The notes under the pieces were generated by a model that ran no database searches, was not told the DNA's origin, and worked only from the letters and a program-made list of their open reading frames with translations. The translations under genes were made by a program, and so were the position numbers. A DNA stretch of 64,000 bases from Bartonella sp. M0283. Its GTDB lineage: Bacteria; Pseudomonadota; Alphaproteobacteria; Rhizobiales; Rhizobiaceae. Position 1 is the first letter of the stretch. Each line of letters opens with the position of its first letter. Below are positions 1 to 64,000 of this stretch, piece after piece. The stretch is from assembly GCF_016100455.1 (NCBI RefSeq), contig NZ_JACFSK010000001.1, positions 124,001-188,000 on the forward strand, in the 5' to 3' direction.

Positions 1-150
1 ACCGTGACAATGGATCCCAAACAAAACGAAAATTTGAAGATATTTCCGGGCATGACAGTCGAGACCTTTGCACTCGCAGGACAAAGAACATTTCTGCAAT
101 ATCTTTTCAAACCGTTTATTGATGGAATGTCGGTCGTCTTCAGCGAGTAA
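1..150 (+). CDS. HlyD-family type I secretion membrane fusion protein, C-terminal end (partial)
   Basis: Frame 1 is open from the window edge to a TAA at 148-150 and encodes the last 49 residues of a protein. The segment PGMTVE followed by GQRTFLQYLFKPFIDG matches the C-terminal signature of HlyD/LapC-type periplasmic adaptors, where a Pro-Gly-Met-x-Val-Glu strand precedes a TGxRTxLxYLxKP helix ending at the inner membrane. These proteins bridge an ABC transporter and an outer-membrane channel in type I secretion. The next gene encodes a giant repeat protein and the one after it an ABC transporter, which supports a secretion locus. The start and most of the gene lie outside the window. Confidence 0.85.
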   Translation, partial: TVTMDPKQNENLKIFPGMTVETFALAGQRTFLQYLFKPFIDGMSVVFSE

Positions 151-264
151 GAGAGGCACTGTGTCGCAATTGAACTTGTTAAACTACTCCATTATAACTA
201 TATTTTGGGGTGAGGGGCTTGTTTAAATGTCGGGGTATAGGATTATCTTAGGGGTTATATCGAA

Positions 265-3200
265 ATGAAACTACCTTTTCCGCAGAAGGACGGCGTGTCC
301 GTTCTGGTTGATACTTATTCGGATAACGATGTACCGCTAGCTATTTCCCAAGTCGAAATTATTATTCGCGGGAGTGACGTTGTCATTCGTACGCAGGATG
401 GTTCCGAACTGACATTGGTTCAGGCGGCGCAAATGTCGTCTATGCATGAAAATTTGTTCAATCTGACTTTTACAGATGGGACTGTCGTCTCGTCGAATGA
501 ATTGTTCCAGCGTGCCGATTTGATTGAACCGGGCCCCGAACTTAGTGAAATTCGTGAAAACAATATCAAGAGCGAAAGCAATGTCGATCCTCTGGTCGCC
601 GTTGTCCAATCGGCACCGGTAAGTGAAAGCACAGATTTTGATTCCGATGATATAACAGGTGGCATGAGTGGCGGGAAAGGCAACAGTGATGACCGTCTGT
701 CTGTGGCCGATTTTCTGGGTAATCCGCCGTCTGCGCTTGATGATACGGTAAGTTTTATCCCGTCAACGACATCGGGAGGCGGCGCTCAGTTGCCATCAAA
801 CAGCTCGTCCGAGCCAATGCCCGCACCGGTATTTCCAACCGCGCCATCGGAACCGTCAACGCCAACAACGCCAACAACGCCTACCAACCCTGATCATGGC
901 AGTGATCATAACGGTGGTGGCAATAACGATAACAACAATGATCATAATGGTGGCAATAACGATAACAACAATGATCATAATGGCGGTAATAACGATAACA
1001 ATAACGACAATGATCACGGGAACGGAGATAATGACAACCCGGCCGGATTACCATTTGTCGACAAGGCTAACCTTTATCAGGTAACAAACACCAAAACGGT
1101 TGTTGAAAATGCAGACGGAACCGAAACGTCCGTTTGGCATATGGGCGGCGGTTCGCCTGCTGCACGTACAAATCCTGATCTTGGCGTTCAATATGGCGAA
1201 CCTGCTATTCTCGATTTGCGCAATGAAGCTGATCAGGAAAAAGGTTTTACAGTCCATGCCGATAACGAGGCCTTCAAATATGGTCAGGTCAATACAGAAA
1301 ACAACCCGAACAATCTGGATCGTCGTTTAGGGCGTATTGTCAGCTTCGACCAATTGGTAGGTGGAGAATCTGTTGCCGGTAAAAGTATCAAGAACGTAAC
1401 CGGCATTCCGGACGGCATGACCATCATCTGGAAGGGAGGCCCCGGATACGATGATTTTGTTGCCAAATACGGTATCGAACTTAAAGACAACGAGATATTC
1501 GTCAGTTATAAGGGTAATGTCGATTATAACGGCAACAACATCAATATAACCTGGGTCGATGCTCAAGGCAGGATAACCAAAGCCAAATCCGAATTTACCA
1601 ACCAGTATAACGGAGATCATCCGGATACGATTATCAATGGTAACCATGCGATTGTTTTGCCGAAGACGCCGAATGCACGCGAAATTTATGGCGGCAGCGG
1701 AAACGATACGATTTATGCTTCCCAGTTCAATAACAACATCAAATATGATGGCGAAGGTGGTACAAACCGCCTGATCTTCGGTGATGATTATCCGATTACC
1801 ACCGACGAGGGGTCAAACGCACTGCCAGGACTGGTATACGATGTTGCCAATAACAAGATAACCGATACCGGTAATGGCGATATTGCCGAAATGCATAATT
1901 TTACCGAAATTGTCGGCACTAAAGGTGATGACAAGTTTTTGATCGGTGATGCAGCGACCTCTTATTATTTTGACGGGCGCGATGGCAATAACATCTTCAA
2001 TATGCAGATGACCGATCCGAACACCGGTGTCACTACAGGTTCGAGCGGTAATAACCGGTTATATGCCGGTGCAGGAGAAGACATCTATAATCTCGATAAT
2101 TCTTCGGGCAATAACACTATTGTCGATAGTGGTAAAGGAGACTCGAACGATAGCTATAATTTTGAATCCTCGACAGGCGTGAACAAGATTGCAGATTCAG
2201 GCGGAAGTGATTTCTACCACTTCAACAAGGCTATCAATCGCGTAGAGATCATTGATTCAGCAGCCGGTAACGATCAGTACCAGTTCCATAATATCAAAGA
2301 CAATCATGTTACGATCAATGATCTCAATGATGGTGACAGTTTAAGCGGCAGCGATGTCTATGATTTTGCTACTTTGGCTTCAGCCGGTAGCACTGCAAAA
2401 GATCATGTCGAGAATTCCATTGTTACTATTCTTGATGAAAATGGCAGCGATAAATATCAATTTGACCGCACAAAAGGTGGTTCTGTTACGATTGATGACG
2501 AAGGCGTGATCAGCTCAAAAGATCAAGCTCAGGATGAGTACCATTTTTCAGGCGCTGACACAAAAATCGATATTACCGATAAGGATGGTGCTGATAAATA
2601 TTCCTTTGATCATGCAAAGACGAGCGCGGATAACACAATCAAGATCAAGGATTATGGTACCGCCAACGACATTTATAATTTCAATGATGTAACATCGGCT
2701 AGCATGGCAGAAGGCGATGCCGCGAATATTTCGATCACGGATAATGGCGGCAAGGACGCATATCACTTTGACAGGGTTCAAAGCAAAGTCCACATTGATG
2801 ATATTGGCTCGGGCGATAACTACTTTACGTTCCACAACGCCGATAAATCCGATATTACGATTAACAATAAAAACGATGGCATCTATCTTGGTGGCAACGA
2901 CATTTATGACTTTGCAACGCTAAAGGATAATAATGAATCCGCCACTGATCATATTAAAGATACGACCGTTGCTATCGCCGATGAGCATGGCAATGATCTT
3001 TATAACTTCGATCGCACGACCGGTGGATCTGTAACCATCAAGGACACCGGTGTTGGAAGTCCAAGCGACAGAACACTGGCAGCTGACGAATATCATTTTT
3101 CGGCTGCCGACACGAAAGTCGATATTACCGATAAGGATGGTGCTGATAAATACGATTTCAGCGATACTACAACATCGGCTGATAATACAATTAAAATTAC

Positions 3201-6200
3201 CGATAACAGCGATAGCAATTATACGGACGATTATAATTTCAACGGAACCAAAGCAACAGATTTTGCTGCGGATGCGGATGCAAATATCGTTATTGCCGAC
3301 GCGGGTGGCGCCGACCACTATCATTTCAATAACATCACCAGCAAGGTGAAGATTGACGATCATGGAGCGGGTAACGACGATTATACGTTCCATGAGGCAA
3401 CCGACTCGGATATTACCATTCACGATTACTTCGATAATCGTAACACAGCACAATATCTCAACAATGTTTATGATTTTGCTACCCATGGTACGGGTAGTCA
3501 GAACCCGACCGATCATATCACCAATACAACTGTCAATATCACCGACGAAAGCGGTCAAGACCAGTATTATTTTGAACGCACGCAAGGTGGCTCGGTCACA
3601 ATTGTGGATTCTGCATTCAACAATAATTATTCCAACAATGCCGATAACTACTTTTTCAATGACTCCCATTCAAAGGTTTCAATAACCGATGGTGGTGGCT
3701 CCGATAACTATTACTTCAACCGTATAACGGTTGATCAGGACAACACTGTTACTATCAAAGATCAGGGTGGCAATAATTCGGGAAGTGACACCTATAATTT
3801 TAATAATGTGAAAGCCGTGGGCGCTATTTCGGGCGAGCCTCACATTAAGATTTCTGATGATAACGGTGGGGATAGATACAATTTCGATAATTTGGGCGAT
3901 GCCAACGGGCCTGTTACGAGTGTTCAAATCGACGATAGGGGAAATACTGAAGATACTTACAATTTCCACAATGCAGTAAATGCACTGGTTAATATTAGCG
4001 ACTATGTCGGCTCGTATAACGATGATGTTTACAACTTTGCAGGTAATTATGCCACGGACACGGACCATATAACCAACACGACTGTCAATATTCAAGACGG
4101 GGTTGGCCAAGACACATATTATTTTAACCGCGCAGATCAATCAAATATCAATATTACCGATTATGCTGATTGGCAGGATAATTATTATTTCAACGATATC
4201 AATAATTCTACAGTCACAATTAATGATGGTGGTGGCAACTCAGGTCGGACCGGAGCAGATGTCTTCAACTTCAATCGTGCTAAGGGCGGTAGTGTGACGA
4301 TAACGGAAGGTAGCGGAACCACTAGATATTACTTCCAAAAGGTAGAAACAAAAGTCGATATTACCGATCAGGACGGTGGCGATTCGTATGATTTCCAGAA
4401 TTCAATAACGAGCGATTCAAATACAATTACAATTAAAGACAGTTATGGTGCAGATAAGTATAATTTTAGTGGAACGGATTCGACCAGTTTTGCTAGCGGG
4501 GACAACTACAATATTAGTATAACGGATACAGCAGAACAAAACAATTACGATTTTACTTCCGCTCACACGAAAGTCTATATTTCTGAGACGGGGAATTATA
4601 ACGACTCATATAACTTTACCAAAGTTCACGATTCTATTGTGACAATTGTTGACACCAGTTTTGATAATAATGCCGGCGATAATTATAAATTTGGCGATGG
4701 AACACTTGCTGGCCGTATAATAAACACTGTGGTCAATATCACCGATGGCGGTGAGGCCGACACCTATTCGTTCCAATATTCGGATTCCGGCCAGGCAGAT
4801 GGTGAGCGGGGCACAGTGACCATTGTCGATAACGGGACCAATACTCGATATTCTGTTGATGACACCTACCTCTTTTCCAATAGTCATTTGAAAACTGTTG
4901 ATATTACCGAAGCGAGAGGTTCCGATACTTATAACTTTACGAATTCGACAATCGACAAAGTAACCATTAACGATAATGGCGACAATTTAACCAAGGATGG
5001 AGTATGGCGGACTGATAGTTATGATTTTACCGGTTCGGCAAACAAAGAAACGATCATCAAGGATATATTGGGCCAAAGCAAATACACGTTTACGAATGCC
5101 GGATTTGCCAATAAGGACGGTGAAAATGTGACAGCATCGTCGACTGTCAAGATTATTGATGGCGACAGCACGGATGTCTATACATTTGACCACAGCAAAG
5201 GCGTGGTCAATATTATTGACGGTGGCAACAACCTCAAGACGACGCAAAGGCGTATCCAGTATGATGATAACGGCCACATCAAATACACACAAACAGAAAC
5301 CGACGACGGTTCCGTCAATGTTCCTACGACAACAGACAGTTTTAGTGCTCAAGCAGCCGATGAATTCAATTTCAGATATTCTTCTGCAAAGGTGAATATA
5401 CAGGATGGTATTTTTGCTGGCGATGATTCGGGATTAGCCGCTGATGATGGTAATTCCGATGGCAACTATTATTTCCAATATTCGACCGGCGATGCAACAA
5501 TTACCAATAAAGGTGGCATGGATAAATATTACCTCGGAGGTTCTACCGGTAAATTTATTGTCAATGGCGGAACCGGAACAGACATTCTTTATGTCGGCAA
5601 AGGATATCTCGTTTATGATGGTGGCACACGAACCGATGGCGGCAAGGAAAATGACTGGATTTCGTTCCAGGATGTTCTGGAAAGCACAGATGCCAACGGT
5701 AATCCGGTCACTAATAAAGTAGATCCGAATGGCCGCACTGAAGGTGTTTACATCAATCTTGGTGCAAATGACCTAGGCTATGCTGACTATAGTTCTGTGT
5801 TGAGCCATGACGAACATGGTGCAGTACTTGCCGATGGTGGCGATAAAGGTCATGTAACCAATGTTGAAAATGTTATTGGCACCAAGTTCCGTGATCTGAT
5901 TTACGGCAATGACAAAGACAATTATTTTCTGGCAACCCAGGGTAATGATGAATATTACGGCGGTGAAGGTTCGGATACATATTATGTCGGTGCCCCCGAC
6001 ATTGGAGGACGTATTGATGGATTGTTCCTGAGACCGGATGGGACGCTTGACGATGCGGCAGCAGATTATGCACAGATGGCGGCATGGGCGGATCCGTCAA
6101 ATCTTATTGTTACCAGAGATAAAGTTATTATTGATCTCGACCACGGATATGCAAAAACTTTGTGGAAAGATGAACATAACGTCCAGTCTCAGGATACATT

Positions 6201-7350
6201 GCATGACTTTGAAAATGCCTATGGCGCTTTATTCTTTAGAAACGACATCACCGGCAGATGGGGGACAGACGGCAGGTTTGTGGGCGGTTATAAAGGGGAT
6301 ACTTTTTATTCTGTTCAAAATTCGAGCAAGGACGGCATTAGTTATTTTGATGGTAATGATACTCGTACCGTACGAGGGCCGAAGGGCGGAACTTTACTGA
6401 CAAGCGATATCTTGCGTTATGACTATGTAAACGATCATGGTGAGTATATCCACGGTGTCTATGTAAAAATGGATACAGATGCGTCCTATTCGGGAACAAC
6501 AGTAAAGGGCTTCACCGGTTTTGGTGAAGGCAATGTTGCCCAGGGCACCCAAGGCAAGGATATCTTCAAAAGTATCGGGACCATCTTTGGTACAAAAGAT
6601 GACGATATATTCGAGGGAAGTAACGCTGGTGGCCATTCTTTTGACGGTGTTTCTGGCAATGACAGGTTTATCAGTCATGGCGGGGTGGCGAGCCAATATG
6701 CCAACGGTGCTATTCTTGACTATAGCAAGCTTACCAAAAGAGAGTTTCTGGATGTCTTAATGAGCGATGACCAACATGGTCTGATTACTCGTGGCGGCGG
6801 AAACGAAGCGGATAAAATAAGTAATGTTAATTCCATTATCGGTACGGAGGGTGACGATCTCATCCATTTCACAACCAATAAACAACTTTCTGAATCGGCT
6901 TTTATTGGTTTTGACGGTGGTGGCGGTGTCAACTATATGACAAAAAGGCAGGATACTATCGGTAGCATTCATGACCAGATTTATAACATTGGCGGCGGCT
7001 TTAAAAATGTTCAAGGTTTCAGCTTTATCGATTCATATAAAGATACATTGAACATCGACCTTGACGCTTTCTTCAAGGATTTCAAAACAGGCACTGCCGA
7101 TGGTGATGGTCATTATCATGCGAAGTTCTTCTTGAATGGAGATCCTAATAGCGGTGACCCAAATGCCGACATCTTTAACGGGATTGATAAAGACGGCGGT
7201 TGGAGCTGGCATAAGACCGCAGATGACGGTCATGGTAACGAAACCTGGAGTGCATTTGAAAATGATGTCAATACGGGCGATACAATCGAAGTTACAAGAG
7301 GAAGACAGGGCGATAACCACCTGCAGGATTCTCACCCTTCAATTCCGTAA
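265..7350 (+). CDS. Giant acidic repeat protein (2361 aa), probable type I secreted surface or extracellular protein
   Basis: ATG start with an AGGGG about 10 bases upstream. No Sec signal peptide is visible. Residues 1-100 form a compact Val/Asp-rich domain. Residues about 180-265 are a Pro/Thr then Asn/Asp/His/Gly-rich linker. Residues about 560-1780 carry roughly 40 copies of a D-x-Y-x-F motif, each followed by a V-x-I-x-D strand and a Gly/Asp turn. The C-terminal 550 residues contain degenerate RTX-like stretches such as YGGEGSDTYYVG and IIGTEGDDLIHF. The D-x-Y-x-F unit resembles the GNDTYVF segment found beside calcium-binding RTX repeats, so a calcium-dependent beta-roll or solenoid is inferred. 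Its place between a HlyD-type gene and an ABC transporter gene makes it the likely substrate. Adhesin or biofilm matrix protein is the best guess; no enzyme domain was recognised. Confidence 0.85.
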   Translation: MKLPFPQKDGVSVLVDTYSDNDVPLAISQVEIIIRGSDVVIRTQDGSELTLVQAAQMSSMHENLFNLTFTDGTVVSSNELFQRADLIEPGPELSEIRENNIKSESNVDPLVAVVQSAPVSESTDFDSDDITGGMSGGKGNSDDRLSVADFLGNPPSALDDTVSFIPSTTSGGGAQLPSNSSSEPMPAPVFPTAPSEPSTPTTPTTPTNPDHGSDHNGGGNNDNNNDHNGGNNDNNNDHNGGNNDNNNDNDHGNGDNDNPAGLPFVDKANLYQVTNTKTVVENADGTETSVWHMGGGSPAARTNPDLGVQYGEPAILDLRNEADQEKGFTVHADNEAFKYGQVNTENNPNNLDRRLGRIVSFDQLVGGESVAGKSIKNVTGIPDGMTIIWKGGPGYDDFVAKYGIELKDNEIFVSYKGNVDYNGNNINITWVDAQGRITKAKSEFTNQYNGDHPDTIINGNHAIVLPKTPNAREIYGGSGNDTIYASQFNNNIKYDGEGGTNRLIFGDDYPITTDEGSNALPGLVYDVANNKITDTGNGDIAEMHNFTEIVGTKGDDKFLIGDAATSYYFDGRDGNNIFNMQMTDPNTGVTTGSSGNNRLYAGAGEDIYNLDNSSGNNTIVDSGKGDSNDSYNFESSTGVNKIADSGGSDFYHFNKAINRVEIIDSAAGNDQYQFHNIKDNHVTINDLNDGDSLSGSDVYDFATLASAGSTAKDHVENSIVTILDENGSDKYQFDRTKGGSVTIDDEGVISSKDQAQDEYHFSGADTKIDITDKDGADKYSFDHAKTSADNTIKIKDYGTANDIYNFNDVTSASMAEGDAANISITDNGGKDAYHFDRVQSKVHIDDIGSGDNYFTFHNADKSDITINNKNDGIYLGGNDIYDFATLKDNNESATDHIKDTTVAIADEHGNDLYNFDRTTGGSVTIKDTGVGSPSDRTLAADEYHFSAADTKVDITDKDGADKYDFSDTTTSADNTIKITDNSDSNYTDDYNFNGTKATDFAADADANIVIADAGGADHYHFNNITSKVKIDDHGAGNDDYTFHEATDSDITIHDYFDNRNTAQYLNNVYDFATHGTGSQNPTDHITNTTVNITDESGQDQYYFERTQGGSVTIVDSAFNNNYSNNADNYFFNDSHSKVSITDGGGSDNYYFNRITVDQDNTVTIKDQGGNNSGSDTYNFNNVKAVGAISGEPHIKISDDNGGDRYNFDNLGDANGPVTSVQIDDRGNTEDTYNFHNAVNALVNISDYVGSYNDDVYNFAGNYATDTDHITNTTVNIQDGVGQDTYYFNRADQSNINITDYADWQDNYYFNDINNSTVTINDGGGNSGRTGADVFNFNRAKGGSVTITEGSGTTRYYFQKVETKVDITDQDGGDSYDFQNSITSDSNTITIKDSYGADKYNFSGTDSTSFASGDNYNISITDTAEQNNYDFTSAHTKVYISETGNYNDSYNFTKVHDSIVTIVDTSFDNNAGDNYKFGDGTLAGRIINTVVNITDGGEADTYSFQYSDSGQADGERGTVTIVDNGTNTRYSVDDTYLFSNSHLKTVDITEARGSDTYNFTNSTIDKVTINDNGDNLTKDGVWRTDSYDFTGSANKETIIKDILGQSKYTFTNAGFANKDGENVTASSTVKIIDGDSTDVYTFDHSKGVVNIIDGGNNLKTTQRRIQYDDNGHIKYTQTETDDGSVNVPTTTDSFSAQAADEFNFRYSSAKVNIQDGIFAGDDSGLAADDGNSDGNYYFQYSTGDATITNKGGMDKYYLGGSTGKFIVNGGTGTDILYVGKGYLVYDGGTRTDGGKENDWISFQDVLESTDANGNPVTNKVDPNGRTEGVYINLGANDLGYADYSSVLSHDEHGAVLADGGDKGHVTNVENVIGTKFRDLIYGNDKDNYFLATQGNDEYYGGEGSDTYYVGAPDIGGRIDGLFLRPDGTLDDAAADYAQMAAWADPSNLIVTRDKVIIDLDHGYAKTLWKDEHNVQSQDTLHDFENAYGALFFRNDITGRWGTDGRFVGGYKGDTFYSVQNSSKDGISYFDGNDTRTVRGPKGGTLLTSDILRYDYVNDHGEYIHGVYVKMDTDASYSGTTVKGFTGFGEGNVAQGTQGKDIFKSIGTIFGTKDDDIFEGSNAGGHSFDGVSGNDRFISHGGVASQYANGAILDYSKLTKREFLDVLMSDDQHGLITRGGGNEADKISNVNSIIGTEGDDLIHFTTNKQLSESAFIGFDGGGGVNYMTKRQDTIGSIHDQIYNIGGGFKNVQGFSFIDSYKDTLNIDLDAFFKDFKTGTADGDGHYHAKFFLNGDPNSGDPNADIFNGIDKDGGWSWHKTADDGHGNETWSAFENDVNTGDTIEVTRGRQGDNHLQDSHPSIP
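904..1017 (+). repeat. In-frame tandem repeat (36/33/39 bp) coding an Asn/Asp/His/Gly linker
   Basis: Three consecutive copies of a unit coding DHNGG(G)NNDNNN lie at 904-939, 940-972 and 973-1011, followed by a decayed partial copy. Unit lengths are multiples of three, so copy-number change would keep the reading frame. It codes the linker between the N-terminal domain and the rest of the giant protein. Confidence 0.85.
2353..4680 (+). repeat. Tandem super-repeats of about 185 codons within the giant gene
   Basis: The landmark [DN]-[VI]-Y-[DN]-F-A recurs at codons starting 2356, 2902, 3466 and 4027, giving spacings of 182, 188 and 187 residues. Each interval has the same order of smaller units: a D-H-[IV]...T-x-V-x-I strand, an FxRTxGGSVTI strand, an ADTKVDITDKDGADKY unit (clear in the first two copies), a xSADNTIKI unit, a GGxDxYHF unit and a VxIDDxGxGxD unit. 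This is a repeat of repeats, best preserved in the first three copies. Confidence 0.8.
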
Positions 7351-7413
7351 CTGTAACATTGAATTCAAGGCAGAGTGCCTTTAAAACCTAATGCCCGTTT
7401 TGGAAAGAACCGA

Positions 7414-9684
7414 ATGACTCCTCTGATTGATGCTCTGGAAACCGCGTGTAACAAAATACGCGGTTCTCTTCCTTTTCACTGGCAGCGTCTGCGTACTTTG
7501 CCGATGTCGGGCGACGAAACTTTGATCAAGCTTGTCGAGCGCCAGCTTGGCGTTCACATCGTTCGCGTCAACAAACAATCGGCCTTGCAGATTGGCGGTA
7601 TTTATATTGTGCTCACTCCTGCCGGCAATTACCGTGCGGTGGAAGTGGCAAATGATGGTACCTTTGTTTTTCTGGATGAAGACAAACAGAAAAGCCACGA
7701 AGAGGAAGCTGATAATATCCGTTCTGGCAGTGGTACTGTGACAGTCGAGAGCAAAATCGAGCCTTCTCTTGAACTTAAAAAACAGCCTCATGAAAATGGT
7801 GTTGAGCCGCAGGCTCTCAAAAAAACTGTGCATCCGGCCGAAGTTGTGAAGCTTGATATGCTTGCCAAATCGGATACCAAACCTGTTATAAATCCGGCTG
7901 GCGGTGCGAACGCCGGAAAGCAGAAAAGCGCAGAAGAAAAAGCACAAAAATTTACAGATCAATGTATTCCGCAATATCAGGTTTTCAAAGCAAGTCTTCT
8001 TGACAATTTCGATTTGCGCCGCCTCATTTCATCGGATCCGGTGGCGGTTTCCATTCTATGGAAATTGCTTTTCGGCTCGATTTTCATCAACCTGATGATT
8101 GTCGTGACACCGCTTTATCTGAATGCAATTTATAGCCGCATTTTACCGGCCTATGCATCAGCCTCGTTATGGACTTTTTCAGTCGGTGTCGCATTGGCAT
8201 TGATTGCCGAATATCTACTTCGTCGTGACCGACAGAAGCTCAATATTTCGCTCGTCCAACGCATTCACACAACAATCGAACCCAATATTGTAAGGCGGCT
8301 TTTGCGCGTCAATGCCAGCCAGTCGAATGAATGGGGCGCCGCCCAGTTCCGCGCGCTGGATGATTGGAAGATGGTGCGCAATTTTGCATGTCTGACTTTG
8401 AATCTCAATGTTGTGGATGTTCCCTTCATTCTGCTTTTTCTTCTCGTCATTGCAATTCTCGGGCAATGGGTTGTTGTTGTTCCGATATTCATCATCGGCA
8501 TTATTGTTTGCGTCATGTATTACTACTGGCGACAGGCGGAATTGCAATTTAGCGAACGGCCACTCTATCGCGACCCGCCAACACCGGTCGATATGATCGT
8601 CGCCTCCATTATCGGCCGGCCGGATGTTGTGAGCGATCGCTATATGTCCGACTCCGAGACCGATATTGAAGCCTGGAAAAAGCGTTATCAACGCAATGCT
8701 GCTTTCCAGCGTTTGAATTATGCAATCAATGGCGCGCAGCTCGTGCTCATTGTCATTATGGCTTATTATCTGGTTCTTGCCGGTTCACTTAATCAGGGAG
8801 CAATTTTTGCGGTTATTCTGCTTGCCGGCCGTATGTTGATGCCATTGTTCGGCGCTTCAAGTATTATCTATGAGGCTTACGGAGCACATCGCAGTTACAA
8901 GCGGTTGAAAAAACTTATTAGCGAAAGCTCCGACAATCAGGATCAGCCGATCCATCTTGAAAAATACGAAAATCTCAAATCGCCATTATGGGTCATTGAA
9001 CACGGAACTTTTGCCTATAACAATGAAAAAGTCATTCTCGATGATCTTGATCTTGTTATACCGAAGGGCCAGAAGATTGCACTGTTCGGGCGTAACGGGA
9101 GCGGCAAAAGCACTTTGTTGAAATTGCTTGCCGGTTATCTCGCACTTGAAAAAGGTACGATTACGTTTTCAAAACGTCCGCTCCATGCAGGGGATGAATC
9201 GATCAAACATCTCATTCATTATTCCTGGCAGGAACATGTGATGTTGACGAGCTCGGTTTATGAATTTCTGTGTCTCGAAGGCCGGCTCTCGCGCGAAGAA
9301 TGTGAAAACATTCTCCATCAGCTCGATCTTGTAAGTGGCGAAATGCAAATTGCCGATAAACTGGAAGTGACATGGCGCGATGCCGGATTTTATCCCAATC
9401 CTGCACATCGCCAGATGCTGGCCTCGGCCCGCCTTGCACTGACAAAGCGCAAGATTTTGCTTCTTGATGAACCAACTTCGCAATTGTCACAAAAACAGGA
9501 AGCACGCGTTGCCAATGTGCTTAAAAACATATTGCAGCCCGATACCACAATGGTTGTGTCGACAGACCGTTTTGATATTCTGAATTTGACGGAACGCGTT
9601 ATTGTTCTCGATCAGGGGCATATCCAGTTTGATGGGCCAACGCGCGAATTCCTGCGTCGTTCTGTCCGCCCGCAAAATGGCTAG
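7414..9684 (+). CDS. Type I secretion ABC transporter, LapB/HlyB-like, with degenerate ATPase motifs
   Basis: A fused membrane-plus-ATPase ABC protein of about 756 residues. ATG 7414 follows GGAAAG at 5-base spacing; a GTG at 7375 with AAGG upstream is an alternative. An N-terminal soluble region of about 210 residues is followed by a multi-helix transmembrane domain and a nucleotide-binding domain. Walker A (GRNGSGKST, from 9088), a Q-loop glutamine and Walker B (ILLLDEP, 9454-9474) are intact. The ABC signature position reads PNPAHRQ (9394-9414) instead of LSGGQRQ, the D-loop reads SQLS instead of SALD, and the H-loop position is Asp (9565-9567) rather than His. It starts 63 bases after the giant gene. 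It is inferred to take part in export of that protein, perhaps as the weak half of a heterodimer. Confidence 0.8.
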   Translation: MTPLIDALETACNKIRGSLPFHWQRLRTLPMSGDETLIKLVERQLGVHIVRVNKQSALQIGGIYIVLTPAGNYRAVEVANDGTFVFLDEDKQKSHEEEADNIRSGSGTVTVESKIEPSLELKKQPHENGVEPQALKKTVHPAEVVKLDMLAKSDTKPVINPAGGANAGKQKSAEEKAQKFTDQCIPQYQVFKASLLDNFDLRRLISSDPVAVSILWKLLFGSIFINLMIVVTPLYLNAIYSRILPAYASASLWTFSVGVALALIAEYLLRRDRQKLNISLVQRIHTTIEPNIVRRLLRVNASQSNEWGAAQFRALDDWKMVRNFACLTLNLNVVDVPFILLFLLVIAILGQWVVVVPIFIIGIIVCVMYYYWRQAELQFSERPLYRDPPTPVDMIVASIIGRPDVVSDRYMSDSETDIEAWKKRYQRNAAFQRLNYAINGAQLVLIVIMAYYLVLAGSLNQGAIFAVILLAGRMLMPLFGASSIIYEAYGAHRSYKRLKKLISESSDNQDQPIHLEKYENLKSPLWVIEHGTFAYNNEKVILDDLDLVIPKGQKIALFGRNGSGKSTLLKLLAGYLALEKGTITFSKRPLHAGDESIKHLIHYSWQEHVMLTSSVYEFLCLEGRLSREECENILHQLDLVSGEMQIADKLEVTWRDAGFYPNPAHRQMLASARLALTKRKILLLDEPTSQLSQKQEARVANVLKNILQPDTTMVVSTDRFDILNLTERVIVLDQGHIQFDGPTREFLRRSVRPQNG

Positions 9685-10096
9685 ACATTAAGGAAATTGG
9701 TTTAAAACGCGCAGGTAAAATCTTCGGCAGCGGTCATGAAAGCTTTCTGAACAAGTCCAAATTGGATGATCGGGAAGCGATTTCGTGCAAAATGACGAGC
9801 CTCGAAAAAATACCCTTCATGGAAAGCTTGTATCTTGAAACTTGTATCTTGAAACATGGGGCAATAAACGGTGCTCATCAACAACCGTGCGAAATCTGGT
9901 AACCAGAGCCCCGCTATCGCTAAAATACTGTGAAGTTTTAAAACTGTCCAATAATTTTCCCTATGAGTGTAGAATAGATATTGCATTACTTCGGATGGTG
10001 TAGAATAGATGTTTCGGTGTTGTGAATTCGGCTATACGTTCCATCGTGGCAAAAATCGAAAATCGGGCCTTTGCAAATTATCGGGGAAAATAACCT
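9685..10096. other. Spacer with short tandem duplications
   Basis: No convincing gene. A 14-bp unit (CTTGTATCTTGAAA) is tandemly duplicated at 9827-9840 and 9841-9854, and a 12-bp word (TGTAGAATAGAT) occurs twice near 9967 and 9999. A minus-strand reading frame spanning 9702-9986 lacks any recognisable domain. Confidence 0.6.
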
Positions 10097-10771
10097 ATGA
10101 TCGATCAATATTTATTAGATGATGCTGTTGACTATTTCACAGGAATTGCAAACAGAATACCTGAATATTCCCGAAAAAATATCCATGAAATCAATATCGA
10201 ATTTACATATGAAGAGGTGCGCAAGCATATCGACAGCAATCTTATAATATCAAGAATAAACGATGAATTTGATAAATATATAGAAAATAAAACAAAAAGC
10301 GGTGACGAAAATATATCATATATAAATGAAAATTCTCATAATTATAACAAACTGACAGTTATTTATATAATTTCGACAGATAGAATATATAAAAACTATC
10401 TATATAAGATTTATTCGGAAGCAAAAAACAGTGGAAACGGTTTTGTGTATTCCGGATTTAATGAAAAAAATATTAGAAATTTCGGTATAAATTCTTCGAC
10501 GAATTCAAGGACAGCTTTGTATGTCGGAAAAATTGAGAAAAACATAATAAACCGATTGGTCCAACAACTCTTTCAAGGTCACCCGCGAACTTCCAGCCTT
10601 CATATGGCCACTTGGGATTGGAATGAAAACTATGACGGCGACATTGATATGGGGAAAATTTATGTCGAGCTTGATTTCTTTTTCGGTGCCCCTGATCGCG
10701 AACCTGTCGATTTTATTACACAGAGACTGTGGAGCAAAAAAAAGCCGATGTTCGGCCTAAAGGTAAAATGA
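10097..10771 (+). CDS. Hypothetical AT-rich protein with a GIY-YIG-like C-terminal segment
   Basis: 224 residues from an ATG with GGGGA about 9 bases upstream. The DNA is clearly more AT-rich than its neighbours and the protein is rich in Asn, Ile, Lys and Tyr, which suggests recent acquisition. The C-terminal half has TALYVGKIEKNIINRL, then HPRTSSLHMATWDW, and ends with LWSKKKPMFG. That order resembles the YIG strand and following helix, and the terminal LW..KPxFG element, of some GIY-YIG nuclease-like proteins. The catalytic glutamate usually just before that last element is not obvious here. The family link is from memory and tentative. It lies alone between the secretion locus and the orphan gene at 11123. 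Confidence 0.55.
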   Translation: MIDQYLLDDAVDYFTGIANRIPEYSRKNIHEINIEFTYEEVRKHIDSNLIISRINDEFDKYIENKTKSGDENISYINENSHNYNKLTVIYIISTDRIYKNYLYKIYSEAKNSGNGFVYSGFNEKNIRNFGINSSTNSRTALYVGKIEKNIINRLVQQLFQGHPRTSSLHMATWDWNENYDGDIDMGKIYVELDFFFGAPDREPVDFITQRLWSKKKPMFGLKVK

Positions 10772-11122
10772 TAAGGCGCTATGTCGATCACATAATGGCA
10801 TAATGATATAACTCTATTTTGCTCATTAAATTGGGGTTTATCGAATAATCTGGGATAGTCGAATATGATGAGCCGCTAGTCTCAAATAAATGGTCGAATA
10901 ACATAAAATTGGTACTTATTGTTTAAAAGATTATCCGCATTCATTCGTCATGAACAACCGATTTTTTTCAAGCAAAATAGAGCAGGACGATAACAAACAA
11001 CAAAGTCTTTTCGATTAGTGTTTTGTGTGATACAATCTAAGCGTATTCATGAAAAATACATTATCGGATAGCGTGAAATCATGAGGATTAGCACTCGTCC
11101 ATGATCGTTGTGGAGAGAGACA
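10772..11122. other. AT-rich spacer, no gene seen
   Basis: About 350 bases of AT-rich sequence without a plausible reading frame or a strong hairpin. It should hold the promoter of the gene starting at 11123. Confidence 0.5.
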
Positions 11123-11797
11123 ATGGCTACATCTGTACATTCTTTATCCGGTGTGCGCGGAGAGATCGCGCTCAAGCTTATCACTGATATAGCGCAACCC
11201 GAAGCCGCAAAATCCAAGAAAAACGAAGAACCGACTGTAAAAGTAGGTGCTGATACGACTGTTTCCGACCGAACACAATCCGCAATTTCATCAATTACGT
11301 GGGACCCTAATAAAAAACCATCAGCTGAACAAGTTGCAAAGCTCGTTGAATATTACTCAACACATGATGAACCTATGAGTTATGATGCTATGATGATGAT
11401 CCATTGCTCTGATTGGGCTAAAGTCAATCTACAAGGTGGGCAAATAAATCAACGTGTGCCGTCGGATATGTCGATGGATGAATTTAAGCAGCTTGCAAAA
11501 AATGTTGTCCGCGCTCAATTAACCGAAGCTCAAAAAATGCTTGGCGATGAAGATGGTAGTATCTCAAAAAAACTAGCCGCTTTGAAAAACGGTAATTTTG
11601 AGATTTATACAAATGGAGAACGATCAGACCTATTCGGTTCTGCCAGTGTTGAAAGCACCTGGCATAACGGTGCTTTTGGATTCAGCTGGAACGAGGACAA
11701 TGTAGATCAAGATGTTGTTCAGCAAAAAATAAAAGACGGTTTAGGAATTGCAAGATTTCAAATAGGCGGTTTTGTTTTCACATTTACCTACTGGTAA
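11123..11797 (+). CDS. Hypothetical protein, 224 aa
   Basis: ATG 11123 is preceded by GGAGAGAGAC at good spacing; a TTG at 11108 is less likely. The protein has no signal peptide and no membrane segment. The first 60 residues are Ser/Thr/Lys-rich and probably disordered, the middle is helical (an EQVAKLVEYY helix and a FKQLAKNVVRAQLTEAQKML helix), and the end is beta-rich and aromatic, finishing FVFTFTYW. No family is recognised. The decayed secreted-protein gene at 11830 follows directly on the same strand. In general style it resembles the orphan at 24224 (disordered N-terminus, aromatic C-terminus), but no clear sequence similarity is visible. Confidence 0.7.
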   Translation: MATSVHSLSGVRGEIALKLITDIAQPEAAKSKKNEEPTVKVGADTTVSDRTQSAISSITWDPNKKPSAEQVAKLVEYYSTHDEPMSYDAMMMIHCSDWAKVNLQGGQINQRVPSDMSMDEFKQLAKNVVRAQLTEAQKMLGDEDGSISKKLAALKNGNFEIYTNGERSDLFGSASVESTWHNGAFGFSWNEDNVDQDVVQQKIKDGLGIARFQIGGFVFTFTYW

Positions 11798-11829
11798 ATA
11801 TGCTTTTTGTTAAGTGAGAGGAGAATAAT

Positions 11830-12253
11830 AGGCGTATTTTACCTGCTGTTTTATCATCTATTGCTATTTTGACTGTTTCTATTGGATCGTCTTATGCCGC
11901 AAACAGTATGAGCGTGGGCATCCGGAATGCTGTTAAGGATGATAACGGCCGTACATATTCTGTAAGCCGGACAAGCGAACGGTGGTGCGGTTCTGGACAA
12001 ACATGTGACGCACCTTCATCAATCAGTTTTGGCGGTTATGTCGCAGGAAGAACAAATTTTAGCTTGAAATATCATTATCCGAACCGTTTCATTGGCCAAC
12101 GGCATTGTAGTGACGCGAAGTTATGAAAAAGACCTTTTAAAATGCGTGCGTTCAATCAAAATTCGGGCGACGGACGAAAATTTATTAAACGATGTTTTTC
12201 AGGAACAACGTTATAGTCGTGCCGATCAGCGGGAGGAATATCCGACGGATTAG
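11830..12253 (+). pseudogene. Frameshifted gene for a small secreted protein
   Basis: Frame 1 from about 11830 codes a signal peptide, RRILPAVLSSIAILTV then SIGSSYAA, followed by a mature part containing a WCGSGQTC cysteine pair. It terminates at 12124-12126. The +1 frame from about 12090 continues coherently through SLANGIVVTRSYEKDLL to a TAG at 12251-12253, so one base has been gained or lost around 12085-12095. There is a good ribosome site (GAGGAG, 11818-11823) but no ATG, GTG or TTG in frame before the signal peptide; an ATT at 11836 is the only near-start. The gene therefore appears to have lost both its start codon and its frame. No family was recognised. Confidence 0.6.
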
Positions 12254-12726
12254 CAATACCCCACGAGGTGAACTGCCGTGAAAACATCTATGCCTTGTGT
12301 TTTTCTGAAAGAAACCGTGGTTTTTCTATTTCTTCTTTGCATATGAAGCCTGATATTGGCACGTCAGTGCGAGTTTTGAAAAAGGTTAGAACGTCGGCAT
12401 TATCAGCTCCGGGCATAAGTGATTGTCGTTAGCCATAGATCTTTTTCCTAATGTGACAAAATTTAATTTCGCTAATTTCACGTTATCATGTAATGGCGAT
12501 AGTTTATCGTTGATTTCCTGTGTTTGTTGATATCTACCCGATTCAACTTTTGCGAAGTAGCGTTATCGGGACTGGACAAAAATGTTTTGGCTGCACGATA
12601 AGGTCTTTCTCGGTCTACAAAAATTGGATATTGCCCGACGATATGCTATAAAATGTTGGTCGTAGTCTGGAGTGTTCTGGGGTAGCGTTCCGGTTAATTC
12701 CTGCCGGTTTTCAGCGATCAAAAGCC
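12254..12726. other. Spacer with a possible decayed leader peptide
   Basis: A GTG at 12278 with GAGG upstream opens a 22-codon frame ending in a hydrophobic run (TVVFLFLLCI) and a TGA at 12344-12346. An overlapping frame then stays open for about 29 codons. This could be a broken small secreted protein, but support is weak. The rest shows nothing, including no trace of the missing 5' part of the next gene. Confidence 0.35.
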
Positions 12727-15540
12727 TTGCAACATCAAAAATGTGGGGATGTGATAGAGTTGCATTTCTTGGAAAACACAAAGCCGGCGGTGAAGCTTTC
12801 CAGCGCCCGTTATCGGCAGGAATGGGCAAGCGATATAGCAAAGATTGTCCAAAGTTACATCAGGCAAATTGCGGAACGTCTTAAAAATGCCAACAAAACA
12901 GATATAGGTGCGGTTTTTGCCGAGTTCTCCGAGATTCTCGGCAAAGATGGAGACAGCCTCCCTGACATGGATGATATTGTTGAACTGTTGGCACAATATC
13001 TCGTTAGCAAGCCCGTTTTCGATATTTTATTTTCAAGTTCCAGTACTGCTGAACATAACCCGCTGTCACGAAAAGCACTGCGCAAAATTTTCAATAATTT
13101 TGACGATATTCGCAAGAGTTCGCACAAGGAAAGCCTCGAACAATTCTATCAAGCTGTTGCAGAACGCGCAAAAGGATTGGAACAAAAACCGGAAGCACGT
13201 CAAAAATTTATTGCCGAACTTTATGACCGCTTTTTCAGCAGAGCCTTTCCGAAGATTACCGATCGTTTGGGAATTGTCTATACGCCGGTCGAAGTGGTGG
13301 ATTTCATCCTTCACAGCGTCGATGACATTTTGCGAACCGAGTTTAATTGCTCGTTTGGAAGTCAAGGCGTGCAAATCCTTGACCCTTTCACTGGAACAGG
13401 CATTTTTATTGCCCGTCTGATCGAGTGCGGGTTGATCAAACCGCAAGATTTAGAACATGTTTATAACAACGAGCTTCACGCCAATGAGCTCGTTTTACTT
13501 GCTTATTTTATCGCCAAGATCAATATCGAAACAGCCTATCAAGTGAAAAACGGCAGGCCCTATCAGGCTTTTTCCGGCGTCCATTTTTGCGATACATTTG
13601 TGAAGGTTGAAAAAGACAAATCCCGCTTGGTGAAACCTTCTGACAGCCATGATCGTCAACAGGACCATAGGCAGCACAATTGTGAGAACGGACGGGATGT
13701 GACTGATATCCGGATTATTATTGGCAATCCGCCTTATTCGACAGGGCAGGAGAGCGCCAATGATGATGCCGCCAATCAGAAATATCCGGAAATTGACCGG
13801 AGAATTGCCGAAACCTATCTTGCTTCGACACTGACAAAAGGTGGCAAGCGTTCTTCTTATGACAGCTACATCCGTGCTATTCGTTGGGCCTCCGATTATA
13901 TCGGCAAATGCGGCATTATCAGCTTTGTAACCAATGCCGGCTTTGTCCAATCCGCTTCAGCCGATGGCATGCGCAAATGTCTTGCCGAAGAATTTTCCGA
14001 TATCTACATTTTTCATTTGCGCGGCAATGCGCGCACATCCGGCACATTGCGACAAAAAGAGGGAGGCAATATATTCGGCGTCGGTTCACGCGCACCTGTT
14101 GCCATTTCAATCCTTGTCAAAAATCCTCTTGCCAAACAAAAGGGGCAGATTTTTTTCTATGATATTGGCGATTATCTCGATATCAATCAAAAGCTTGAAA
14201 AAATTAAAAAGCTCAAAAGCATTGCCTGCCTCAAAGAACAATGGCAAAAAATTGTTCCCGACAGCTATCACGATTGGCTTAATCAACGCGATGGGTGTTT
14301 CAGAAATTTTCCTGTAATGGGCGACAAAAAGAATAAACAGAGCCTCACCATTTTCAAACTCTATTCAAGCGGCGTTGTTTCGGGGCGGGATGCATGGGTC
14401 TATAACGCGTCAAGAACGAAGCTCTTGCAAAACGTCAAGTGCATGACAGAGTTTTATAATCAGGAAATTGACCGATATTCCCGCTATAGGAAACGCTTTC
14501 CCAATACAGTCGTCAATGTGAGCGATTTCGTCAAAAAAGACGTCAAAAAATTCAGTTGGGGTGGTGGTAACTGGCAGGCAAGTTTCAAAAAACAGATCAA
14601 AGAAATATTTGCGGAAGATTTGACGGAAATATCCAATGTCCGGCCGTTTACAAAGTCATGGCACTATAGCGCTCCGCGGTTCAATCACAGCTCCTATTCG
14701 ATGAAAGAAATATTTCCGGCGGGGGCTTCGGAAAACCTAGCTATTTGCGTGTCCGGAAATGGCAAGCGCGGCGGTTTTTCAGTCATCATGTCAAACAGAA
14801 TTACAGATTTCCAGTTCGAAGATAATGGCCAATGTTTTCCGCTTTATTTTTATGAAAAACACCATGCGCGTGAGATGGGAAAAGACGGCGCTAATCAGAG
14901 CGGCCTCAAGCGTTCTGATGCCATTACCGACGAGGCACTAAAATATTATCAAACCGCCTATTCAGATAATCACATCACGAAAGAAGATCTGTTCTATTAT
15001 ATTTACGGGATTTTGCATTCACCGGAGTTTCGAGCCCGTTTTTCCGACAATCTCGTCAAAGAATTGCCCCATATTCCGGCTGTCAAAACGCTTGAAGACT
15101 TTAAGGCTTTTTCAAAGGCCGGTCGTGCATTGGGGCATTTGCATGTGAACTATGAAAGCGTTGAAAAATATCCGGTCAAACTAGTTACGAAAAAGAAAAC
15201 ACTTGGTGCGGCCGATTTTTATGTGACGAAAATGCGCTATGGCGGGAGGGGCAAAAACAAAGACCGCTCGGTCATCCATTACAATGATAAAATCACCATT
15301 ACGGGAATTCCATTTGCCGCTTATGACTATATCGTAAACAATAAAACGGCGATCGACTGGGTGATGGAAAGGCAAAGTATACGCATTGATAAAACAAGCG
15401 GCATTGTTAACGATGCCAATGATTTTGCACGCGAGACAATGCATAATCCTGCCTATCCGCTGGAACTCTTGTTAAGGGTTATCAACGTTTCAGTAAAAAC
15501 GATCAAAATTATCCGCAACTTGCCGGAACTGGAGATTTGA
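12727..15540 (+). CDS. Type ISP restriction-modification enzyme, methyltransferase/specificity half only
   Basis: 937 residues when read from TTG 12727; GTG 12751 is an alternative start. The N-terminal helical region leads into the conserved block LGIVYTPVEVVDFI, then methyltransferase motif I (LDPFTGTGIF, about residue 219) and motif IV NPPY (about residue 334), which mark an N6-adenine DNA methyltransferase. The long C-terminal part is the target-recognition region and ends in NVSVKTIKIIRNLPEL, the usual C-terminus of LlaBIII-type single-chain enzymes. Those enzymes are typically about 1600 residues, with a Mrr-like nuclease and a superfamily 2 helicase first. Both are absent, and an in-frame stop lies at 12649. 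It could methylate DNA but should not cut or translocate. It may be a truncated remnant or a stand-alone methylase. Confidence 0.8.
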   Translation: MQHQKCGDVIELHFLENTKPAVKLSSARYRQEWASDIAKIVQSYIRQIAERLKNANKTDIGAVFAEFSEILGKDGDSLPDMDDIVELLAQYLVSKPVFDILFSSSSTAEHNPLSRKALRKIFNNFDDIRKSSHKESLEQFYQAVAERAKGLEQKPEARQKFIAELYDRFFSRAFPKITDRLGIVYTPVEVVDFILHSVDDILRTEFNCSFGSQGVQILDPFTGTGIFIARLIECGLIKPQDLEHVYNNELHANELVLLAYFIAKINIETAYQVKNGRPYQAFSGVHFCDTFVKVEKDKSRLVKPSDSHDRQQDHRQHNCENGRDVTDIRIIIGNPPYSTGQESANDDAANQKYPEIDRRIAETYLASTLTKGGKRSSYDSYIRAIRWASDYIGKCGIISFVTNAGFVQSASADGMRKCLAEEFSDIYIFHLRGNARTSGTLRQKEGGNIFGVGSRAPVAISILVKNPLAKQKGQIFFYDIGDYLDINQKLEKIKKLKSIACLKEQWQKIVPDSYHDWLNQRDGCFRNFPVMGDKKNKQSLTIFKLYSSGVVSGRDAWVYNASRTKLLQNVKCMTEFYNQEIDRYSRYRKRFPNTVVNVSDFVKKDVKKFSWGGGNWQASFKKQIKEIFAEDLTEISNVRPFTKSWHYSAPRFNHSSYSMKEIFPAGASENLAICVSGNGKRGGFSVIMSNRITDFQFEDNGQCFPLYFYEKHHAREMGKDGANQSGLKRSDAITDEALKYYQTAYSDNHITKEDLFYYIYGILHSPEFRARFSDNLVKELPHIPAVKTLEDFKAFSKAGRALGHLHVNYESVEKYPVKLVTKKKTLGAADFYVTKMRYGGRGKNKDRSVIHYNDKITITGIPFAAYDYIVNNKTAIDWVMERQSIRIDKTSGIVNDANDFARETMHNPAYPLELLLRVINVSVKTIKIIRNLPELEI

Positions 15541-15965
15541 ATTGAAATTTTGTTTCATATTATAACTTATCAATTATTGAAATTTCTATTATATTTTTCA
15601 TATAACGTATTAAATTATATATTCGAATTATTTTTTTCTCATCAATAATGAAAAGATCTATGCTCGTACAAATAGACTAACGTTATATAAAGATATATGG
15701 TTATTAATTTGACATTTAACTGGGGGGCAGCAGATCAAAAAATTTGAAACAGCGCGATGTAGATTCAGCGATTTTGAGGCAGTGTTAATCAAAGTGAGGA
15801 CGGATGTCTGTATGAAATCGTCAGGGAAGGCTTGTGAGTCCGATTCCTTTTTCACAAAAAAGCCATTTAATCTTTTTTAATAAAAGACAGGTTACAGCAC
15901 GAACTCTTCGCATAGGTGTTTTGAAACGTGAAAATGATTATTTTTGAGGTTTTTGGTAGGTCGAT
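15541..15965. other. AT-rich spacer between the two R-M systems
   Basis: Very AT-rich for the first 170 bases. The stretch 15720-15870 is less AT-rich and might be a remnant of other DNA, but no reading frame there is convincing. It should contain the hsdM promoter. Confidence 0.4.
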
Positions 15966-17537
15966 ATGAAACAAGTTAAAGCGCTTCAGCAAGTCGAAAA
16001 AACCAAAAGACCAACAATAAAATTAAGTAATTTTGTAAAAACCATTCAAAATATCATGCGCGGAGATAGCGGTGTCAACGGCGATGCACAACGTATCGAG
16101 CAGATGACATGGCTGTTTTTTTTAAAAATTTATGGGGCAAAGGAAGAAAGTTGGTCAGTTGTCGGTAGTAGTAGAGCTGATAGTTATAAATCTATTATAC
16201 CGGATGACTTCCATTGGGAGAATTGGGCGAAAGATAACAAGGATGGGAAAGCGTTAACGGGCGAACCGTTGTTGGAATTTGTTAATCAAAAATTGTTTCC
16301 GGCACTTAAAAACCTTAATATCGACATCAATACACCAATTCGACAATCTATTGTAAAAACAGTTTTCGAAGATGCCAACCAATATATGAAGGATGGCGTT
16401 TTACTGCGCAAGGTTATCAATGTCATCGATGAGATTGATTTTGATGAATACCACGATAAGCATGCATTTGGCGAAATTTATGAAACCATTTTAAAAAGTT
16501 TGCAAAGTGCAGGTGACGCAGGTGAATTTTATACCCCGCGTGCTGTGACCGATTTTATTATTAAGGTTTTAAACCCGAAATTGGGTGAAACGGTCGCTGA
16601 TTTTGCTTGTGGTACAGGGGGGTTCCTGACTGCGGCATTGAAAACGCTGAATAGCCAGGTAAAAACAACAAGAGATCGTCGTGTTATTCAGGAAAGTATA
16701 TATGGCATTGAAAAAAAACCGCTGCCTTATATGCTGTGTGTCACGAACTTATTATTACACGATCTTGATAATCCCATGATTGTGCATGGTAACGGTTTGG
16801 AGAAAAATGTTCGCGAATACCAAAAAAATGATCGATTTGATGTTGTGGTTATGAATCCACCTTATGGAGGGACGGAAAATGAAATAATCCGAAGCAACTT
16901 TCCGAAAGCATTGCAAAGCGGTGAAACTGCTGACTTATTTATGACCGTCGCAATGTATCGCCTGAAGCATCTTGTAGAAGGCGGCGGAAGATGTGCTATT
17001 ATCATTCCCGACGGTTTTTTGTTTGGTGGCGACAGTGCAAAAACAGCCATAAAAGAAAAACTGGTTAATGAATTCAATTTACATACAATTGTCCGCCTCC
17101 CAAATAGTATTTTTGCGCCTTATACGTCAATTACAACCAATATCCTATTCTTTGATAATAGCAAAACGACAGACGAAGTTTGGTTTTATCGTGTGGATAT
17201 GCCGGAAGGCCAAAAACATTTTTCTAAAACGCGGCCTGTGAAACTGGAGCATTTCAACTCATGCCTTGAATGGTGGAATAATCGGACAGTCATAGCCGAT
17301 AAAGATACTGATAGTTTCAAATCGCAAAAATTTAATAGAGATTTTTTAGAGCATAATGGGTTCAATCTTGACTTATGCGGTTACCCGAAAATAGAAGAGG
17401 AAATATTGAGCCCGGAAGAAACGATGTTAAAATATCATGAGAAACGCACAGAGTTAAACGCGCGCATTGATGCAACATTATCTGATATTGCCAAGTTTCT
17501 CGATATTGATTTGAATAAAAAGATTGCCGGTAAATGA
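15966..17537 (+). CDS. hsdM: Type I restriction-modification methyltransferase subunit HsdM
   Basis: 523 residues, the normal length for this family. The N-terminal HsdM helical domain (QRIEQMTWLFFLK, about residues 42-54) is followed by the catalytic domain with GEFYTPRAV, AdoMet-binding motif I ADFACGTGGFL (about 210-222) and motif IV NPPYGG (297-302). This is the gamma-class N6-adenine methylase of type I systems, which works as M2S and, with HsdR, as R2M2S. Its TGA overlaps the start of hsdS by four bases (ATGA), implying translational coupling. All catalytic motifs are intact. Confidence 0.93.
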   Translation: MKQVKALQQVEKTKRPTIKLSNFVKTIQNIMRGDSGVNGDAQRIEQMTWLFFLKIYGAKEESWSVVGSSRADSYKSIIPDDFHWENWAKDNKDGKALTGEPLLEFVNQKLFPALKNLNIDINTPIRQSIVKTVFEDANQYMKDGVLLRKVINVIDEIDFDEYHDKHAFGEIYETILKSLQSAGDAGEFYTPRAVTDFIIKVLNPKLGETVADFACGTGGFLTAALKTLNSQVKTTRDRRVIQESIYGIEKKPLPYMLCVTNLLLHDLDNPMIVHGNGLEKNVREYQKNDRFDVVVMNPPYGGTENEIIRSNFPKALQSGETADLFMTVAMYRLKHLVEGGGRCAIIIPDGFLFGGDSAKTAIKEKLVNEFNLHTIVRLPNSIFAPYTSITTNILFFDNSKTTDEVWFYRVDMPEGQKHFSKTRPVKLEHFNSCLEWWNNRTVIADKDTDSFKSQKFNRDFLEHNGFNLDLCGYPKIEEEILSPEETMLKYHEKRTELNARIDATLSDIAKFLDIDLNKKIAGK

Positions 17538-18286
17538 GACTGATTGGTGACAAGTTAAAAGCTTCTTTACTTCAGGATGCTTTTCAAGGCAAATTGACAA
17601 AACAATTGCCTGAAGATGGTGATGCACGTGACTTGCTGAAGGAGATAAAAGCGGAAAAAGAGCGCTTGGTCAAAGAAAAGAAAATTAAAGAAGAAAAACC
17701 CTTGCCCGTTATCAAAGACAAAGAAATACCATTTGATATACCCAAAAACTGGGTTTGGACACGGTTGGGCGACTGCTCTTTGTATATTCAAAGAGGTAAG
17801 TCTCCTAGATATTCAGTTATAAAAAAATATCCTGTGATTTCGCAAAAATGTATTCAATGGAGTGGATTCGATATTTCGGCAGCTAAATTTATCGATCCTG
17901 ATTCAGTTTCGTTATACGGAGATGAGAGAATTTTACAAGACAATGATTTATTGTGGAATTCAACGGGAACTGGAACGGTGGGAAGAGTTACTCACTACAT
18001 AAAAAATAACAATTCTTATAACTTTGGAGTTGCTGATAGTCATGTAACCGTTATTCGTTTTTATCGTGAGTTAATGGATCCTATTTATATTGAATATTTT
18101 ATTAGAAGCGAGCATATTCAGAAAAATATTGAAAATTTGTGTACCGGCAGCACGAAGCAAAAAGAATTAAGTTTAGCTGTAATTAAATCATTGCCTATTC
18201 CTCTTCCTCCACTTGCTGAGCAACGTCGTATTGTAGATAAACTAAAGACAGCATTGGAAAAGATAGATATTTTAAATGATAGTTAA
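17534..18286 (+). CDS. hsdS: Type I restriction specificity subunit HsdS, half-length (one target-recognition domain)
   Basis: 250 residues, against about 400 or more for a standard HsdS. It begins with the conserved helix and linker (LLQDAFQGKLTKQLPEDG, then an AEKERLVKEKKIKEEKPLP segment), has one target-recognition domain (residues about 70-220), and ends within the central conserved helix after PLPPLAEQRRIVDKL. The second recognition domain and distal repeat are missing; the stop is a clean TAA, with 35 bases to the convergent hsdR. Half-S proteins of other systems can dimerise and recognise a symmetric site, so the system may still work. The alternative is a truncation that inactivates it. 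Overlaps hsdM by 4 bases. Confidence 0.88.
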   Translation: MRLIGDKLKASLLQDAFQGKLTKQLPEDGDARDLLKEIKAEKERLVKEKKIKEEKPLPVIKDKEIPFDIPKNWVWTRLGDCSLYIQRGKSPRYSVIKKYPVISQKCIQWSGFDISAAKFIDPDSVSLYGDERILQDNDLLWNSTGTGTVGRVTHYIKNNNSYNFGVADSHVTVIRFYRELMDPIYIEYFIRSEHIQKNIENLCTGSTKQKELSLAVIKSLPIPLPPLAEQRRIVDKLKTALEKIDILNDS

Positions 18287-18321
18287 CTTATATTTTAAAT
18301 AAAAGTTTATTTACTAAAAAG

Positions 18322-20619
18322 TTAACATATGTATAGTTCATTTTTTAAATTCTTTATTGCTTCGTTATAATTTTTAATTCCGCCGAATATGTTAACAATC
18401 TTTTTTGGGCTACCGATTTTATCAAAGGGGGCGCCGTTTAAAACATAATTATCGTCTAATAATAATATCCCCTCATTAATATATTTATCAAGAAGTATTA
18501 ATATTATTTTCTGGCGCTTATATGTAAATTGATTTAAATAACCACTGTTTTTGAGACGAGTTACTCGCTGAGCTTTTTTCATCGGTTTTTTACCATAACC
18601 GATGGCCAAGATAAGATCGAATAAGTCATATTCGTTGTTATTTTTACGTTGCTGCAATTCAGTTAACGGTGCACCTTTTTCTTCTATAATTTTAATGACC
18701 TTACTTTTATGTTCTTCAGCATTCCAAGCATCTAAAAAAGTTGTCGATGTTGGATATGCGTTGAGGATACAACGTTTAACGCGGGAAGCCAGATTTTCTA
18801 CTTCCAATTTTCCATCTGCATTTAATGTCTTTTCAGTTTCATCAAGAATTTGTACATCGACGTTATTGACGTGTAATTTCGGGATGCGTATATCACCTGG
18901 TGTCGTCACTACATCGGGACCTTCTGTTCCATCACCAGTGCCGGTTGTTTCAGGATTTTCGATAACGACGATTGGTTCTCCGTCAAACTCTTTATCATCG
19001 AATGCTTTGCTGTTGCCCCGGAAATCCATTATAGTGAAAAACCATTTCTTATGTTTCGTATCAAGACGCGTTCCGCGGCCAATAATTTGTTTGAATTCCG
19101 TCATGGAGTTTATTGGACTGTCCAATACAATGAGCTTGCATGTTTTGCAGTCAACGCCCGTGGTTAACAATTTCGATGTTGTTACAATTGTCGGACAAGC
19201 AGCATTCGGATCAATAAAATCGTCTAATCTATCTTTTCCGATTTTATTGTCACCAGTAATTCTCATAATATAGTCCGGGTTAGTTTTAACGATGTCGCTG
19301 TTTTCGTTGTTCAACGCTTGGCGCATACGCTCTGCATGGTCAACATCAATACAAAAAACAATGGTCTTATTATCCCGGCCATTCTTTTTAAGCCATTCCG
19401 TAACGCGCTTTGCCACTAATTTCGTGCGTTCGTCGATTATCAGAGTTCTGTCAAAATCTTTTTGATCATATTCTTTGTCCGGGATCGGGTTACCGTTGAT
19501 ATCAACCTGTCCCAGTTCAGGACGCCATCCTTCGACATCTTTATCAATGGTTATTCTTATGACCACATAAGGTGCTAAAAAGCCGTCTTCTATTCCTTGC
19601 TTTAAAGAATAGGTATAAACAGGTTCACCAAAATAAGTCTGATTACTAACGTCTTTTGTTTCTTTCGGAGTGGCTGTCAAACCGATCTGGGTTGCTGAAT
19701 CAAAATAATCGAGTATTCTTCGCCACTGCGAATCTTCTTTAGCACTTCCTCTATGACATTCATCAACAATGATCAGGTCAAAAAATTCCCGCTTGAACTG
19801 TTTGAACGTGTCGTTTCCGTCTTCACTCACTAATTGTTGGTAAAGACTCATATAAATTTCGTACGAACTATCTAATGTTTTACCGCGTACTTTTGTGATA
19901 ACTTTTTCAAAAGGCTTAAAATCATTTGAAATAGTCTGATCAATTAATATGTTGCGATCGGCAAGATACAAAACTTTCATATTCGGTTTAGCTTGTTTTA
20001 ACCGCCATATAATCTGAAAGGCTGTATATGTCTTGCCTGTGCCTGTTGCCATAACCAACAAGATTCGTTTTTGCCCCAGAGCTATGGCCTCAACGGTGCG
20101 GTCAATTGCGATTCTTTGATAATAACGTGGTTCGATTTTATTTGAGGCATCTATAAAATAGGGCTGTCCAATAATCTCCTGTTGAGATTCGTCCAATTTT
20201 TTATGAGAAATATAGCGAGCCCACAATTGAACCTGGGTTGGAAATTTATCCATTTCCAACATGGTTTCAATTCCTGTAAACATATCATGTTCCAAAAATT
20301 TGATGCCGTTTGTTGAATATGCGAACGGAACATCCAGAATGCTAGCATAATCCTTAGCCTGCTGCATTCCATCTCCAACCGGGTGATCGCCTCTTTTGGC
20401 TTCTATTACAGCTAATGGTGTTTCCTTGTTGGGCGCAAGTAATAAATAATCGGCTCTCTTCGCTTGACCTCTTTTTATTTTATTACCAGTTACCAAAACT
20501 TGACCGGCAGTAAAATAATATTCCGTTAGGATAAAGTGCTTGTCCCAGCCAGCTTTTTCTACAAGCGCTGGTGTGACGTAGCGTGTTTTTACATCTTCTT
20601 CTGATAATTTCTTATGCAT
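18322..20619 (-). CDS. hsdR: Type I restriction endonuclease/translocase subunit HsdR (EcoEI type)
   Basis: 765 residues from ATG 20619; TTG 20625 is an in-frame alternative. The N-terminal PD-(D/E)xK nuclease is visible as RADYLLL followed by AVIEAKRG (about residues 55-77). The superfamily 2 helicase has Walker A ATGTGKT (about 191-197), DECH box IIVDECHRG, LTATP and motif VI QIIGRGTRLD. A C-terminal EcoEI-type domain follows. Length and motifs look intact, so cleavage capacity should be present. It is convergent with hsdM-hsdS rather than in the same operon, so it needs its own promoter in 20620-21383. Confidence 0.93.
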   Translation of the reverse strand: MHKKLSEEDVKTRYVTPALVEKAGWDKHFILTEYYFTAGQVLVTGNKIKRGQAKRADYLLLAPNKETPLAVIEAKRGDHPVGDGMQQAKDYASILDVPFAYSTNGIKFLEHDMFTGIETMLEMDKFPTQVQLWARYISHKKLDESQQEIIGQPYFIDASNKIEPRYYQRIAIDRTVEAIALGQKRILLVMATGTGKTYTAFQIIWRLKQAKPNMKVLYLADRNILIDQTISNDFKPFEKVITKVRGKTLDSSYEIYMSLYQQLVSEDGNDTFKQFKREFFDLIIVDECHRGSAKEDSQWRRILDYFDSATQIGLTATPKETKDVSNQTYFGEPVYTYSLKQGIEDGFLAPYVVIRITIDKDVEGWRPELGQVDINGNPIPDKEYDQKDFDRTLIIDERTKLVAKRVTEWLKKNGRDNKTIVFCIDVDHAERMRQALNNENSDIVKTNPDYIMRITGDNKIGKDRLDDFIDPNAACPTIVTTSKLLTTGVDCKTCKLIVLDSPINSMTEFKQIIGRGTRLDTKHKKWFFTIMDFRGNSKAFDDKEFDGEPIVVIENPETTGTGDGTEGPDVVTTPGDIRIPKLHVNNVDVQILDETEKTLNADGKLEVENLASRVKRCILNAYPTSTTFLDAWNAEEHKSKVIKIIEEKGAPLTELQQRKNNNEYDLFDLILAIGYGKKPMKKAQRVTRLKNSGYLNQFTYKRQKIILILLDKYINEGILLLDDNYVLNGAPFDKIGSPKKIVNIFGGIKNYNEAIKNLKNELYIC

Positions 20620-21383
20620 TGCCAATCTTCAAAACTTGAAAATGATTTATGAAATATGTTTCAATATTTAAGCAGCATTGAAACTCCTTTTCAAGAAAAC
20701 CTAACGGTTTTGTTGTGATTTTGTGACCGAAAACAACTCTTGGGTGTTGTGCTCGATCAACACTGCCCAAAACCAGAAAACTAGGTGTAAATCGCAGAAT
20801 TGATTGATAAAAGTCGCTAGCCAGCGGGTACATTTACATAGAAAAAATGCCTAATCCCCTCGCTTACAGGGGTGTATTGCGCTAGTAACCAGCAATTTGA
20901 TCAAGAACCGGTTCCCAAAACAAGCTGTATGGCGACAACGACTTAGTTGAATCCATCATAACGGTAAACTCGGACTAATTGATTAACGAAGATGTTTGAT
21001 GCCTCTTGCGTTTTTCTGCTAGGGGCGCTGCACTTTTGACAAATTAATTTTGAATGAAACTCTTTTTTAGGTCGAATCCCGAAACGAATTCGATAGTTTG
21101 TTTTCAACGAGATTACTCAGAAAAATAATTAGAATCAATAAAATGGTGCTGAAATAAACCAATATGAAATAGGAACACACTTTAACAGAAAATTGTAAGT
21201 TGGCGTTTTGAAGAGAAGTTAAATTAACTAGCAAAAGGAAATAGTTACAGAATAGCTAAGGCAAATTTTCTTCTTATATTTCATAACGATTTTTTAAAAC
21301 CGCTGCTCTCACCTTTAAAATATTTTACCGAACCGAAAAAATTATTTAATAAAAACAATATGTTATAAGGTGAAAAATGTGAT
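20620..21383. other. AT-rich spacer between hsdR and tRNA-Leu
   Basis: About 760 bases without a credible gene. This is the 3' side of the tRNA-Leu gene, where integrated elements commonly abut. No integrase and no duplicated tRNA end was found by eye. Confidence 0.5.
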
Positions 21384-21468
21384 TGGTGCCCAGAAGAGGA
21401 CTCGAACCTCCACGCCTTGCAGCACAGATACCTGAAACCTGCGCGTCTACCAATTCCGCCATCTGGGC
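21384..21468 (-). tRNA. tRNA-Leu (anticodon CAG)
   Basis: The reverse complement begins GCCCAGATGGCGGAATTGG, carries the anticodon loop TTCAGGT inside a CAGGT/ATCTG stem, a long variable arm as expected for leucine tRNA, the TTCGAGTCC T-loop region, and ends CTGGGCA followed by an encoded CCA (21384-21386). The acceptor stem pairs fully (GCCCAG with CTGGGC). Its 3' end faces the restriction-modification island. Confidence 0.97.
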
Positions 21469-21625
21469 ATTGCGTTCCATCTAAGCTGGCAATCTTTAAC
21501 TGTCAACCCGAATTTTGTTTAGCCCACAAGCCAACATGAAATTTATCTCGAAGACACTTTCGTCGATTGATGAAAATTCAGCCGGAACGGAAATAAGGTA
21601 GTTTTTCTATCAGCAATGCAAGATA

Positions 21626-21888
21626 GTAAAATGTCGGGTAGTGTGATCTCAGGCAATGTAACGTCCAGTAGTGTTATGTCGTTCAGTATAACGTCAGGCA
21701 TCGAAATACCGAGCAGTATGATTTTGGGCAGCGTGATGTCATGCAATGGAACGTCTCGGAGAACAATTTCGGGCAATGTAACGCCGAGCAGTATACTGTC
21801 GCGCTAAGTCATGTCAGGCGGTGGAATGTCGAGCAGTATGAAGTTTCGAGCAGGGTAATGTCGCGTAGTGTGATGTCGGGGAGTGCGG
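21626..21888. repeat. Degenerate 15-bp tandem array (about 17 units), pentapeptide-like on the minus strand
   Basis: The stretch divides into consecutive 15-bp units close to GTGATGTCGGGCAGT, with one slip near 21850. On the minus strand several units in a row read as L-x-D-[IV]-T (for example LNDITLLDVTLPEITLPDI), with leucine codons varying at both the first and third bases. The minus frame is interrupted by a stop near 21805. No spacers separate the units, so it is not a CRISPR array. Confidence 0.75.
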
Positions 21889-22019
21889 TCTTGGTCTTTT
21901 CAATGCCGCCCCGTCTTTAATATCGAGCGTTATATTTTCGCGTAACTCAGCTTCAGGATTTTTGGCTTCAGCTTTATATAAAATTTCCACGATGCAGACT
22001 GATAGAAAGCAGTGATCAT

Positions 22020-22048
22020 AAAAAAAGCCGGAACAAATCTGCTCCGGC
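22020..22048 (-). terminator. Rho-independent terminator of dapB-gpmA
   Basis: On the minus strand GCCGGAGCA, a GATT loop and TGTTCCGGC form a 9-bp stem with one G-U pair, followed directly by a run of T. It lies about 28 bases past the gpmA stop. Confidence 0.85.
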
Positions 22049-22075
22049 ATGGCTTTAGTTTAAATTGTAGTTTAT

Positions 22076-22693
22076 CTAGTCAAGCACTTTTTTGGAAGCA
22101 ATTGTTGAATCGGCATTGAGTTCGTAAATCATCGGAACACCTGTTGCGAGCTCGCGTTTGACGATTTCTTCGCCGCTCAAGCCTTCCAGTGCCATGATGA
22201 GTGCGCGCAATGAATTGCCATGGGCTGCAACGAGTACCGTCTCTTCCCGCAATACATGCGGTTGGATGTTATGGAGGTAATAGGGCCAAACGCGTGCACC
22301 TGTATCGCGCAAGCTTTCGCCCCCCGGAGGTGGGACATCGTAAGAGCGGCGCCAGATGTGAACCTGCTCTTCGCCCCATTTTTTGCGGGCGTCATCTTTG
22401 TTGAGGCCGGAAAGGTCGCCATAGTCACGCTCGTTCAAGGCCTGATTTTTGATTGTTTCAAGCTTCGGTTGCCCCATTTCGTTGAGAATGTGCTGGCAGG
22501 TATGTTGTGCACGTTGCAGAGCGGATGTGAAGGCAATGTCGAACTTCAATCCTGCTGCCTTCAATTTTTTCCCGGCGGAGATTGCTTCTTCCAATCCTTT
22601 TTCAGAAAGATCGGGATCTTTCCATCCGGTAAAGAGATTTTTCAGGTTCCACTCGCTTTGTCCGTGTCGAACCAAAACCAATATTCGCGACAT
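22076..22693 (-). CDS. gpmA: 2,3-bisphosphoglycerate-dependent phosphoglycerate mutase
   Basis: 205 residues, the usual short alphaproteobacterial length. It interconverts 3- and 2-phosphoglycerate in glycolysis and gluconeogenesis in the cytoplasm. The catalytic histidine motif [10 protein letters not shown] lies at the N-terminus, followed by [14 protein letters not shown]; the second histidine is in [11 protein letters not shown] and the acid residue in [14 protein letters not shown] 22693 has a strong AGGAGG. It lies 34 bases downstream of dapB on the same strand and is followed by a good terminator, so the two form an operon. Confidence 0.97.
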
Positions 22694-22727
22694 TCTTTCC
22701 TCCTTGATAGGGGTTTACTCAAGTCAA

Positions 22728-23534
22728 TTAATCATTAAGGCCTAAAACATTGGCCATGGAATAAAGCCCATGCTTTTGTTTGTGCGCCCAGAGTGCAGCC
22801 TTCACCGCGCCATCGGCAAAAATCGAGCGATCCTGTGCAAGGTGCGAAAGAACAATGCGCTCGTTATCACCGGCAAAAATTACCGAATGGTCACCGACCA
22901 CAGTGCCACCGCGTAACGACGAAAAACCTATTGTACCGGCTTTTCTTTCGCCTGTATGACCGTCACGGCCGCGCACGCTCACATCTGCCAAATTCTGGTT
23001 GCGGGCCTCTGCGGCTGCTTTACCTAAAAGCAGCGCTGTGCCGGAAGGGGCGTCAACCTTTTTGCGGTGGTGCATTTCGGCAATTTCAATATCGTAATCT
23101 TCCATATCCAAGGCCTTGGCCGCTTTTTTGACGAGCTCCGCGAGCAGGTTTACGCCAAGGCTCATATTGCCTGATTTGACAATTGTTGCATGAGCGGCAG
23201 CCGCTTTGATTTTCTTTTCATCTTCTTCGGAAAAACCGGTCGTGCCGATCACATGGACAATACGTGCTTGTGCCGCATAGCCGGCATAAAGCACACTTGC
23301 CACCGGACTGGTAAAATCAAGAACGCCTTCGACCTTGGCAAAAACCGGCAAAGGATCATCGGTAATGGTAACGCCGAGATTTGCTTGACCGATAAGAATG
23401 CCTGCATCCTTTCCAATAAACGGAGAACCCGATTTAACAATGGCACCTTGAAGTTCGACACCGTCAATCCGTCCGATTGCCAAAAGCAGCTCTCTTCCCA
23501 TTCTACCATCAGCACCAACTACAGCCAAACGCAT
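22728..23534 (-). CDS. dapB: 4-hydroxy-tetrahydrodipicolinate reductase
   Basis: 268 residues from ATG 23534, which has GGAG 7-8 bases upstream; a TTG 15 bases earlier is unlikely. NAD(P)H-dependent reductase of the lysine/diaminopimelate pathway. The nucleotide-binding motif [12 protein letters not shown] is at the N-terminus, GTTGF marks the cofactor domain, and the substrate-binding and catalytic stretch [16 protein letters not shown] is intact. Upstream partner of gpmA in a two-gene operon. Confidence 0.97.
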
Positions 23535-24223
23535 CGTTTTCTCCTGCAAATCATTTTTATTGTGAAATCATTATTTTACGTTTTATCCGATCGGCAGGAA
23601 AATGAGAAGAGCTTTAACCGGTGAATAAAGCGGCATCCCGTTTTTTAAAAAACATTCGACTGCCGAATTTTCAACGCCGTTTTATGTCATGCCGATTTGT
23701 CTTGGCCACAATTCCGTTTTTCTTTTTTTGCTTTCTTCTTTTGAGGTGGTGAATTTGGCAATTTGAAAAAAATTTTATGGAATGTTTTCTTGAGTAAAAC
23801 GGACGGTCGAGCCGGATGTTTTATTCAAAAAAAGCCGCGCTTTTGTTTTTCTCTCAGGAGTAAGAGCGTTCGGTTTGATCAAGAATAATATTTCCTGACC
23901 AGTGAATAATAAAAATAAAATTATGGTTTAAAATTCTAAAGCGTTCAATCACATTAGTAAATTGAAAGGAATGGAATATTATTTATATAGATCATATCTA
24001 AACAGGATAAACGTTATTTTTAGATTTATCAAATGTATGATATTGGAATATATTGATATTAAAATTGGAAATTTTTCTAAAATTTGAATTTATATGTAAA
24101 ATATACTATATTAACAATGGCATTAATGATTAATGTCAATCGGGTCCATAAAGGCAGACATGATGGCTGTCATTTCCCCTTCATTTATGCATCAGGTGGG
24201 GTGGTGCATAAGAGGTGAGTCAA
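23535..24223. other. Spacer with divergent promoters
   Basis: About 690 bases, strongly AT-rich from 23900 to 24120, between dapB (minus) and the orphan gene at 24224 (plus). A possible hairpin with arms ATGCATCA and TGGTGCAT lies at 24187-24209, just before the ribosome site of the downstream gene. No gene seen. Confidence 0.5.
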
Positions 24224-24856
24224 ATGATAAACACATCCTATTCCGCTTATGGCATCAATCAATTTTCTACTCAGAATACGACGACAACGTCCAGCCCCAA
24301 GGGAAGTGATAGTGCAACATCGGTTGCGGCCGAAAAGTTGAAACCTGCCCGTATCAACGTGACAGATGATGCTGAAAGTTTCAAAGGACTATCACGCAGT
24401 CAACTTGCTGAAATCATGGCCAATAAAGATGGCCTCTATACAGAAGACCAGCAGGATACAGCAGAGTTCTTCATTTATGAGATGGGCATGGATGAATATA
24501 CGAGGGTCTATCAGGCAACTGGTAGTCATAGAGCTGGTTTCGAGGCGTTGATAAAGTTTGAAGATCAAGCTGGTCCTTTAGAAAAACAGACGTTTCAATG
24601 GGCAAAAAGGCGCGCGAATGCGGTTGCCATTTACGAGAACTATGCTCGAAGCGATGGCGTTATTGCCAAGGATTATGACATCGGAAACAGTCTCTATAAA
24701 AAGTTGAAAGCTTTCTATATTCGCATGTCTAACGAAAGTTCTATTGCTTTTCTCGCTGGTCGCGAAATGCCCGACCTTTATGGTGATCCGGAATATAAAA
24801 AAATAAAATCGGATTTTTATGCGGAAAACAGAACGGGCTTCAAATTTACTGTTTGA
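24224..24856 (+). CDS. Hypothetical protein, 210 aa
   Basis: ATG 24224 follows AGAGGTGAG at close spacing; GTG 24215 is in frame but lies within that ribosome site. There is no signal peptide or membrane segment. Residues 1-45 are Ser/Thr/Gln-rich and probably disordered. From about residue 55 on it is helical, with LSRSQLAEIMANKDGLYTED, a FQWAKRRANAVAIYENYARS segment and an aromatic C-terminus (FKFTV). No family was recognised. It is flanked by long AT-rich spacers, which suggests an acquired or fast-evolving gene. Confidence 0.75.
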   Translation: MINTSYSAYGINQFSTQNTTTTSSPKGSDSATSVAAEKLKPARINVTDDAESFKGLSRSQLAEIMANKDGLYTEDQQDTAEFFIYEMGMDEYTRVYQATGSHRAGFEALIKFEDQAGPLEKQTFQWAKRRANAVAIYENYARSDGVIAKDYDIGNSLYKKLKAFYIRMSNESSIAFLAGREMPDLYGDPEYKKIKSDFYAENRTGFKFTV

Positions 24857-24959
24857 GACGGTTTTATGTCTTCATCAGCAGAACTTGTAATTGTTTTGAT
24901 CGTCTCACGCTCCGGTTGAGTGTTTTTCGATTCAGCTGTCGGGTAGGGGCGGGATGTTA

Positions 24960-25112
24960 TCAAGCAATCGAAAGGTCAGGATAAGTATAAAAAAGCGGTG
25001 GTTCATTGGCGTGATCTCCTTCGTCTTTTAACCGGATAATTCCGCCTTGACGTTCAAACGAAACGACCCCGTCCGGATAATTTACCGAAACAATCCTGCT
25101 TTTCCATTTCAT
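24960..25112 (-). CDS. Possible 50-residue protein
   Basis: A minus-strand ATG at 25112 with GAGG 8 bases upstream opens 50 codons ending in TGA at 24960. The product begins MKWKSRIVSVNYPDGVVSFE and ends LFYTYPDLSIA, a balanced composition unlike random sequence. The frame is open upstream to about 25187, and the upstream part contains a diverged copy of the internal motif (RQIVPENYPNEG against SRIVSVNYPDGV), so either a longer gene has decayed or a module was duplicated. No family recognised. Confidence 0.4.
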   Translation of the reverse strand: MKWKSRIVSVNYPDGVVSFERQGGIIRLKDEGDHANEPPLFYTYPDLSIA

Positions 25113-25293
25113 TGATGCGCCCTCGTTCGGATAATTTTCAGGAACAATTTGGCGCTCCGATTTTAGAGATGAAATCCTATAGAAGTGTCATTGGTAAAAC
25201 TTCTGCTTTGAATAGCTCAAAGTTTTCGCATTTCGTGGTTTTCTATCTTTTAAGTGCTTGCCGTCTTTTGCACGGATTTTAATTCAAACATAA

Positions 25294-25326
25294 AAGGCCT
25301 TAAGGAGTGTTTTTCCATAAGGCCTT
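25294..25326. terminator. Hairpin, possible terminator
   Basis: AAGGCCTTA and TAAGGCCTT form a perfect 9-bp stem around a 15-base loop. On the minus strand it is followed by TTTTA, so it may end transcription arriving from the autotransporter side. Confidence 0.45.
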
Positions 25327-25521
25327 AATTCGTTACCGGTCAAAATCTATGAGAGATCGGTTTACTGCTTGGAAATCTCCAAAAGACTTCAGTTTACTGT
25401 CTTTCAATTTTTATAAGGCTCGAACGGCCTGTCGCAACAAAGTGATTGGGGAAAGCGTATTTTTTCTGTTTGGTTAAACGTAACTGTTGCAGAATGCAAA
25501 GCTTTACAGAAGCGTGGTTGA

Positions 25522-25611
25522 TCAGAACGCGTTTTTGAGTTTGACACCGCCACCTTGGCGGGCATCGACATAACCCTGACCATCCACATTGATTGTCAAA
25601 GCCTTGCTTGA
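25522..25611 (-). pseudogene. Duplicated 3' end of the autotransporter gene
   Basis: The minus strand codes KALTINVDGQGYVDARQGG followed by GVKLKNAF and a TGA. This matches the last 29 residues of the adjacent autotransporter (KALTINVDGQGYVGARQGG and so on) with few changes, including at DNA level. The upstream reading frame (to 25710) is Lys/Gln-rich and repetitive and is not barrel-like. It is a remnant of a second autotransporter copy or of a local duplication. Confidence 0.8.
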
Positions 25612-25721
25612 CGTAATTTCACCGGCAAGGCTGATGGTCTCTTTCAGACTTTGCTTTTGCCAAAGCTTGAGACTGTGCTTATGCCAGGGCTTGAGATTTT
25701 GCTTTGCCAAAGCGTGTTTTA

Positions 25722-28700
25722 TCAGAACTCGTATTTGAGTTTGACACCGCCACCGCCACCCTGACGGGCGCCGACATAACCCTGACCATCAACATTGATT
25801 GTCAAAGCCTTGTTGTTTCTCAACGGGTTCAACTTGAAGCCTGCTTCAAAAATACCGGTCGAGCCTTCAAGTGACGGTTTGTGCAAATTGAATTCATAAG
25901 CTTTTGCACCGACATCGCCTTCAAACTCGTAATCATAAGTCGCACCGATATAAGGCTTGAACCAATCATTATATTGATAGGAATAACGGGAGCCGAGCTC
26001 GATACGTGAACTCGTTGCACTGTCAAAATGCAATTTTTCTTGGTCGATTTTTACCGTATCGCTTTCCATACGTGTCCATAAATAGCGGCCATAGACATCA
26101 AGGGCACGCCGATCATCAAAATTGAAGACATAGCCGCCCGTGACATGACCACCAAAATAATTGACCGTGCTGTCATAAGAACCGTGATAGTCGACCACCT
26201 GTTCTTCAAGACCGAATTTTCGACCGGCAGTAAACTTCCCGTCCGACTGGCCAAAACGTAAAGCCGCATCGGCATAAAGCCCGTCCGTTTCGTCGGGTTT
26301 CAGGTTTTTGACCAACCCAAGGCCGGTGCCGGCAAATTCGATACGGGCAAGAATGCCACCGCCCTTATAATCGCTGTCACCGTCACCATGGACGGAAGCG
26401 AAACGGTCGAAACTGTTGTAAGTGTCATAAGTGCCGCGGCCATATTCGAAAAATGCGCCGGTGGTGACTTTATGACCAGCTTCAAGGTTAAAGCCGAAAG
26501 CAAGTCCGGCAATCATATTGAAACCGTCAACGCTGACATGGCTTCCTGTCTGATAGCGCGAGGAAGAACCGCCGGTCATGATAAAGGGAACATAGAGCGG
26601 ATGATTGAAGCGGTTATCCGTTCTTGTTGCCATGCTGCTGATTGTGCCCATGCTGTTGGCAATAACATCGGAGCCTTGCGAAACAAAGGCGAGACTTGCT
26701 GCACGACCTTCCGAATAAGCCTTCGACTGCGGGTTCAATTGTGCGGCCGATTGCCCCCCTTGCTGATTGTTTTCGCCACCAGTGTTGTCTTCGCCGCCGC
26801 TATTGTTTCCGGTTGTGCCGTCATTTTGTCTTCTGGCAATTTTCAGGACAAGAGCATTATCGCTGTCGTGCGTCTGTTGAAGTTTTGCCTGATAGACAAT
26901 GAATTGCCCTTGATGAATGGTGTAAGGGCTTTGTGCGTTCAGTGTTCCGCTGGTTTTGTCGATCAAAGTTACGATATTGCCGGTCTCAAGGCGGTTACCC
27001 GAAGGAGCCATATCGGCAATTGTATGGTTGGTATTGGTGAGATCAACAGCTTTGCCACCTTCGGCAATTTTTATCAAGGTATCACCATTTTTCACATCGG
27101 TCGGCAAAATCCAGTGATAATTCTGGAAATTATAAATGCCGGAGACTTTACCGCGATAGCCGTCAAGAGTGAGAGTGTTACCGGTAAAGACATTGGCCAA
27201 TTCATTGATTGTACCGTCGCCTTTCAGACTGTAACCGCCATAAATTGCGCCGTAACTTACTATATTGCCGCTTGCGTCGCGCTTGCCGATGGTAATTTCA
27301 TCACCTTCAAGCGTAATGGCATTTCCTGTTATGTCGCCAGACAAACCTGTTTTCGCGTCTCTACCGGCTGCACCACCTTGCGAAAAGCCGCCATAAACAT
27401 TGCCGGAGATATGGGTTTTTCCGGAAATGACGATTGTATTGTCTTTAACATCGCCACCTTTTCCGGACGTGCTTTCTCCGCCATCACCATCTCCGCTTGC
27501 TCCGCCGATACTGGCTCCGCCAAAAACAGAGCCGCCTTCAAGCCCGTCAATTCCGGCACCGCCCGTACTACCTTTTCCTCCGCTTCTGCCGACATTGCCG
27601 GCATTTAAAGTGACATTGTCGAGAAGAATATGATTGTTGTAAACATTTCCACCTTTGCCAGATGTTTTTGTGCCAAAACCATTGGCACTGGAGATAGATA
27701 AACCGCCGAAGACAGAGCCTCCAGCCACGCCACCATTGCCAGAACCGGCATTATATTGTGACAAACCGCCATTTCCGCCATTTCCGCCAGTCAATGTGAC
27801 ATTGACAAGAGTAATTTTATTATCATGGACTGCACCGCCATCACCGGCTGCAAGAGGTCCACCTGCAGCACCGATACTGACACCACCAAAGACGGAGCCG
27901 CCGCCGAAACCACCTAGACCTCCCGCGTTATTATCACCCATATCAGGATTAGCTCCGCCATTGCCACCAGCACCGCCAATGAGGGTTACATTTTTCAAAC
28001 TTATTGTATTATTGAATACGTCGCCGCCGTTTCCGCTGTCGCCCTCAGCGCCATCATGGTCGAACGCGTATTCGGTAACTCCAATGCTCAATCCACCAAA
28101 AATAGAAGCTCCCCCCATGCCTCCGATACTGCTCCCTGCAACGGTTGACATCACATTGCTTTCATTCGCCGCATGACCGCCATTACCGCCCGTCACGCTG
28201 ACATTTTCAACGATAATGGAGTTTCCGGAAATGCTTTTGCCATGTACTCCGTTTGTTTGCTCCTCATTACCGCTTGTATTTGGACCATTGCCATAGCTCA
28301 GCCCGCCGATTATGGAACCGCCACCGAATTGACCAGGTTGAAAATAAGAATGGTTACTTTCCGCAGTAACGGCTGACCAGTCATAGGAAACATTTTTTAC
28401 GATGAGGTTGTTAGCGGAGATATTATCGCTAAGGGGGTGGGAAGCCGCTTTATTTTCTTCGAAGATATCGACCCCGCCATAAATAATATAAGGTGCAATG
28501 GCGCCATCTGTTGTCGACCATTCTATCTGCTTGTCTGACCCGCCAATGACTGTGATGGTATTTCCGGAAAGGTTTGTTTGTGAATAGAGGCTTTTATATT
28601 GATCGGAATTCGATGTGGAATCCTTGAGAAGCAGGCTATTATCACTTCCATTATAGCTAATCTCGCCGGCTAAAGCGCAATTTGCAACAAGGCTTGTGGA

Positions 28701-28772
28701 AGCGGCTACGCCGATTGCCGCAGAAAAGGCAAATAGAGAAACCGAATGCAGATATTGCAGTTTGAATAACAT
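25722..28772 (-). CDS. Autotransporter with Gly-rich beta-helix passenger
   Basis: 1016 residues from ATG 28772, which puts MLFKLQYLHSVSLFAFSAAI at the head of a signal peptide cleaved near NCALA/GEIS; an ATG 60 bases upstream would add a non-signal segment. The passenger (about 40-680) has repeated GGSVFGGxSIG and NVTLxGGNGGNGG turns with NxIxL strands, as in right-handed beta-helices. A Gln/Gly/Asn linker is followed by a C-terminal autotransporter barrel of about 270 residues ending in KLKYEF with a terminal phenylalanine. It is expected on the outer membrane as a surface protein (adhesion or similar); no protease motif was seen. A copy of its 3' end lies immediately downstream. Confidence 0.93.
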   Translation of the reverse strand: MLFKLQYLHSVSLFAFSAAIGVAASTSLVANCALAGEISYNGSDNSLLLKDSTSNSDQYKSLYSQTNLSGNTITVIGGSDKQIEWSTTDGAIAPYIIYGGVDIFEENKAASHPLSDNISANNLIVKNVSYDWSAVTAESNHSYFQPGQFGGGSIIGGLSYGNGPNTSGNEEQTNGVHGKSISGNSIIVENVSVTGGNGGHAANESNVMSTVAGSSIGGMGGASIFGGLSIGVTEYAFDHDGAEGDSGNGGDVFNNTISLKNVTLIGGAGGNGGANPDMGDNNAGGLGGFGGGSVFGGVSIGAAGGPLAAGDGGAVHDNKITLVNVTLTGGNGGNGGLSQYNAGSGNGGVAGGSVFGGLSISSANGFGTKTSGKGGNVYNNHILLDNVTLNAGNVGRSGGKGSTGGAGIDGLEGGSVFGGASIGGASGDGDGGESTSGKGGDVKDNTIVISGKTHISGNVYGGFSQGGAAGRDAKTGLSGDITGNAITLEGDEITIGKRDASGNIVSYGAIYGGYSLKGDGTINELANVFTGNTLTLDGYRGKVSGIYNFQNYHWILPTDVKNGDTLIKIAEGGKAVDLTNTNHTIADMAPSGNRLETGNIVTLIDKTSGTLNAQSPYTIHQGQFIVYQAKLQQTHDSDNALVLKIARRQNDGTTGNNSGGEDNTGGENNQQGGQSAAQLNPQSKAYSEGRAASLAFVSQGSDVIANSMGTISSMATRTDNRFNHPLYVPFIMTGGSSSRYQTGSHVSVDGFNMIAGLAFGFNLEAGHKVTTGAFFEYGRGTYDTYNSFDRFASVHGDGDSDYKGGGILARIEFAGTGLGLVKNLKPDETDGLYADAALRFGQSDGKFTAGRKFGLEEQVVDYHGSYDSTVNYFGGHVTGGYVFNFDDRRALDVYGRYLWTRMESDTVKIDQEKLHFDSATSSRIELGSRYSYQYNDWFKPYIGATYDYEFEGDVGAKAYEFNLHKPSLEGSTGIFEAGFKLNPLRNNKALTINVDGQGYVGARQGGGGGVKLKYEF

Positions 28773-29266
28773 TATAAAACCCCGAGAAGCGAGTGAAAGT
28801 GCAGCTCTTGCCAAAGAATTTTGGCAATTCATCGGGTTGGTTTTTTAAGAGTTATCAAACAGGAAAGCAAGGCCTATATGGCATATACCATGCATATCGT
28901 TAATACAGAAATAATATTTTGCGTTTGCATTTTTAAAATTTATAGAACGAAACTACATTTTTCTGCCGGCTGATCAGATGAAACCCAAAACGGAATGGAA
29001 AAAACTTTGTCGGTTTAAATAAACCGTCTGGTTAAATAAAAACTGTCAGGTAAAAGGCAGGTTATGAGAGCATTGCAAAGGGTAAGAAGATTGTCGCGAT
29101 AAAGTGAAAAACGCCTTCTAGCGGTTAACAGTGCCGATTATTCCGCTTGATCGGTGTAAAGGACTTTATCGCGCGAAAATTGGTTTCAAAGACCTAAATT
29201 CAGATTGGTTACTATATTCGGGGGTGTTTCCTGCTTACTCCGGTTTTTTAACCGGCATGTTTGACT
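28773..29266. other. Spacer between the autotransporter and glk
   Basis: About 490 bases without a gene. It contains an inverted repeat CGGTTTA/TAAACCG with a 2-base loop near 29013-29028 and a CCGGTT/AACCGG hairpin at 29243-29258, just past the glk stop. The autotransporter promoter should be in the right-hand-facing AT-rich part at 28830-28960. Confidence 0.5.
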
Positions 29267-30286
29267 TTAATCGGCATGGTTGACAAAGAAACGGCCTTCT
29301 TTATCAAGCATAAAGCGCTCGGGTTGATGGACATAGGATTCCATACCGACGAGTGCGGCCCGAGGATGGGTGATGATAAAGGTAGGGATTTTTTCAAGCA
29401 GTTTTTCATGAGGTTGTTTATGGATGAAATTTTGGCGGAATTCATCCTCGTCAATGAGTGGTAACATTTCAGGCAGAATGCCGCCACCGATATAAACACC
29501 GCCTTCGGCCTTGAAAATGAGCGCAAAATCACCGGCCAAACGCGCCAGATAATTGATAAAAAATTGTACTGCGTCATAAGCTTGTTGTTCATGGGCAGTT
29601 AAAGCTTCGGAGGTGATGACTTCGGGGACTTCGATGGTGGGTGTTGCGCCGCGCATCTCGCAAAAGGCGCGATAAATGTTTAAAAGTCCGCGTCCGCTCA
29701 ATAATTCCTCGGCGCTCACACGCCCGACAATCTTTTTCAAAAACGGGTAGAGGGCAAAGTCTTCTTCGCTTTGCGGGGCAAAGTCGATATGCCCGCCTTC
29801 ACCTTCAATCGGGATATAGTGCCCGTTCAGATAGGTAAGACCGGCAATGCCAAGCCCCGAACCGGCGCCGATAATGACTTTTGTATCATCTGTCGCAGTG
29901 TTTATCGGGCCGATTGGTTCAAGATATTTTTGCGGCAGTACAATAGTGGAAAGTGCCTGCGCCTCGAAATCATTGATAATGAAAACTTCATTGAAGCCGA
30001 ATTCTTCCATGAGTTGGCGAGGATTGATGACCCAGTCGCAGTTGGTAAGCTTGATAACCTCTCCCGTTACCGGACCGGCAATGGCGAGAAAGAGCGATTT
30101 TAAGGGGGCTTTTATCAATGGCAGAATAGTCTGGCGAATGGCTTCTTCAATAGTTGGAAAATCATTCACTTTGCGGGTGGAAATTGCCATTTGTTCGCCG
30201 GCCTGATTGAGGATGAGCGAAAACCGCATATTGGTGCCACCAATATCGCCGATAAGAACAGGAAATTCCAGATTTTGATTTTGCAT
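29267..30286 (-). CDS. glk: Glucokinase
   Basis: 339 residues, normal for alphaproteobacterial Glk. ATP-dependent phosphorylation of glucose to glucose-6-phosphate in the cytoplasm. The phosphate-binding motif LIGDIGGTNMRFSL is at the N-terminus, the catalytic segment NDFEAQALS is about one third of the way in, and IIGAGSGLGIAGL and the EGGHIDF motif follow. ATG 30286 has GGGGAA upstream. It lies 73 bases downstream of mepA on the same strand and may be cotranscribed with it. Confidence 0.95.
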   Translation of the reverse strand: MQNQNLEFPVLIGDIGGTNMRFSLILNQAGEQMAISTRKVNDFPTIEEAIRQTILPLIKAPLKSLFLAIAGPVTGEVIKLTNCDWVINPRQLMEEFGFNEVFIINDFEAQALSTIVLPQKYLEPIGPINTATDDTKVIIGAGSGLGIAGLTYLNGHYIPIEGEGGHIDFAPQSEEDFALYPFLKKIVGRVSAEELLSGRGLLNIYRAFCEMRGATPTIEVPEVITSEALTAHEQQAYDAVQFFINYLARLAGDFALIFKAEGGVYIGGGILPEMLPLIDEDEFRQNFIHKQPHEKLLEKIPTFIITHPRAALVGMESYVHQPERFMLDKEGRFFVNHAD

Positions 30287-30359
30287 GAACCATTCCCCGG
30301 TTTGGTGGTTGGGTATTTCATTGCAATTATGTCATTAATGAAAAATTGCAAAATATAAC

Positions 30360-31268
30360 TTATTGAGCCGATTTTTCCGGTGCGTCCAAAACCGCCGTGC
30401 ATTCCTTTGGCAATTCCGAAACCATCATAATATGCGGCTTCGGTGGTGTGGTGGTTGTGGGCTTTTTGGGCTTTTTATCGGCCCAAGGCTCGTCGGTAAA
30501 CCACCAGGCAAGCGATTTGTCGCAACCGTCACCAGCTGTCACTTTTGGTTGCGGCTTGCAATTTTCAGAACCCGCCTGGCATTTCAACCGGACATGGAAG
30601 TGCCAGAAATGCCCCCAATAGGGGCGCACCTTCTGTAGCCATGACCGGTCGCCGGTCACTGTATCGCATAATTGTTTTTTTATGCCCGGATGCACAAAGA
30701 TGCGCTCGACTTCAGGGCTTTCAGCTGCGTCGCGAATAAGCGCTGTGCGTTCGGGTGTCCATTTTTTCGGGTCGGCGTAAAGCGAATCTTTTTTAAGCAT
30801 AGACACGCCTTGCATATTTTCTCTTTCTTCCCGACTTAAACGGTGGTCGGGCATGGCGGTGAGCCAGATATCTGCATCAAGCCCGATCTGGTGGGAGGCG
30901 TGCCCGTTCAGCATCGGCCCGCCGCGCGGTTGCGAAATGTCGCCAATGAGGAGGCCCGACCAGCCATCTTTGGCGGCCTGCCGCGACAATTGCTCGATAA
31001 AGCGTATGGTGGCCGGATGCCCCCAATTGCGGTTGCGTGAAAGCCGCATGACTTGCCAGTTCGGCCCGTCGATGGGCAGGGCTACCGCGCCATTAAGACA
31101 GCCTTTTGAATAAAAACCGATGGATTGCGCTTGACCGGCCGAGGGCAATTTGACAGCGCCAAAAGCCTGTTTTGCCGGTTCGTCACTATGGGCAGCCGCG
31201 ATAGGCAAAAAAACCGCTGCCAATGTTGTTGCCAAAATCCGGTTGAATGACTTGAACTTTGAAGACAT
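30360..31268 (-). CDS. mepA: Penicillin-insensitive murein endopeptidase MepA
   Basis: 302 residues from ATG 31268 (AAAGG upstream), which places a signal peptide (ILATTLAAVFLPIAAAHS) at the N-terminus; an upstream in-frame ATG would bury it. Periplasmic zinc LAS-family endopeptidase that cuts D-alanyl-meso-diaminopimelate cross-links. Zinc-site motifs are visible: GHASHQIGLDADIW and WHFHVRLKC, with conserved RGGPMLNGHASHQ spacing. Six cysteines are typical of the family. A Pro/Thr/Lys-rich segment lies near the C-terminus. Confidence 0.95.
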   Translation of the reverse strand: MSSKFKSFNRILATTLAAVFLPIAAAHSDEPAKQAFGAVKLPSAGQAQSIGFYSKGCLNGAVALPIDGPNWQVMRLSRNRNWGHPATIRFIEQLSRQAAKDGWSGLLIGDISQPRGGPMLNGHASHQIGLDADIWLTAMPDHRLSREERENMQGVSMLKKDSLYADPKKWTPERTALIRDAAESPEVERIFVHPGIKKQLCDTVTGDRSWLQKVRPYWGHFWHFHVRLKCQAGSENCKPQPKVTAGDGCDKSLAWWFTDEPWADKKPKKPTTTTPPKPHIMMVSELPKECTAVLDAPEKSAQ

Positions 31269-31390
31269 CCCTAACGCCTTTCGAACGCGCAAACTTTTTT
31301 CAAAAGCACAATAATATAAAAACTTGTCACAATTTAAAAACTTGTCACTCATCGCAAGCACCCGACCGCCTTTTAAATTGCGTGCGAGCG

Positions 31391-32284
31391 CTAGAGCTTT
31401 TTATCCCATTTTTCATCTTTCCACATTGCCTCCAATGCGGTTCGGTAATCGGGATATTTCAGATTATATCCTGTTTTTGAGAGTTTATGATTCAATATTC
31501 TTTTATTATCACCATAAAAAGAACGTGCCATGGGCGACATATCGGCTTTTTCGAAGGGAACTTCTTCAAGATCGGTTACCCCCATCAATTTTGCCGCATA
31601 ATGCATGACATCTTCAGGCGCTGCCGGTTCATTATCGACAATATTGAAAATGCCTTCACGTTTTGCCGAAGAAAACGCCTTGATGACACCTGCAATATCA
31701 TCAACATGAATGCGGTTGAAAAACTGCCCCTTTTTGATGACAAGCGTTTTATTGCCCTGACTTATTTTCATAAAAGGATTGCGCGACGGGCCATAAATGC
31801 CGCCAAGGCGCAAAATGCCAACGGGGATATTGTGCTTGTTTCCGAAGGACTGCCATTTTTTTTCCACTTCAAGGCGGGAAATATTTCGTTTGAGTGACGG
31901 GTGACAGGGGGCTTCCTCGTCAATCCACCCACCGTCATGATTGCCATAAACGCCAATGGTGGAAAGATAGCCTATCCATTTTAATTCCGGCATAGATCCA
32001 AGAATGTCGGGCCGGTTCAAAACCGCATCGCTCATTGTCTCGTTTGGTGAAACCGAAATAACAAGATGTGTTGTTGTTTCAAGCCTTTCAAAAAAAGTCG
32101 GGTTCGGCTCGTCAAAAAGAAATGGTTCGATATTGGCGCTTTCGAGAGCGGCAAATTTTTCTTTTGTGCGTGTGGTGCCGCAAATCCGGCTTTTTGTGGC
32201 AGAAGTGGTGTCTGATGTGTTGGCAACAGGGGCGCCATAAAGCAAACCGAAGGCGCGAGCCGAATAGCCCGCTCCAAGCATCAT
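31391..32284 (-). CDS. SDR-family NAD(P)-dependent epimerase/dehydratase-like protein
   Basis: About 297 residues from ATG 32284, which puts the dinucleotide-binding motif LGAGYSARAFG at the start, as in related proteins. ATG 32335 is an alternative that overlaps the end of queG. The family is the atypical SDRs related to nucleotide-sugar epimerases: YLSTIGVYG carries the Ser/Tyr region, and LRLGGIYGPSRN and RIHVDDIAGV are conserved. The YxxxK catalytic pair is not obvious, as in other YeeZ-like members, so the substrate is unknown. Third gene of a GST-queG-SDR run on the minus strand. Confidence 0.85.
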   Translation of the reverse strand: MMLGAGYSARAFGLLYGAPVANTSDTTSATKSRICGTTRTKEKFAALESANIEPFLFDEPNPTFFERLETTTHLVISVSPNETMSDAVLNRPDILGSMPELKWIGYLSTIGVYGNHDGGWIDEEAPCHPSLKRNISRLEVEKKWQSFGNKHNIPVGILRLGGIYGPSRNPFMKISQGNKTLVIKKGQFFNRIHVDDIAGVIKAFSSAKREGIFNIVDNEPAAPEDVMHYAAKLMGVTDLEEVPFEKADMSPMARSFYGDNKRILNHKLSKTGYNLKYPDYRTALEAMWKDEKWDKKL

Positions 32285-32322
32285 GAATTGTTCCGCTGCT
32301 TTTCCCTTTGTTCTATCCTGTT

Positions 32323-33471
32323 TCAATCTTCCCATTCCTTTAACACATCGGGGTTTGAAGAGAATGTTATAGAACGCTTTGCCAATTCATCAAATTCGGC
32401 TTTTGTGAGGAGTTGTTTCAAGGCCCAGACAGCCATACCGGCAACAAGCGGGTCGGGATCTTTCAAATGCGGCTTGACCACACTGACAAGCGAGCGGTCG
32501 GCGCTGTTTCCCGCAGCAATCAGACAATTGCGGATAAAGCGGTTTCGCCCGATGCGTTTGACCGGAGACGCGGTAAAAAATGAACGGAAGGCCGCATCAT
32601 CAAGTTTCAAAAGAAAATCGAGTTTCGGGGCAATCAGATCTTCTCGTGCTTTGAGTTTGATTTCACGTGTCGTTCGGGCAAATTTGTTCCACGGGCAGGC
32701 GGAAAGGCAATCATCACAGCCATAAATGCGGTTGCCGATGGCTTTACGGAATGAAAGCGGAATTTGCTCTTTAAGTTCGATGGTCAGATAGGAAATGCAG
32801 CGGCGTGCATCGAGCTGATAAGGGGCAGGAAAGGCATGGGTAGGGCAGGCGGAAAGACAGGCGTGGCAGGAACCGCAATGGTCGACTTCAGGCTGATTAA
32901 AAGGGAGTTCCACATCGGTAAAAATGGAACCGAGAAAAAGCCATGAGCCGAATTCACGGCTTACAAGATTTGTGTGCTTCCCCTGCCAGCCAAGTCCGGC
33001 AAGTTGGGCAAGAGGTTTTTCCATAACGGGTGCGGTATCGACAAACACTTTGACATCGCCACCGAAACGCGAAACAAAGCGCGAGGCTATCTGCTTGAGA
33101 CGCCCTTTTATCAATTCATGATAATCACGATGGCGGGCATAATAGGAAATATTGCCCGAGCTTTTGTCGGGTCTCTGGTGGAATTCATGTGCATCCGGCC
33201 CGTAATTCATAGCAAGCATAATGACCGATTTGACGTCCGGCCATAAATTCACAGGTTCCATACGCCGTTTGGCGGTTTCAACCATCCATTCCATAGTTCC
33301 GTGATAGCCGTGGTGTAAGGCTTCGACAAGGTGGTGGGCCGCTTTTTGATTGTTGCAACCGGTGATTGCAATGGCATCGAAACCCTGAGCTGCGGCTTCT
33401 TTGATAAGAAAATCCCTGAGGACCAGAAAATCCTTAAGTTTTGCTTTGTCCTTAGAAGTCGAGATCGGCAT
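32323..33471 (-). CDS. queG: Epoxyqueuosine reductase
   Basis: 382 residues from ATG 33471; TTG 33489 is in frame upstream. Cobalamin- and iron-sulfur-dependent enzyme that reduces epoxyqueuosine to queuosine in tRNA, the last step of the pathway. Two 4Fe-4S motifs are seen: CGSCHACLSACPTHAF and CDDCLSACPW. The cobalamin-domain signatures (YARHRDYHELIKGRL, then a DTAPVMEKPLAQLAGLGW segment) are intact, and the C-terminus has a HEAT-like segment (DPDPLVAGMAVWALKQLL). Its start overlaps the end of the GST gene by 20 bases, so the two are probably coupled. Confidence 0.96.
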   Translation of the reverse strand: MPISTSKDKAKLKDFLVLRDFLIKEAAAQGFDAIAITGCNNQKAAHHLVEALHHGYHGTMEWMVETAKRRMEPVNLWPDVKSVIMLAMNYGPDAHEFHQRPDKSSGNISYYARHRDYHELIKGRLKQIASRFVSRFGGDVKVFVDTAPVMEKPLAQLAGLGWQGKHTNLVSREFGSWLFLGSIFTDVELPFNQPEVDHCGSCHACLSACPTHAFPAPYQLDARRCISYLTIELKEQIPLSFRKAIGNRIYGCDDCLSACPWNKFARTTREIKLKAREDLIAPKLDFLLKLDDAAFRSFFTASPVKRIGRNRFIRNCLIAAGNSADRSLVSVVKPHLKDPDPLVAGMAVWALKQLLTKAEFDELAKRSITFSSNPDVLKEWED

Positions 33472-34144
33472 AATGCGTGCTCGGAGCAATGCCTCTTATG
33501 CGGTCATTCAAAAGCGGACGAAACGAGGGTCTCGATTTGATGCGCATATACCAGTCGCGCGAGGCAGGAAAAGTTTTCCAGTCGATTTCTCCCATAAAAT
33601 CAAGGACAGAAAGAGCCGCAGCAGCGGCAAGATCGGCATAAGAAATAGAGGTTCCGGCGAGCCAGTCACGCGAGGCGGCAAGCCATTCGAGATATTTCAT
33701 ATGCGGGCGGATATTGGCACGGGCATAGCGCAAAGTTTGTGAATCGGGTGCTCCACCTCCCTGTGCCAGCGGTATTTCGCGTTTATAAATACGTTCGCGC
33801 ACAATGTGACGGGTTACTTCGCTTTCAAGCTTCGATAAAAACCATTCGGTCAAGCGGCGAACCTCTGCGCGTTCAAGCGGGTTTTCGGGAAAGAAGCGCT
33901 GGTCACGACGCAAGCCGCCGCGCGTTTCATCAAGATATTCATAAATCACATAGGCACCGCAAAGCGGCACTTCACGTTCTGCCAGAAGGACCGGTATACT
34001 GCCAGCCGGATTGAGCGCAAGAAATTCGCGCCGGCGTGCCCATTCATGCTCTTCGATAAGGTTGGTGGCTACATCATATTCGTTAAGGATGAGCCTTACA
34101 AAACGGGACGAAGAAGACATCGGATGATGAAAAAGCGTTAGCAT
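33452..34144 (-). CDS. Glutathione S-transferase family protein
   Basis: 230 residues. The N-terminal thioredoxin-like domain carries LTLFHHPMSSSSRFVRLIL and NPAGSIPVL with the cis-proline, and the C-terminal helical domain carries DWLAGTSISYADLAAAAAL, the conserved Asp-containing motif of the family. Substrate unknown. It overlaps queG by 20 bases in the order GST-queG-SDR, an arrangement I recall from Brucella and Bartonella genomes. Confidence 0.92.
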   Translation of the reverse strand: MLTLFHHPMSSSSRFVRLILNEYDVATNLIEEHEWARRREFLALNPAGSIPVLLAEREVPLCGAYVIYEYLDETRGGLRRDQRFFPENPLERAEVRRLTEWFLSKLESEVTRHIVRERIYKREIPLAQGGGAPDSQTLRYARANIRPHMKYLEWLAASRDWLAGTSISYADLAAAAALSVLDFMGEIDWKTFPASRDWYMRIKSRPSFRPLLNDRIRGIAPSTHYADLDF

Positions 34145-34846
34145 GACTACTCTGGTTTTTAAAAAACTTCAAAAGACCTTATAGAACCCATTCGCCCGAA
34201 GAACAAGAAAGGGAACCACGATGCTTCCTCAGTTGCAACACTCATGCTTAACCAATTGTAAAACGCGGCAAAAAAAAGTTTCTCAACGTTAATAATTTGA
34301 AAACGGAATGTATAAACCGGTGAAGCAGAAAAGATGTATTCATGCATTGTCTTGCCGTTCGGGTTGTTTCATCTTCCCCCCTCAAAATTTCCTTGAGAGT
34401 TCACTTGAGAGTTCAATTGTAAACCGATGGCTTTCCCGTGAAGACGTTTTTCGGAGAAGTACCAGAGCCTGTTTTTAAAAAGATAGCTCTCGAAAAGGGA
34501 GAATTCTTAAAAATGCAACCAGGATTTTTTAAAAAACAGGAAGTGATTTTTCAAGAGCCAGTCTTTGCCAACAGTGTTTCAATGATGAGGCCTTGAGTGC
34601 AAACGGTGTCGGGCGTGCCAAAAAGGTTTTGTTTGTTCGTTGTGGCGCGCATTTTCAGCCGCCAGTTTTGAAAACGAAATCGGGCACAACTTGAAAGGGG
34701 CAAAACTTGAAATGGTCAAAACTTGGAGGGGCTTAACTTGGAAGGGGCGAAACTTGAAAGGGGCAAAACTTGAAAGGGGCGAAACTTCAACCGCGTAAAA
34801 TTTGACGGGGCAAAAATTAACGGGGCACAATCCAAGGAGCAAAAAC
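34145..34846. other. Spacer with short tandem duplications and a 16-bp array
   Basis: About 700 bases with no credible gene. A 12-bp unit (CTTGAGAGTTCA) is duplicated at 34392-34415, a TTTTTTAAAAAA palindrome lies near 34525, and the right-hand part is the tandem array annotated separately. Confidence 0.6.
34689..34846. repeat. Degenerate 15-16-bp tandem array (about 10 units)
   Basis: Units close to ACTTGAAAGGGGCAAA follow each other without spacers, mostly 16 bp with some of 15, decaying towards the engB stop codon. Because 16 is not a multiple of three, the reading frame shifts each unit, so it is non-coding. Confidence 0.8.
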
Positions 34847-35503
34847 CTAACGGGCAAGCGGACTGGCGGCCTCTAAAATGGTTCCCCTCAAATCATCAAG
34901 GCCTATTCCTTTTTCCGAAGAGGTGGCGATGATATGGGGAAAAGCGGCAGGGCGTTTGACGATCACCTTATGGGTATTATCAATCAGTTTTTGAAGTTCA
35001 GCCGGTTTGATTTTGTCGATTTTTGTAAGAACAATCTGATAGGAAACAGCAGCCTTATCAAGAAGGGTGAGCACATCCTGATCGTTCTTTTTGATGCCAT
35101 GGCGGGCATCAATCAGCACATAAACGCGTTTTAAAGTGGTGCGGCCGCGCAAATAGTCGAAAATGAGCTTTGTCCATTGGTCGACCTGCGCTTTCGGCGC
35201 TTCGGCAAAGCCATAGCCCGGCATATCGACAAGTGCAAGCGGCGGCAAATCGTCCACAGTGCCGGCAAAGCCATCAGGCACAAAATAGTTGAGTTCCTGT
35301 GTGCGACCGGGGGTGTTTGACGTGCGGGCAAGCCCTTTATGGCCGACAAGCGCATTGATGAGCGAGGATTTGCCGACATTGGAACGGCCGGCAAAGGCAA
35401 TTTCGGCGGGCCCTTCGGGCGGCAGAAACTTCATTGCCGGTACACCGCGGATAAAAATCCAGTTACGGGCAAAAAGTCCCGCCAATGCAGGACTATCTGT
35501 CAC
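34847..35503 (-). CDS. engB: Ribosome biogenesis GTP-binding protein EngB/YsxC/YihA
   Basis: 218 residues. Small essential GTPase of the TrmE-Era class needed for large-subunit assembly. G1 [15 protein letters not shown]2 around [11 protein letters not shown]3 DMPGYG, G4 TKIDK and a C-terminal [10 protein letters not shown]5 are all present. GTG start at 35503 directly after the yidC TAA (35504-35506), so translation is coupled. Last gene of rpmH-rnpA-yidC-engB. Confidence 0.96.
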
Positions 35504-37351
35504 TTATTTGGTCTCTTTCTTCGGTTTCTTTTTGAAGATGGCTTTGAGATTGTCCCAAAGTTCGATCTTTGCACCCTGGCTTTTCATGATGATTGCCTGC
35601 TGGCAAATCGACAGCGTGTTGTTCCATGCCCAGTAGATAACGAGACCGGCAGGAAACGAGGCAAGCATGAAGGTAAAGACAATTGGCATCCATGTGAAAA
35701 TCATGGCCTGTGTGGGGTCGGGCGGTGTCGGGTTCATGCGCATTTGCAAGAACATGGTGATACCCATAATGACAGGCCAGGCACCAATCATCAAAAATGC
35801 CGGAACATTATAGGGAAGCCAACCGAACAGGTTAAAGAGCGATGTCGGGTCGGGGGCTGCAAGGTCCTGAATCCAGCCAAAGAACGGCGCATGGCGCATT
35901 TCAATGGTGATATAGAGCACTTTATAAAGGGCAAAGAAAATCGGGAACTGCACCAGAAGCGGCCAGCAACCGGCAAGCGGATTGATTTTCTCGGTTCTGT
36001 AAAGCTCCATGATGGCTTGTTGTTGCTTGACCTTGTCATCGGCATATTTGGTGCGGATTTCCATCATGGCCGGTTGTACAACCTTCATGCGTGCCATGGA
36101 CTTGTAGGACTTGTTGGCAAGCGGGAACAGAACCGCCTTCAAAATGACAGTGACAAGCAGAATGGCAACGCCGAAATTATTGGTGAGCTTAAAGAGGATG
36201 TCGATCAAAGCAAACATCGGCTTGGTGATGATCGAGAACCAGCCCCAGTCAATCAACAATTCGAATTTTAAAATTTTGAGATTATCCTGATAGGCATTGA
36301 TGGTTTCAACACGTTTTGCACCGGCAAACAGATGATTGGTAACGGTTTCGGTTGTACCGGAGGCAACGGTGATGACCTTGCCGGTCAAATCCGACTGATA
36401 ATGGGTGGAAAGACGGTCGAAATAGACAAAACGGCTCGTATATTCCTCATCCTGCGGAGGAATGGCAGCAACCGCCCAATATTTGTCGGTAATGCCGATA
36501 AAGCCGCCTTTGACCTTGTCGAAAACCATTTTCTTTTCATTTGCCGCATCGGGTTTCAAATCTTTCAACGCGGAATATTTTTCTTCCTTGAGGCCGTCAT
36601 CACCGGCAACGCCGATCATGCCTTCATGAAGAAGATAGGTGGCACTTGCGTGTTCGGGAGGAGCAGCGCGGGCAACGCGCGCATAAGGCAGAAGGCTTAC
36701 AACCGAAGAGGCATTGTTGGTGACACTGTCGGAAATGGTGAACATATAATTTTCATCAACCGAGATCACACGGTGGAAGACCTGACCTTGACCGTTATCA
36801 TAAACAAGATGGACAGGTGTCTTGGGGGTCAAGGTTGTGTTTTCGCCATCAACCTTCCATTCGGTATTGAATTGCGGCAAGCTTCCGGCGGGCAATCCCT
36901 TGCCGGTAAAACCGAATTCGGCAATATAGGTTGTGTTGAACCCGTTCGGATTAAGAAGGGCAATTTCCGGCGAGTTTTTGTCAACTGTCAAGCGGTAATT
37001 TTTCAAAAACAGGTCATCGAACTGGGCACCGACAAGATTGATCGACCCTTGAAGCTCGGGCGTGTCGATTGCAACGCGTTTGGATTTTTTAAGCGCCGCG
37101 TCGCGTGCGTCCGGTGTCATTTCGAAACCGGCGGGGTTTGTTTCGTCTTTATTTTGGGGCGGTGTTACAGTGCCATTTTCGGCAGTCGGAACGGCCTGAT
37201 TTTGCGCGTTTTCATCTTTTTCGATCTGGCGGGCAATTTCTTGAGCCTTTTGCTGGTCGGCATTTTTGGGCGCAACATAAAAATACTGCCAGGCAAGAAT
37301 GATAAGGAGTGACAATCCAATAGCAATGAAAAAATTACGATTATATTCCAT
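35504..37351 (-). CDS. yidC: Membrane protein insertase YidC
   Basis: 615 residues with an N-terminal anchor (FIAIGLSLLIILAWQYFY), a large periplasmic domain of about 330 residues as in Gram-negative YidC, and the conserved five-helix core starting at LIDWGWFSIITKPMF, with the positively charged groove region and CWPLLVQFPIFFALYKVLY. The C-terminal tail is basic (KAIFKKKPKKETK). Inserts inner-membrane proteins alone or with SecYEG. Follows rnpA by 14 bases. Confidence 0.97.
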   Translation of the reverse strand: MEYNRNFFIAIGLSLLIILAWQYFYVAPKNADQQKAQEIARQIEKDENAQNQAVPTAENGTVTPPQNKDETNPAGFEMTPDARDAALKKSKRVAIDTPELQGSINLVGAQFDDLFLKNYRLTVDKNSPEIALLNPNGFNTTYIAEFGFTGKGLPAGSLPQFNTEWKVDGENTTLTPKTPVHLVYDNGQGQVFHRVISVDENYMFTISDSVTNNASSVVSLLPYARVARAAPPEHASATYLLHEGMIGVAGDDGLKEEKYSALKDLKPDAANEKKMVFDKVKGGFIGITDKYWAVAAIPPQDEEYTSRFVYFDRLSTHYQSDLTGKVITVASGTTETVTNHLFAGAKRVETINAYQDNLKILKFELLIDWGWFSIITKPMFALIDILFKLTNNFGVAILLVTVILKAVLFPLANKSYKSMARMKVVQPAMMEIRTKYADDKVKQQQAIMELYRTEKINPLAGCWPLLVQFPIFFALYKVLYITIEMRHAPFFGWIQDLAAPDPTSLFNLFGWLPYNVPAFLMIGAWPVIMGITMFLQMRMNPTPPDPTQAMIFTWMPIVFTFMLASFPAGLVIYWAWNNTLSICQQAIIMKSQGAKIELWDNLKAIFKKKPKKETK

Positions 37352-37365
37352 GAGCGATTGTCCTG

Positions 37366-37734
37366 TTACCGTTTCGAGTTTTGTAATTTTTGCCTGAACC
37401 GACGTTCCATTTCTCCGGTCAGACTGTCGAATGATGCTATAAGCGCATCGGGCCGCGCAATAATGACATAATCTGTCCCGGCGGCAATGTCACGCTTTAA
37501 TGAAAGCCGGAAAGCCTCGCGTAAACGCCGTTTGATGCGATTGCGCTTGACTGCATTACCATTTTTGCGTGTGACAGTAAAACCGACACGCGGCGGCGTT
37601 ATTGCCCTGATTTCTTCCGGCAAATTCCGGCTTTTCGATTCGAGAAGAAAAAACGGACCGCGCCGTTTTTCGCCGTTTCTTAATGCCAAAAAATCCGCCC
37701 TTTTACGAAGGCGGAGGAAGGATTTGTCACTCAT
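37366..37734 (-). CDS. rnpA: Ribonuclease P protein component
   Basis: 122 residues from ATG 37734 (AGAGG about 8 bases upstream); a TTG 18 bases earlier is in frame. Protein subunit that helps RNase P RNA mature tRNA 5' ends. The RNR motif is clear in [14 protein letters not shown] and the protein is very basic. Between rpmH and yidC in the expected order. Confidence 0.95.
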
Positions 37735-37919
37735 CGGAAAAACCTCTGACAAAACTCTGCCTTGAAAGAGCGGGTTTTAACGGGTGTCTCAACACTGGCC
37801 TTTTTACAACAAAAATGGGAAAACCGGTCATAATGCCTATCTTTCCCGTGGTTGTAAAATCCCTGAAAAACCGGAAAATTGAAACCGGAAAAATTGGAAA
37901 GCCGGAAAAAACCGAAAAA

Positions 37920-38054
37920 TCAGGCTGAAAGGCGCTTGCGACCGCGGTTGCGGCGAGCAGCGACGACTTTGCGGCCACCAAGGGTTGCCATGCGCGCACG
38001 GAAGCCGTGGCGACGTTTACGGACGAGTTTGGACGGTTGATATGTACGTTTCAT
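37920..38054 (-). CDS. rpmH: 50S ribosomal protein L34
   Basis: 44 residues, the standard length, too short for most open-frame filters. It starts [18 protein letters not shown] and contains [15 protein letters not shown], ending RGRKRLSA. Head of the rpmH-rnpA-yidC-engB cluster. The 185-base gap to rnpA is longer than usual and contains a GGAAAA-rich direct-repeat stretch near 37870-37920. Confidence 0.98.
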
Positions 38055-38206
38055 TTATTTAACATACCGCGGCGTGCGGCCCTTCTTGGTTCTATGTGCG
38101 GTTTCCCGCCGGTTGAACAGTTTTCAAAACCTTGTGCCTTTGAACAAAGTACTCTGACAAAGTTACAGGGCAATTTTTGCGCTTATACGGTTTAGTTTTC
38201 GCCGAG

Positions 38207-39277
38207 TCAATTGCCGTTCGTATTTCGTGCCCGTCCGGTATCAACAGAAGAGCGCCTGATATCAACAGAATATTGGTCGCGGCGGCCTTTTATCTGGGGC
38301 TTTATATGGGCTTCGTCAACAAGCTCTTTTAACGTTTTTTTCGTATCGACCACTTTAAGGTCATAAAGATAGGAGGGGAGCTGTCCTGAAAAGAGAATGC
38401 GCCAGTCAAGCGGAATACCGGGGTCGAGTACGCGAGCCATATCGAAAACGACTGTCGTGCAATTAGCCGTAACCGTGTTATAAAAACGTGCTTTATGGGC
38501 AAGTTTATCGGCTGTTTCGAGATAGTTCACAAAGAGCGCTTTTATTTTTTCCTGACGCACATTGATCGGATAGCGATAAACATTTTCGTGCCTGATATCG
38601 GTGCGCAATTTTATGATGTCTTCTTCAGGCGCGGCAATCATGATCAATTCGAATTCTTTGAAAAAACCGCCAATAGCCGAAAAGCTTTGTTCTTTTGTGC
38701 GCCGGATTTCGGCAGAAAACACCAGATGGCGCCCGTCCTTGAAAGTAAAGCCCACAAGCGTGTGGGCAATATAGGGCCCCATCCAATAGGATAGATAGAC
38801 ATCAAGCCCGTTAAGATCATTGATATTATAAGTCCCGTTTTCCCAGTTTTCTTTGCCCTCGTAAGGCGCAATCCACTCGAAATTGCGGATGTTTTGAAGA
38901 TGGACAATATCGGGGTTGATCGGGTCGAATGTGGCTTCCACACTGCGCGCAAGTTCGGGTGCCCAATCACGGTGCAGTGTCGGCCTGATTGACGACCACC
39001 ATATGATTACGCCAATAAACATAAGCGCTAAAAGAATGCGCGATTTCCATGGTGATTTGAATTCGAGGATAAGCGCATAAATGCCGACAACCACCCATAA
39101 AACGGCAACAAAAACAAAGCCCGCCATATTGAACGGTAACTGGTAGAAAAAAGCAAACAGGCTCCATACCAGCATGAGAACGGCAAAGCCGACCCACAAG
39201 ATACGCGCAATTTTTGCGAGAATATGTAAAAGACTATGTGACAGCGTTCTTTCCCGATGTAAAATAAGTTTATTCAT
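38207..39277 (-). CDS. DUF4105 domain membrane protein
   Basis: 356 residues. Three N-terminal transmembrane helices (about 18-42, 50-68 and 78-95) are followed by a periplasmic domain. The stretch RFYNTVTANCTTVVFDMAR, with a conserved Asn-Cys-Thr-Thr, matches DUF4105 (the Lnb-type N-terminal domain), where the cysteine is thought to be catalytic in lipoprotein or lipid acyl chemistry. The domain call rests on that motif and the preceding histidine-containing TLVGFTFKDGRHLVFSAEIR. It is an isolated gene with a disordered basic C-terminal tail. Confidence 0.85.
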   Translation of the reverse strand: MNKLILHRERTLSHSLLHILAKIARILWVGFAVLMLVWSLFAFFYQLPFNMAGFVFVAVLWVVVGIYALILEFKSPWKSRILLALMFIGVIIWWSSIRPTLHRDWAPELARSVEATFDPINPDIVHLQNIRNFEWIAPYEGKENWENGTYNINDLNGLDVYLSYWMGPYIAHTLVGFTFKDGRHLVFSAEIRRTKEQSFSAIGGFFKEFELIMIAAPEEDIIKLRTDIRHENVYRYPINVRQEKIKALFVNYLETADKLAHKARFYNTVTANCTTVVFDMARVLDPGIPLDWRILFSGQLPSYLYDLKVVDTKKTLKELVDEAHIKPQIKGRRDQYSVDIRRSSVDTGRARNTNGN

Positions 39278-39370
39278 AAATATCCGAATTCATAAATACC
39301 CGATCAATCAGAAAATACCTTTTTATTAAAAAATATTGACCTGGTGTAGTCCTTTTAATGAAGCCCTTTT

Positions 39371-39416
39371 AAAGAATAATATTGTATTCAACTAAAGAAT
39401 AATGTTGTATTCAACC
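39371..39416. repeat. 23-bp tandem duplication
   Basis: AAAGAATAATATTGTATTCA and its 3-base tail are repeated with two mismatches at 39371-39393 and 39394-39416. It lies just upstream of the small gene at 39468 and supplies an alternative in-frame ATG (39402). Confidence 0.85.
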
Positions 39417-39467
39417 AGAAAACAACCTATGATTGTTAATCGTAGAGTAAGTGTATCGGGTGGAAAG

Positions 39468-39722
39468 ATGAACGAACATTGCACAGATATGCAACGACTG
39501 ATCATGATGATTCGTCAATATCTTTCAAAGCAAAATAGTTCGATCAAAGAGCCGGTCAACAGTATTTTCGAGGTTGAAAGATCGTTGAGAGAATACCGTT
39601 CCTTTGATAACACCTGTACAATTGCTGATGAAAATCTGCGCCGGATATTGTGTTTCGAGGCTTTGAGGTTGGGGATGATTTTGTATTTCGGCGATGATTA
39701 CCGGAATTTTGCCAAAAGATAA
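39468..39722 (+). CDS. Hypothetical protein, 84 aa
   Basis: ATG 39468 follows GGTGGAAAG; in-frame ATGs at 39402 and 39429 would add 22 or 13 residues, but the first lies in a tandem duplication. The product is helical and soluble: TDMQRLIMMIRQYLSKQNSS and LRRILCFEALRLGMILYFG. It has the flavour of a small regulatory or accessory protein, but no family is recognised. Confidence 0.6.
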   Translation: MNEHCTDMQRLIMMIRQYLSKQNSSIKEPVNSIFEVERSLREYRSFDNTCTIADENLRRILCFEALRLGMILYFGDDYRNFAKR

Positions 39723-39855
39723 GGGCTTTTCCGAAAACGCTTGTTTAAAAACGCTTGTTTAAAAATGTTTTTGGGAAAAAGCGCCGCCTTACCCCAAAAC
39801 TTATGCGAAAATGTGTGAGGAGAGAGGGGCGCAAGGGTCTGCTGCAAATCTTTGC

Positions 39856-39975
39856 AACAAGCACATCGGCAATAAGCACATCGGCTATAAGCACATCGGC
39901 ATTAAGCGCATCGGCATTAAGCGCATCGGCAATAAGCGCATGGCCAACAAGCATATCGCCAACAAGCAAATCGGT
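39856..39975. repeat. 15-bp tandem array, eight exact-length units
   Basis: Eight consecutive 15-bp units close to AATAAGCACATCGGC run from 39856 to 39975 without a length change. On the minus strand they translate as A-D-[VA]-L-[INV] repeats (ADALNADALNADVLIADVLI), which has the spacing of pentapeptide-repeat proteins. Confidence 0.92.
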
Positions 39976-40065
39976 TTTTCCGTTTCGGCAAATTCGCTCA
40001 TTGAAAGTCAATATTCTGTTTCGATATTGGATATTTCATTTGATGACGGGCGGCAAAAGCCCCTC

Positions 40066-40140
40066 GCTGTTTTTCCATGTGCTGTTTTTCCATGTGCCGT
40101 TTTTCCATGTGCCGTTTTTCCATGTGCCGTTTTTCCATGT
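40066..40140. repeat. 15-bp tandem array, five units
   Basis: Five consecutive units of GC[TC]GTTTTTCCATGT with only one variable base. The sequence is unrelated to the array 90 bases upstream. There are no spacers and no hairpin. Confidence 0.93.
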
Positions 40141-40271
40141 GTTTGTCTTTAAGTTTTTCTGACAGCTTAAGGGAGGCGCTAACGGCCCCCTCACTTCGAA
40201 TTGTTTTGGTTAAACGGGTTTTAATTCCTATATTGAAGAATTGTTAAAAGGTTCATCGGCATAATGGAGTT

Positions 40272-41513
40272 ATGACAAAAAAGTCCGTTTTTTTTCTTGC
40301 GTTTATTGTTCTGGCATTGGCAAATTTTGTTTGTGATGCCGTGGCTTTCATTCACCCCCCTGTCAACAACATGTCCGGCGACTTTATGAATGACAATTTT
40401 GCGGGTAAAACAACCGGAGCGGAAGGAAACGAGGTCACATCGGCTACGCCGCCATTAGTGACATCAGACAGCGCCCATTATCGCGCCGCCAATGTGTTGA
40501 AAGCCGACAGCGGAGCCAAGCGTTCAAGCATAGCCCATCATTTCACCAAAAGCGGTAATATTATAAAAAACCGCGAAATTGTAAAAAGCCGCGCCAATAT
40601 AAAAATAAACGCCAATAAAAAAACAAGCGACGGGATAAAAAGCCCTTATAATGTAAAAAGCCCCGGCAATGTCATGACGATCAATGCAACCACGTCGAAA
40701 GGCGCGGTTCAAAACGGCGTGGTGCCGCTCAAATCCGGTTTGGCAAAATTACCGGGAAATTTTCGCGCCACTCCTGAAGCCGACCCATCCATTAAAACTC
40801 CGGATAAAGGAATTTTTATGCAGAAGAATAATGATAATAGTGCCGATATTGTTCGTCTTGATAATTTCCGTTATCGCATTGACCGTGCAGCTAACCCGTC
40901 GGGAGAAGTCATTATTCTCTTGCATGGGTCGGGGGGTGATGAAACCACATTGTTTTCTTTTGCCCGCCCGATATGGCCGCAGGCAACACTTTTGGGCATT
41001 CGCGGGCGCATTGTGCAAAATGGTGAAACACGCTGGTTTAAAAAAATTACACCGACAAAATTCGATCAGAAAGATGCGGTTGACGAGGCGGAAGCCTTTG
41101 TCAAGTTTTTGACCAATCTTGGTGAAGAGAATCAATATGATTTGCAGCGGTCGACCTTTGTCGGTTATTCGAACGGCGCCAATTTGCTGGCGGTCATTAT
41201 CATGCGCCATCCCGAACTTGTCCGGCGTGCTGTTCTTATGCGTTCCATGCCGGTTCTTGATAGTTACCCGCATAAAAATTTGTCAAAAACCAATGTGCTG
41301 ATTATTTCGGGGAAAAAAGATTCCCTTTATTCGCCTTTTCAACCGGCTTTGTCTGCCTTGCTCACCGAAAACGGCGCCAAAGTCGATAGTGAAATCGTGA
41401 ACAGTAACCATATGATTGGTGAAAAAGATCGCGAGATGATTGTGAAATGGCTTGGCAACCAAAATTCAAGCCGCATTTTGGCCAATACAAAAACCGGAAA
41501 AACTGCTCATTAG
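40272..41513 (+). CDS. Alpha/beta-hydrolase (carboxylesterase/phospholipase type) with a repeat-containing N-terminal extension
   Basis: 413 residues. Residues 1-24 look like a signal peptide (SVFFLAFIVLALANFVCDAVA). Residues about 25-182 are low-complexity and include a hexapeptide array. The enzyme domain begins near residue 183 (MQKNNDNSADIVRL) with the oxyanion motif LLHGSGGDE, nucleophile elbow FVGYSNGAN (GxSxG), an Asp in ISGKKDSLY and a His in NSNHMIG. The domain is about 231 residues, like YpfH-type cytoplasmic esterases. A good ribosome site (AAAGGA) precedes an internal ATG at 40818, exactly at the domain boundary. Either a periplasmic enzyme with a spacer or a cytoplasmic esterase starting at 40818 is possible; upstream ATG 40272 has GGAG very close. 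Confidence 0.85.
   Translation: MTKKSVFFLAFIVLALANFVCDAVAFIHPPVNNMSGDFMNDNFAGKTTGAEGNEVTSATPPLVTSDSAHYRAANVLKADSGAKRSSIAHHFTKSGNIIKNREIVKSRANIKINANKKTSDGIKSPYNVKSPGNVMTINATTSKGAVQNGVVPLKSGLAKLPGNFRATPEADPSIKTPDKGIFMQKNNDNSADIVRLDNFRYRIDRAANPSGEVIILLHGSGGDETTLFSFARPIWPQATLLGIRGRIVQNGETRWFKKITPTKFDQKDAVDEAEAFVKFLTNLGEENQYDLQRSTFVGYSNGANLLAVIIMRHPELVRRAVLMRSMPVLDSYPHKNLSKTNVLIISGKKDSLYSPFQPALSALLTENGAKVDSEIVNSNHMIGEKDREMIVKWLGNQNSSRILANTKTGKTAH
40548..40673 (+). repeat. 18-bp codon-aligned array coding hexapeptides
   Basis: Seven consecutive 18-bp units beginning AAAAGC or AAAACC are in frame with the esterase gene and code KSGNII, KNREIV, KSRANI, KINANK, KTSDGI, KSPYNV and KSPGNV. The unit is degenerate, but its length never changes. 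Confidence 0.85.
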
Positions 41514-41586
41514 CCGGTTGACCAACGGCTTGTCACCGCGATAGGAAAGGAAAAAAATCCAGCAAATTTGCAGGAAGGAAAATTTC

Positions 41587-42732
41587 GTGTCCAATATCAC
41601 AAGCGATGATGTTGTTGATGAATTGCGTAAAGTCAAAGGGCCCGATTTTGAAAGCGATATTGTTTCGCTCGGGCTTGTTTCGGAAATATTTATTTCCGAT
41701 GGCAAGGTCTTTTTTTCGATAACTGTGCCGGATGAAAGGGCACAAGAACTGGAGCCGTTGCGACAGGCTGCGCAAAAGGTTGTCGAGGCAATGGATGGCG
41801 TTAAAGCCGCAATTGTCACATTGACGGCCGAGAAAAAGGGGTCGGCCAATGCTCCTGAAACGACAAATAGTGCTGCGCCCCATAAGGGGCCGGCAAAAAG
41901 AATTGTTGTCGAACCGGGGCATGCAAACCCGAAAATTGCGCGTGCAAGCCACGGCATTGGTGAAAAATTACCGATTGACGGGGTTAAACATATTATTGCG
42001 GTTGCATCCGGAAAGGGTGGCGTTGGCAAATCGACAACCGCAATCAATCTGGCTTTGGCACTTGCCGACAAGGGGCTTAAAGTTGGGCTCTTGGACGCCG
42101 ATATTTATGGGCCGTCCTTGCCAAGGCTCACCGGCCTTATCAACCAGCGCCCGCGTGCGGTTGAAGGCAACAAGCTTGAAACGCTGGAAAAATTCGGCCT
42201 GAAATTGATGTCGATGGGGTTTCTCGTTGACGAAGACCGGCCAATGGTTTGGCGTGGGCCCATGGTGATGTCGGCCGTTACACAATTTTTACGTGACGTT
42301 TTATGGGGGCCACTTGATGTATTGGTTGTCGATATGCCCCCCGGCACCGGTGACGCACAATTGACCCTTGCCCAGCAAGTGCCGATGACCGGCGCGGTGA
42401 TTGTGTCTACCCCGCAGGATTTGGCGTTGGTTGACGCACGCAAGGGAATCGAAATGTTTACCAAGGTTGGTGTGCCGATTCTGGGTGTGATCGAGAATAT
42501 GAGCTATTTTATCGCTCCCGATACCGGCAAGCGCTACGATATATTCGGCCATGGCGGGGCACGCAATGAAGCCCACCACCGGCAGGTGCCTTTCTTGGGA
42601 GAAATTCCGCTTGATCCGGATGTGCGCGCTTTGTCAGATGCCGGTACACCGGTCTATATTGCCAAACCGCAAAGCACGTTTGCCAAACTTTATAGCGAAA
42701 TTGCCGATGAGTTAAAAAGTAACCTTTTGTAA
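41587..42732 (+). CDS. apbC: Mrp/NBP35-family iron-sulfur cluster carrier ATPase
   Basis: 381 residues from GTG 41587 with AAGGA upstream. An N-terminal MIP18-like (DUF59) domain covers residues 1-80, then a linker, then the P-loop domain with deviant Walker A SGKGGVGKSTT, LLDADIYGPS and DMPPGTGDAQL. These proteins bind and transfer 4Fe-4S clusters as dimers. In E. coli Mrp a CxxC near the C-terminus bridges the cluster; the aligned position here (NMSYFIAPDTGKRYDIFGHG) has no cysteines, a form I recall from other alphaproteobacteria. Monocistronic by context. Confidence 0.95.
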   Translation: MSNITSDDVVDELRKVKGPDFESDIVSLGLVSEIFISDGKVFFSITVPDERAQELEPLRQAAQKVVEAMDGVKAAIVTLTAEKKGSANAPETTNSAAPHKGPAKRIVVEPGHANPKIARASHGIGEKLPIDGVKHIIAVASGKGGVGKSTTAINLALALADKGLKVGLLDADIYGPSLPRLTGLINQRPRAVEGNKLETLEKFGLKLMSMGFLVDEDRPMVWRGPMVMSAVTQFLRDVLWGPLDVLVVDMPPGTGDAQLTLAQQVPMTGAVIVSTPQDLALVDARKGIEMFTKVGVPILGVIENMSYFIAPDTGKRYDIFGHGGARNEAHHRQVPFLGEIPLDPDVRALSDAGTPVYIAKPQSTFAKLYSEIADELKSNLL

Positions 42733-43170
42733 ACGAAAAGGCGAAATTTAACCTTTTGTAAACCATGTTTTGCGATTCTTGAAAAGTTGTGTTAGGTTGA
42801 CTTTGCAACTTATGTGCCTAAATGTCGTTTTCGAACGCTGTTCAATGCCTTTTCACAACATTGGATAACGTTTCGGCACTTCATTGAATGTGGTGTGCTT
42901 TCATGTCGAACTTCGGTTTTTCATGAGGTTATCCACTTAAATGACTGAAAAATGACATTTTGGTCACAGGATTGCCATGAAATCGGCTCATCGGGAGTTG
43001 TCGCGCAAAGAGTACGGCGGCAAAGAGTACAGCGGCAAAGAGTACAGCGTATGTGCGTTTTTGATGGCCACGACATTTGGCTTTCTTAAATATGTTATGA
43101 AAGCCTGAACAAGTTGAATGAGACTTGGACGGGTTTTTAAGAAAAAGTTTGTATTAAAAACGGGTGGTGT
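42733..43170. other. Spacer with small repeats
   Basis: About 440 bases, no gene. A 14-bp word (AACCTTTTGTAAAC) occurs twice around the mrp stop, and a three-unit 15-bp array is annotated separately. The promoter of the lytic transglycosylase should lie in the last 150 bases. Confidence 0.5.
43005..43049. repeat. 15-bp tandem array, three units
   Basis: GCAAAGAGTACGGCG followed by two exact copies of GCAAAGAGTACAGCG. Confidence 0.93.
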
Positions 43171-43953
43171 ATGACTAAACGACGTTTGATAGTCAGTGGC
43201 AGTATTGTCGTACTAACGGGTTTTCTGGGAGCATGTACCCAGCAAAACAAACCCAAAGCCGAACTCGCTGATGAAACCGCGTCGTTTGCACGTGTCGGAA
43301 CAATGACAACGCCGTTATCATACGGCTATCTGATTGACAAAAAAATTCCGGTTCCGGTGTTCAAGGAATTGGCATATAATGGAAAAGAAGCCAATCCCGC
43401 AGCACTCGCGAGAGGAAATGCCGCCAATCCCGATGCCCTCAAATCCTCGGCGGGTCCCGTTGAACTTGCCCATGCAAGCCCTGAAGTCGAGCAGCTCATT
43501 TCCAAATATTCAATGGCCTATAATGTGCCGGAAAGTCTTGTAAGGCGCGTTGTCAAACGCGAAAGCAACGGTAACCCCAATAGTCGTAACGGGCCTTATC
43601 TCGGCCTCATGCAGATCAGCCATCCGACCGCCAAAGGTATGGGCTATCAAGGGGATCCGAAAGGCCTTCTTGACGCAGAAACGAATTTGCGTTTTGCCGT
43701 GAAATATCTGGCCGGAGCCTATAAAGTTGCAGAAGGCGATGAAGCGCAGGCCGTGCGTCTTTATGCCCGTGGCTATTATTATGATGCCAAGGCTAAAGGA
43801 CTTTTAGGCGAGACAGGGCTTGGCGACAATTCCGGCATTTCGGATGACGCAAGAAATGCTGTCGAATCGGTTACCAGACCAAAAACCGATGCCAGCACCG
43901 GTAACGGCACGGTCAATATTCCGATACCGCAAATGAAAAGCAGCGGAACCTGA
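43171..43953 (+). CDS. Lytic transglycosylase, SLT-domain lipoprotein
   Basis: 260 residues. The N-terminus is a lipoprotein signal: basic MTKRR, a hydrophobic segment and the lipobox GFLGAC at Cys22. The SLT domain (about 105-190) has the catalytic glutamate in VVKRESNGNP, GLMQIS and AETNLRFAVKYLAG. It cleaves peptidoglycan glycan strands with formation of 1,6-anhydromuramic acid and acts at a membrane. The C-terminal 45 residues are Gly/Thr-rich and probably unstructured. Confidence 0.92.
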   Translation: MTKRRLIVSGSIVVLTGFLGACTQQNKPKAELADETASFARVGTMTTPLSYGYLIDKKIPVPVFKELAYNGKEANPAALARGNAANPDALKSSAGPVELAHASPEVEQLISKYSMAYNVPESLVRRVVKRESNGNPNSRNGPYLGLMQISHPTAKGMGYQGDPKGLLDAETNLRFAVKYLAGAYKVAEGDEAQAVRLYARGYYYDAKAKGLLGETGLGDNSGISDDARNAVESVTRPKTDASTGNGTVNIPIPQMKSSGT

Positions 43954-45051
43954 TTTTTAAAAAAGTCCGGTTCACGTGTCTGATTGTTATGCTTTTGCAA
44001 AAAGAAAAATGCATAAAGATGAGGCGTGGAAAAGCGGCCGGTTTTACGCACGGCATTAAACGGTATTAAAACCTGTATTAAGCAAAGCAAGCACTATTAA
44101 GCAAAGCAAGATTAAGCATAATCCATTCAAGCTTGTTTCAAGCATTGTCAAAATTGCCGGAGAATGGAATTACCTGACGATAAATTATTGGCAAATTGCC
44201 GGACAATAAATGTTATTTCACTGGTTGCTCCCAAGCTGTTCGACAAGAATAGCCATTTGATCGCTTCTAACGACGCGGCTTCAGGATAAGTTTTGACCGG
44301 TTGCCTATGCTCACTTTGCAGCCCGGCTGAGGGGCCTAACCATAATCATTTATCTATAATCATCTGACCACCATGATCCAAGTTCCATGATCTCATCCCG
44401 GTGATGATCCGACTTTGATGATTAGGTCTTGATGATCTGACTTTGTTTATCTGCCTTGGTGATGGTCTCATCTTTGTCTTGATTTGCCCAACTTGATGAA
44501 ACCGATAGCACCGGAAACCGGAACACATTGACATGTTTCTTTAAAAAACAGCGCATAAGTTTGTTTCGAAAAACACGTTTTATTATCGTTTCCCGATTGT
44601 CATTTCAAAGAGCACTGTTTGTCCGACAATGAGAATAAGCGCCCCGAAGAAGTGAATGCTGTTTTGAAAGTTTTTTGCCAGTAACTGACAGACGTGAACC
44701 GGTTTAAGCCTGATTGTTTTGAGCCTCGTCAAAATTGTCGGACAAAATGTGCACAATTGTTTGGTCTTGAAGCACAATTACTTGATAAGAGGGGATAATT
44801 GCTTGATAACGGGGTACAATTGCATGATAAGGATGACTGGAAAGTTGTACTTTCGGCTTATGCCTGATAATGAGCTTTTTAATGGAACCTATTCTGTTCA
44901 AGAACAGTTTGATTTCAAAAATTAAGGAAGTCGGAACAGGACCGGAACAAGATTTATACCCCCCTGAAGTCAATTCCAGATTGTAAAAAGGGTCAGGATT
45001 GTTAAAAGGGTTGAGGTTTGTTAAAAGGGTCATGGGAATGGAGTTTGATTG
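43954..45051. other. 1.1-kb spacer full of short degenerate repeats
   Basis: No credible gene in either strand. Repeated words include AAGCAAAGCAAG (44090-44115), a GATGATCTGACTT-like unit of about 13-15 bp (44386-44480) and a 21-22-bp unit built on ACAATTGCTTGATAA (44748-44836). It may be a decayed region. The pyrF promoter should be in 44880-45040. Confidence 0.55.
44748..44836. repeat. Degenerate 21-22-bp tandem array (four units)
   Basis: Four successive units with a CAATT core followed by CTTGATAA or a close variant and a G-rich tail. On the minus strand they read as heptapeptides such as YQAIIPS and YQVIVLQ. No coding role is apparent. Confidence 0.7.
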
Positions 45052-45747
45052 ATGGCAAGTGTTATGCGAGATCGGTTAATCGTCGGATTGGACGTGGCTG
45101 ATATTCGGCAGGCAGAAAAGCTGGTTCAAGAATTGGGTGATACAGTCGGCTTTTATAAAATTGGCTATCAATTATTGTTTGCAGGCGGGCTTGAATTTGC
45201 CCGTGAACTCAAAGCGGCAAACAAAAAAGTTTTCCTTGATATGAAACTCCTCGATATCGACAATACGATTGCAAGTGCGGTTGAAAATATCGTCAAGCTC
45301 GGTGTCGATATGTTGACTGTTCATGCCTATCCGAAAGCCATGCGTGCAGCCGTGAAAGCGGCCAAAGGGAGCAATCTTTGTCTCCTCGGTGTGACGGTGC
45401 TCACCTCTATGGATGACGCTGATCTTAAAGCGGCAGGTTATTCAGACGATGCCAAAACATTGGTGCTAAAGCGGGCGAAAGACGCGCGTTTGGCAGGAAT
45501 GGGTGGAATTGTCGCTTCGGCTGCGGAAGCCCAAGCATTAAGAAATGTTATTGGCCCTGATATGGCTCTGGTCACGCCCGGTATTCGCCCCAAAGGGGCA
45601 GATAAAGGCGACCAGAAACGTGTTATGAGCCCGAAAGAAGCGATTCAAGCCGGTGCAAGTCATCTTGTTGTTGCCCGACCGATTGTCAAAGCGGACAATC
45701 CGTTACAGGCGGCCAAGCTGATTTTAACTGAAATGGAAGAGGCTTGA
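45052..45747 (+). CDS. pyrF: Orotidine 5'-phosphate decarboxylase
   Basis: 231 residues from ATG 45052 (GGAG about 10 bases upstream); TTG 45049 is immediately before and ATG 45064 just after. Last step of UMP synthesis. The catalytic Lys/Asp array is in [12 protein letters not shown], the barrel motif LTVHAYP and the phosphate-binding PGIRP with a terminal VVARPI are present. Length and motifs are normal. Confidence 0.97.
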
Positions 45748-45833
45748 TAGCATAAGCCCAGCAAACATTACCTGGATTTTCAAAAGTTTCGCAGGGAGGC
45801 TGGCTGAAATGTTGTTGAGAATGGGAGTATGGA

Positions 45834-47327
45834 ATGTTTGAAGATCGAATTCAAAGTGAGGAATTGAGAGCAAAAATCGTCTCGGCGGACGAGGCGGCAA
45901 GTCTGGTCAAAGATGGTATGGTTGTCGGCATGAGCGGTTTTACCCGTGCGGGCGATGCCAAACTTGTTCCTCATGCAATGGCAAAACGGGCGAAGGAACA
46001 CCCCTTTAAAATCAGCCTGTTGACAGGCGCTTCTCTTGGTCATGACACCGACAAGATATTGAGCGAGGCGGGTGTTCTTGCCCGCCGTATGCCGTTTCAG
46101 GTTGATACCGCTTTAAGAGCGGCAATCAATCGCGGCGAGGTTATGTTTATTGACGAACATTTGTCGGAAGTGGTCGAGCAATTGCGCGCCCACCAGTTAC
46201 CACCGGTCAATATTGCCATTATCGAAGCGATGATGATTCATAAAGATGGTTCGATCGTGCCGACGACATCTGTCGGCAATTCGGCAAGCTTTGCCTTGGG
46301 GGCTGATAAAATTATTATCGAACTCAATACCAGCATCAATCCGGATTTTGAAGGCATACATGATATCTATATTCCCGAAGCACGGCCGAACCGCAAGCCC
46401 GTCGGGGTAGTAAAACCGGATACGCGCATCGGCACGACATCAATCAAGGTAGATAAAAACAAGATTGCGGCCATTGTCATTTCGGATGTGCCGGATAGCC
46501 CGTCATTGATTTCGCCAGCCGATGATGCAACCAATGCCATTGCCCGCCATTTGACCGAATTTTTCTTAAAAGAAGTCGACCAGGGGCGCATGGATATGAC
46601 ATTAAGCCCCATTCAGGCGGGTATCGGCACCATTGCCAATGCGGTTCTGACAGGCTTTGTGAATAGCCCGTTCCACAATTTGCAGATGTATAGCGAAGTG
46701 TTGCAGGATTCGACCTTCGAACTTTTCGATGCCGGCAAGCTCGATTTTGCATCGGCCTCGTCCATTACTTTGAGTGAAGCCTGTGCAGCACGGGTTTTCC
46801 CGAACATCGGACGCTATAAGGACCGGTTGATCTTGCGGCCGCAAGAAATATCGAATTATCCGGAAATTATCCGTCGGCTCGGCATTATTGCGATCAATAC
46901 GGCGCTTGAAGCCGACATTTACGGCAATGTCAACTCGACCCATGTCGGTGGCACCCATATGATGAACGGTATTGGCGGTTCGGGCGATTTTGCGCGCAAT
47001 GCCTATATTTCGGTTTTTGTAACGAAATCGGTTGCCAAAGGTGGCAAGATTTCCTCCGTTGTGCCAATGGTTGCCCATGTCGATCATACAGAACATGATG
47101 TGGATGTTCTGGTGACAGAATTGGGTTATGCCGATTTGCGCGGTCTTGCACCACGTGAACGTGCTCCGCTTATCATTGAAAAATGTGCCCATCCCGACTA
47201 TCACGATATATTGCGCGATTATTTCGATCGTGCTTGCAAGACAGTTGGCGGCCAGACCCCGCATATTCTTGAAGAAGCCTTTTCGTTGCATGAAAAGTTC
47301 AAGAAAACGGGTTCAATGTTAGGATGA
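45834..47327 (+). CDS. Acetyl-CoA hydrolase/succinate:acetate CoA-transferase family protein
   Basis: 497 residues, the usual length of the Ach1/AarC family of class I CoA-transferases. Conserved features include GMSGFTRAGDAK, the oxyanion region GIGTIANAV, the likely catalytic glutamate in MYSEVLQD, and the C-terminal GTHMMNGIGGSGDFARNA. Such enzymes move CoA between acetate, succinate and similar acids in the cytoplasm, which would let the cell use or excrete acetate. The substrate pair cannot be told from sequence by eye. Followed 3 bases later by rsmI. Confidence 0.92.
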   Translation: MFEDRIQSEELRAKIVSADEAASLVKDGMVVGMSGFTRAGDAKLVPHAMAKRAKEHPFKISLLTGASLGHDTDKILSEAGVLARRMPFQVDTALRAAINRGEVMFIDEHLSEVVEQLRAHQLPPVNIAIIEAMMIHKDGSIVPTTSVGNSASFALGADKIIIELNTSINPDFEGIHDIYIPEARPNRKPVGVVKPDTRIGTTSIKVDKNKIAAIVISDVPDSPSLISPADDATNAIARHLTEFFLKEVDQGRMDMTLSPIQAGIGTIANAVLTGFVNSPFHNLQMYSEVLQDSTFELFDAGKLDFASASSITLSEACAARVFPNIGRYKDRLILRPQEISNYPEIIRRLGIIAINTALEADIYGNVNSTHVGGTHMMNGIGGSGDFARNAYISVFVTKSVAKGGKISSVVPMVAHVDHTEHDVDVLVTELGYADLRGLAPRERAPLIIEKCAHPDYHDILRDYFDRACKTVGGQTPHILEEAFSLHEKFKKTGSMLG

Positions 47328-47330
47328 GTT

Positions 47331-48215
47331 TTGGCAGACAGGAAATATATCATCGGGGCGAATGCTTATGAAGCACCGGCACTTGAACCGGCGCTCTATC
47401 TTGTGGCAACACCGATAGGAAATCTTGGCGATATCACCTTGCGGGCAATAGAAACAATTGCCGCTGCCGATGTTCTTGCTTGCGAAGATACCAGAGTGAC
47501 ACGCATCTTGCTTGAGCGTTATGGTATTCACCAGAAGCCGATCGTTTATCAGGAACATAATGTCGAGGAAGCAGGCAGAAAACTTCTCGGCGCTCTCGAA
47601 GAGAACCAATCGGTCGCGCTGGTGAGTGATGCCGGTATGCCGCTTATTTCCGACCCCGGTTTCAGGCTGGTTGCCGAAGCACGCGAAAAAAATATCAAAA
47701 TCGTGCCGGTTCCGGGTGCTTCTGCCGCTTTGACAGCATTGATTGCAACAGGCTTACCAACCGACAGCTTTTTCTTTTCCGGCTTTCTTCCAACAAAGTC
47801 CATGCAAAGAAAAGCCCGCCTTGAAGAACTGGGCTCAATTCCCGCTTCATTGATTTTTTACGAGTCGCCGCATCGCGTGTCTACAACTTTGGCCGATATG
47901 GTTGATGTGTTCGGGGAAAATCGTCGTGGTGCAATCTGTCGCGAAATGACCAAAAAGTTCGAGACGGTTGATGTTGCACCACTTTCGGAATTGAAAGAAC
48001 GCTATAGCGACGGCGAAAAGATACGCGGCGAAATTGTTATTATTGTCGAGCCGCCATCAAAACAGGAAGAAAAATTCGACACGGAAGAAATCGACAAACT
48101 TCTGATCGACCTTGCGAAAGATTTGTCCGTAGCAAAAGCCGCAGCAGAAGCGGCAAAAATTACCGGACACAAAAAAGCAGACCTCTATAAACGCCTTTTA
48201 TCGCTGAAGGATTAA
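47331..48215 (+). CDS. rsmI: 16S rRNA (cytidine1402-2'-O)-methyltransferase
   Basis: 294 residues from TTG 47331, with AGGATG nearby at the end of the previous gene. Tetrapyrrole-methylase fold: YLVATPIGNLGDITLRA, ACEDTRVTRILL, VALVSDAGMPLISDPG and VPVPGASAAL are all present, as is the C-terminal ITGHKKADLYKRLLSL helix. Adds the 2'-O-methyl group on C1402 in the decoding centre. It is commonly next to yraN, as here. Confidence 0.95.
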   Translation: MADRKYIIGANAYEAPALEPALYLVATPIGNLGDITLRAIETIAAADVLACEDTRVTRILLERYGIHQKPIVYQEHNVEEAGRKLLGALEENQSVALVSDAGMPLISDPGFRLVAEAREKNIKIVPVPGASAALTALIATGLPTDSFFFSGFLPTKSMQRKARLEELGSIPASLIFYESPHRVSTTLADMVDVFGENRRGAICREMTKKFETVDVAPLSELKERYSDGEKIRGEIVIIVEPPSKQEEKFDTEEIDKLLIDLAKDLSVAKAAAEAAKITGHKKADLYKRLLSLKD

Positions 48216-48583
48216 GCTTTTTCAAAGAGGAGCAGGGGGCTTTAAAAAAAGGTTAAGGTGGCTAAAAAAGCTCAAGTAACTGAAAAAGATGAGGGGCTCA
48301 AGAAGGCCAGAGGATAAGAAGCCCGCCTAACCGAAAAAGACAAGGGCGATGAAAAAGCTTAAGGTGGCTCGAAAAGCTCAAGTAACTGAAAGAGATGAGG
48401 GGCTCAACAAATCCGTTAAATTTCTTTTCCGTCAATTTTTAAATTCTCGGCCCTCTCACTATTTGAAATAGTTAAGGGAACGATCTAAGAACGGTGTTTT
48501 TTTAAAAAATATTTCTGTATAAATCTTTATCCTTATGAGTAGATAGATGTGTCATTTGTCTTCCCCTTTCATGAAGAGAGATC
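48216..48583. other. Spacer with a long direct repeat
   Basis: About 370 bases between rsmI and yraN, which usually lie close together. The first half is a direct repeat annotated separately; the rest is AT-rich without a gene. Confidence 0.5.
48253..48407. repeat. 48-bp direct repeat, two copies about 106 bp apart
   Basis: The segment from 48253 to 48300 (containing AAGCTCAAGTAACTGAAA and GATGAGGGGCTCA) recurs at 48359-48406 with three mismatches. The sequence between the copies is a related, more decayed GAAAAAG/CTCAAG-rich stretch, suggesting an old tandem array. Confidence 0.88.
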
Positions 48584-48955
48584 ATGAACAAAAAACGCAA
48601 GCAGAAAACCTATTCACGCGGCATTTATGCCGAAAGGCTTGCGGGCTTATGGTTGCAAATGAAAGGTTATCACATTGCGGCACGCCGGTTTGAAACCGGT
48701 TTTGGTGAAATCGATATTATAGCGCGGCGCGGGTATGTTATTGCTATTGTCGAAGTGAAAGCGCGCCCCACCCTTCAAGAGGCGATGGAAGCGGTTAAAC
48801 AACAGAGCAGAAAGCGCATTGACAATGCAGCCAATATATTTCTCGCGCGCCAGCCCGACCGCAAAAAATTGCGGCTGCGCTATGATCTGATAGCAATTAG
48901 CCCGTGGAAATTGCCCCGCCATATAGAGGGGTTTTTTCATCCTGAAAATTTTTGA
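48584..48955 (+). CDS. yraN: YraN family protein (UPF0102), endonuclease-like
   Basis: 123 residues with a start preceded by GAGAGAT. Endonuclease-like fold of the Holliday-junction resolvase type: GIYAERLAGLWLQMKGY, GFGEIDIIARRG and IAIVEVKAR carry the E...D...ExK pattern. Function not firmly known. Downstream of rsmI as in many bacteria, though here 370 bases away. Confidence 0.93.
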   Translation: MNKKRKQKTYSRGIYAERLAGLWLQMKGYHIAARRFETGFGEIDIIARRGYVIAIVEVKARPTLQEAMEAVKQQSRKRIDNAANIFLARQPDRKKLRLRYDLIAISPWKLPRHIEGFFHPENF

Positions 48956-49368
48956 ATAAGAGCAATTTGGTGATGTCAGGTTGTCAAAGCGACAATGATT
49001 ATGTTTCATCGTCCGGCTCTTTGCAAGTGGAGCAACTGGTGCAGATGCTGTAACGGAAGGCAAAGACGCTCGTAACGCGGATGTGTTTTTGGAGGCGAAG
49101 AGTGCTAAAGGGCAAATGCTTTGACAAAAGCGGACGAGTGCCATAAGGCGGATGTCTCTACAAAAGGCGAATGGTTGCCAATCATCGCGGGGTGTTGTTG
49201 CTTTAAAGCGCATCGCCGAAAACCAAAAACCGTCCGTGTCAACCTTCTTTCCCGCCTGAACGAAAAAAACATTTTGTTTTTGTCTGTCATGCGCTAGAAG
49301 GAAAAGTAACATCAAGTAGCCGGACTTTGATTTATGAGAATTGCAAGCCCGCTTGAAGAGGATTGATT
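48956..49368. other. Spacer, no gene seen
   Basis: About 410 bases. A vague periodicity of about 22 bp (GGCGGATGT, GGCAAATGC, GCGGACGAG words) runs from 49020 to 49180, like a decayed array. No credible frame. Confidence 0.45.
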
Positions 49369-49614
49369 ATGGACGATTATGAGAAGTTCGCAACCGGTCT
49401 TATAATAGTTTTTGGTGCGCTGATTATCGGTGGCCTCTTGGCTGCCCATCTTGTTGCCATGAACCGCGCCGGTTTTATGTTTGCATTAAGCGCCGGTATT
49501 ATGGGCTGGTTTTCTGCTTTCGCAATTCTGTTCGACAAGAAAAAAGCCTATCTTATTTTGATAATTCTGTCAGTTTTGTGTGTCGCTTGCTCTATCGGTA
49601 TTTTTGTCCGGTGA
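49369..49614 (+). CDS. Small inner-membrane protein, 81 aa
   Basis: ATG 49369 with GAGG upstream; a TTG two codons earlier is less likely. Three hydrophobic segments: about 10-29 (LIIVFGALIIGGLLAAHLV), 34-54 (GFMFALSAGIMGWFSAFAIL) and 60-80 (AYLILIILSVLCVACSIGIF), with an FDKKK loop between the last two. No family is recognised. A clean terminator follows, so it is a stand-alone unit just upstream of metH. Confidence 0.8.
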   Translation: MDDYEKFATGLIIVFGALIIGGLLAAHLVAMNRAGFMFALSAGIMGWFSAFAILFDKKKAYLILIILSVLCVACSIGIFVR

Positions 49615-49641
49615 CGATCACAAAAAGTTTTATTAAAAAGG

Positions 49642-49665
49642 CGCCGGTTTATACCGGCGTTTTTT
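49642..49665 (+). terminator. Rho-independent terminator
   Basis: CGCCGGT, a TTAT loop, ACCGGCG and then TTTTTT. It ends the small membrane-protein gene. Confidence 0.92.
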
Positions 49666-49687
49666 ATTTCTATTCTTGGAATTTATT

Positions 49688-49709
49688 GACATAAAGAAAT
49701 CTTTATGTC
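49688..49709. promoter_or_regulatory. 22-bp palindromic operator in front of metH
   Basis: GACATAAAGA, two A bases and TCTTTATGTC give perfect 10-bp arms. It overlaps a TTGACA-like -35 box (49686-49691) and ends 17 bases before the first metH ATG. From memory it resembles the ATAAAGATATCTTTAT-type site of the ArsR-family methionine-cycle regulator SahR in alphaproteobacteria; that identity was not checked. Placement and symmetry alone argue for a repressor dimer site. Confidence 0.7.
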
Positions 49710-49726
49710 ACTCATGACCGGCTGAT

Positions 49727-52700
49727 ATGAAAGGTTCCCCTGCTATGTCACATATTGTCGAAAAGTCATCTTCCGGTGAAGAGAAAGCCTCGGGCAAAAC
49801 ATCAAATTCCGATAAATCAAATCCAGTAGAAAAATTGTTTGGTCAAACAGAAAAGCCGAAAAACCGCACGGAAGAGTTGCGCCAATTGGCACGCGAGCGC
49901 ATTCTTATTCTTGACGGCGCGATGGGAACGCAAATCCAGTCTTTCCATTTTGACGAAGAACATTTCCGTGGCGAGCGGTTTGTGGCCTGTAGCTGCGCTC
50001 TTCAAGGCAATAACGACCTTTTGACATTGACCCAGCCGAAAGCCATTGAAGACATTCATTTGCGCTATGCTTTGGCCGGTGCCGACATTCTGGAAACCAA
50101 CACATTTTCCTCAACCACCATTGCGCAGGCCGATTATGGCATGGAAAATATGGTCTATGAGCTTAATCGTGACGGCGCCCGTCTTGCGCGCCGCGCGGCT
50201 TTACGGGCAGAAGAGAAAGATGGCAAGCCGCGCTTTGTTGCCGGCTCCATTGGCCCGACCAATAAGACCGCTTCGATTTCGCCCGATGTCAACAATCCGG
50301 GTTTTCGTGCCATTACCTTTGATGAATTGCGCATTGCTTATGGCGAGCAAATCAATGCACTGATTGATGGCGGTGTTGACCTGCTTCTCATTGAAACGAT
50401 CTTTGACACGCTCAATGCCAAAGCGGCTATTTTTGCCGCAAAAGAAGTTTTTGCCAAAAAAAATATCGAATTGCCAATCATGATTTCCGGCACAATTACC
50501 GATATGTCGGGGCGCACACTTTCCGGGCAAACGCCGACTGCCTTTCTTTATTCGGTTGCCCATGCCAAGCCGTTTTCTGTCGGGCTTAATTGTGCTTTGG
50601 GCGCAAAGGCCATGCTGCCACTCGTCAAGGAAATGGCCGCCAATACAGAAGAACTGATTTGTGTTTATCCCAATGCCGGCTTGCCCAATGCTTTTGGCGG
50701 TTATGATGAAACGCCGGAAATTATGGCAAAAGAGCTTGGAGAATATGCGCGTGAAGGTGTCATCAATATTGTCGGCGGTTGCTGCGGGACCACGCCTGAT
50801 CATATTCGCGCCATTGCCGAAGCGGTCAAACCCTTCAAACCGAGAAAGCCCAAGCCGCAGGAAAAGCTTTTGCATTTGTCGGGTCTTGAACCGTTTACAC
50901 TCACCCACGACATTCCTTTCGTTAATATTGGCGAGCGCACCAATGTCACAGGGTCGGCACGGTTTCGCAAACTCATAACCAATAATGATTATACGGCTGC
51001 TCTCGATGTCGCGCGCAATCAGGTGGAAAACGGTGCGCAGGTCATCGACATCAATATGGATGAGGGGTTGATTGATTCCGTGGCGGCCATGCGCAAATTT
51101 TTAAATCTTCTTGCCGCCGAGCCGGATATTTCCCGTGTTCCCGTCATGATTGATTCATCAAAATGGGAAGTTATTGAAGCCGGTCTTCAATGTGTGCAGG
51201 GCAAATCCATCGTCAACTCGATTTCCTTGAAAGAGGGCGAGGAAAAGTTTATCGAACACGCAAAACTTGCCTCCCGTTACGGGGCGGCGGTTGTGGTGAT
51301 GGCTTTTGATGAAAAAGGCCAGGCCGACACCGAACAACGCAAGGTTTCAATCTGCGAGCGGGCTTATAGAATTCTTGTCGACAAGGTCGGTTTCCCGCCT
51401 CAGGATATTATTTTCGACCCCAATATTTTTGCCATTGCAACCGGTATTGACGAACATAATAATTACGCCGTCGATTTTATCGAAGCGACTAAGGAAATTC
51501 GCAAAAAATTGCCTTATTGCCATATTTCCGGCGGGGTCTCCAATCTGTCATTCTCGTTCCGTGGCAATGAACCGGTTCGCGAGGCGATGCATTCGGTCTT
51601 CCTTTATCGGGCAATTGCCGCCGGTATGGATATGGGCATTGTCAATGCCGGACAATTGGCCGTTTACGATACAATCGAACCGAAGCTTAAAAAAGCCTGT
51701 GAAGATGTGATCCTGAATAAAGACGCTGGCGCAACCGAGCGCCTGCTTGCACTGGCGGAAGACTATCGCGGTAAGGCCGGTGGCGGCGTGAAAAAGGAAA
51801 AAGACTTAAGCTGGCGACAATTGCCGGTGGAAAAGCGCCTTGAACACGCTCTCGTCAACGGCATTACCGAATATATCGACGCTGATACGGAAGAAGCACG
51901 CCAAAAAGCCGAACGCCCGCTTGATGTCATTGAAGGGCCGCTTATGGCCGGCATGAATGTGGTGGGCGACCTTTTCGGGTCCGGCAAAATGTTTTTGCCG
52001 CAGGTGGTCAAATCCGCCCGCGTGATGAAGCAGGCTGTGGCCATTCTTCTTCCCTATATGGAAGAGGAAAAGCGTAAAAACGGTGGCGAAGGCCACCAGA
52101 GTGCGGGCAAAATTATTCTCGCAACAGTCAAGGGCGATGTGCACGATATTGGCAAAAACATTGTCGGCGTTGTGCTTGCCTGCAATAATTACGAGATTAT
52201 CGACCTTGGTGTGATGGTTCCCGCACAAACCATTCTCGATGCGGCACGGCGTGAAAAAGCCGATGCAATCGGTCTTTCCGGCCTCATTACGCCTTCGCTT
52301 GATGAAATGGTCAATGTTGCCCATGAAATGGAAAGTCAGGGCTTCGACATTCCCTTGTTGATCGGCGGGGCAACGACAAGCCGCGTTCACACGGCCGTCA
52401 AGATCAACCCGCAATATCACCGCGGGCAGAGTGTTTATGTGCTGGATGCAAGTCGGGCGGTGGGGGTTGTTTCATCGCTTCTTTCCCCGCAAACAAAAAC
52501 CGAAACAATCAAAAAAATCCGTCAGGAATATGCGAAGCTCGCCGCCGCCCATGAAAGGGGTGAACAACAAAAGACCCGCGTTTCATTAAGTGAAGCGCGC
52601 GCCAATGCACTGAAACTCGATTTCAAAAATTATAAACCGGTCAAGCCGACATTTCTTGGTGTCAAAAAATTCGACGATTGGGATCTTGCCGAACTTTCGA

Positions 52701-53563
52701 CCTATTTCGACTGGACACCGTTTTTCCAGAGCTGGGAATTGCGCGGGCGTTATCCGGCAATTCTTGATGATGAAAAGCAGGGGGCAACGGCCCGCCAGCT
52801 TTATGACGACGCGCAAAAAATGCTTAAAAAAATCATTGCCGAAAAATGGTTCCATCCGAAAGCGGTGATCGGCTTTTGGCCTGCAAACCGCGTTGGTGAT
52901 GACATCCGCATTTACACTGACGAGACAAGAAAACACGAGCGGGCAACCTTCTTCACTTTGCGCCAGCAATTGCAGCGGCGCGAGGGGAAGCCCAATCTTG
53001 CTCTGGCCGATTTTGTTGCGCCTGTCGGCACGCCCGATTATATTGGCGGTTTCGTGGTAACGAGCGGCTTTGGAGAGGAAAAAATTGCCGAACGTTTCAA
53101 ACGCGAAAACGACGATTATTCTTCCATTCTGGTCAAAGCGCTGGCTGACCGTTTTGCCGAAGCTTTTGCCGAATGTCTGCATGAACGCGTTCGCAAAGTC
53201 TATTGGGGATATGCGGCCGATGAAAATTCGACAAAAGAAGATCTGATTGTTGAACATTATCGCGGCATACGTCCCGCTCCGGGCTATCCCGCACAGCCTG
53301 ATCATACCGAAAAAGGCACATTGTTCGAGCTTCTTGATGCGACAAAAAATACCGGTGTGAAACTGACCGAAAGTTACGCCATGTGGCCCGGCTCGTCGGT
53401 TGCCGGACTTTATTTTTCCCATCCCGACAGCTATTATTTCGGCGTTGCCAAGGTCGAACGCGATCAGGTTGAAGATTATGCCGAAAGAAAAGCAATGCCG
53501 GTGAGCGAAGTCGAACGCTGGCTTGGCCCGATCTTGAATTACGAGGTTAAAAGAGACAAATGA
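49727..53563 (+). CDS. metH: Cobalamin-dependent methionine synthase
   Basis: 1278 residues as read from ATG 49727; ATG 49745 has a better-placed AAAGG. All four modules are present in order: homocysteine-binding barrel ([10 protein letters not shown], zinc cysteines in [10 protein letters not shown] near residue 352), folate-binding barrel ([11 protein letters not shown]), cobalamin domain with [12 protein letters not shown] (His about 806) and the C-terminal reactivation domain ([13 protein letters not shown]). It methylates homocysteine from 5-methyltetrahydrofolate and needs vitamin B12. The first 45 residues are a Ser/Lys-rich extension. Its TGA overlaps the next gene's ATG by four bases. 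The palindrome upstream suggests control by methionine-cycle metabolites. Confidence 0.97.
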
Positions 53564-54324
53564 AACTAGGTTTTATCGGTACAGGGACCATTGCCTCGGC
53601 CATGGTGGAAGGCTTGATGAAGAGCAATCTTCCGGTGGAACAAATTACGATTTCACCCAGAAATGCCGACCGCGCGGCAGAGCTTTCCAAACGCTTTGAC
53701 AAGGTGAAAATCGGCAAAGACAATCAGGATGTAATCGATCAGAGTGACGATGTTTTCATTTGTTTAAGAAGCCAGATTGCCGAGGAAGAATTAAAAAAGC
53801 TCGATTTTACTAAAGCAAAAACGGTTATTTCGGTTATTGCCATGGCAACGGCAAGTGAAACTGAAAAATGGATTGGCAAAAAGGTTTTTCGCGCCGTGCC
53901 ACTTCCCTTTGTTTCGGAAGCCAAAGGGATGACAGCAATTTATCCGGATAATCCGGAATTGCGGAAAATTTTCAATGCGATGGGTGGGGCAATTGCCGTC
54001 AAGGATGAAAGCCAGTTTGCCTTGATGATGACGGCCGGTTCTCTGATGGGAGTCTATTTCAATTTCATCGAAACAGCAAACCGGTGGTTAGAGAAAAACG
54101 GGCTTGATGAAAGCCAGTCGGCACCGTTTCTTGCCTCTATGTTTGGCAATCTTGCCGACGAGGCAAGGAAAGCCAATAAGCCCGATTTTACCGCTTTGGA
54201 AGCCGAATATTCGACCAAGAAAGGCACGAACGAGCTGGTCTCCCAATATTTTACCGGTCATGGTGGCAGAGAAGCCTTAACCGGCGGCCTTGATGAAGCG
54301 TTCAAACGTATCAAGGGAGAGTGA
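53560..54324 (+). CDS. Pyrroline-5-carboxylate reductase-like NAD(P)-binding protein
   Basis: 254 residues overlapping the metH stop by four bases (ATGA), so translation is coupled. The N-terminal Rossmann motif [16 protein letters not shown] and the [13 protein letters not shown] cofactor loop match the ProC family; [12 protein letters not shown] is the usual RxMPN-type region but diverged, and the C-terminal dimer region lacks the canonical GSGPAY and GxT signature, reading [12 protein letters not shown] instead. Length is slightly short of typical ProC. The enzyme may use another imino substrate; a role tied to methionine or B12 metabolism is only suggested by coupling. Confidence 0.82.
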
Positions 54325-54727
54325 GGCGCTTAAAAGCAATCAAGCTCCGTTTCAATGCGAAAGCAGGTTCATAACAATGCTCGCGTGAAAAAGCCGCGCG
54401 GGCATAGAAAAGGCAAGGGAGGTGCTTGCAACCGATCGCGCGCCATTTGTGAACGGTTTTAAATCAACAATGCCCGAGCAATAAAACTCTGCGGGCATAT
54501 TAAAGGCGGTCAGGCATCCGACAGAAATTATGCACGGTTCGGGAAGGCTGCAAAGTTTCAAAGACGATAGCAGCGCGGGAAAACCTCGAACAAATGAGAG
54601 GCGGTCGATGAATACTCTAAAACAATCGGTGCTCGCTGCCGGATGATTTCGGAAAAGCATTTGGTTTGACGTATCCGCAATTTTTGCGGCCGGTTTTCGG
54701 GATTGATTACATTGTCAAGAATTGCCT
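54325..54727. other. Spacer, no gene seen
   Basis: About 400 bases between the proC-like gene and the frameshifted gene. Minus-strand frames here lack domain features. GCGGGCAT/ATGCCCG words recur around 54400-54500 and could form weak hairpins. Confidence 0.45.
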
Positions 54728-55062
54728 TCAGTGTGGAAGGTAGCTTTTCTGCCCGCTATCGGAATAGCAATAATGGCCGCCTCTGGGGCCAACGCAATAG
54801 GTTCCCGATCGGCAAGAACAATTTCCCGATGATGGTTCCATGAGAGATGGGCTACTTTCCAAGGATTGGCTGTTTGTTGAACTGCCGCCCATATAGGCCG
54901 AACAATCTTTGGTCGATGCGCTGGTTGAACCGTCATTACAGATAAAGGTTCCGCCAACACAATGGGAAATGCCGCCTTTCCGGCCTGAACAAGGTGTATT
55001 TGCCGCAGCAAGTTCAGGAAATGAAGCTGTGAAAAAATGAAGATCAGCAAAATATATCTCAT
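54728..55062 (-). pseudogene. Frameshifted Cys-rich secreted protein
   Basis: The minus strand begins ATG at 55062 and codes MRYILLIFIF; a one-base shift at the six-base homopolymer 55032-55037 then gives FTASFPELAAANTPCSG, completing a signal peptide with an AAA cleavage site. The mature part continues GRKGGISHCVGG, FICNDGSTSAS, SCRSGTYCVGPRGGHYCYS and ends at a TGA (54728-54730). With one extra T in the run the gene would read through 111 codons. Eight or so cysteines and the CNDGSxS and GPRGGxYC motifs recall small secreted proteins of Rhizobiales and other proteobacteria, by memory. It may be a pseudogene, a phase-variable gene or a sequencing error in the homopolymer. Confidence 0.75.
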
Positions 55063-55337
55063 ATCGAGATTCCCCGTGCGATCATCGTAATACTCGAAAT
55101 AATTTTTTTACAATCAATTTCGATTTTGACTTAAGAAACGTAGGACTATCGCCAGACCTTTTTCAATAGCGCGCGAGATAGTTGTGGCTATCAAATGCTA
55201 TCTGGACTATTTACCCGTTCCGGTTTTTTAAATTTTTTTGGCCGCAATCATTTGTTCTTTAAGTGTTTGTCCGAAAGTTGGCCGGTTGTTGAAACCGGTT
55301 TTAAAAAGGTATTACCGGTTGTTTGCTATGGCTCTCC

Positions 55338-55527
55338 ATCGAAAATCGTGGTCTTTCATTATCGCAGCTTTTTGCCGAAAACCGTACTTCTTTATCATAT
55401 GCTTCTTCACCAAAAACCGTGCTTTTTAGTTATCGCGGTTCTTTACCGAAAACCGTACTTCTTTATTACAAGCTTCTTGACCGAAAACCGTGCTTTTTTG
55501 TTATCGCGGCTCTTTACCGAAAACCGT
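55338..55527. repeat. 35/36-bp tandem array, six units, alternating (71-bp dimers)
   Basis: The core CCGAAAACCG recurs at 55375, 55410, 55446, 55481 and 55517, with a weaker first copy near 55339. Spacings alternate 35 and 36, and alternate units share TACTTCTTTAT or TGCTTTTTxGTTATCGCGG, so the real period is a 71-bp dimer. Confidence 0.88.
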
Positions 55528-55540
55528 TTCACACTTTTTA

Positions 55541-55765
55541 GGGCAACCGCTTGAACCACTTTTCGAGAAGCATGTGTCGCTTTTTGGGGCAGCCGCTTGA
55601 ACCACTTTTCGAGAAGCATTTGTCGCTTTTCGGGGCAGCCGCTTGAACCACTTTTCGGGAAACATGTGGAACTTTTCGGGGTGGCCGCTTGAACCACTTT
55701 TCGGGAAGCATGTGTCGCTTTCCAGGAGCTGATCGAGACGTTTTTCGGCAAGCATGTGCAGCTTT
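55541..55765. repeat. 46-bp tandem array, four clear units plus a decayed fifth
   Basis: The word CCGCTTGAACCACTTTTCG recurs at 55547, 55593, 55639 and 55685, exactly 46 bp apart, each followed by a GAAGCAT-GTGTCGCTTTT-like part. A diverged fifth unit covers about 55731-55765. The period is not a multiple of three, so it is non-coding. Confidence 0.92.
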
Positions 55766-55935
55766 TCAGGAAATGTGTTTTGCTTTACAAGCACGGTTCT
55801 GCATGTTGACGGTAGCGTGGCGAAGATTAGCTTTTCGAGGCTCGAAGATGAACAGAAGATTAACAAAAAGTTCAGGATAAGTTCAGCTAACAAAGCGTAA
55901 GGTGTTTCTCAAGAATCGTTAAAAGGATATCTCGC

Positions 55936-56220
55936 ATGAGAAAACTGATTGTTGTTCTTTTAAGCCTTGCAATGACAGTGCCGCTTTTTGGTGCACTTTC
56001 TGCCAAGGCCGATGTTTATCCTGTCATCATCATTGATAACGGCCATCGTCATCATTATGACCGCTATCATCACCACTATCCGCCGCATCGGCGCTATTTC
56101 GAGCACCGGCACTTCTATCCGGCTCCGCCGCCACCGCCGCCCTATTATGGCCCGCATTTCGGTCCGCATGGTCCCCATTATGGTCCGCGGCCCTGGCACC
56201 CGCATCCTCATTGGTATTGA
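55936..56220 (+). CDS. Small secreted His/Pro/Tyr-rich protein
   Basis: 94 residues with AAGGA 8 bases before the ATG. A signal peptide (MRKLIVVLLSLAMTVPLFGA) is cleaved near SAKA/DVYP. The mature part of about 70 residues is almost entirely His, Pro, Tyr, Arg and Gly: HRHHYDRYHHHYPPHRRYF, a PPPPPP stretch, and PHGPHYGPRPWHPHPHWY at the end. Periplasmic metal binding (copper, zinc or nickel) is a reasonable inference from composition but is not shown. A good terminator follows. Confidence 0.85.
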   Translation: MRKLIVVLLSLAMTVPLFGALSAKADVYPVIIIDNGHRHHYDRYHHHYPPHRRYFEHRHFYPAPPPPPPYYGPHFGPHGPHYGPRPWHPHPHWY

Positions 56221-56262
56221 TAGGTTGTCGTAAGATAATCATAAACCAGAACCTTGATAAAA

Positions 56263-56297
56263 GCCCGTTCGGTTACTGAAGCCGGACGGGTTTTTAT
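56263..56297 (+). terminator. Rho-independent terminator
   Basis: CCCGTTCGG (56264-56272) and CCGGACGGG (56282-56290) pair with one G-U, followed by TTTTTATT. It ends the His-rich gene. Confidence 0.85.
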
Positions 56298-56458
56298 TGT
56301 TTTCCTGAATTTTGCATCTCACACTTTTCCGCGTGAAACCGGATTGTCCGGTTTTTAAACGTGGCAATTCTTGCCCCTGTTTTCGATGGGTGACATGAAA
56401 AGACCGTGCGGGTGATTGAATGGGGCAGGGCAGATTTAAGGAAATGACCGGCGAGTTT

Positions 56459-58720
56459 TCAAGCCAGTTTCCAATGTTGGGCAAATTTCCGATATTGTGT
56501 CAAAGCCGTTATCATATGATAAAAAATGGAAGCGGGAACATCTTCGGCAATGGCGCGGCCGTTTTCCGATATGAGGTCAATCCATAAACCTTTGGGGGCG
56601 GCGTCGATATGCCACCGGAAAAGCCTTCCCACACGCGCTTCTATTTCAGGTTTCAAATCCGGCCCGTCATTGCCATCAAGCGCAAGCGCTGCTTTGATCG
56701 CTTCGGTTTGCGGCCAGCTTCGCGAATTGGTGTCGATCGGCATTCCGTGGCGCGAAATCGTGTTATAGGCAAGCCCCGTCTTGCGGTTCAAACCATTGGC
56801 AATGGCGGAGGCATAGAGCTTTTTGGCAAGTTTTATAACGCTGCGGTCATTGGTTTTCTTCGAAAAATCGACAAGCAGCGACGACCATTCGAAATGGTGT
56901 CCGGGTTCGCAAATGTCACCTTCAGGTGAAGCCGACCTTTGCCAGTCCTTGTCGTAATATTCGGCAAGGGTCCAGCTATCTTCATCAAAGAAATGTTCCT
57001 TGAACAGGTCGACAATGCGTTCTGCCCGTTCAAGATAATCTCTGTCACCTGTCACGTCATACCAGGCCATGAAACTTTCAAACAAATGCATATGCGGGTT
57101 GGAACGGCGAAATGTTTTCTCTCTGTCGGCTTTGGCATTTTCAAAAAAGCCCTTGCCTTCTTTATCGGCAAGATGAAGGTCGATAAAAGAGAAGGTTTCC
57201 ATAGCAAGCGGCAAGGCTTTTTTATTGCCGACACGATGGGCGTGGGCAAGTGCCAGTAACACACAAGCCTGATCATAACTGTCTTCGGTTGCGTTGAGAA
57301 CCTTGCCATCTTGTGAAAGCTGTAAAACCCAACCGCCACGGTCTGTTCTGCCATTTTTGCCGATAAATTCGAGGCCGTGGTCAATGAGCTCTTTATAAGG
57401 GCCGTCCCAGCCCATTTCACCGGCCATGGCAAAAGCATAAATCTGGCGTGCCATTGTGCGCATGCGTTTGGCGCGCAATACCGGCATTCCGTCAAAACCC
57501 AAGGCTTCATAAAAGCCGCCTTTTTCATCAACTCCGCGTGTTGACCAGAGCGGCAGCGCTTCATCAAAAAGCCAATGCTCGACACGGGTGAGATAGGCAC
57601 CGCTTTGCGGTATTTTATCGGCAGCGGGGGTGAATTTGGTTTCAAGCCTTCCGGCTTTTTCAAGTGTTGCCACCACGTCGCGCACATTCTGGCTTTCTTT
57701 GACCGGAGCCACAAAAGTTGCGTCTGTCGTTGCGACAACCGCCATATTATGAAGCCCGACAGCCGATAGTAAACCCGCTTCCGAGCGCAAATAGCTGCCA
57801 TGGCAATTGATCGCCACAACATCGCCAATAATCACATTACCGTTTTTATCCGGCGGTGTAGGGCTTGATTGCTGGTTCAAAAGCGATTGCCACGAGCCGA
57901 GATCATTCCAGTGAAAGCGGGCGGGCACAAGCGCAATGTCTTTGACATGCTCCATAATGGCATAATCAACTGAGTCAGAAGGAATTGCCGCATAATGCTC
58001 GTAATTTAGCCAGGTACCCGATATATCTGTATGGGCGCTTTTGAGTGCCTCGACTGTCTTCTTCCAGATTTCCGGCTGGAACTCGAGAAAGGCTTTTTTC
58101 ATGGTTGCTGCGGAAAAAAGGAATATTCCCGAATTCCATAAAAAATTACCCGACTGCAAATATTTTTTGGCCGTTTCAACATCCGGCTTTTCAACAAAGC
58201 GGATAACGTCATAAACGCCGTTTTTTTCCTGTTCTGTTTCGACATAGCCATAGCCGGTTTCCGGCTTATCCGGATGAATTCCAAAAACTACAATGCGGCC
58301 GCTCCTTGCGGCTTCTTCACCTTCATGAATGGTTTTCCAAAAATCGTCATCGGTTGAAATTTCATGGTCTGATGGGGCAACGAGAATGAGCCTGTCACCA
58401 TATTCGGCAAGGGTGATGGCCGTTGCCAAAGCAACAGCTGCCGCCGTATTTCGCCCCAAAGGTTCAAAAATCGGGCGCCCACCATTTAATGGCAAACCGG
58501 CAATATCATGGCGCAAACGATATTCATGAGCTTCCGAGGCAATGAGAAAAATCGGCCCGTGGCCGCTTGTCCGTGCATTCATGCGCTTGACGGTTCCCGA
58601 TACCATCGAGCCTTTGCCGGAAAGGTCATGAAACTGTTTTGGAAAGTCTTCACGCGATAATGGCCAAAGACGGGTGCCAACGCCGCCGCTCATAATGAAA
58701 CTGATGATTTTTTCGGCCAT
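56459..58720 (-). CDS. Bifunctional mannose-1-phosphate guanylyltransferase / AGE-family isomerase
   Basis: 753 residues. Residues 1-355 form a nucleotidyltransferase: SGGVGTRLWPLSRE binds GTP, and FVEKPD and NSGIFLF are conserved; this makes GDP-mannose from mannose-1-phosphate. Residues about 370-753 form an (alpha/alpha)6-barrel of the N-acylglucosamine 2-epimerase family, with SNPHMHLFESFMAW and EPGHHFEWSSL carrying catalytic histidines; this half probably acts as mannose-6-phosphate isomerase. Together they would supply GDP-mannose for LPS or exopolysaccharide. The isomerase half is not of the usual cupin (ManA/AlgA C-terminal) type. Single gene on the minus strand. Confidence 0.93.
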   Translation of the reverse strand: MAEKIISFIMSGGVGTRLWPLSREDFPKQFHDLSGKGSMVSGTVKRMNARTSGHGPIFLIASEAHEYRLRHDIAGLPLNGGRPIFEPLGRNTAAAVALATAITLAEYGDRLILVAPSDHEISTDDDFWKTIHEGEEAARSGRIVVFGIHPDKPETGYGYVETEQEKNGVYDVIRFVEKPDVETAKKYLQSGNFLWNSGIFLFSAATMKKAFLEFQPEIWKKTVEALKSAHTDISGTWLNYEHYAAIPSDSVDYAIMEHVKDIALVPARFHWNDLGSWQSLLNQQSSPTPPDKNGNVIIGDVVAINCHGSYLRSEAGLLSAVGLHNMAVVATTDATFVAPVKESQNVRDVVATLEKAGRLETKFTPAADKIPQSGAYLTRVEHWLFDEALPLWSTRGVDEKGGFYEALGFDGMPVLRAKRMRTMARQIYAFAMAGEMGWDGPYKELIDHGLEFIGKNGRTDRGGWVLQLSQDGKVLNATEDSYDQACVLLALAHAHRVGNKKALPLAMETFSFIDLHLADKEGKGFFENAKADREKTFRRSNPHMHLFESFMAWYDVTGDRDYLERAERIVDLFKEHFFDEDSWTLAEYYDKDWQRSASPEGDICEPGHHFEWSSLLVDFSKKTNDRSVIKLAKKLYASAIANGLNRKTGLAYNTISRHGMPIDTNSRSWPQTEAIKAALALDGNDGPDLKPEIEARVGRLFRWHIDAAPKGLWIDLISENGRAIAEDVPASIFYHMITALTQYRKFAQHWKLA

Positions 58721-59316
58721 TTTTTCTTTTCCGGCTTGAACTTAAAAAGCATATTCTTGCTATCGCTTTTCAAGGGTTTAGGTCAAGTGAATGCCGCCCG
58801 TCGCATAAAAAATAATAAAACCGTAAAAACGAAGACCGATAATAGTTGAGCGCTTCTCCAAGCGATAGGGCGATGGCTGTGAGAACCGGCAAATGTGTTT
58901 TAAACCGGCCTTCGGCGGTGCCCGTCGGCGTGATCTTTGCTCGATCGGATAAACGAGAAAAGCATCGAAATGTTTACAAAAAGGTGGGCAAGGGAAAAAT
59001 CGGCCAAACTTGCAGCAGAAGTTTCGAGAGGTGGAAGACAACTTTTTGAAACGACAAAATTGCCGCGCTATTGGCAAAAATTTCATTCTTTTGCGGAAAA
59101 GTTTCAAGCACGTTATAATAAAAACGTTAGGTTAAAAATGTTGGCGGGCGAGGGGGTAGAGAGCCGATATGGGGCAAACAGATCAGGAAAAGGTGATTGA
59201 AAGCCAAGGAGCGAGGGGAAAACAGACAGGAAATGAATAATTGTTGAGCGGGTTTTTTTAAAAAACACTTGCGAGAAAGCTGTCATAACGGTATAAGCCC
59301 GCCAACACCAGTTAGT
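58721..59316. other. Spacer before tRNA-Pro, no gene seen
   Basis: About 600 bases with no convincing frame. A TTTTTTTAAAAAA stretch lies at 59255-59268, a palindromic A/T motif that recurs in several spacers of the window. Confidence 0.5.
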
Positions 59317-59393
59317 CGGAGTGTAGCGCAGACTGGTAGCGCACCTCGTTCGGGACGAGGGGGTCGGAGGTTCAAATCCTCTCACTCCGACCA
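59317..59393 (+). tRNA. tRNA-Pro (anticodon CGG)
   Basis: CGGAGTG pairs with CACTCCG to form the acceptor stem. The anticodon arm is CCTCG-TTCGGGA-CGAGG with anticodon CGG, the T arm contains GGTTCAAATCC, and ACCA ends the gene with CCA encoded (59391-59393). 77 nt. Its 3' end faces the right-hand accessory region. Confidence 0.97.
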
Positions 59394-59937
59394 TTTTTCA
59401 TTAAAAATTGTTTTAAACGACAAAATGTCGAGTTTTCAAATTTCAAAACGTCGGAAAAACAATCATGCTTTGCGTGTGACTTTGTTATGCTTTGCGTGTG
59501 ATTTTATCATCTATAATTGTTTTAAAAGTCAGGGTTTATACGGTTCAACCGGGTTACTAAAATTACCCGCGTCAAATAAAATGCTTACCAGAACGACCGG
59601 ATTTTTATCTATATCTTTGCCGGAAAAGCAAAAGCGGAAGGTGACTGGCGGAGCTTATAATAAAATGTTTCTGGTCAATTGCAGTTGCAGCCTAAAAAAG
59701 AAGTGATTCGGTAAAAATATCGGGCTCATTCTATTTTCTTAAAAATTCAGGTTTTTAAATTTTAAAAATTTCAGCAAACGAATACATTGTATTCGAGTAA
59801 TCAAACTCTTTTTCGTTTTTTTAAAAAGGAGATTTCTATAGCATTTTCAAATATTTATTTTTTCATCAATAATATCAAAAGTAATCATTAGTCGGTTTAC
59901 AGAATTTAACGTATAGAATTCGTTTTAATATTATTCA
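59394..59937. other. AT-rich spacer after tRNA-Pro with a 22-bp duplication
   Basis: No gene. The 15-bp word ATGCTTTGCGTGTGA occurs at 59465-59479 and 59487-59501, a 22-bp tandem duplication. The rest is AT-rich. No integrase lies next to the tRNA. Confidence 0.5.
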
Positions 59938-59966
59938 TTGACACTTTTAAAGATTATATTTACATT
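59938..59966 (+). promoter_or_regulatory. Sigma-70-type promoter
   Basis: TTGACA (59938-59943) and TACATT (59961-59966) are separated by exactly 17 bases. There is no reading frame directly downstream, but two hairpins follow. Confidence 0.6.
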
Positions 59967-59972
59967 CAAACT

Positions 59973-60032
59973 GTTATTGGTAATTCCGCCAATAGCAATA
60001 AAGCTTTGGCTGCAACCAAAGCTTTATTACAA
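59973..60032 (+). ncRNA. Candidate small RNA of about 60 nt
   Basis: Downstream of the promoter at 59938-59966 lie two hairpins and no coding frame: TATTGG/CCAATA with an 8-base loop, then a 13-bp perfect stem AATAAAGCTTTGG/CCAAAGCTTTATT around CTGCAA (59997-60028). The second could terminate transcription, although the following U-tract is poor (TTACAATATT). This is a prediction from structure only. Confidence 0.4.
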
Positions 60033-60092
60033 TATTAACCCAACTGACGCAATTATCAATCAACGGTTACAGTTAGTATGAGCAACTACTTT

Positions 60093-60177
60093 CAACAGGG
60101 AGTTAAAAATAACTGCGGAGTTAAAGATAACTTTTTATAACTCAGTTATTTTTATTATTAACTGTTGAAGATGTCAA
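60093..60177. promoter_or_regulatory. Repeat-rich dyad upstream of the 59-codon gene
   Basis: An 18-bp direct repeat (GAGTTAAAAATAACTGCG then GAGTTAAAGATAACT) at 60100-60132 is followed by inverted words TAACTCAGTTATT and TTATTAACTGTTG, with CAACAG at the left edge matching CTGTTG at the right. It could be an operator array or a structured leader for the gene at 60244. Confidence 0.4.
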
Positions 60178-60243
60178 CTCAAAAAATAATCGTGATCGTG
60201 TACGACTATTCCTTGCGGCAGTTTTCTCAATAGGAGATAATCC

Positions 60244-60423
60244 ATGATTATACCGCATTTTATTACGGAAGTGATCATCGGTTTTTTTCGGTCGAAATGT
60301 TTTTTCATTTCGGCTGATCTAAAAATCAAATTAGGTTATGGTGTCCACAAACCTAAAGAGAAAATCGGATTGGAAGATAAAAACGGAAAAACACTTCCAC
60401 CTGATTATTTGGAAAAACATTGA
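60244..60423 (+). CDS. Small hypothetical protein, 59 aa
   Basis: An ATG with a strong AGGAGA 5-6 bases upstream opens 59 codons to TGA 60421-60423, and a hairpin terminator follows within 10 bases, so it looks like a complete unit. The product begins MIIPHFITEVIIGFFRSKCF, has a short hydrophobic N-terminal half that could associate with membrane, and a charged C-terminal half (HKPKEKIGLEDKNGKTLPPD). No family recognised. It is too short for usual length cut-offs and sits in AT-rich accessory DNA just upstream of a toxin-antitoxin pair. Confidence 0.6.
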   Translation: MIIPHFITEVIIGFFRSKCFFISADLKIKLGYGVHKPKEKIGLEDKNGKTLPPDYLEKH

Positions 60424-60430
60424 AAAACCG

Positions 60431-60459
60431 GAAGCGCCTCTTTTTTCGGAGGCGCTTTC
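60431..60459. terminator. Hairpin terminator after the 59-codon gene
   Basis: AAGCGCCTC (60432-60440) and GAGGCGCTT (60449-60457) pair perfectly around TTTTTTCG. The 3' T-tract is short (TTTC), so efficiency is uncertain. Confidence 0.65.
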
Positions 60460-60600
60460 AACTCTCTGGCTTGAGAAACACATCCGGTCTGTTAATGACA
60501 ACTGTTTGTCGCGCTCGTTTGATGTCTACTGGTCAAAATTTTCTCGTTTTTAATATAAATTTCAATAATTTATAATATTTTTATTTTTATGCATTTACAT

Positions 60601-60610
60601 TGTATATACA
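60601..60610. promoter_or_regulatory. Palindrome TGTATATACA, candidate antitoxin operator
   Basis: A perfect 10-bp palindrome, extended by an imperfect TTACAT/GATGTAAG dyad in 60594-60630, lies about 95 bases upstream of the toxin-antitoxin operon. Ribbon-helix-helix antitoxins bind such sites, so autoregulation is inferred. Confidence 0.4.
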
Positions 60611-60704
60611 TCGCCTTAAATAGATGTAAGCGGTGAATGCAATATCGTGTAGCACCTCTATGTGATACGTCCGAGTAAGTAACCAGCGTAATGAGGTTAT
60701 AGCT

Positions 60705-60980
60705 ATGTCTGCACTAAAGAAAAATACCAACTTCAATTTGCGGATGACTGAAGATCATATGCGGTTGATTTCGAAAGCAGCAAAGATTTGTGGTAAATCG
60801 GTCGCAGCTTTTATGACCGAGGCGTCGGTTTTTTCGGCGCAACGAGAACTTATGGATCAAAGGTTTATTGGAGTTCAGTCTGATCTTTTCGATAGCATTG
60901 ATGAAAAATTATTGCAGCCGGGAAAAGCACATAAACGTTTGGTGAAACTCTTCAACAATAAGGTTGAATGGAGTGACTGA
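60705..60980 (+). CDS. DUF1778 (TacA-like) ribbon-helix-helix antitoxin
   Basis: 91 residues. NFNLRMTEDHMRLISKAAKI followed by GKSVAAFMTEASVFSAQREL matches the ribbon-helix-helix DNA-binding domain of DUF1778 antitoxins; the C-terminal 40 residues would wrap the toxin. It is followed two bases later by the GNAT toxin gene, the standard order. Expected to neutralise the toxin and repress the operon. Confidence 0.92.
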   Translation: MSALKKNTNFNLRMTEDHMRLISKAAKICGKSVAAFMTEASVFSAQRELMDQRFIGVQSDLFDSIDEKLLQPGKAHKRLVKLFNNKVEWSD

Positions 60981-60982
60981 TC

Positions 60983-61510
60983 ATGGGCTACCGTAAACCA
61001 TGCCCTTATGACCCGTCAAAACATTTGACGGATAGTTTTTCTTCAGGCTCTCCTGTCCTTGATGATTGGCTAAAAAATATGGCTGGTTATAATCAATCTC
61101 AACATTATACAAAAACGTTTGTGATAACCGACGAAAATGATTGTGTTGTGGGCTACCACGCTTTGTGTGCAGGCATGATTTATCGTTCTGACACTCCGCG
61201 TAAAATCAAAGGAGCTCATGCGCCTGATGAAATTCCGGTGGCACTTCTTGCGCGCATGGCGGTTGATAGACGTCACCAAGGTAAAGGATTGGGGGCTGCG
61301 CTTTTGCGCAACGCCCTTCTTTTGGTCATCTCCGCTTCTCAGCTTGTTGCTTTCCGTGCCGTTGTCGTTGAGGGGATGGGTGAAAACGCCAAGAGGTTTT
61401 ATGAACATTTCGGATTCGTTCAAATAAAAGGAATGGACATGAAACTTATTCTTTCTACCGCCGATATTCTAAAATCATCCTTGGAAGCTTGTGATGGAAG
61501 AGATTGCTGA
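60983..61510 (+). CDS. GNAT-family (TacT-like) acetyltransferase toxin
   Basis: 175 residues. The acetyl-CoA-binding motif A is RMAVDRRHQGKGLGAALLR, preceded by the VALLAR strand, and motif B is AKRFYEHFGFVQ with the tyrosine expected near the active site. TacT-type toxins acetylate the amino group of aminoacylated tRNA and stop translation. All expected motifs are intact and the antitoxin is adjacent, so the pair looks functional. Confidence 0.92.
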   Translation: MGYRKPCPYDPSKHLTDSFSSGSPVLDDWLKNMAGYNQSQHYTKTFVITDENDCVVGYHALCAGMIYRSDTPRKIKGAHAPDEIPVALLARMAVDRRHQGKGLGAALLRNALLLVISASQLVAFRAVVVEGMGENAKRFYEHFGFVQIKGMDMKLILSTADILKSSLEACDGRDC

Positions 61511-61905
61511 TAGGAAATCCCTTCACGTTTTTCAGGACGGGCGATCGTTTCAATTATTTTTCTTTTTCGACACGAAGTTATCCGGAAAATCGGGAAAAAA
61601 AGCGGTCTTAAGCAAACCGGAACCAAGCGTGAACCAGTATTATATTTCGTGATTTCGGTGGTCTTTAGGCCGGCAAGTTCTTGAAAAATAAGTGCAAAAA
61701 TTCTGGATAATCAGAAATCAATTTGCTCCGAGGAAAGCGGACTTTGCAATTGCACAGAAAAGGAAGTGCTGCTTGAAAAGGCAGTTTGCCAACCGCATAT
61801 AATTTGGGTAAGGGGTTCGTTTAGGCCATTAGCCTGAACGATTTTTTAATTGACTCTTTTTAGAAAAATAAGAACAATACGAGAACAAAAACGGAGTCGC
61901 GTAAA
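61511..61905. other. Spacer, no gene seen
   Basis: About 395 bases of mixed composition after the toxin gene. It should hold the promoter of the small gene at 61906. Confidence 0.45.
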
Positions 61906-62103
61906 GTGAGCAAAGCTGTTTCAAACGATAGTTGTGAAGACGATATTGATGGCCTCATTGCAGCCTATGACGGGGATGCAAAAGCCCTCATTAGAACTTT
62001 GCTTGAAGAACGGAAAATGCTTATCCACCAAATCGAAGTTGCCACTTCTGCTATGTCTGTCGGCTATGGTCGGGGGTGGAAACCAAAATTGCCGATTGAC
62101 TAG
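61906..62103 (+). CDS. Hypothetical protein, 65 aa
   Basis: GTG start with GGAG about 10 bases upstream. The product is acidic at the N-terminus (CEDDIDGLIAAYDGDAKALI), has a central helix RTLLEERKMLIHQIEVATSA and ends GYGRGWKPKLPID. The composition is protein-like and the helix is amphipathic. No family recognised. Confidence 0.6.
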   Translation: MSKAVSNDSCEDDIDGLIAAYDGDAKALIRTLLEERKMLIHQIEVATSAMSVGYGRGWKPKLPID

Positions 62104-62123
62104 GTTGGCCGTTCTTCATCTTT

Positions 62124-62411
62124 ATGGCGCTTAAAACTCGCGTTAGGATTTCGCCTTTCATTTTGTTTCAGGTTTGTTTCAAGAGCCGGTCAAACGAACT
62201 TAAAAGCCAACGAGACCTTTGCTGCAAGCTTGGCAATTTAAGGTTGAAGCCGGATTTTAATGTTGGACATCCGCGGCTTGAAGTTCAAAGCGATGGTTAT
62301 GCTTGTGAGTTACTGAAACAAAGAGACGGGGAGAAGATGCGATATATTCTAAGACCGGCTTCACTATCGATGAATGATATTTCCGGAAGGGCGGATTTCG
62401 TCACGTTATAA
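62124..62411 (+). CDS. Doubtful open frame, 95 aa
   Basis: Begins 20 bases after the previous stop. There is no clear ribosome site at ATG 62124. The C-terminal half (SDGYACELLKQRDGEKMRYI then SLSMNDISGRADF) looks protein-like; the N-terminal half does not. It might be the remnant of a longer gene or a chance frame. Confidence 0.3.
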   Translation: MALKTRVRISPFILFQVCFKSRSNELKSQRDLCCKLGNLRLKPDFNVGHPRLEVQSDGYACELLKQRDGEKMRYILRPASLSMNDISGRADFVTL

Positions 62412-62681
62412 AAGGCAAAATAGGAGATAGTAGAGTTACCGGTTATTCGATAATTCAAAATTTCATGAGGGGGTAAAGCGGCGGTAATTTAGATGGAATT
62501 GATTGCTGTTTGCCTTTTTCTGCCGCCAATCAATAAGCGATATTCAATAGGGTAGCAAACCGGTTGTGACAAAGTTTGAAAGTCCTTTTTGTCCGTGCGT
62601 CAACATGTTCCTTCCTTTATTGATCTGATGTGCAAAAAAGCCGGTTTAGCGGGTGCCTGAGGAACGGTTACGAAGACCGTC

Positions 62682-63026
62682 TTATGAACCGAATTTTCTT
62701 CTCAAAAGGCCTATGACGCTATCAATAATCGACACACCCAAAGCGCCGCATAAAAAACCGGCAAGGCCGAGAAATTTTTCTGGCACAACATAGGAACCGT
62801 CGATCAGGTCGAATTTATCAAGCAGATGAGAAAGGGTATTGGCGGCAAGCTCTGCCCCGTAAATAGCGCATAAAGCACCGCCAACCCATTCCATTACGCG
62901 TTGCGGCCATTTTTTGGGCGCGCTGTTGAGCTGGCTTAAAAAACTGCCACATGCACCGGCTAGAGCAAGAAGTCCGAACCTGACAAGATAAGCAAGCCAG
63001 TCGGGTGGGGGATTATTTTCTGACAT
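62682..63026 (-). CDS. Putative phage holin-like membrane protein
   Basis: 114 residues with three hydrophobic segments (about 13-31, 45-64 and 86-106), a short Pro-rich N-terminus and a basic tail (LLRRKFGS). This is the layout of a class I holin, and it lies downstream of a spanin pair and an endolysin-like C-terminus on the same strand. No sequence family is firmly recognised; the call rests on topology and context. Confidence 0.6.
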   Translation of the reverse strand: MSENNPPPDWLAYLVRFGLLALAGACGSFLSQLNSAPKKWPQRVMEWVGGALCAIYGAELAANTLSHLLDKFDLIDGSYVVPEKFLGLAGFLCGALGVSIIDSVIGLLRRKFGS

Positions 63027-63458
63027 TTGATTATTCCATGAAAGGCGCGAGCGGCAATTTGAATAAATTGAAGCAAAAATTAAACCCGTTATTTATATGC
63101 ATCTGAACTATGTTGTTAGCCGGCTAATGTTATAACACGAGGGAGAATAACTGTGCCGGTAGGGGAGTAGGAACCAGAACTTTGGTCGGGCAAAGATATT
63201 TGTTCTTGTGTCGGGGAGGGAAACCTGACGGGATTTCATCAAAATGACGGCTATTGTTTATGGTAAATTGCGAAGCACTGCATTTCCTATTTTATTATAA
63301 AATAGGTGATCGGGCTTTGGACGGGAAACGGACTGCCGTTTTCTGTCACAGTGTTTCTTTCCGATTGTTCGACAAATTGTATAAAACATCGTTATCAACC
63401 CGCCGCCAATTTATCGACTTTTAATGAATGCTTATGGGCATACGGATATTGAACTTTT
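63027..63458. other. Spacer inside the lysis cassette
   Basis: About 430 bases without a gene between the spanin genes and the holin-like gene. An AT-rich palindromic stretch (TTTTATTATAAAATA) lies at 63290-63304. Confidence 0.45.
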
Positions 63459-63659
63459 TCATTTCCAGCATTTCTGTTTCTGTCCAAACCGGTCGGTCGA
63501 GATGATCCATTTGGTGATTGCCGGTTCATTTTCGACAAGGCGCGCGGCGTCATTTGCCTTTGGCGGTTTTGTCCAACCCGCGCAGGAGAACCCTGCAGTC
63601 GTATGGCACCCCGCCAACAGCAAGGCAGCGCTGATAAGAGTTAAGAGCTTCAACTTCAT
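63459..63659 (-). CDS. Rz1-like outer-membrane lipoprotein (o-spanin)
   Basis: 66 residues from ATG 63659 (GAGG 7 bases upstream); an ATG 24 bases earlier is in frame. MKLKLLTLISAALLLAGC is a lipoprotein signal with lipobox LAGC, so the mature protein would be outer-membrane anchored. The body is short with a WTKPPKAND proline segment. Its first 110 bases lie inside the Rz-like gene in a different frame, the hallmark of nested spanin genes. Confidence 0.8.
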   Translation of the reverse strand: MKLKLLTLISAALLLAGCHTTAGFSCAGWTKPPKANDAARLVENEPAITKWIISTDRFGQKQKCWK

Positions 63660-63804
63660 TTTCAACCTCGTGAGAATTTTCAAAGGCTGTGATCGCAGCC
63701 TTTAGAGACTTTTGTTTTTCCGTCTCTTGCCCGATACAAAAAGCAACAACAATTAGGGCAATGATGACGGCAATGGTGATCGACAGGCGTTCGAGTGTGG
63801 TCAT
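63550..63804 (-). CDS. Rz-like inner-membrane spanin (i-spanin)
   Basis: 84 residues. One N-terminal membrane segment (ITIAVIIALIVVAFCIG) is followed by a charged helical region (ETEKQKSLKAAITAFENSHE) and a C-terminal part with RCLAVGGVPYDCRVLLRGL. Its ATG overlaps the stop of the upstream endolysin-like gene (ATGA). With the nested Rz1-like protein it would span the periplasm and fuse the membranes during phage lysis. Confidence 0.78.
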   Translation of the reverse strand: MTTLERLSITIAVIIALIVVAFCIGQETEKQKSLKAAITAFENSHEVENEVEALNSYQRCLAVGGVPYDCRVLLRGLDKTAKGK

Positions 63805-64000
63805 AATTCAGCCTCTTTAAACCGTTTGAGAAAATAGAAACTGCCGATTGCAACGCCGATCACCATGACGGACGCAAGCGCCCATTGGAACGGCCCCGAA
63901 CCGGTAGCAAAACCGGTCAAACCGGAAGCGGCACTGATAACCGGCCCGATGACTTCCGGTTTCAACACCGGATGAACAGTTTTTTGTTCCGGAACGACAT
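63801..64000 (-). CDS. C-terminal end of a probable phage endolysin with a C-terminal membrane anchor (partial)
   Basis: The open frame from the window edge ends at TGA 63801-63803. It codes a Pro-rich linker (VVPEQKTVHPVLKPEVIGPV), a Gly/Ser-rich region and one C-terminal transmembrane helix (WALASVMVIGVAIGSFYFL) with a basic tail KRFKEAEL. This matches the tail of GH108-type endolysins in rhizobial prophages and gene transfer agents, but the catalytic part is outside the window, so the call is by context. Confidence 0.55.
   Translation of the reverse strand, partial: VVPEQKTVHPVLKPEVIGPVISAASGLTGFATGSGPFQWALASVMVIGVAIGSFYFLKRFKEAEL

What the first reader, a model, noticed from the sequence alone, without database searches (positions are those of the whole stretch)
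265..7350. Giant type I substrate built from DxYxF units arranged in about 185-residue super-repeats
Roughly 40 D-x-Y-x-F motifs, each paired with a V-x-I-x-D strand, fill residues 560-1780. They are ordered into super-repeats with landmarks at codons 698, 880, 1068 and 1255 (spacings 182, 188, 187). The canonical GGxGxDxxx nonapeptide is nearly absent in this region, so this looks like a derivative of the GNDTYVF element near RTX repeats expanded into its own solenoid. I do not know a named domain with this layout.
Basis: partly seen in the sequence, partly recalled or inferred. Interest (0 to 1): 0.72.

Follow-up and report, generated by a model that had tools for sequence, protein, structure and literature searches.

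The report
Solenoid adhesin of bee-gut Bartonella
A bee-gut type of Bartonella carries a 2361-residue exported protein whose middle is predicted to be one long spiral rod of about 41 turns in seven-turn blocks, encoded in a secretion operon that also holds flagellar-motor-like proton-channel genes, so it is probably a surface fibre for holding on in the gut.

The parts
265..7350 (+). giant type I substrate, 2361 aa, no Cys
265..600 (+). N-terminal domain, aa 1-112, best conserved part (88-98% in 8 orthologs; 33% to E. asburiae)
601..1044 (+). low-complexity linker, aa 113-260, rich in N, D, G, S, P; holds a 33-bp tandem repeat
1045..2064 (+). conserved region before the array, aa 261-600, no Pfam match
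2080..5241 (+). solenoid array, 41 DxYxF...VxIxD units, aa 606-1659
   Evidence: models cover aa 690-1075 and, with fair scores, 1230-1640
2080..2352 (+). four leading units, aa 606-696
2353..2898 (+). super-repeat 1, aa 697-878, seven units
2899..3462 (+). super-repeat 2, aa 879-1066, seven units
3463..4023 (+). super-repeat 3, aa 1067-1253, seven units
4024..4677 (+). super-repeat 4, aa 1254-1471, nine units
4678..5241 (+). irregular last units, aa 1472-1659
5848..5991 (+). RTX nonapeptide-like block, aa 1862-1909
   Evidence: Pfam PF00353 E 8.4e-4, below cut-off; CyaA RTX chain E 0.015
7375..9684 (+). ABC transporter of type I secretion; Walker A and B kept, LSGGQ replaced by PNPAHRQ, H-loop His by Asp; ortholog ORFs start 13 codons later
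1..150 (+). end of the HlyD-family gene of the operon (446 aa, starts upstream of the window)

Best explanation
The gene encodes a secreted surface adhesin whose stalk or binding face is one parallel beta-solenoid of about 41 turns (about 20 nm at 4.8 Angstrom per turn). Each turn is one DxYxF...VxIxD unit: Tyr, Phe, Val/Ile and Ile point inwards, and two Asp flank a G-x-D turn like that of the RTX-like beta-helix of MpAFP, which should bind Ca2+ so that folding happens only outside the cell. The seven-unit super-repeat sets where loops stick out, so the same loops recur about every 3.4 nm, a multivalent array. Export is through the operon's TolC-HlyD-ABC channel. The MotA/MotB-like pair probably uses the proton gradient to hold the substrate in the channel by its N-terminal part, as proposed for SiiA/SiiB and SiiE of Salmonella. 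Shown: layout, super-repeat, operon, conservation. Predicted: fold. Inferred: calcium, retention, multivalent binding, adhesion to the bee gut.
Against: Calcium binding is untested. The MpAFP row is tied within 1 Z with PL6 alginate lyases; Foldseek alone gave nothing at E<=0.001; in the second model a curli subunit (rmsd 9.2), autotransporters and sugar-acting beta-helices lead. No ligand-binding domain is recognised, and aa 1786-2104 have no usable model. The MotA match is below its curated cut-off. The unit HMM scores the Enterobacter substrate below its best shuffles. No paper found tests this gene.
Confidence: 0.6

Rival explanations
1. The array is an ordinary calcium-free parallel beta-helix, as in pectate-lyase-like enzymes, tailspikes and autotransporters, that reached the DxYxF pattern independently of RTX turns; it is still an exported adhesin or rod.
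Against: Asp at the turn in 36 and 37 of 41 units and G-x-D in register with MpAFP; acidic array, D+E 179 against K+R 69 in aa 603-1660; type I export and an RTX block in the same protein.
Confidence: 0.22
2. A released exoenzyme or biofilm-matrix protein: the solenoid acts on or packs with polysaccharide and is not held at the cell.
For: Closest folds include alginate lyases and other sugar-acting beta-helices; no ligand-binding domain is recognised.
Against: A shared beta-helix shows no function; no catalytic site was identified or looked for in detail; a 41-unit repeat with an old phase and a motor pair in the operon fit a structural, retained protein better.
Confidence: 0.15
3. An effector or toxin that uses the array only as an RTX-like secretion aid, with activity in the C-terminal 700 residues.
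For: The C-terminal region is unresolved and carries the RTX block.
Against: No Pfam or NCBIfam domain of a toxin or enzyme.
Confidence: 0.08

Closest known systems
MpAFP (MpIBP) Region IV beta-helix, Marinomonas primoryensis
   Different: 13 repeats there, about 41 here; second half VxIxD instead of GGxuxGxux; up to 18 residues between the strands; seven-unit super-repeat; Z tied with other beta-helices; Ca2+ untested; ice binding is not implied
Salmonella SPI-4 type I system SiiABCDEF with adhesin SiiE
   Same: TolC, HlyD and ABC components, a giant substrate and a MotA/MotB-like pair in one locus (PMC12607715 and PMC6272769, passages)
   Different: SiiE consists of 53 Ig domains, here a solenoid; gene order differs; no Sii sequence was compared here
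Enterobacter asburiae plasmid locus (pKeioCLMIC23)
   Same: the same six components in the same order; substrate N-terminus 33% identical; ABC also without LSGGQ and H-loop His
   Different: 1905-aa substrate without the super-repeat; nine loose [DN]x[YF]x[FLI] motifs near its C-terminus against 1.66 in shuffles, in a region chosen after reading, while the unit HMM gives it no support; its ABC also has Ser for the Walker B Glu
RTX nonapeptide beta-roll (PF00353)
   Same: Asp/Gly-rich turns, type I secretion
   Different: no tandem GGxGxDxUx in the array; one Asp turn per about 20 residues
Giant Ig-repeat protein of the ant symbiont Ca. Tokpelaia (PMC5156944, passages)
   Same: giant type I substrate proposed for gut attachment in a relative of Bartonella
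   Different: Ig domains; it resembles the other giant gene upstream in this genome, not this one

Membership tests
RTX nonapeptide beta-roll (PF00353) | tandem GGxGxDxUx nonapeptides over the region | tested here: not met
   One GGxGxD in aa 560-1780; Pfam's best stretch is 1872-1905, 19.7 bits against a cut-off of 23
MpAFP RIV-type RTX-like beta-helix | repeat of about 20 residues with D-x-u-x-u | tested here: met
   20-column core; D 36, Y 39, F 40 of 41 units; MpAFP consensus
MpAFP RIV-type RTX-like beta-helix | second half GGxuxGxux | tested here: not met
   VxIxD instead: I 41 and D 37 of 41
MpAFP RIV-type RTX-like beta-helix | same fold | tested here: inconclusive
MpAFP RIV-type RTX-like beta-helix | Ca2+ bound in each turn | not testable with these tools
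   the models carry no ions
Sii-like type I system | MotA/MotB-like pair with TolC, HlyD, ABC and a giant substrate | tested here: met
   MotA_ExbB E 0.0019 and MotB_plug 8.5e-5, both just below cut-off; GLLGTFxGL and YxDMxTVLL conserved to E. asburiae; MotB chain 6ykp E 0.0044; OEP, HlyD and ABC above cut-off
Sii-like type I system | Ig-domain substrate | tested here: not met
   no Ig domain in P0001
Sii-like type I system | sequence homology to SiiA, SiiB and SiiF | not tested
   no Salmonella sequence was compared; the PDB searches with the two motor proteins listed nothing named SiiA
LapA-type adhesin released by LapG | AAG cleavage motif in the N-terminal part (motif recalled) | tested here: not met
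   no [TPAS]AAG in the first 400 residues of 9 of 9 sequences
Canonical type I ABC ATPase | LSGGQ and H-loop His beside Walker A and B | tested here: not met
   Walker A and B kept, PNPAHRQ and [ST]TDR in 8 of 8 Bartonella loci read (window; 7 loci); the other type I ABC of the same genome has LSGGQ and THR

The most novel reading that the evidence does not exclude
A type I secretion system that has shifted from ATP towards the proton gradient: the ABC subunit keeps its ATP-binding motifs but has lost the LSGGQ signature and H-loop His in two distant lineages, and the MotA/MotB-like motor of the same operon pulls or holds the solenoid. Folding of one turn after another outside would act as a ratchet of 41 steps of about 20 residues.
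Probability: 0.15. Interest if true: 0.78.

Novelty: new variant of a known kind. Interest (0 to 1): 0.55.

Why it matters
It would be a long, regular single-rod solenoid with a seven-turn loop timetable, an architecture that none of the searched libraries models for type I adhesins, in bee-gut Bartonella (32 of 36 other same-genus genomes searched gave no match). It also places a motor-linked type I system with a non-Ig substrate outside Salmonella, so what the motor does can be studied in a symbiont. The altered ABC makes the question of what powers such systems directly testable.

Tried and rejected
Rejected: chance composition. Recent tandem duplication: in 5 of 5 orthologs compared (of 8; L022, L024 and L029 were left out) each of four super-repeats is closer to its counterpart in the window protein (58-97%) than any two siblings in that ortholog are to each other (39-59% over the six proteins), and Tandem Repeats Finder sees only the linker. 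A known Pfam or NCBIfam family over the array (the sub-threshold FPRL1_inhibitor match, E 0.024 at 759-838, I take as chance). LapG-type release.

Led nowhere: whole protein against plasmids, only the N-terminal part in two E. asburiae records; array against plasmids at E<=10, no match; viral contigs, 161 pattern matches, 0 confirmed; super-repeat profile in 385 sampled class genomes, own genome only; N-terminal profile in 289 class genomes, own plus 2 weak, and in 398 phylum genomes, own only; super-repeat profile against PDB sequences, two matches at E 0.95 and 2.3; Foldseek against PDB and viral models, none at E<=0.001; Enterobacter ABC gene against E. coli genomes, none. In one search two same-order genomes matched only at the RTX block (E 3-5e-4). 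MotA relatives are common: 117 of 398 phylum genomes, own included. In 19 such loci with flanks of about 1.5 kb, tblastn found no TolC-, MotB- or HlyD-like neighbour and one ABC fragment on the other strand (L042); a weak test. The Enterobacter substrate scored -29.4 bits with the unit HMM, and its C-terminal part -13.8, both below the best shuffles (4.2 and 3.4), although single stretches reach 8.9 and 6.9. The second model is poor beyond the array (pLDDT 61.8, pTM 0.53), so I do not describe the C-terminal fold. Literature searches listed no paper that I recognise as describing this protein; most subscription journals are not held.

Caveats: phase labels were set by eye after reading; 30 of 41 units entered the count and 11 were left out. 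L024 was dropped because its figures equal those of L023 in nearly every region.

Full report
What was checked. The ORF at 265-7350 codes for 2361 residues. The array is real: 34 strict DxYxF in aa 560-1780 against 0.5 in shuffles, and 32 complete DxYxF...[VI]xIx[DE] pairs against 0.01 in local shuffles. Allowing variants I place 41 units from aa 606 to 1659. Aligned, they share 20 columns: D 36/41, Y 39/41, F 40/41, V or I 38/41, I 41/41, D 37/41 plus three E. These core columns are 87-99% identical in seven orthologs; the out-facing strand columns 5, 7, 28 and 30 between them are 51-70%. That alternation is what strands with one buried face show.

Super-repeat. Gaps between YxF and VxI run 18,7,6,10,15,6,7 in SR1 and SR2 and 18,7,6,10,14,12,7 in SR3; SR4 has nine units and later units are irregular. 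Same-phase units have a normalised similarity of 0.347 (50 pairs), other pairs 0.187 (385 pairs), and 0 of 2000 label permutations reached the difference (labels set by eye, 30 of 41 units used). In 5 of 5 orthologs compared (of 8) each super-repeat is closer to its counterpart in the window protein (58-97%) than siblings are to each other (39-59%), so the duplications are older than these species. One MAG ortholog (L029, 2042 aa) has a shorter array.

Where it occurs. The window lies in a 2.68 Mb genome. Of 36 other genomes of its genus 4 have the gene. The named collection gave 8 confirmed loci out of 102 pattern matches, all labelled Bartonella: B. apihabitans, B. choladocola, B. apis, Bartonella sp. 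M0177 and four MAGs. PMC5156944 calls B. apis a honeybee bacterium (passage); that B. apihabitans and B. choladocola come from bee guts is recalled, and the hosts of the MAGs were not looked up. In 385 sampled class genomes the super-repeat profile found only the own genome. No plasmid or viral contig matched the array.

The operon. Upstream of the window, in order: a 465-aa MotA/ExbB-like protein (PF01618 E 0.0019, below cut-off), a 505-aa TolC-family protein, a 217-aa protein with a MotB plug (E 8.5e-5, just below cut-off; MotB chain 6ykp E 0.0044) and a 446-aa HlyD; then the giant and the ABC. An E. asburiae plasmid has the same six components in the same order, with motor motifs conserved and a related substrate N-terminus (33%). 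This recalls SPI-4 of Salmonella: SiiA and SiiB form a proton channel, their loss leaves SiiE secretion into the medium unaffected but lowers invasion, and an uncoupler lowers surface retention of SiiE (PMC12607715, PMC6272769; passages). I do not file this locus as a member: the substrate has no Ig domain and no Sii sequence was compared.

The ABC. Walker A and B are intact, but where the other type I ABC of the same genome has LSGGQ and THR, this one has PNPAHRQ and TDR. The same holds in 7 of 7 ortholog loci that contain the gene. The Enterobacter ABC has LSLQK, TDN, and Ser for the Walker B Glu. This does not show a loss of ATPase activity; it makes the question concrete.

Mechanism. Shown: layout, age of the super-repeats, operon, ABC changes. 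Predicted: the solenoid. Inferred: Ca2+-driven folding outside the cell; retention through the N-terminal domain and linker; the motor holding the substrate; loops as a multivalent ligand array for the bee gut. Against: calcium untested, C-terminal region unresolved, tie in the fold comparison, MotA match below cut-off, no support from the unit HMM for a shared repeat in Enterobacter, and no experiment on this gene found in the searches.

Noticed in passing
L059:2-17293 (G000:C1, upstream of the window): A second giant gene, at least 5763 aa and open at the fetched edge; its first and last 2000 residues show many Ig domains (Big_13, Big_6) and a weak RTX match near the end. A tryptophan halogenase and a canonical TolC-ABC-HlyD set follow, as in the ant symbiont giant locus of PMC5156944.
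   Followed up: partly
L018:6616-9831: 1071-aa ORF without Pfam match between the two type I loci.
   Followed up: no
window 12727-15540: Type ISP restriction-modification enzyme (PF18135, PF22240).
   Followed up: no
window 15966-18286: Type I restriction-modification genes HsdM and HsdS.
   Followed up: no
window 903-1001: 33-bp tandem repeat in the linker, coding Asn, Asp, His and Gly; the linker differs in length between orthologs.
   Followed up: partly
L060:15935-17900: Providencia rettgeri plasmid with a split MotA-like gene and a short TolC-family gene related to the Enterobacter system; looks like a remnant.
   Followed up: no
L030:5689-8658: RTX protein of another alphaproteobacterium whose N-terminal part weakly matches the N-terminal profile (E 8.7e-5), beside a canonical type I system, so that domain may be general to type I substrates.
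   Followed up: partly
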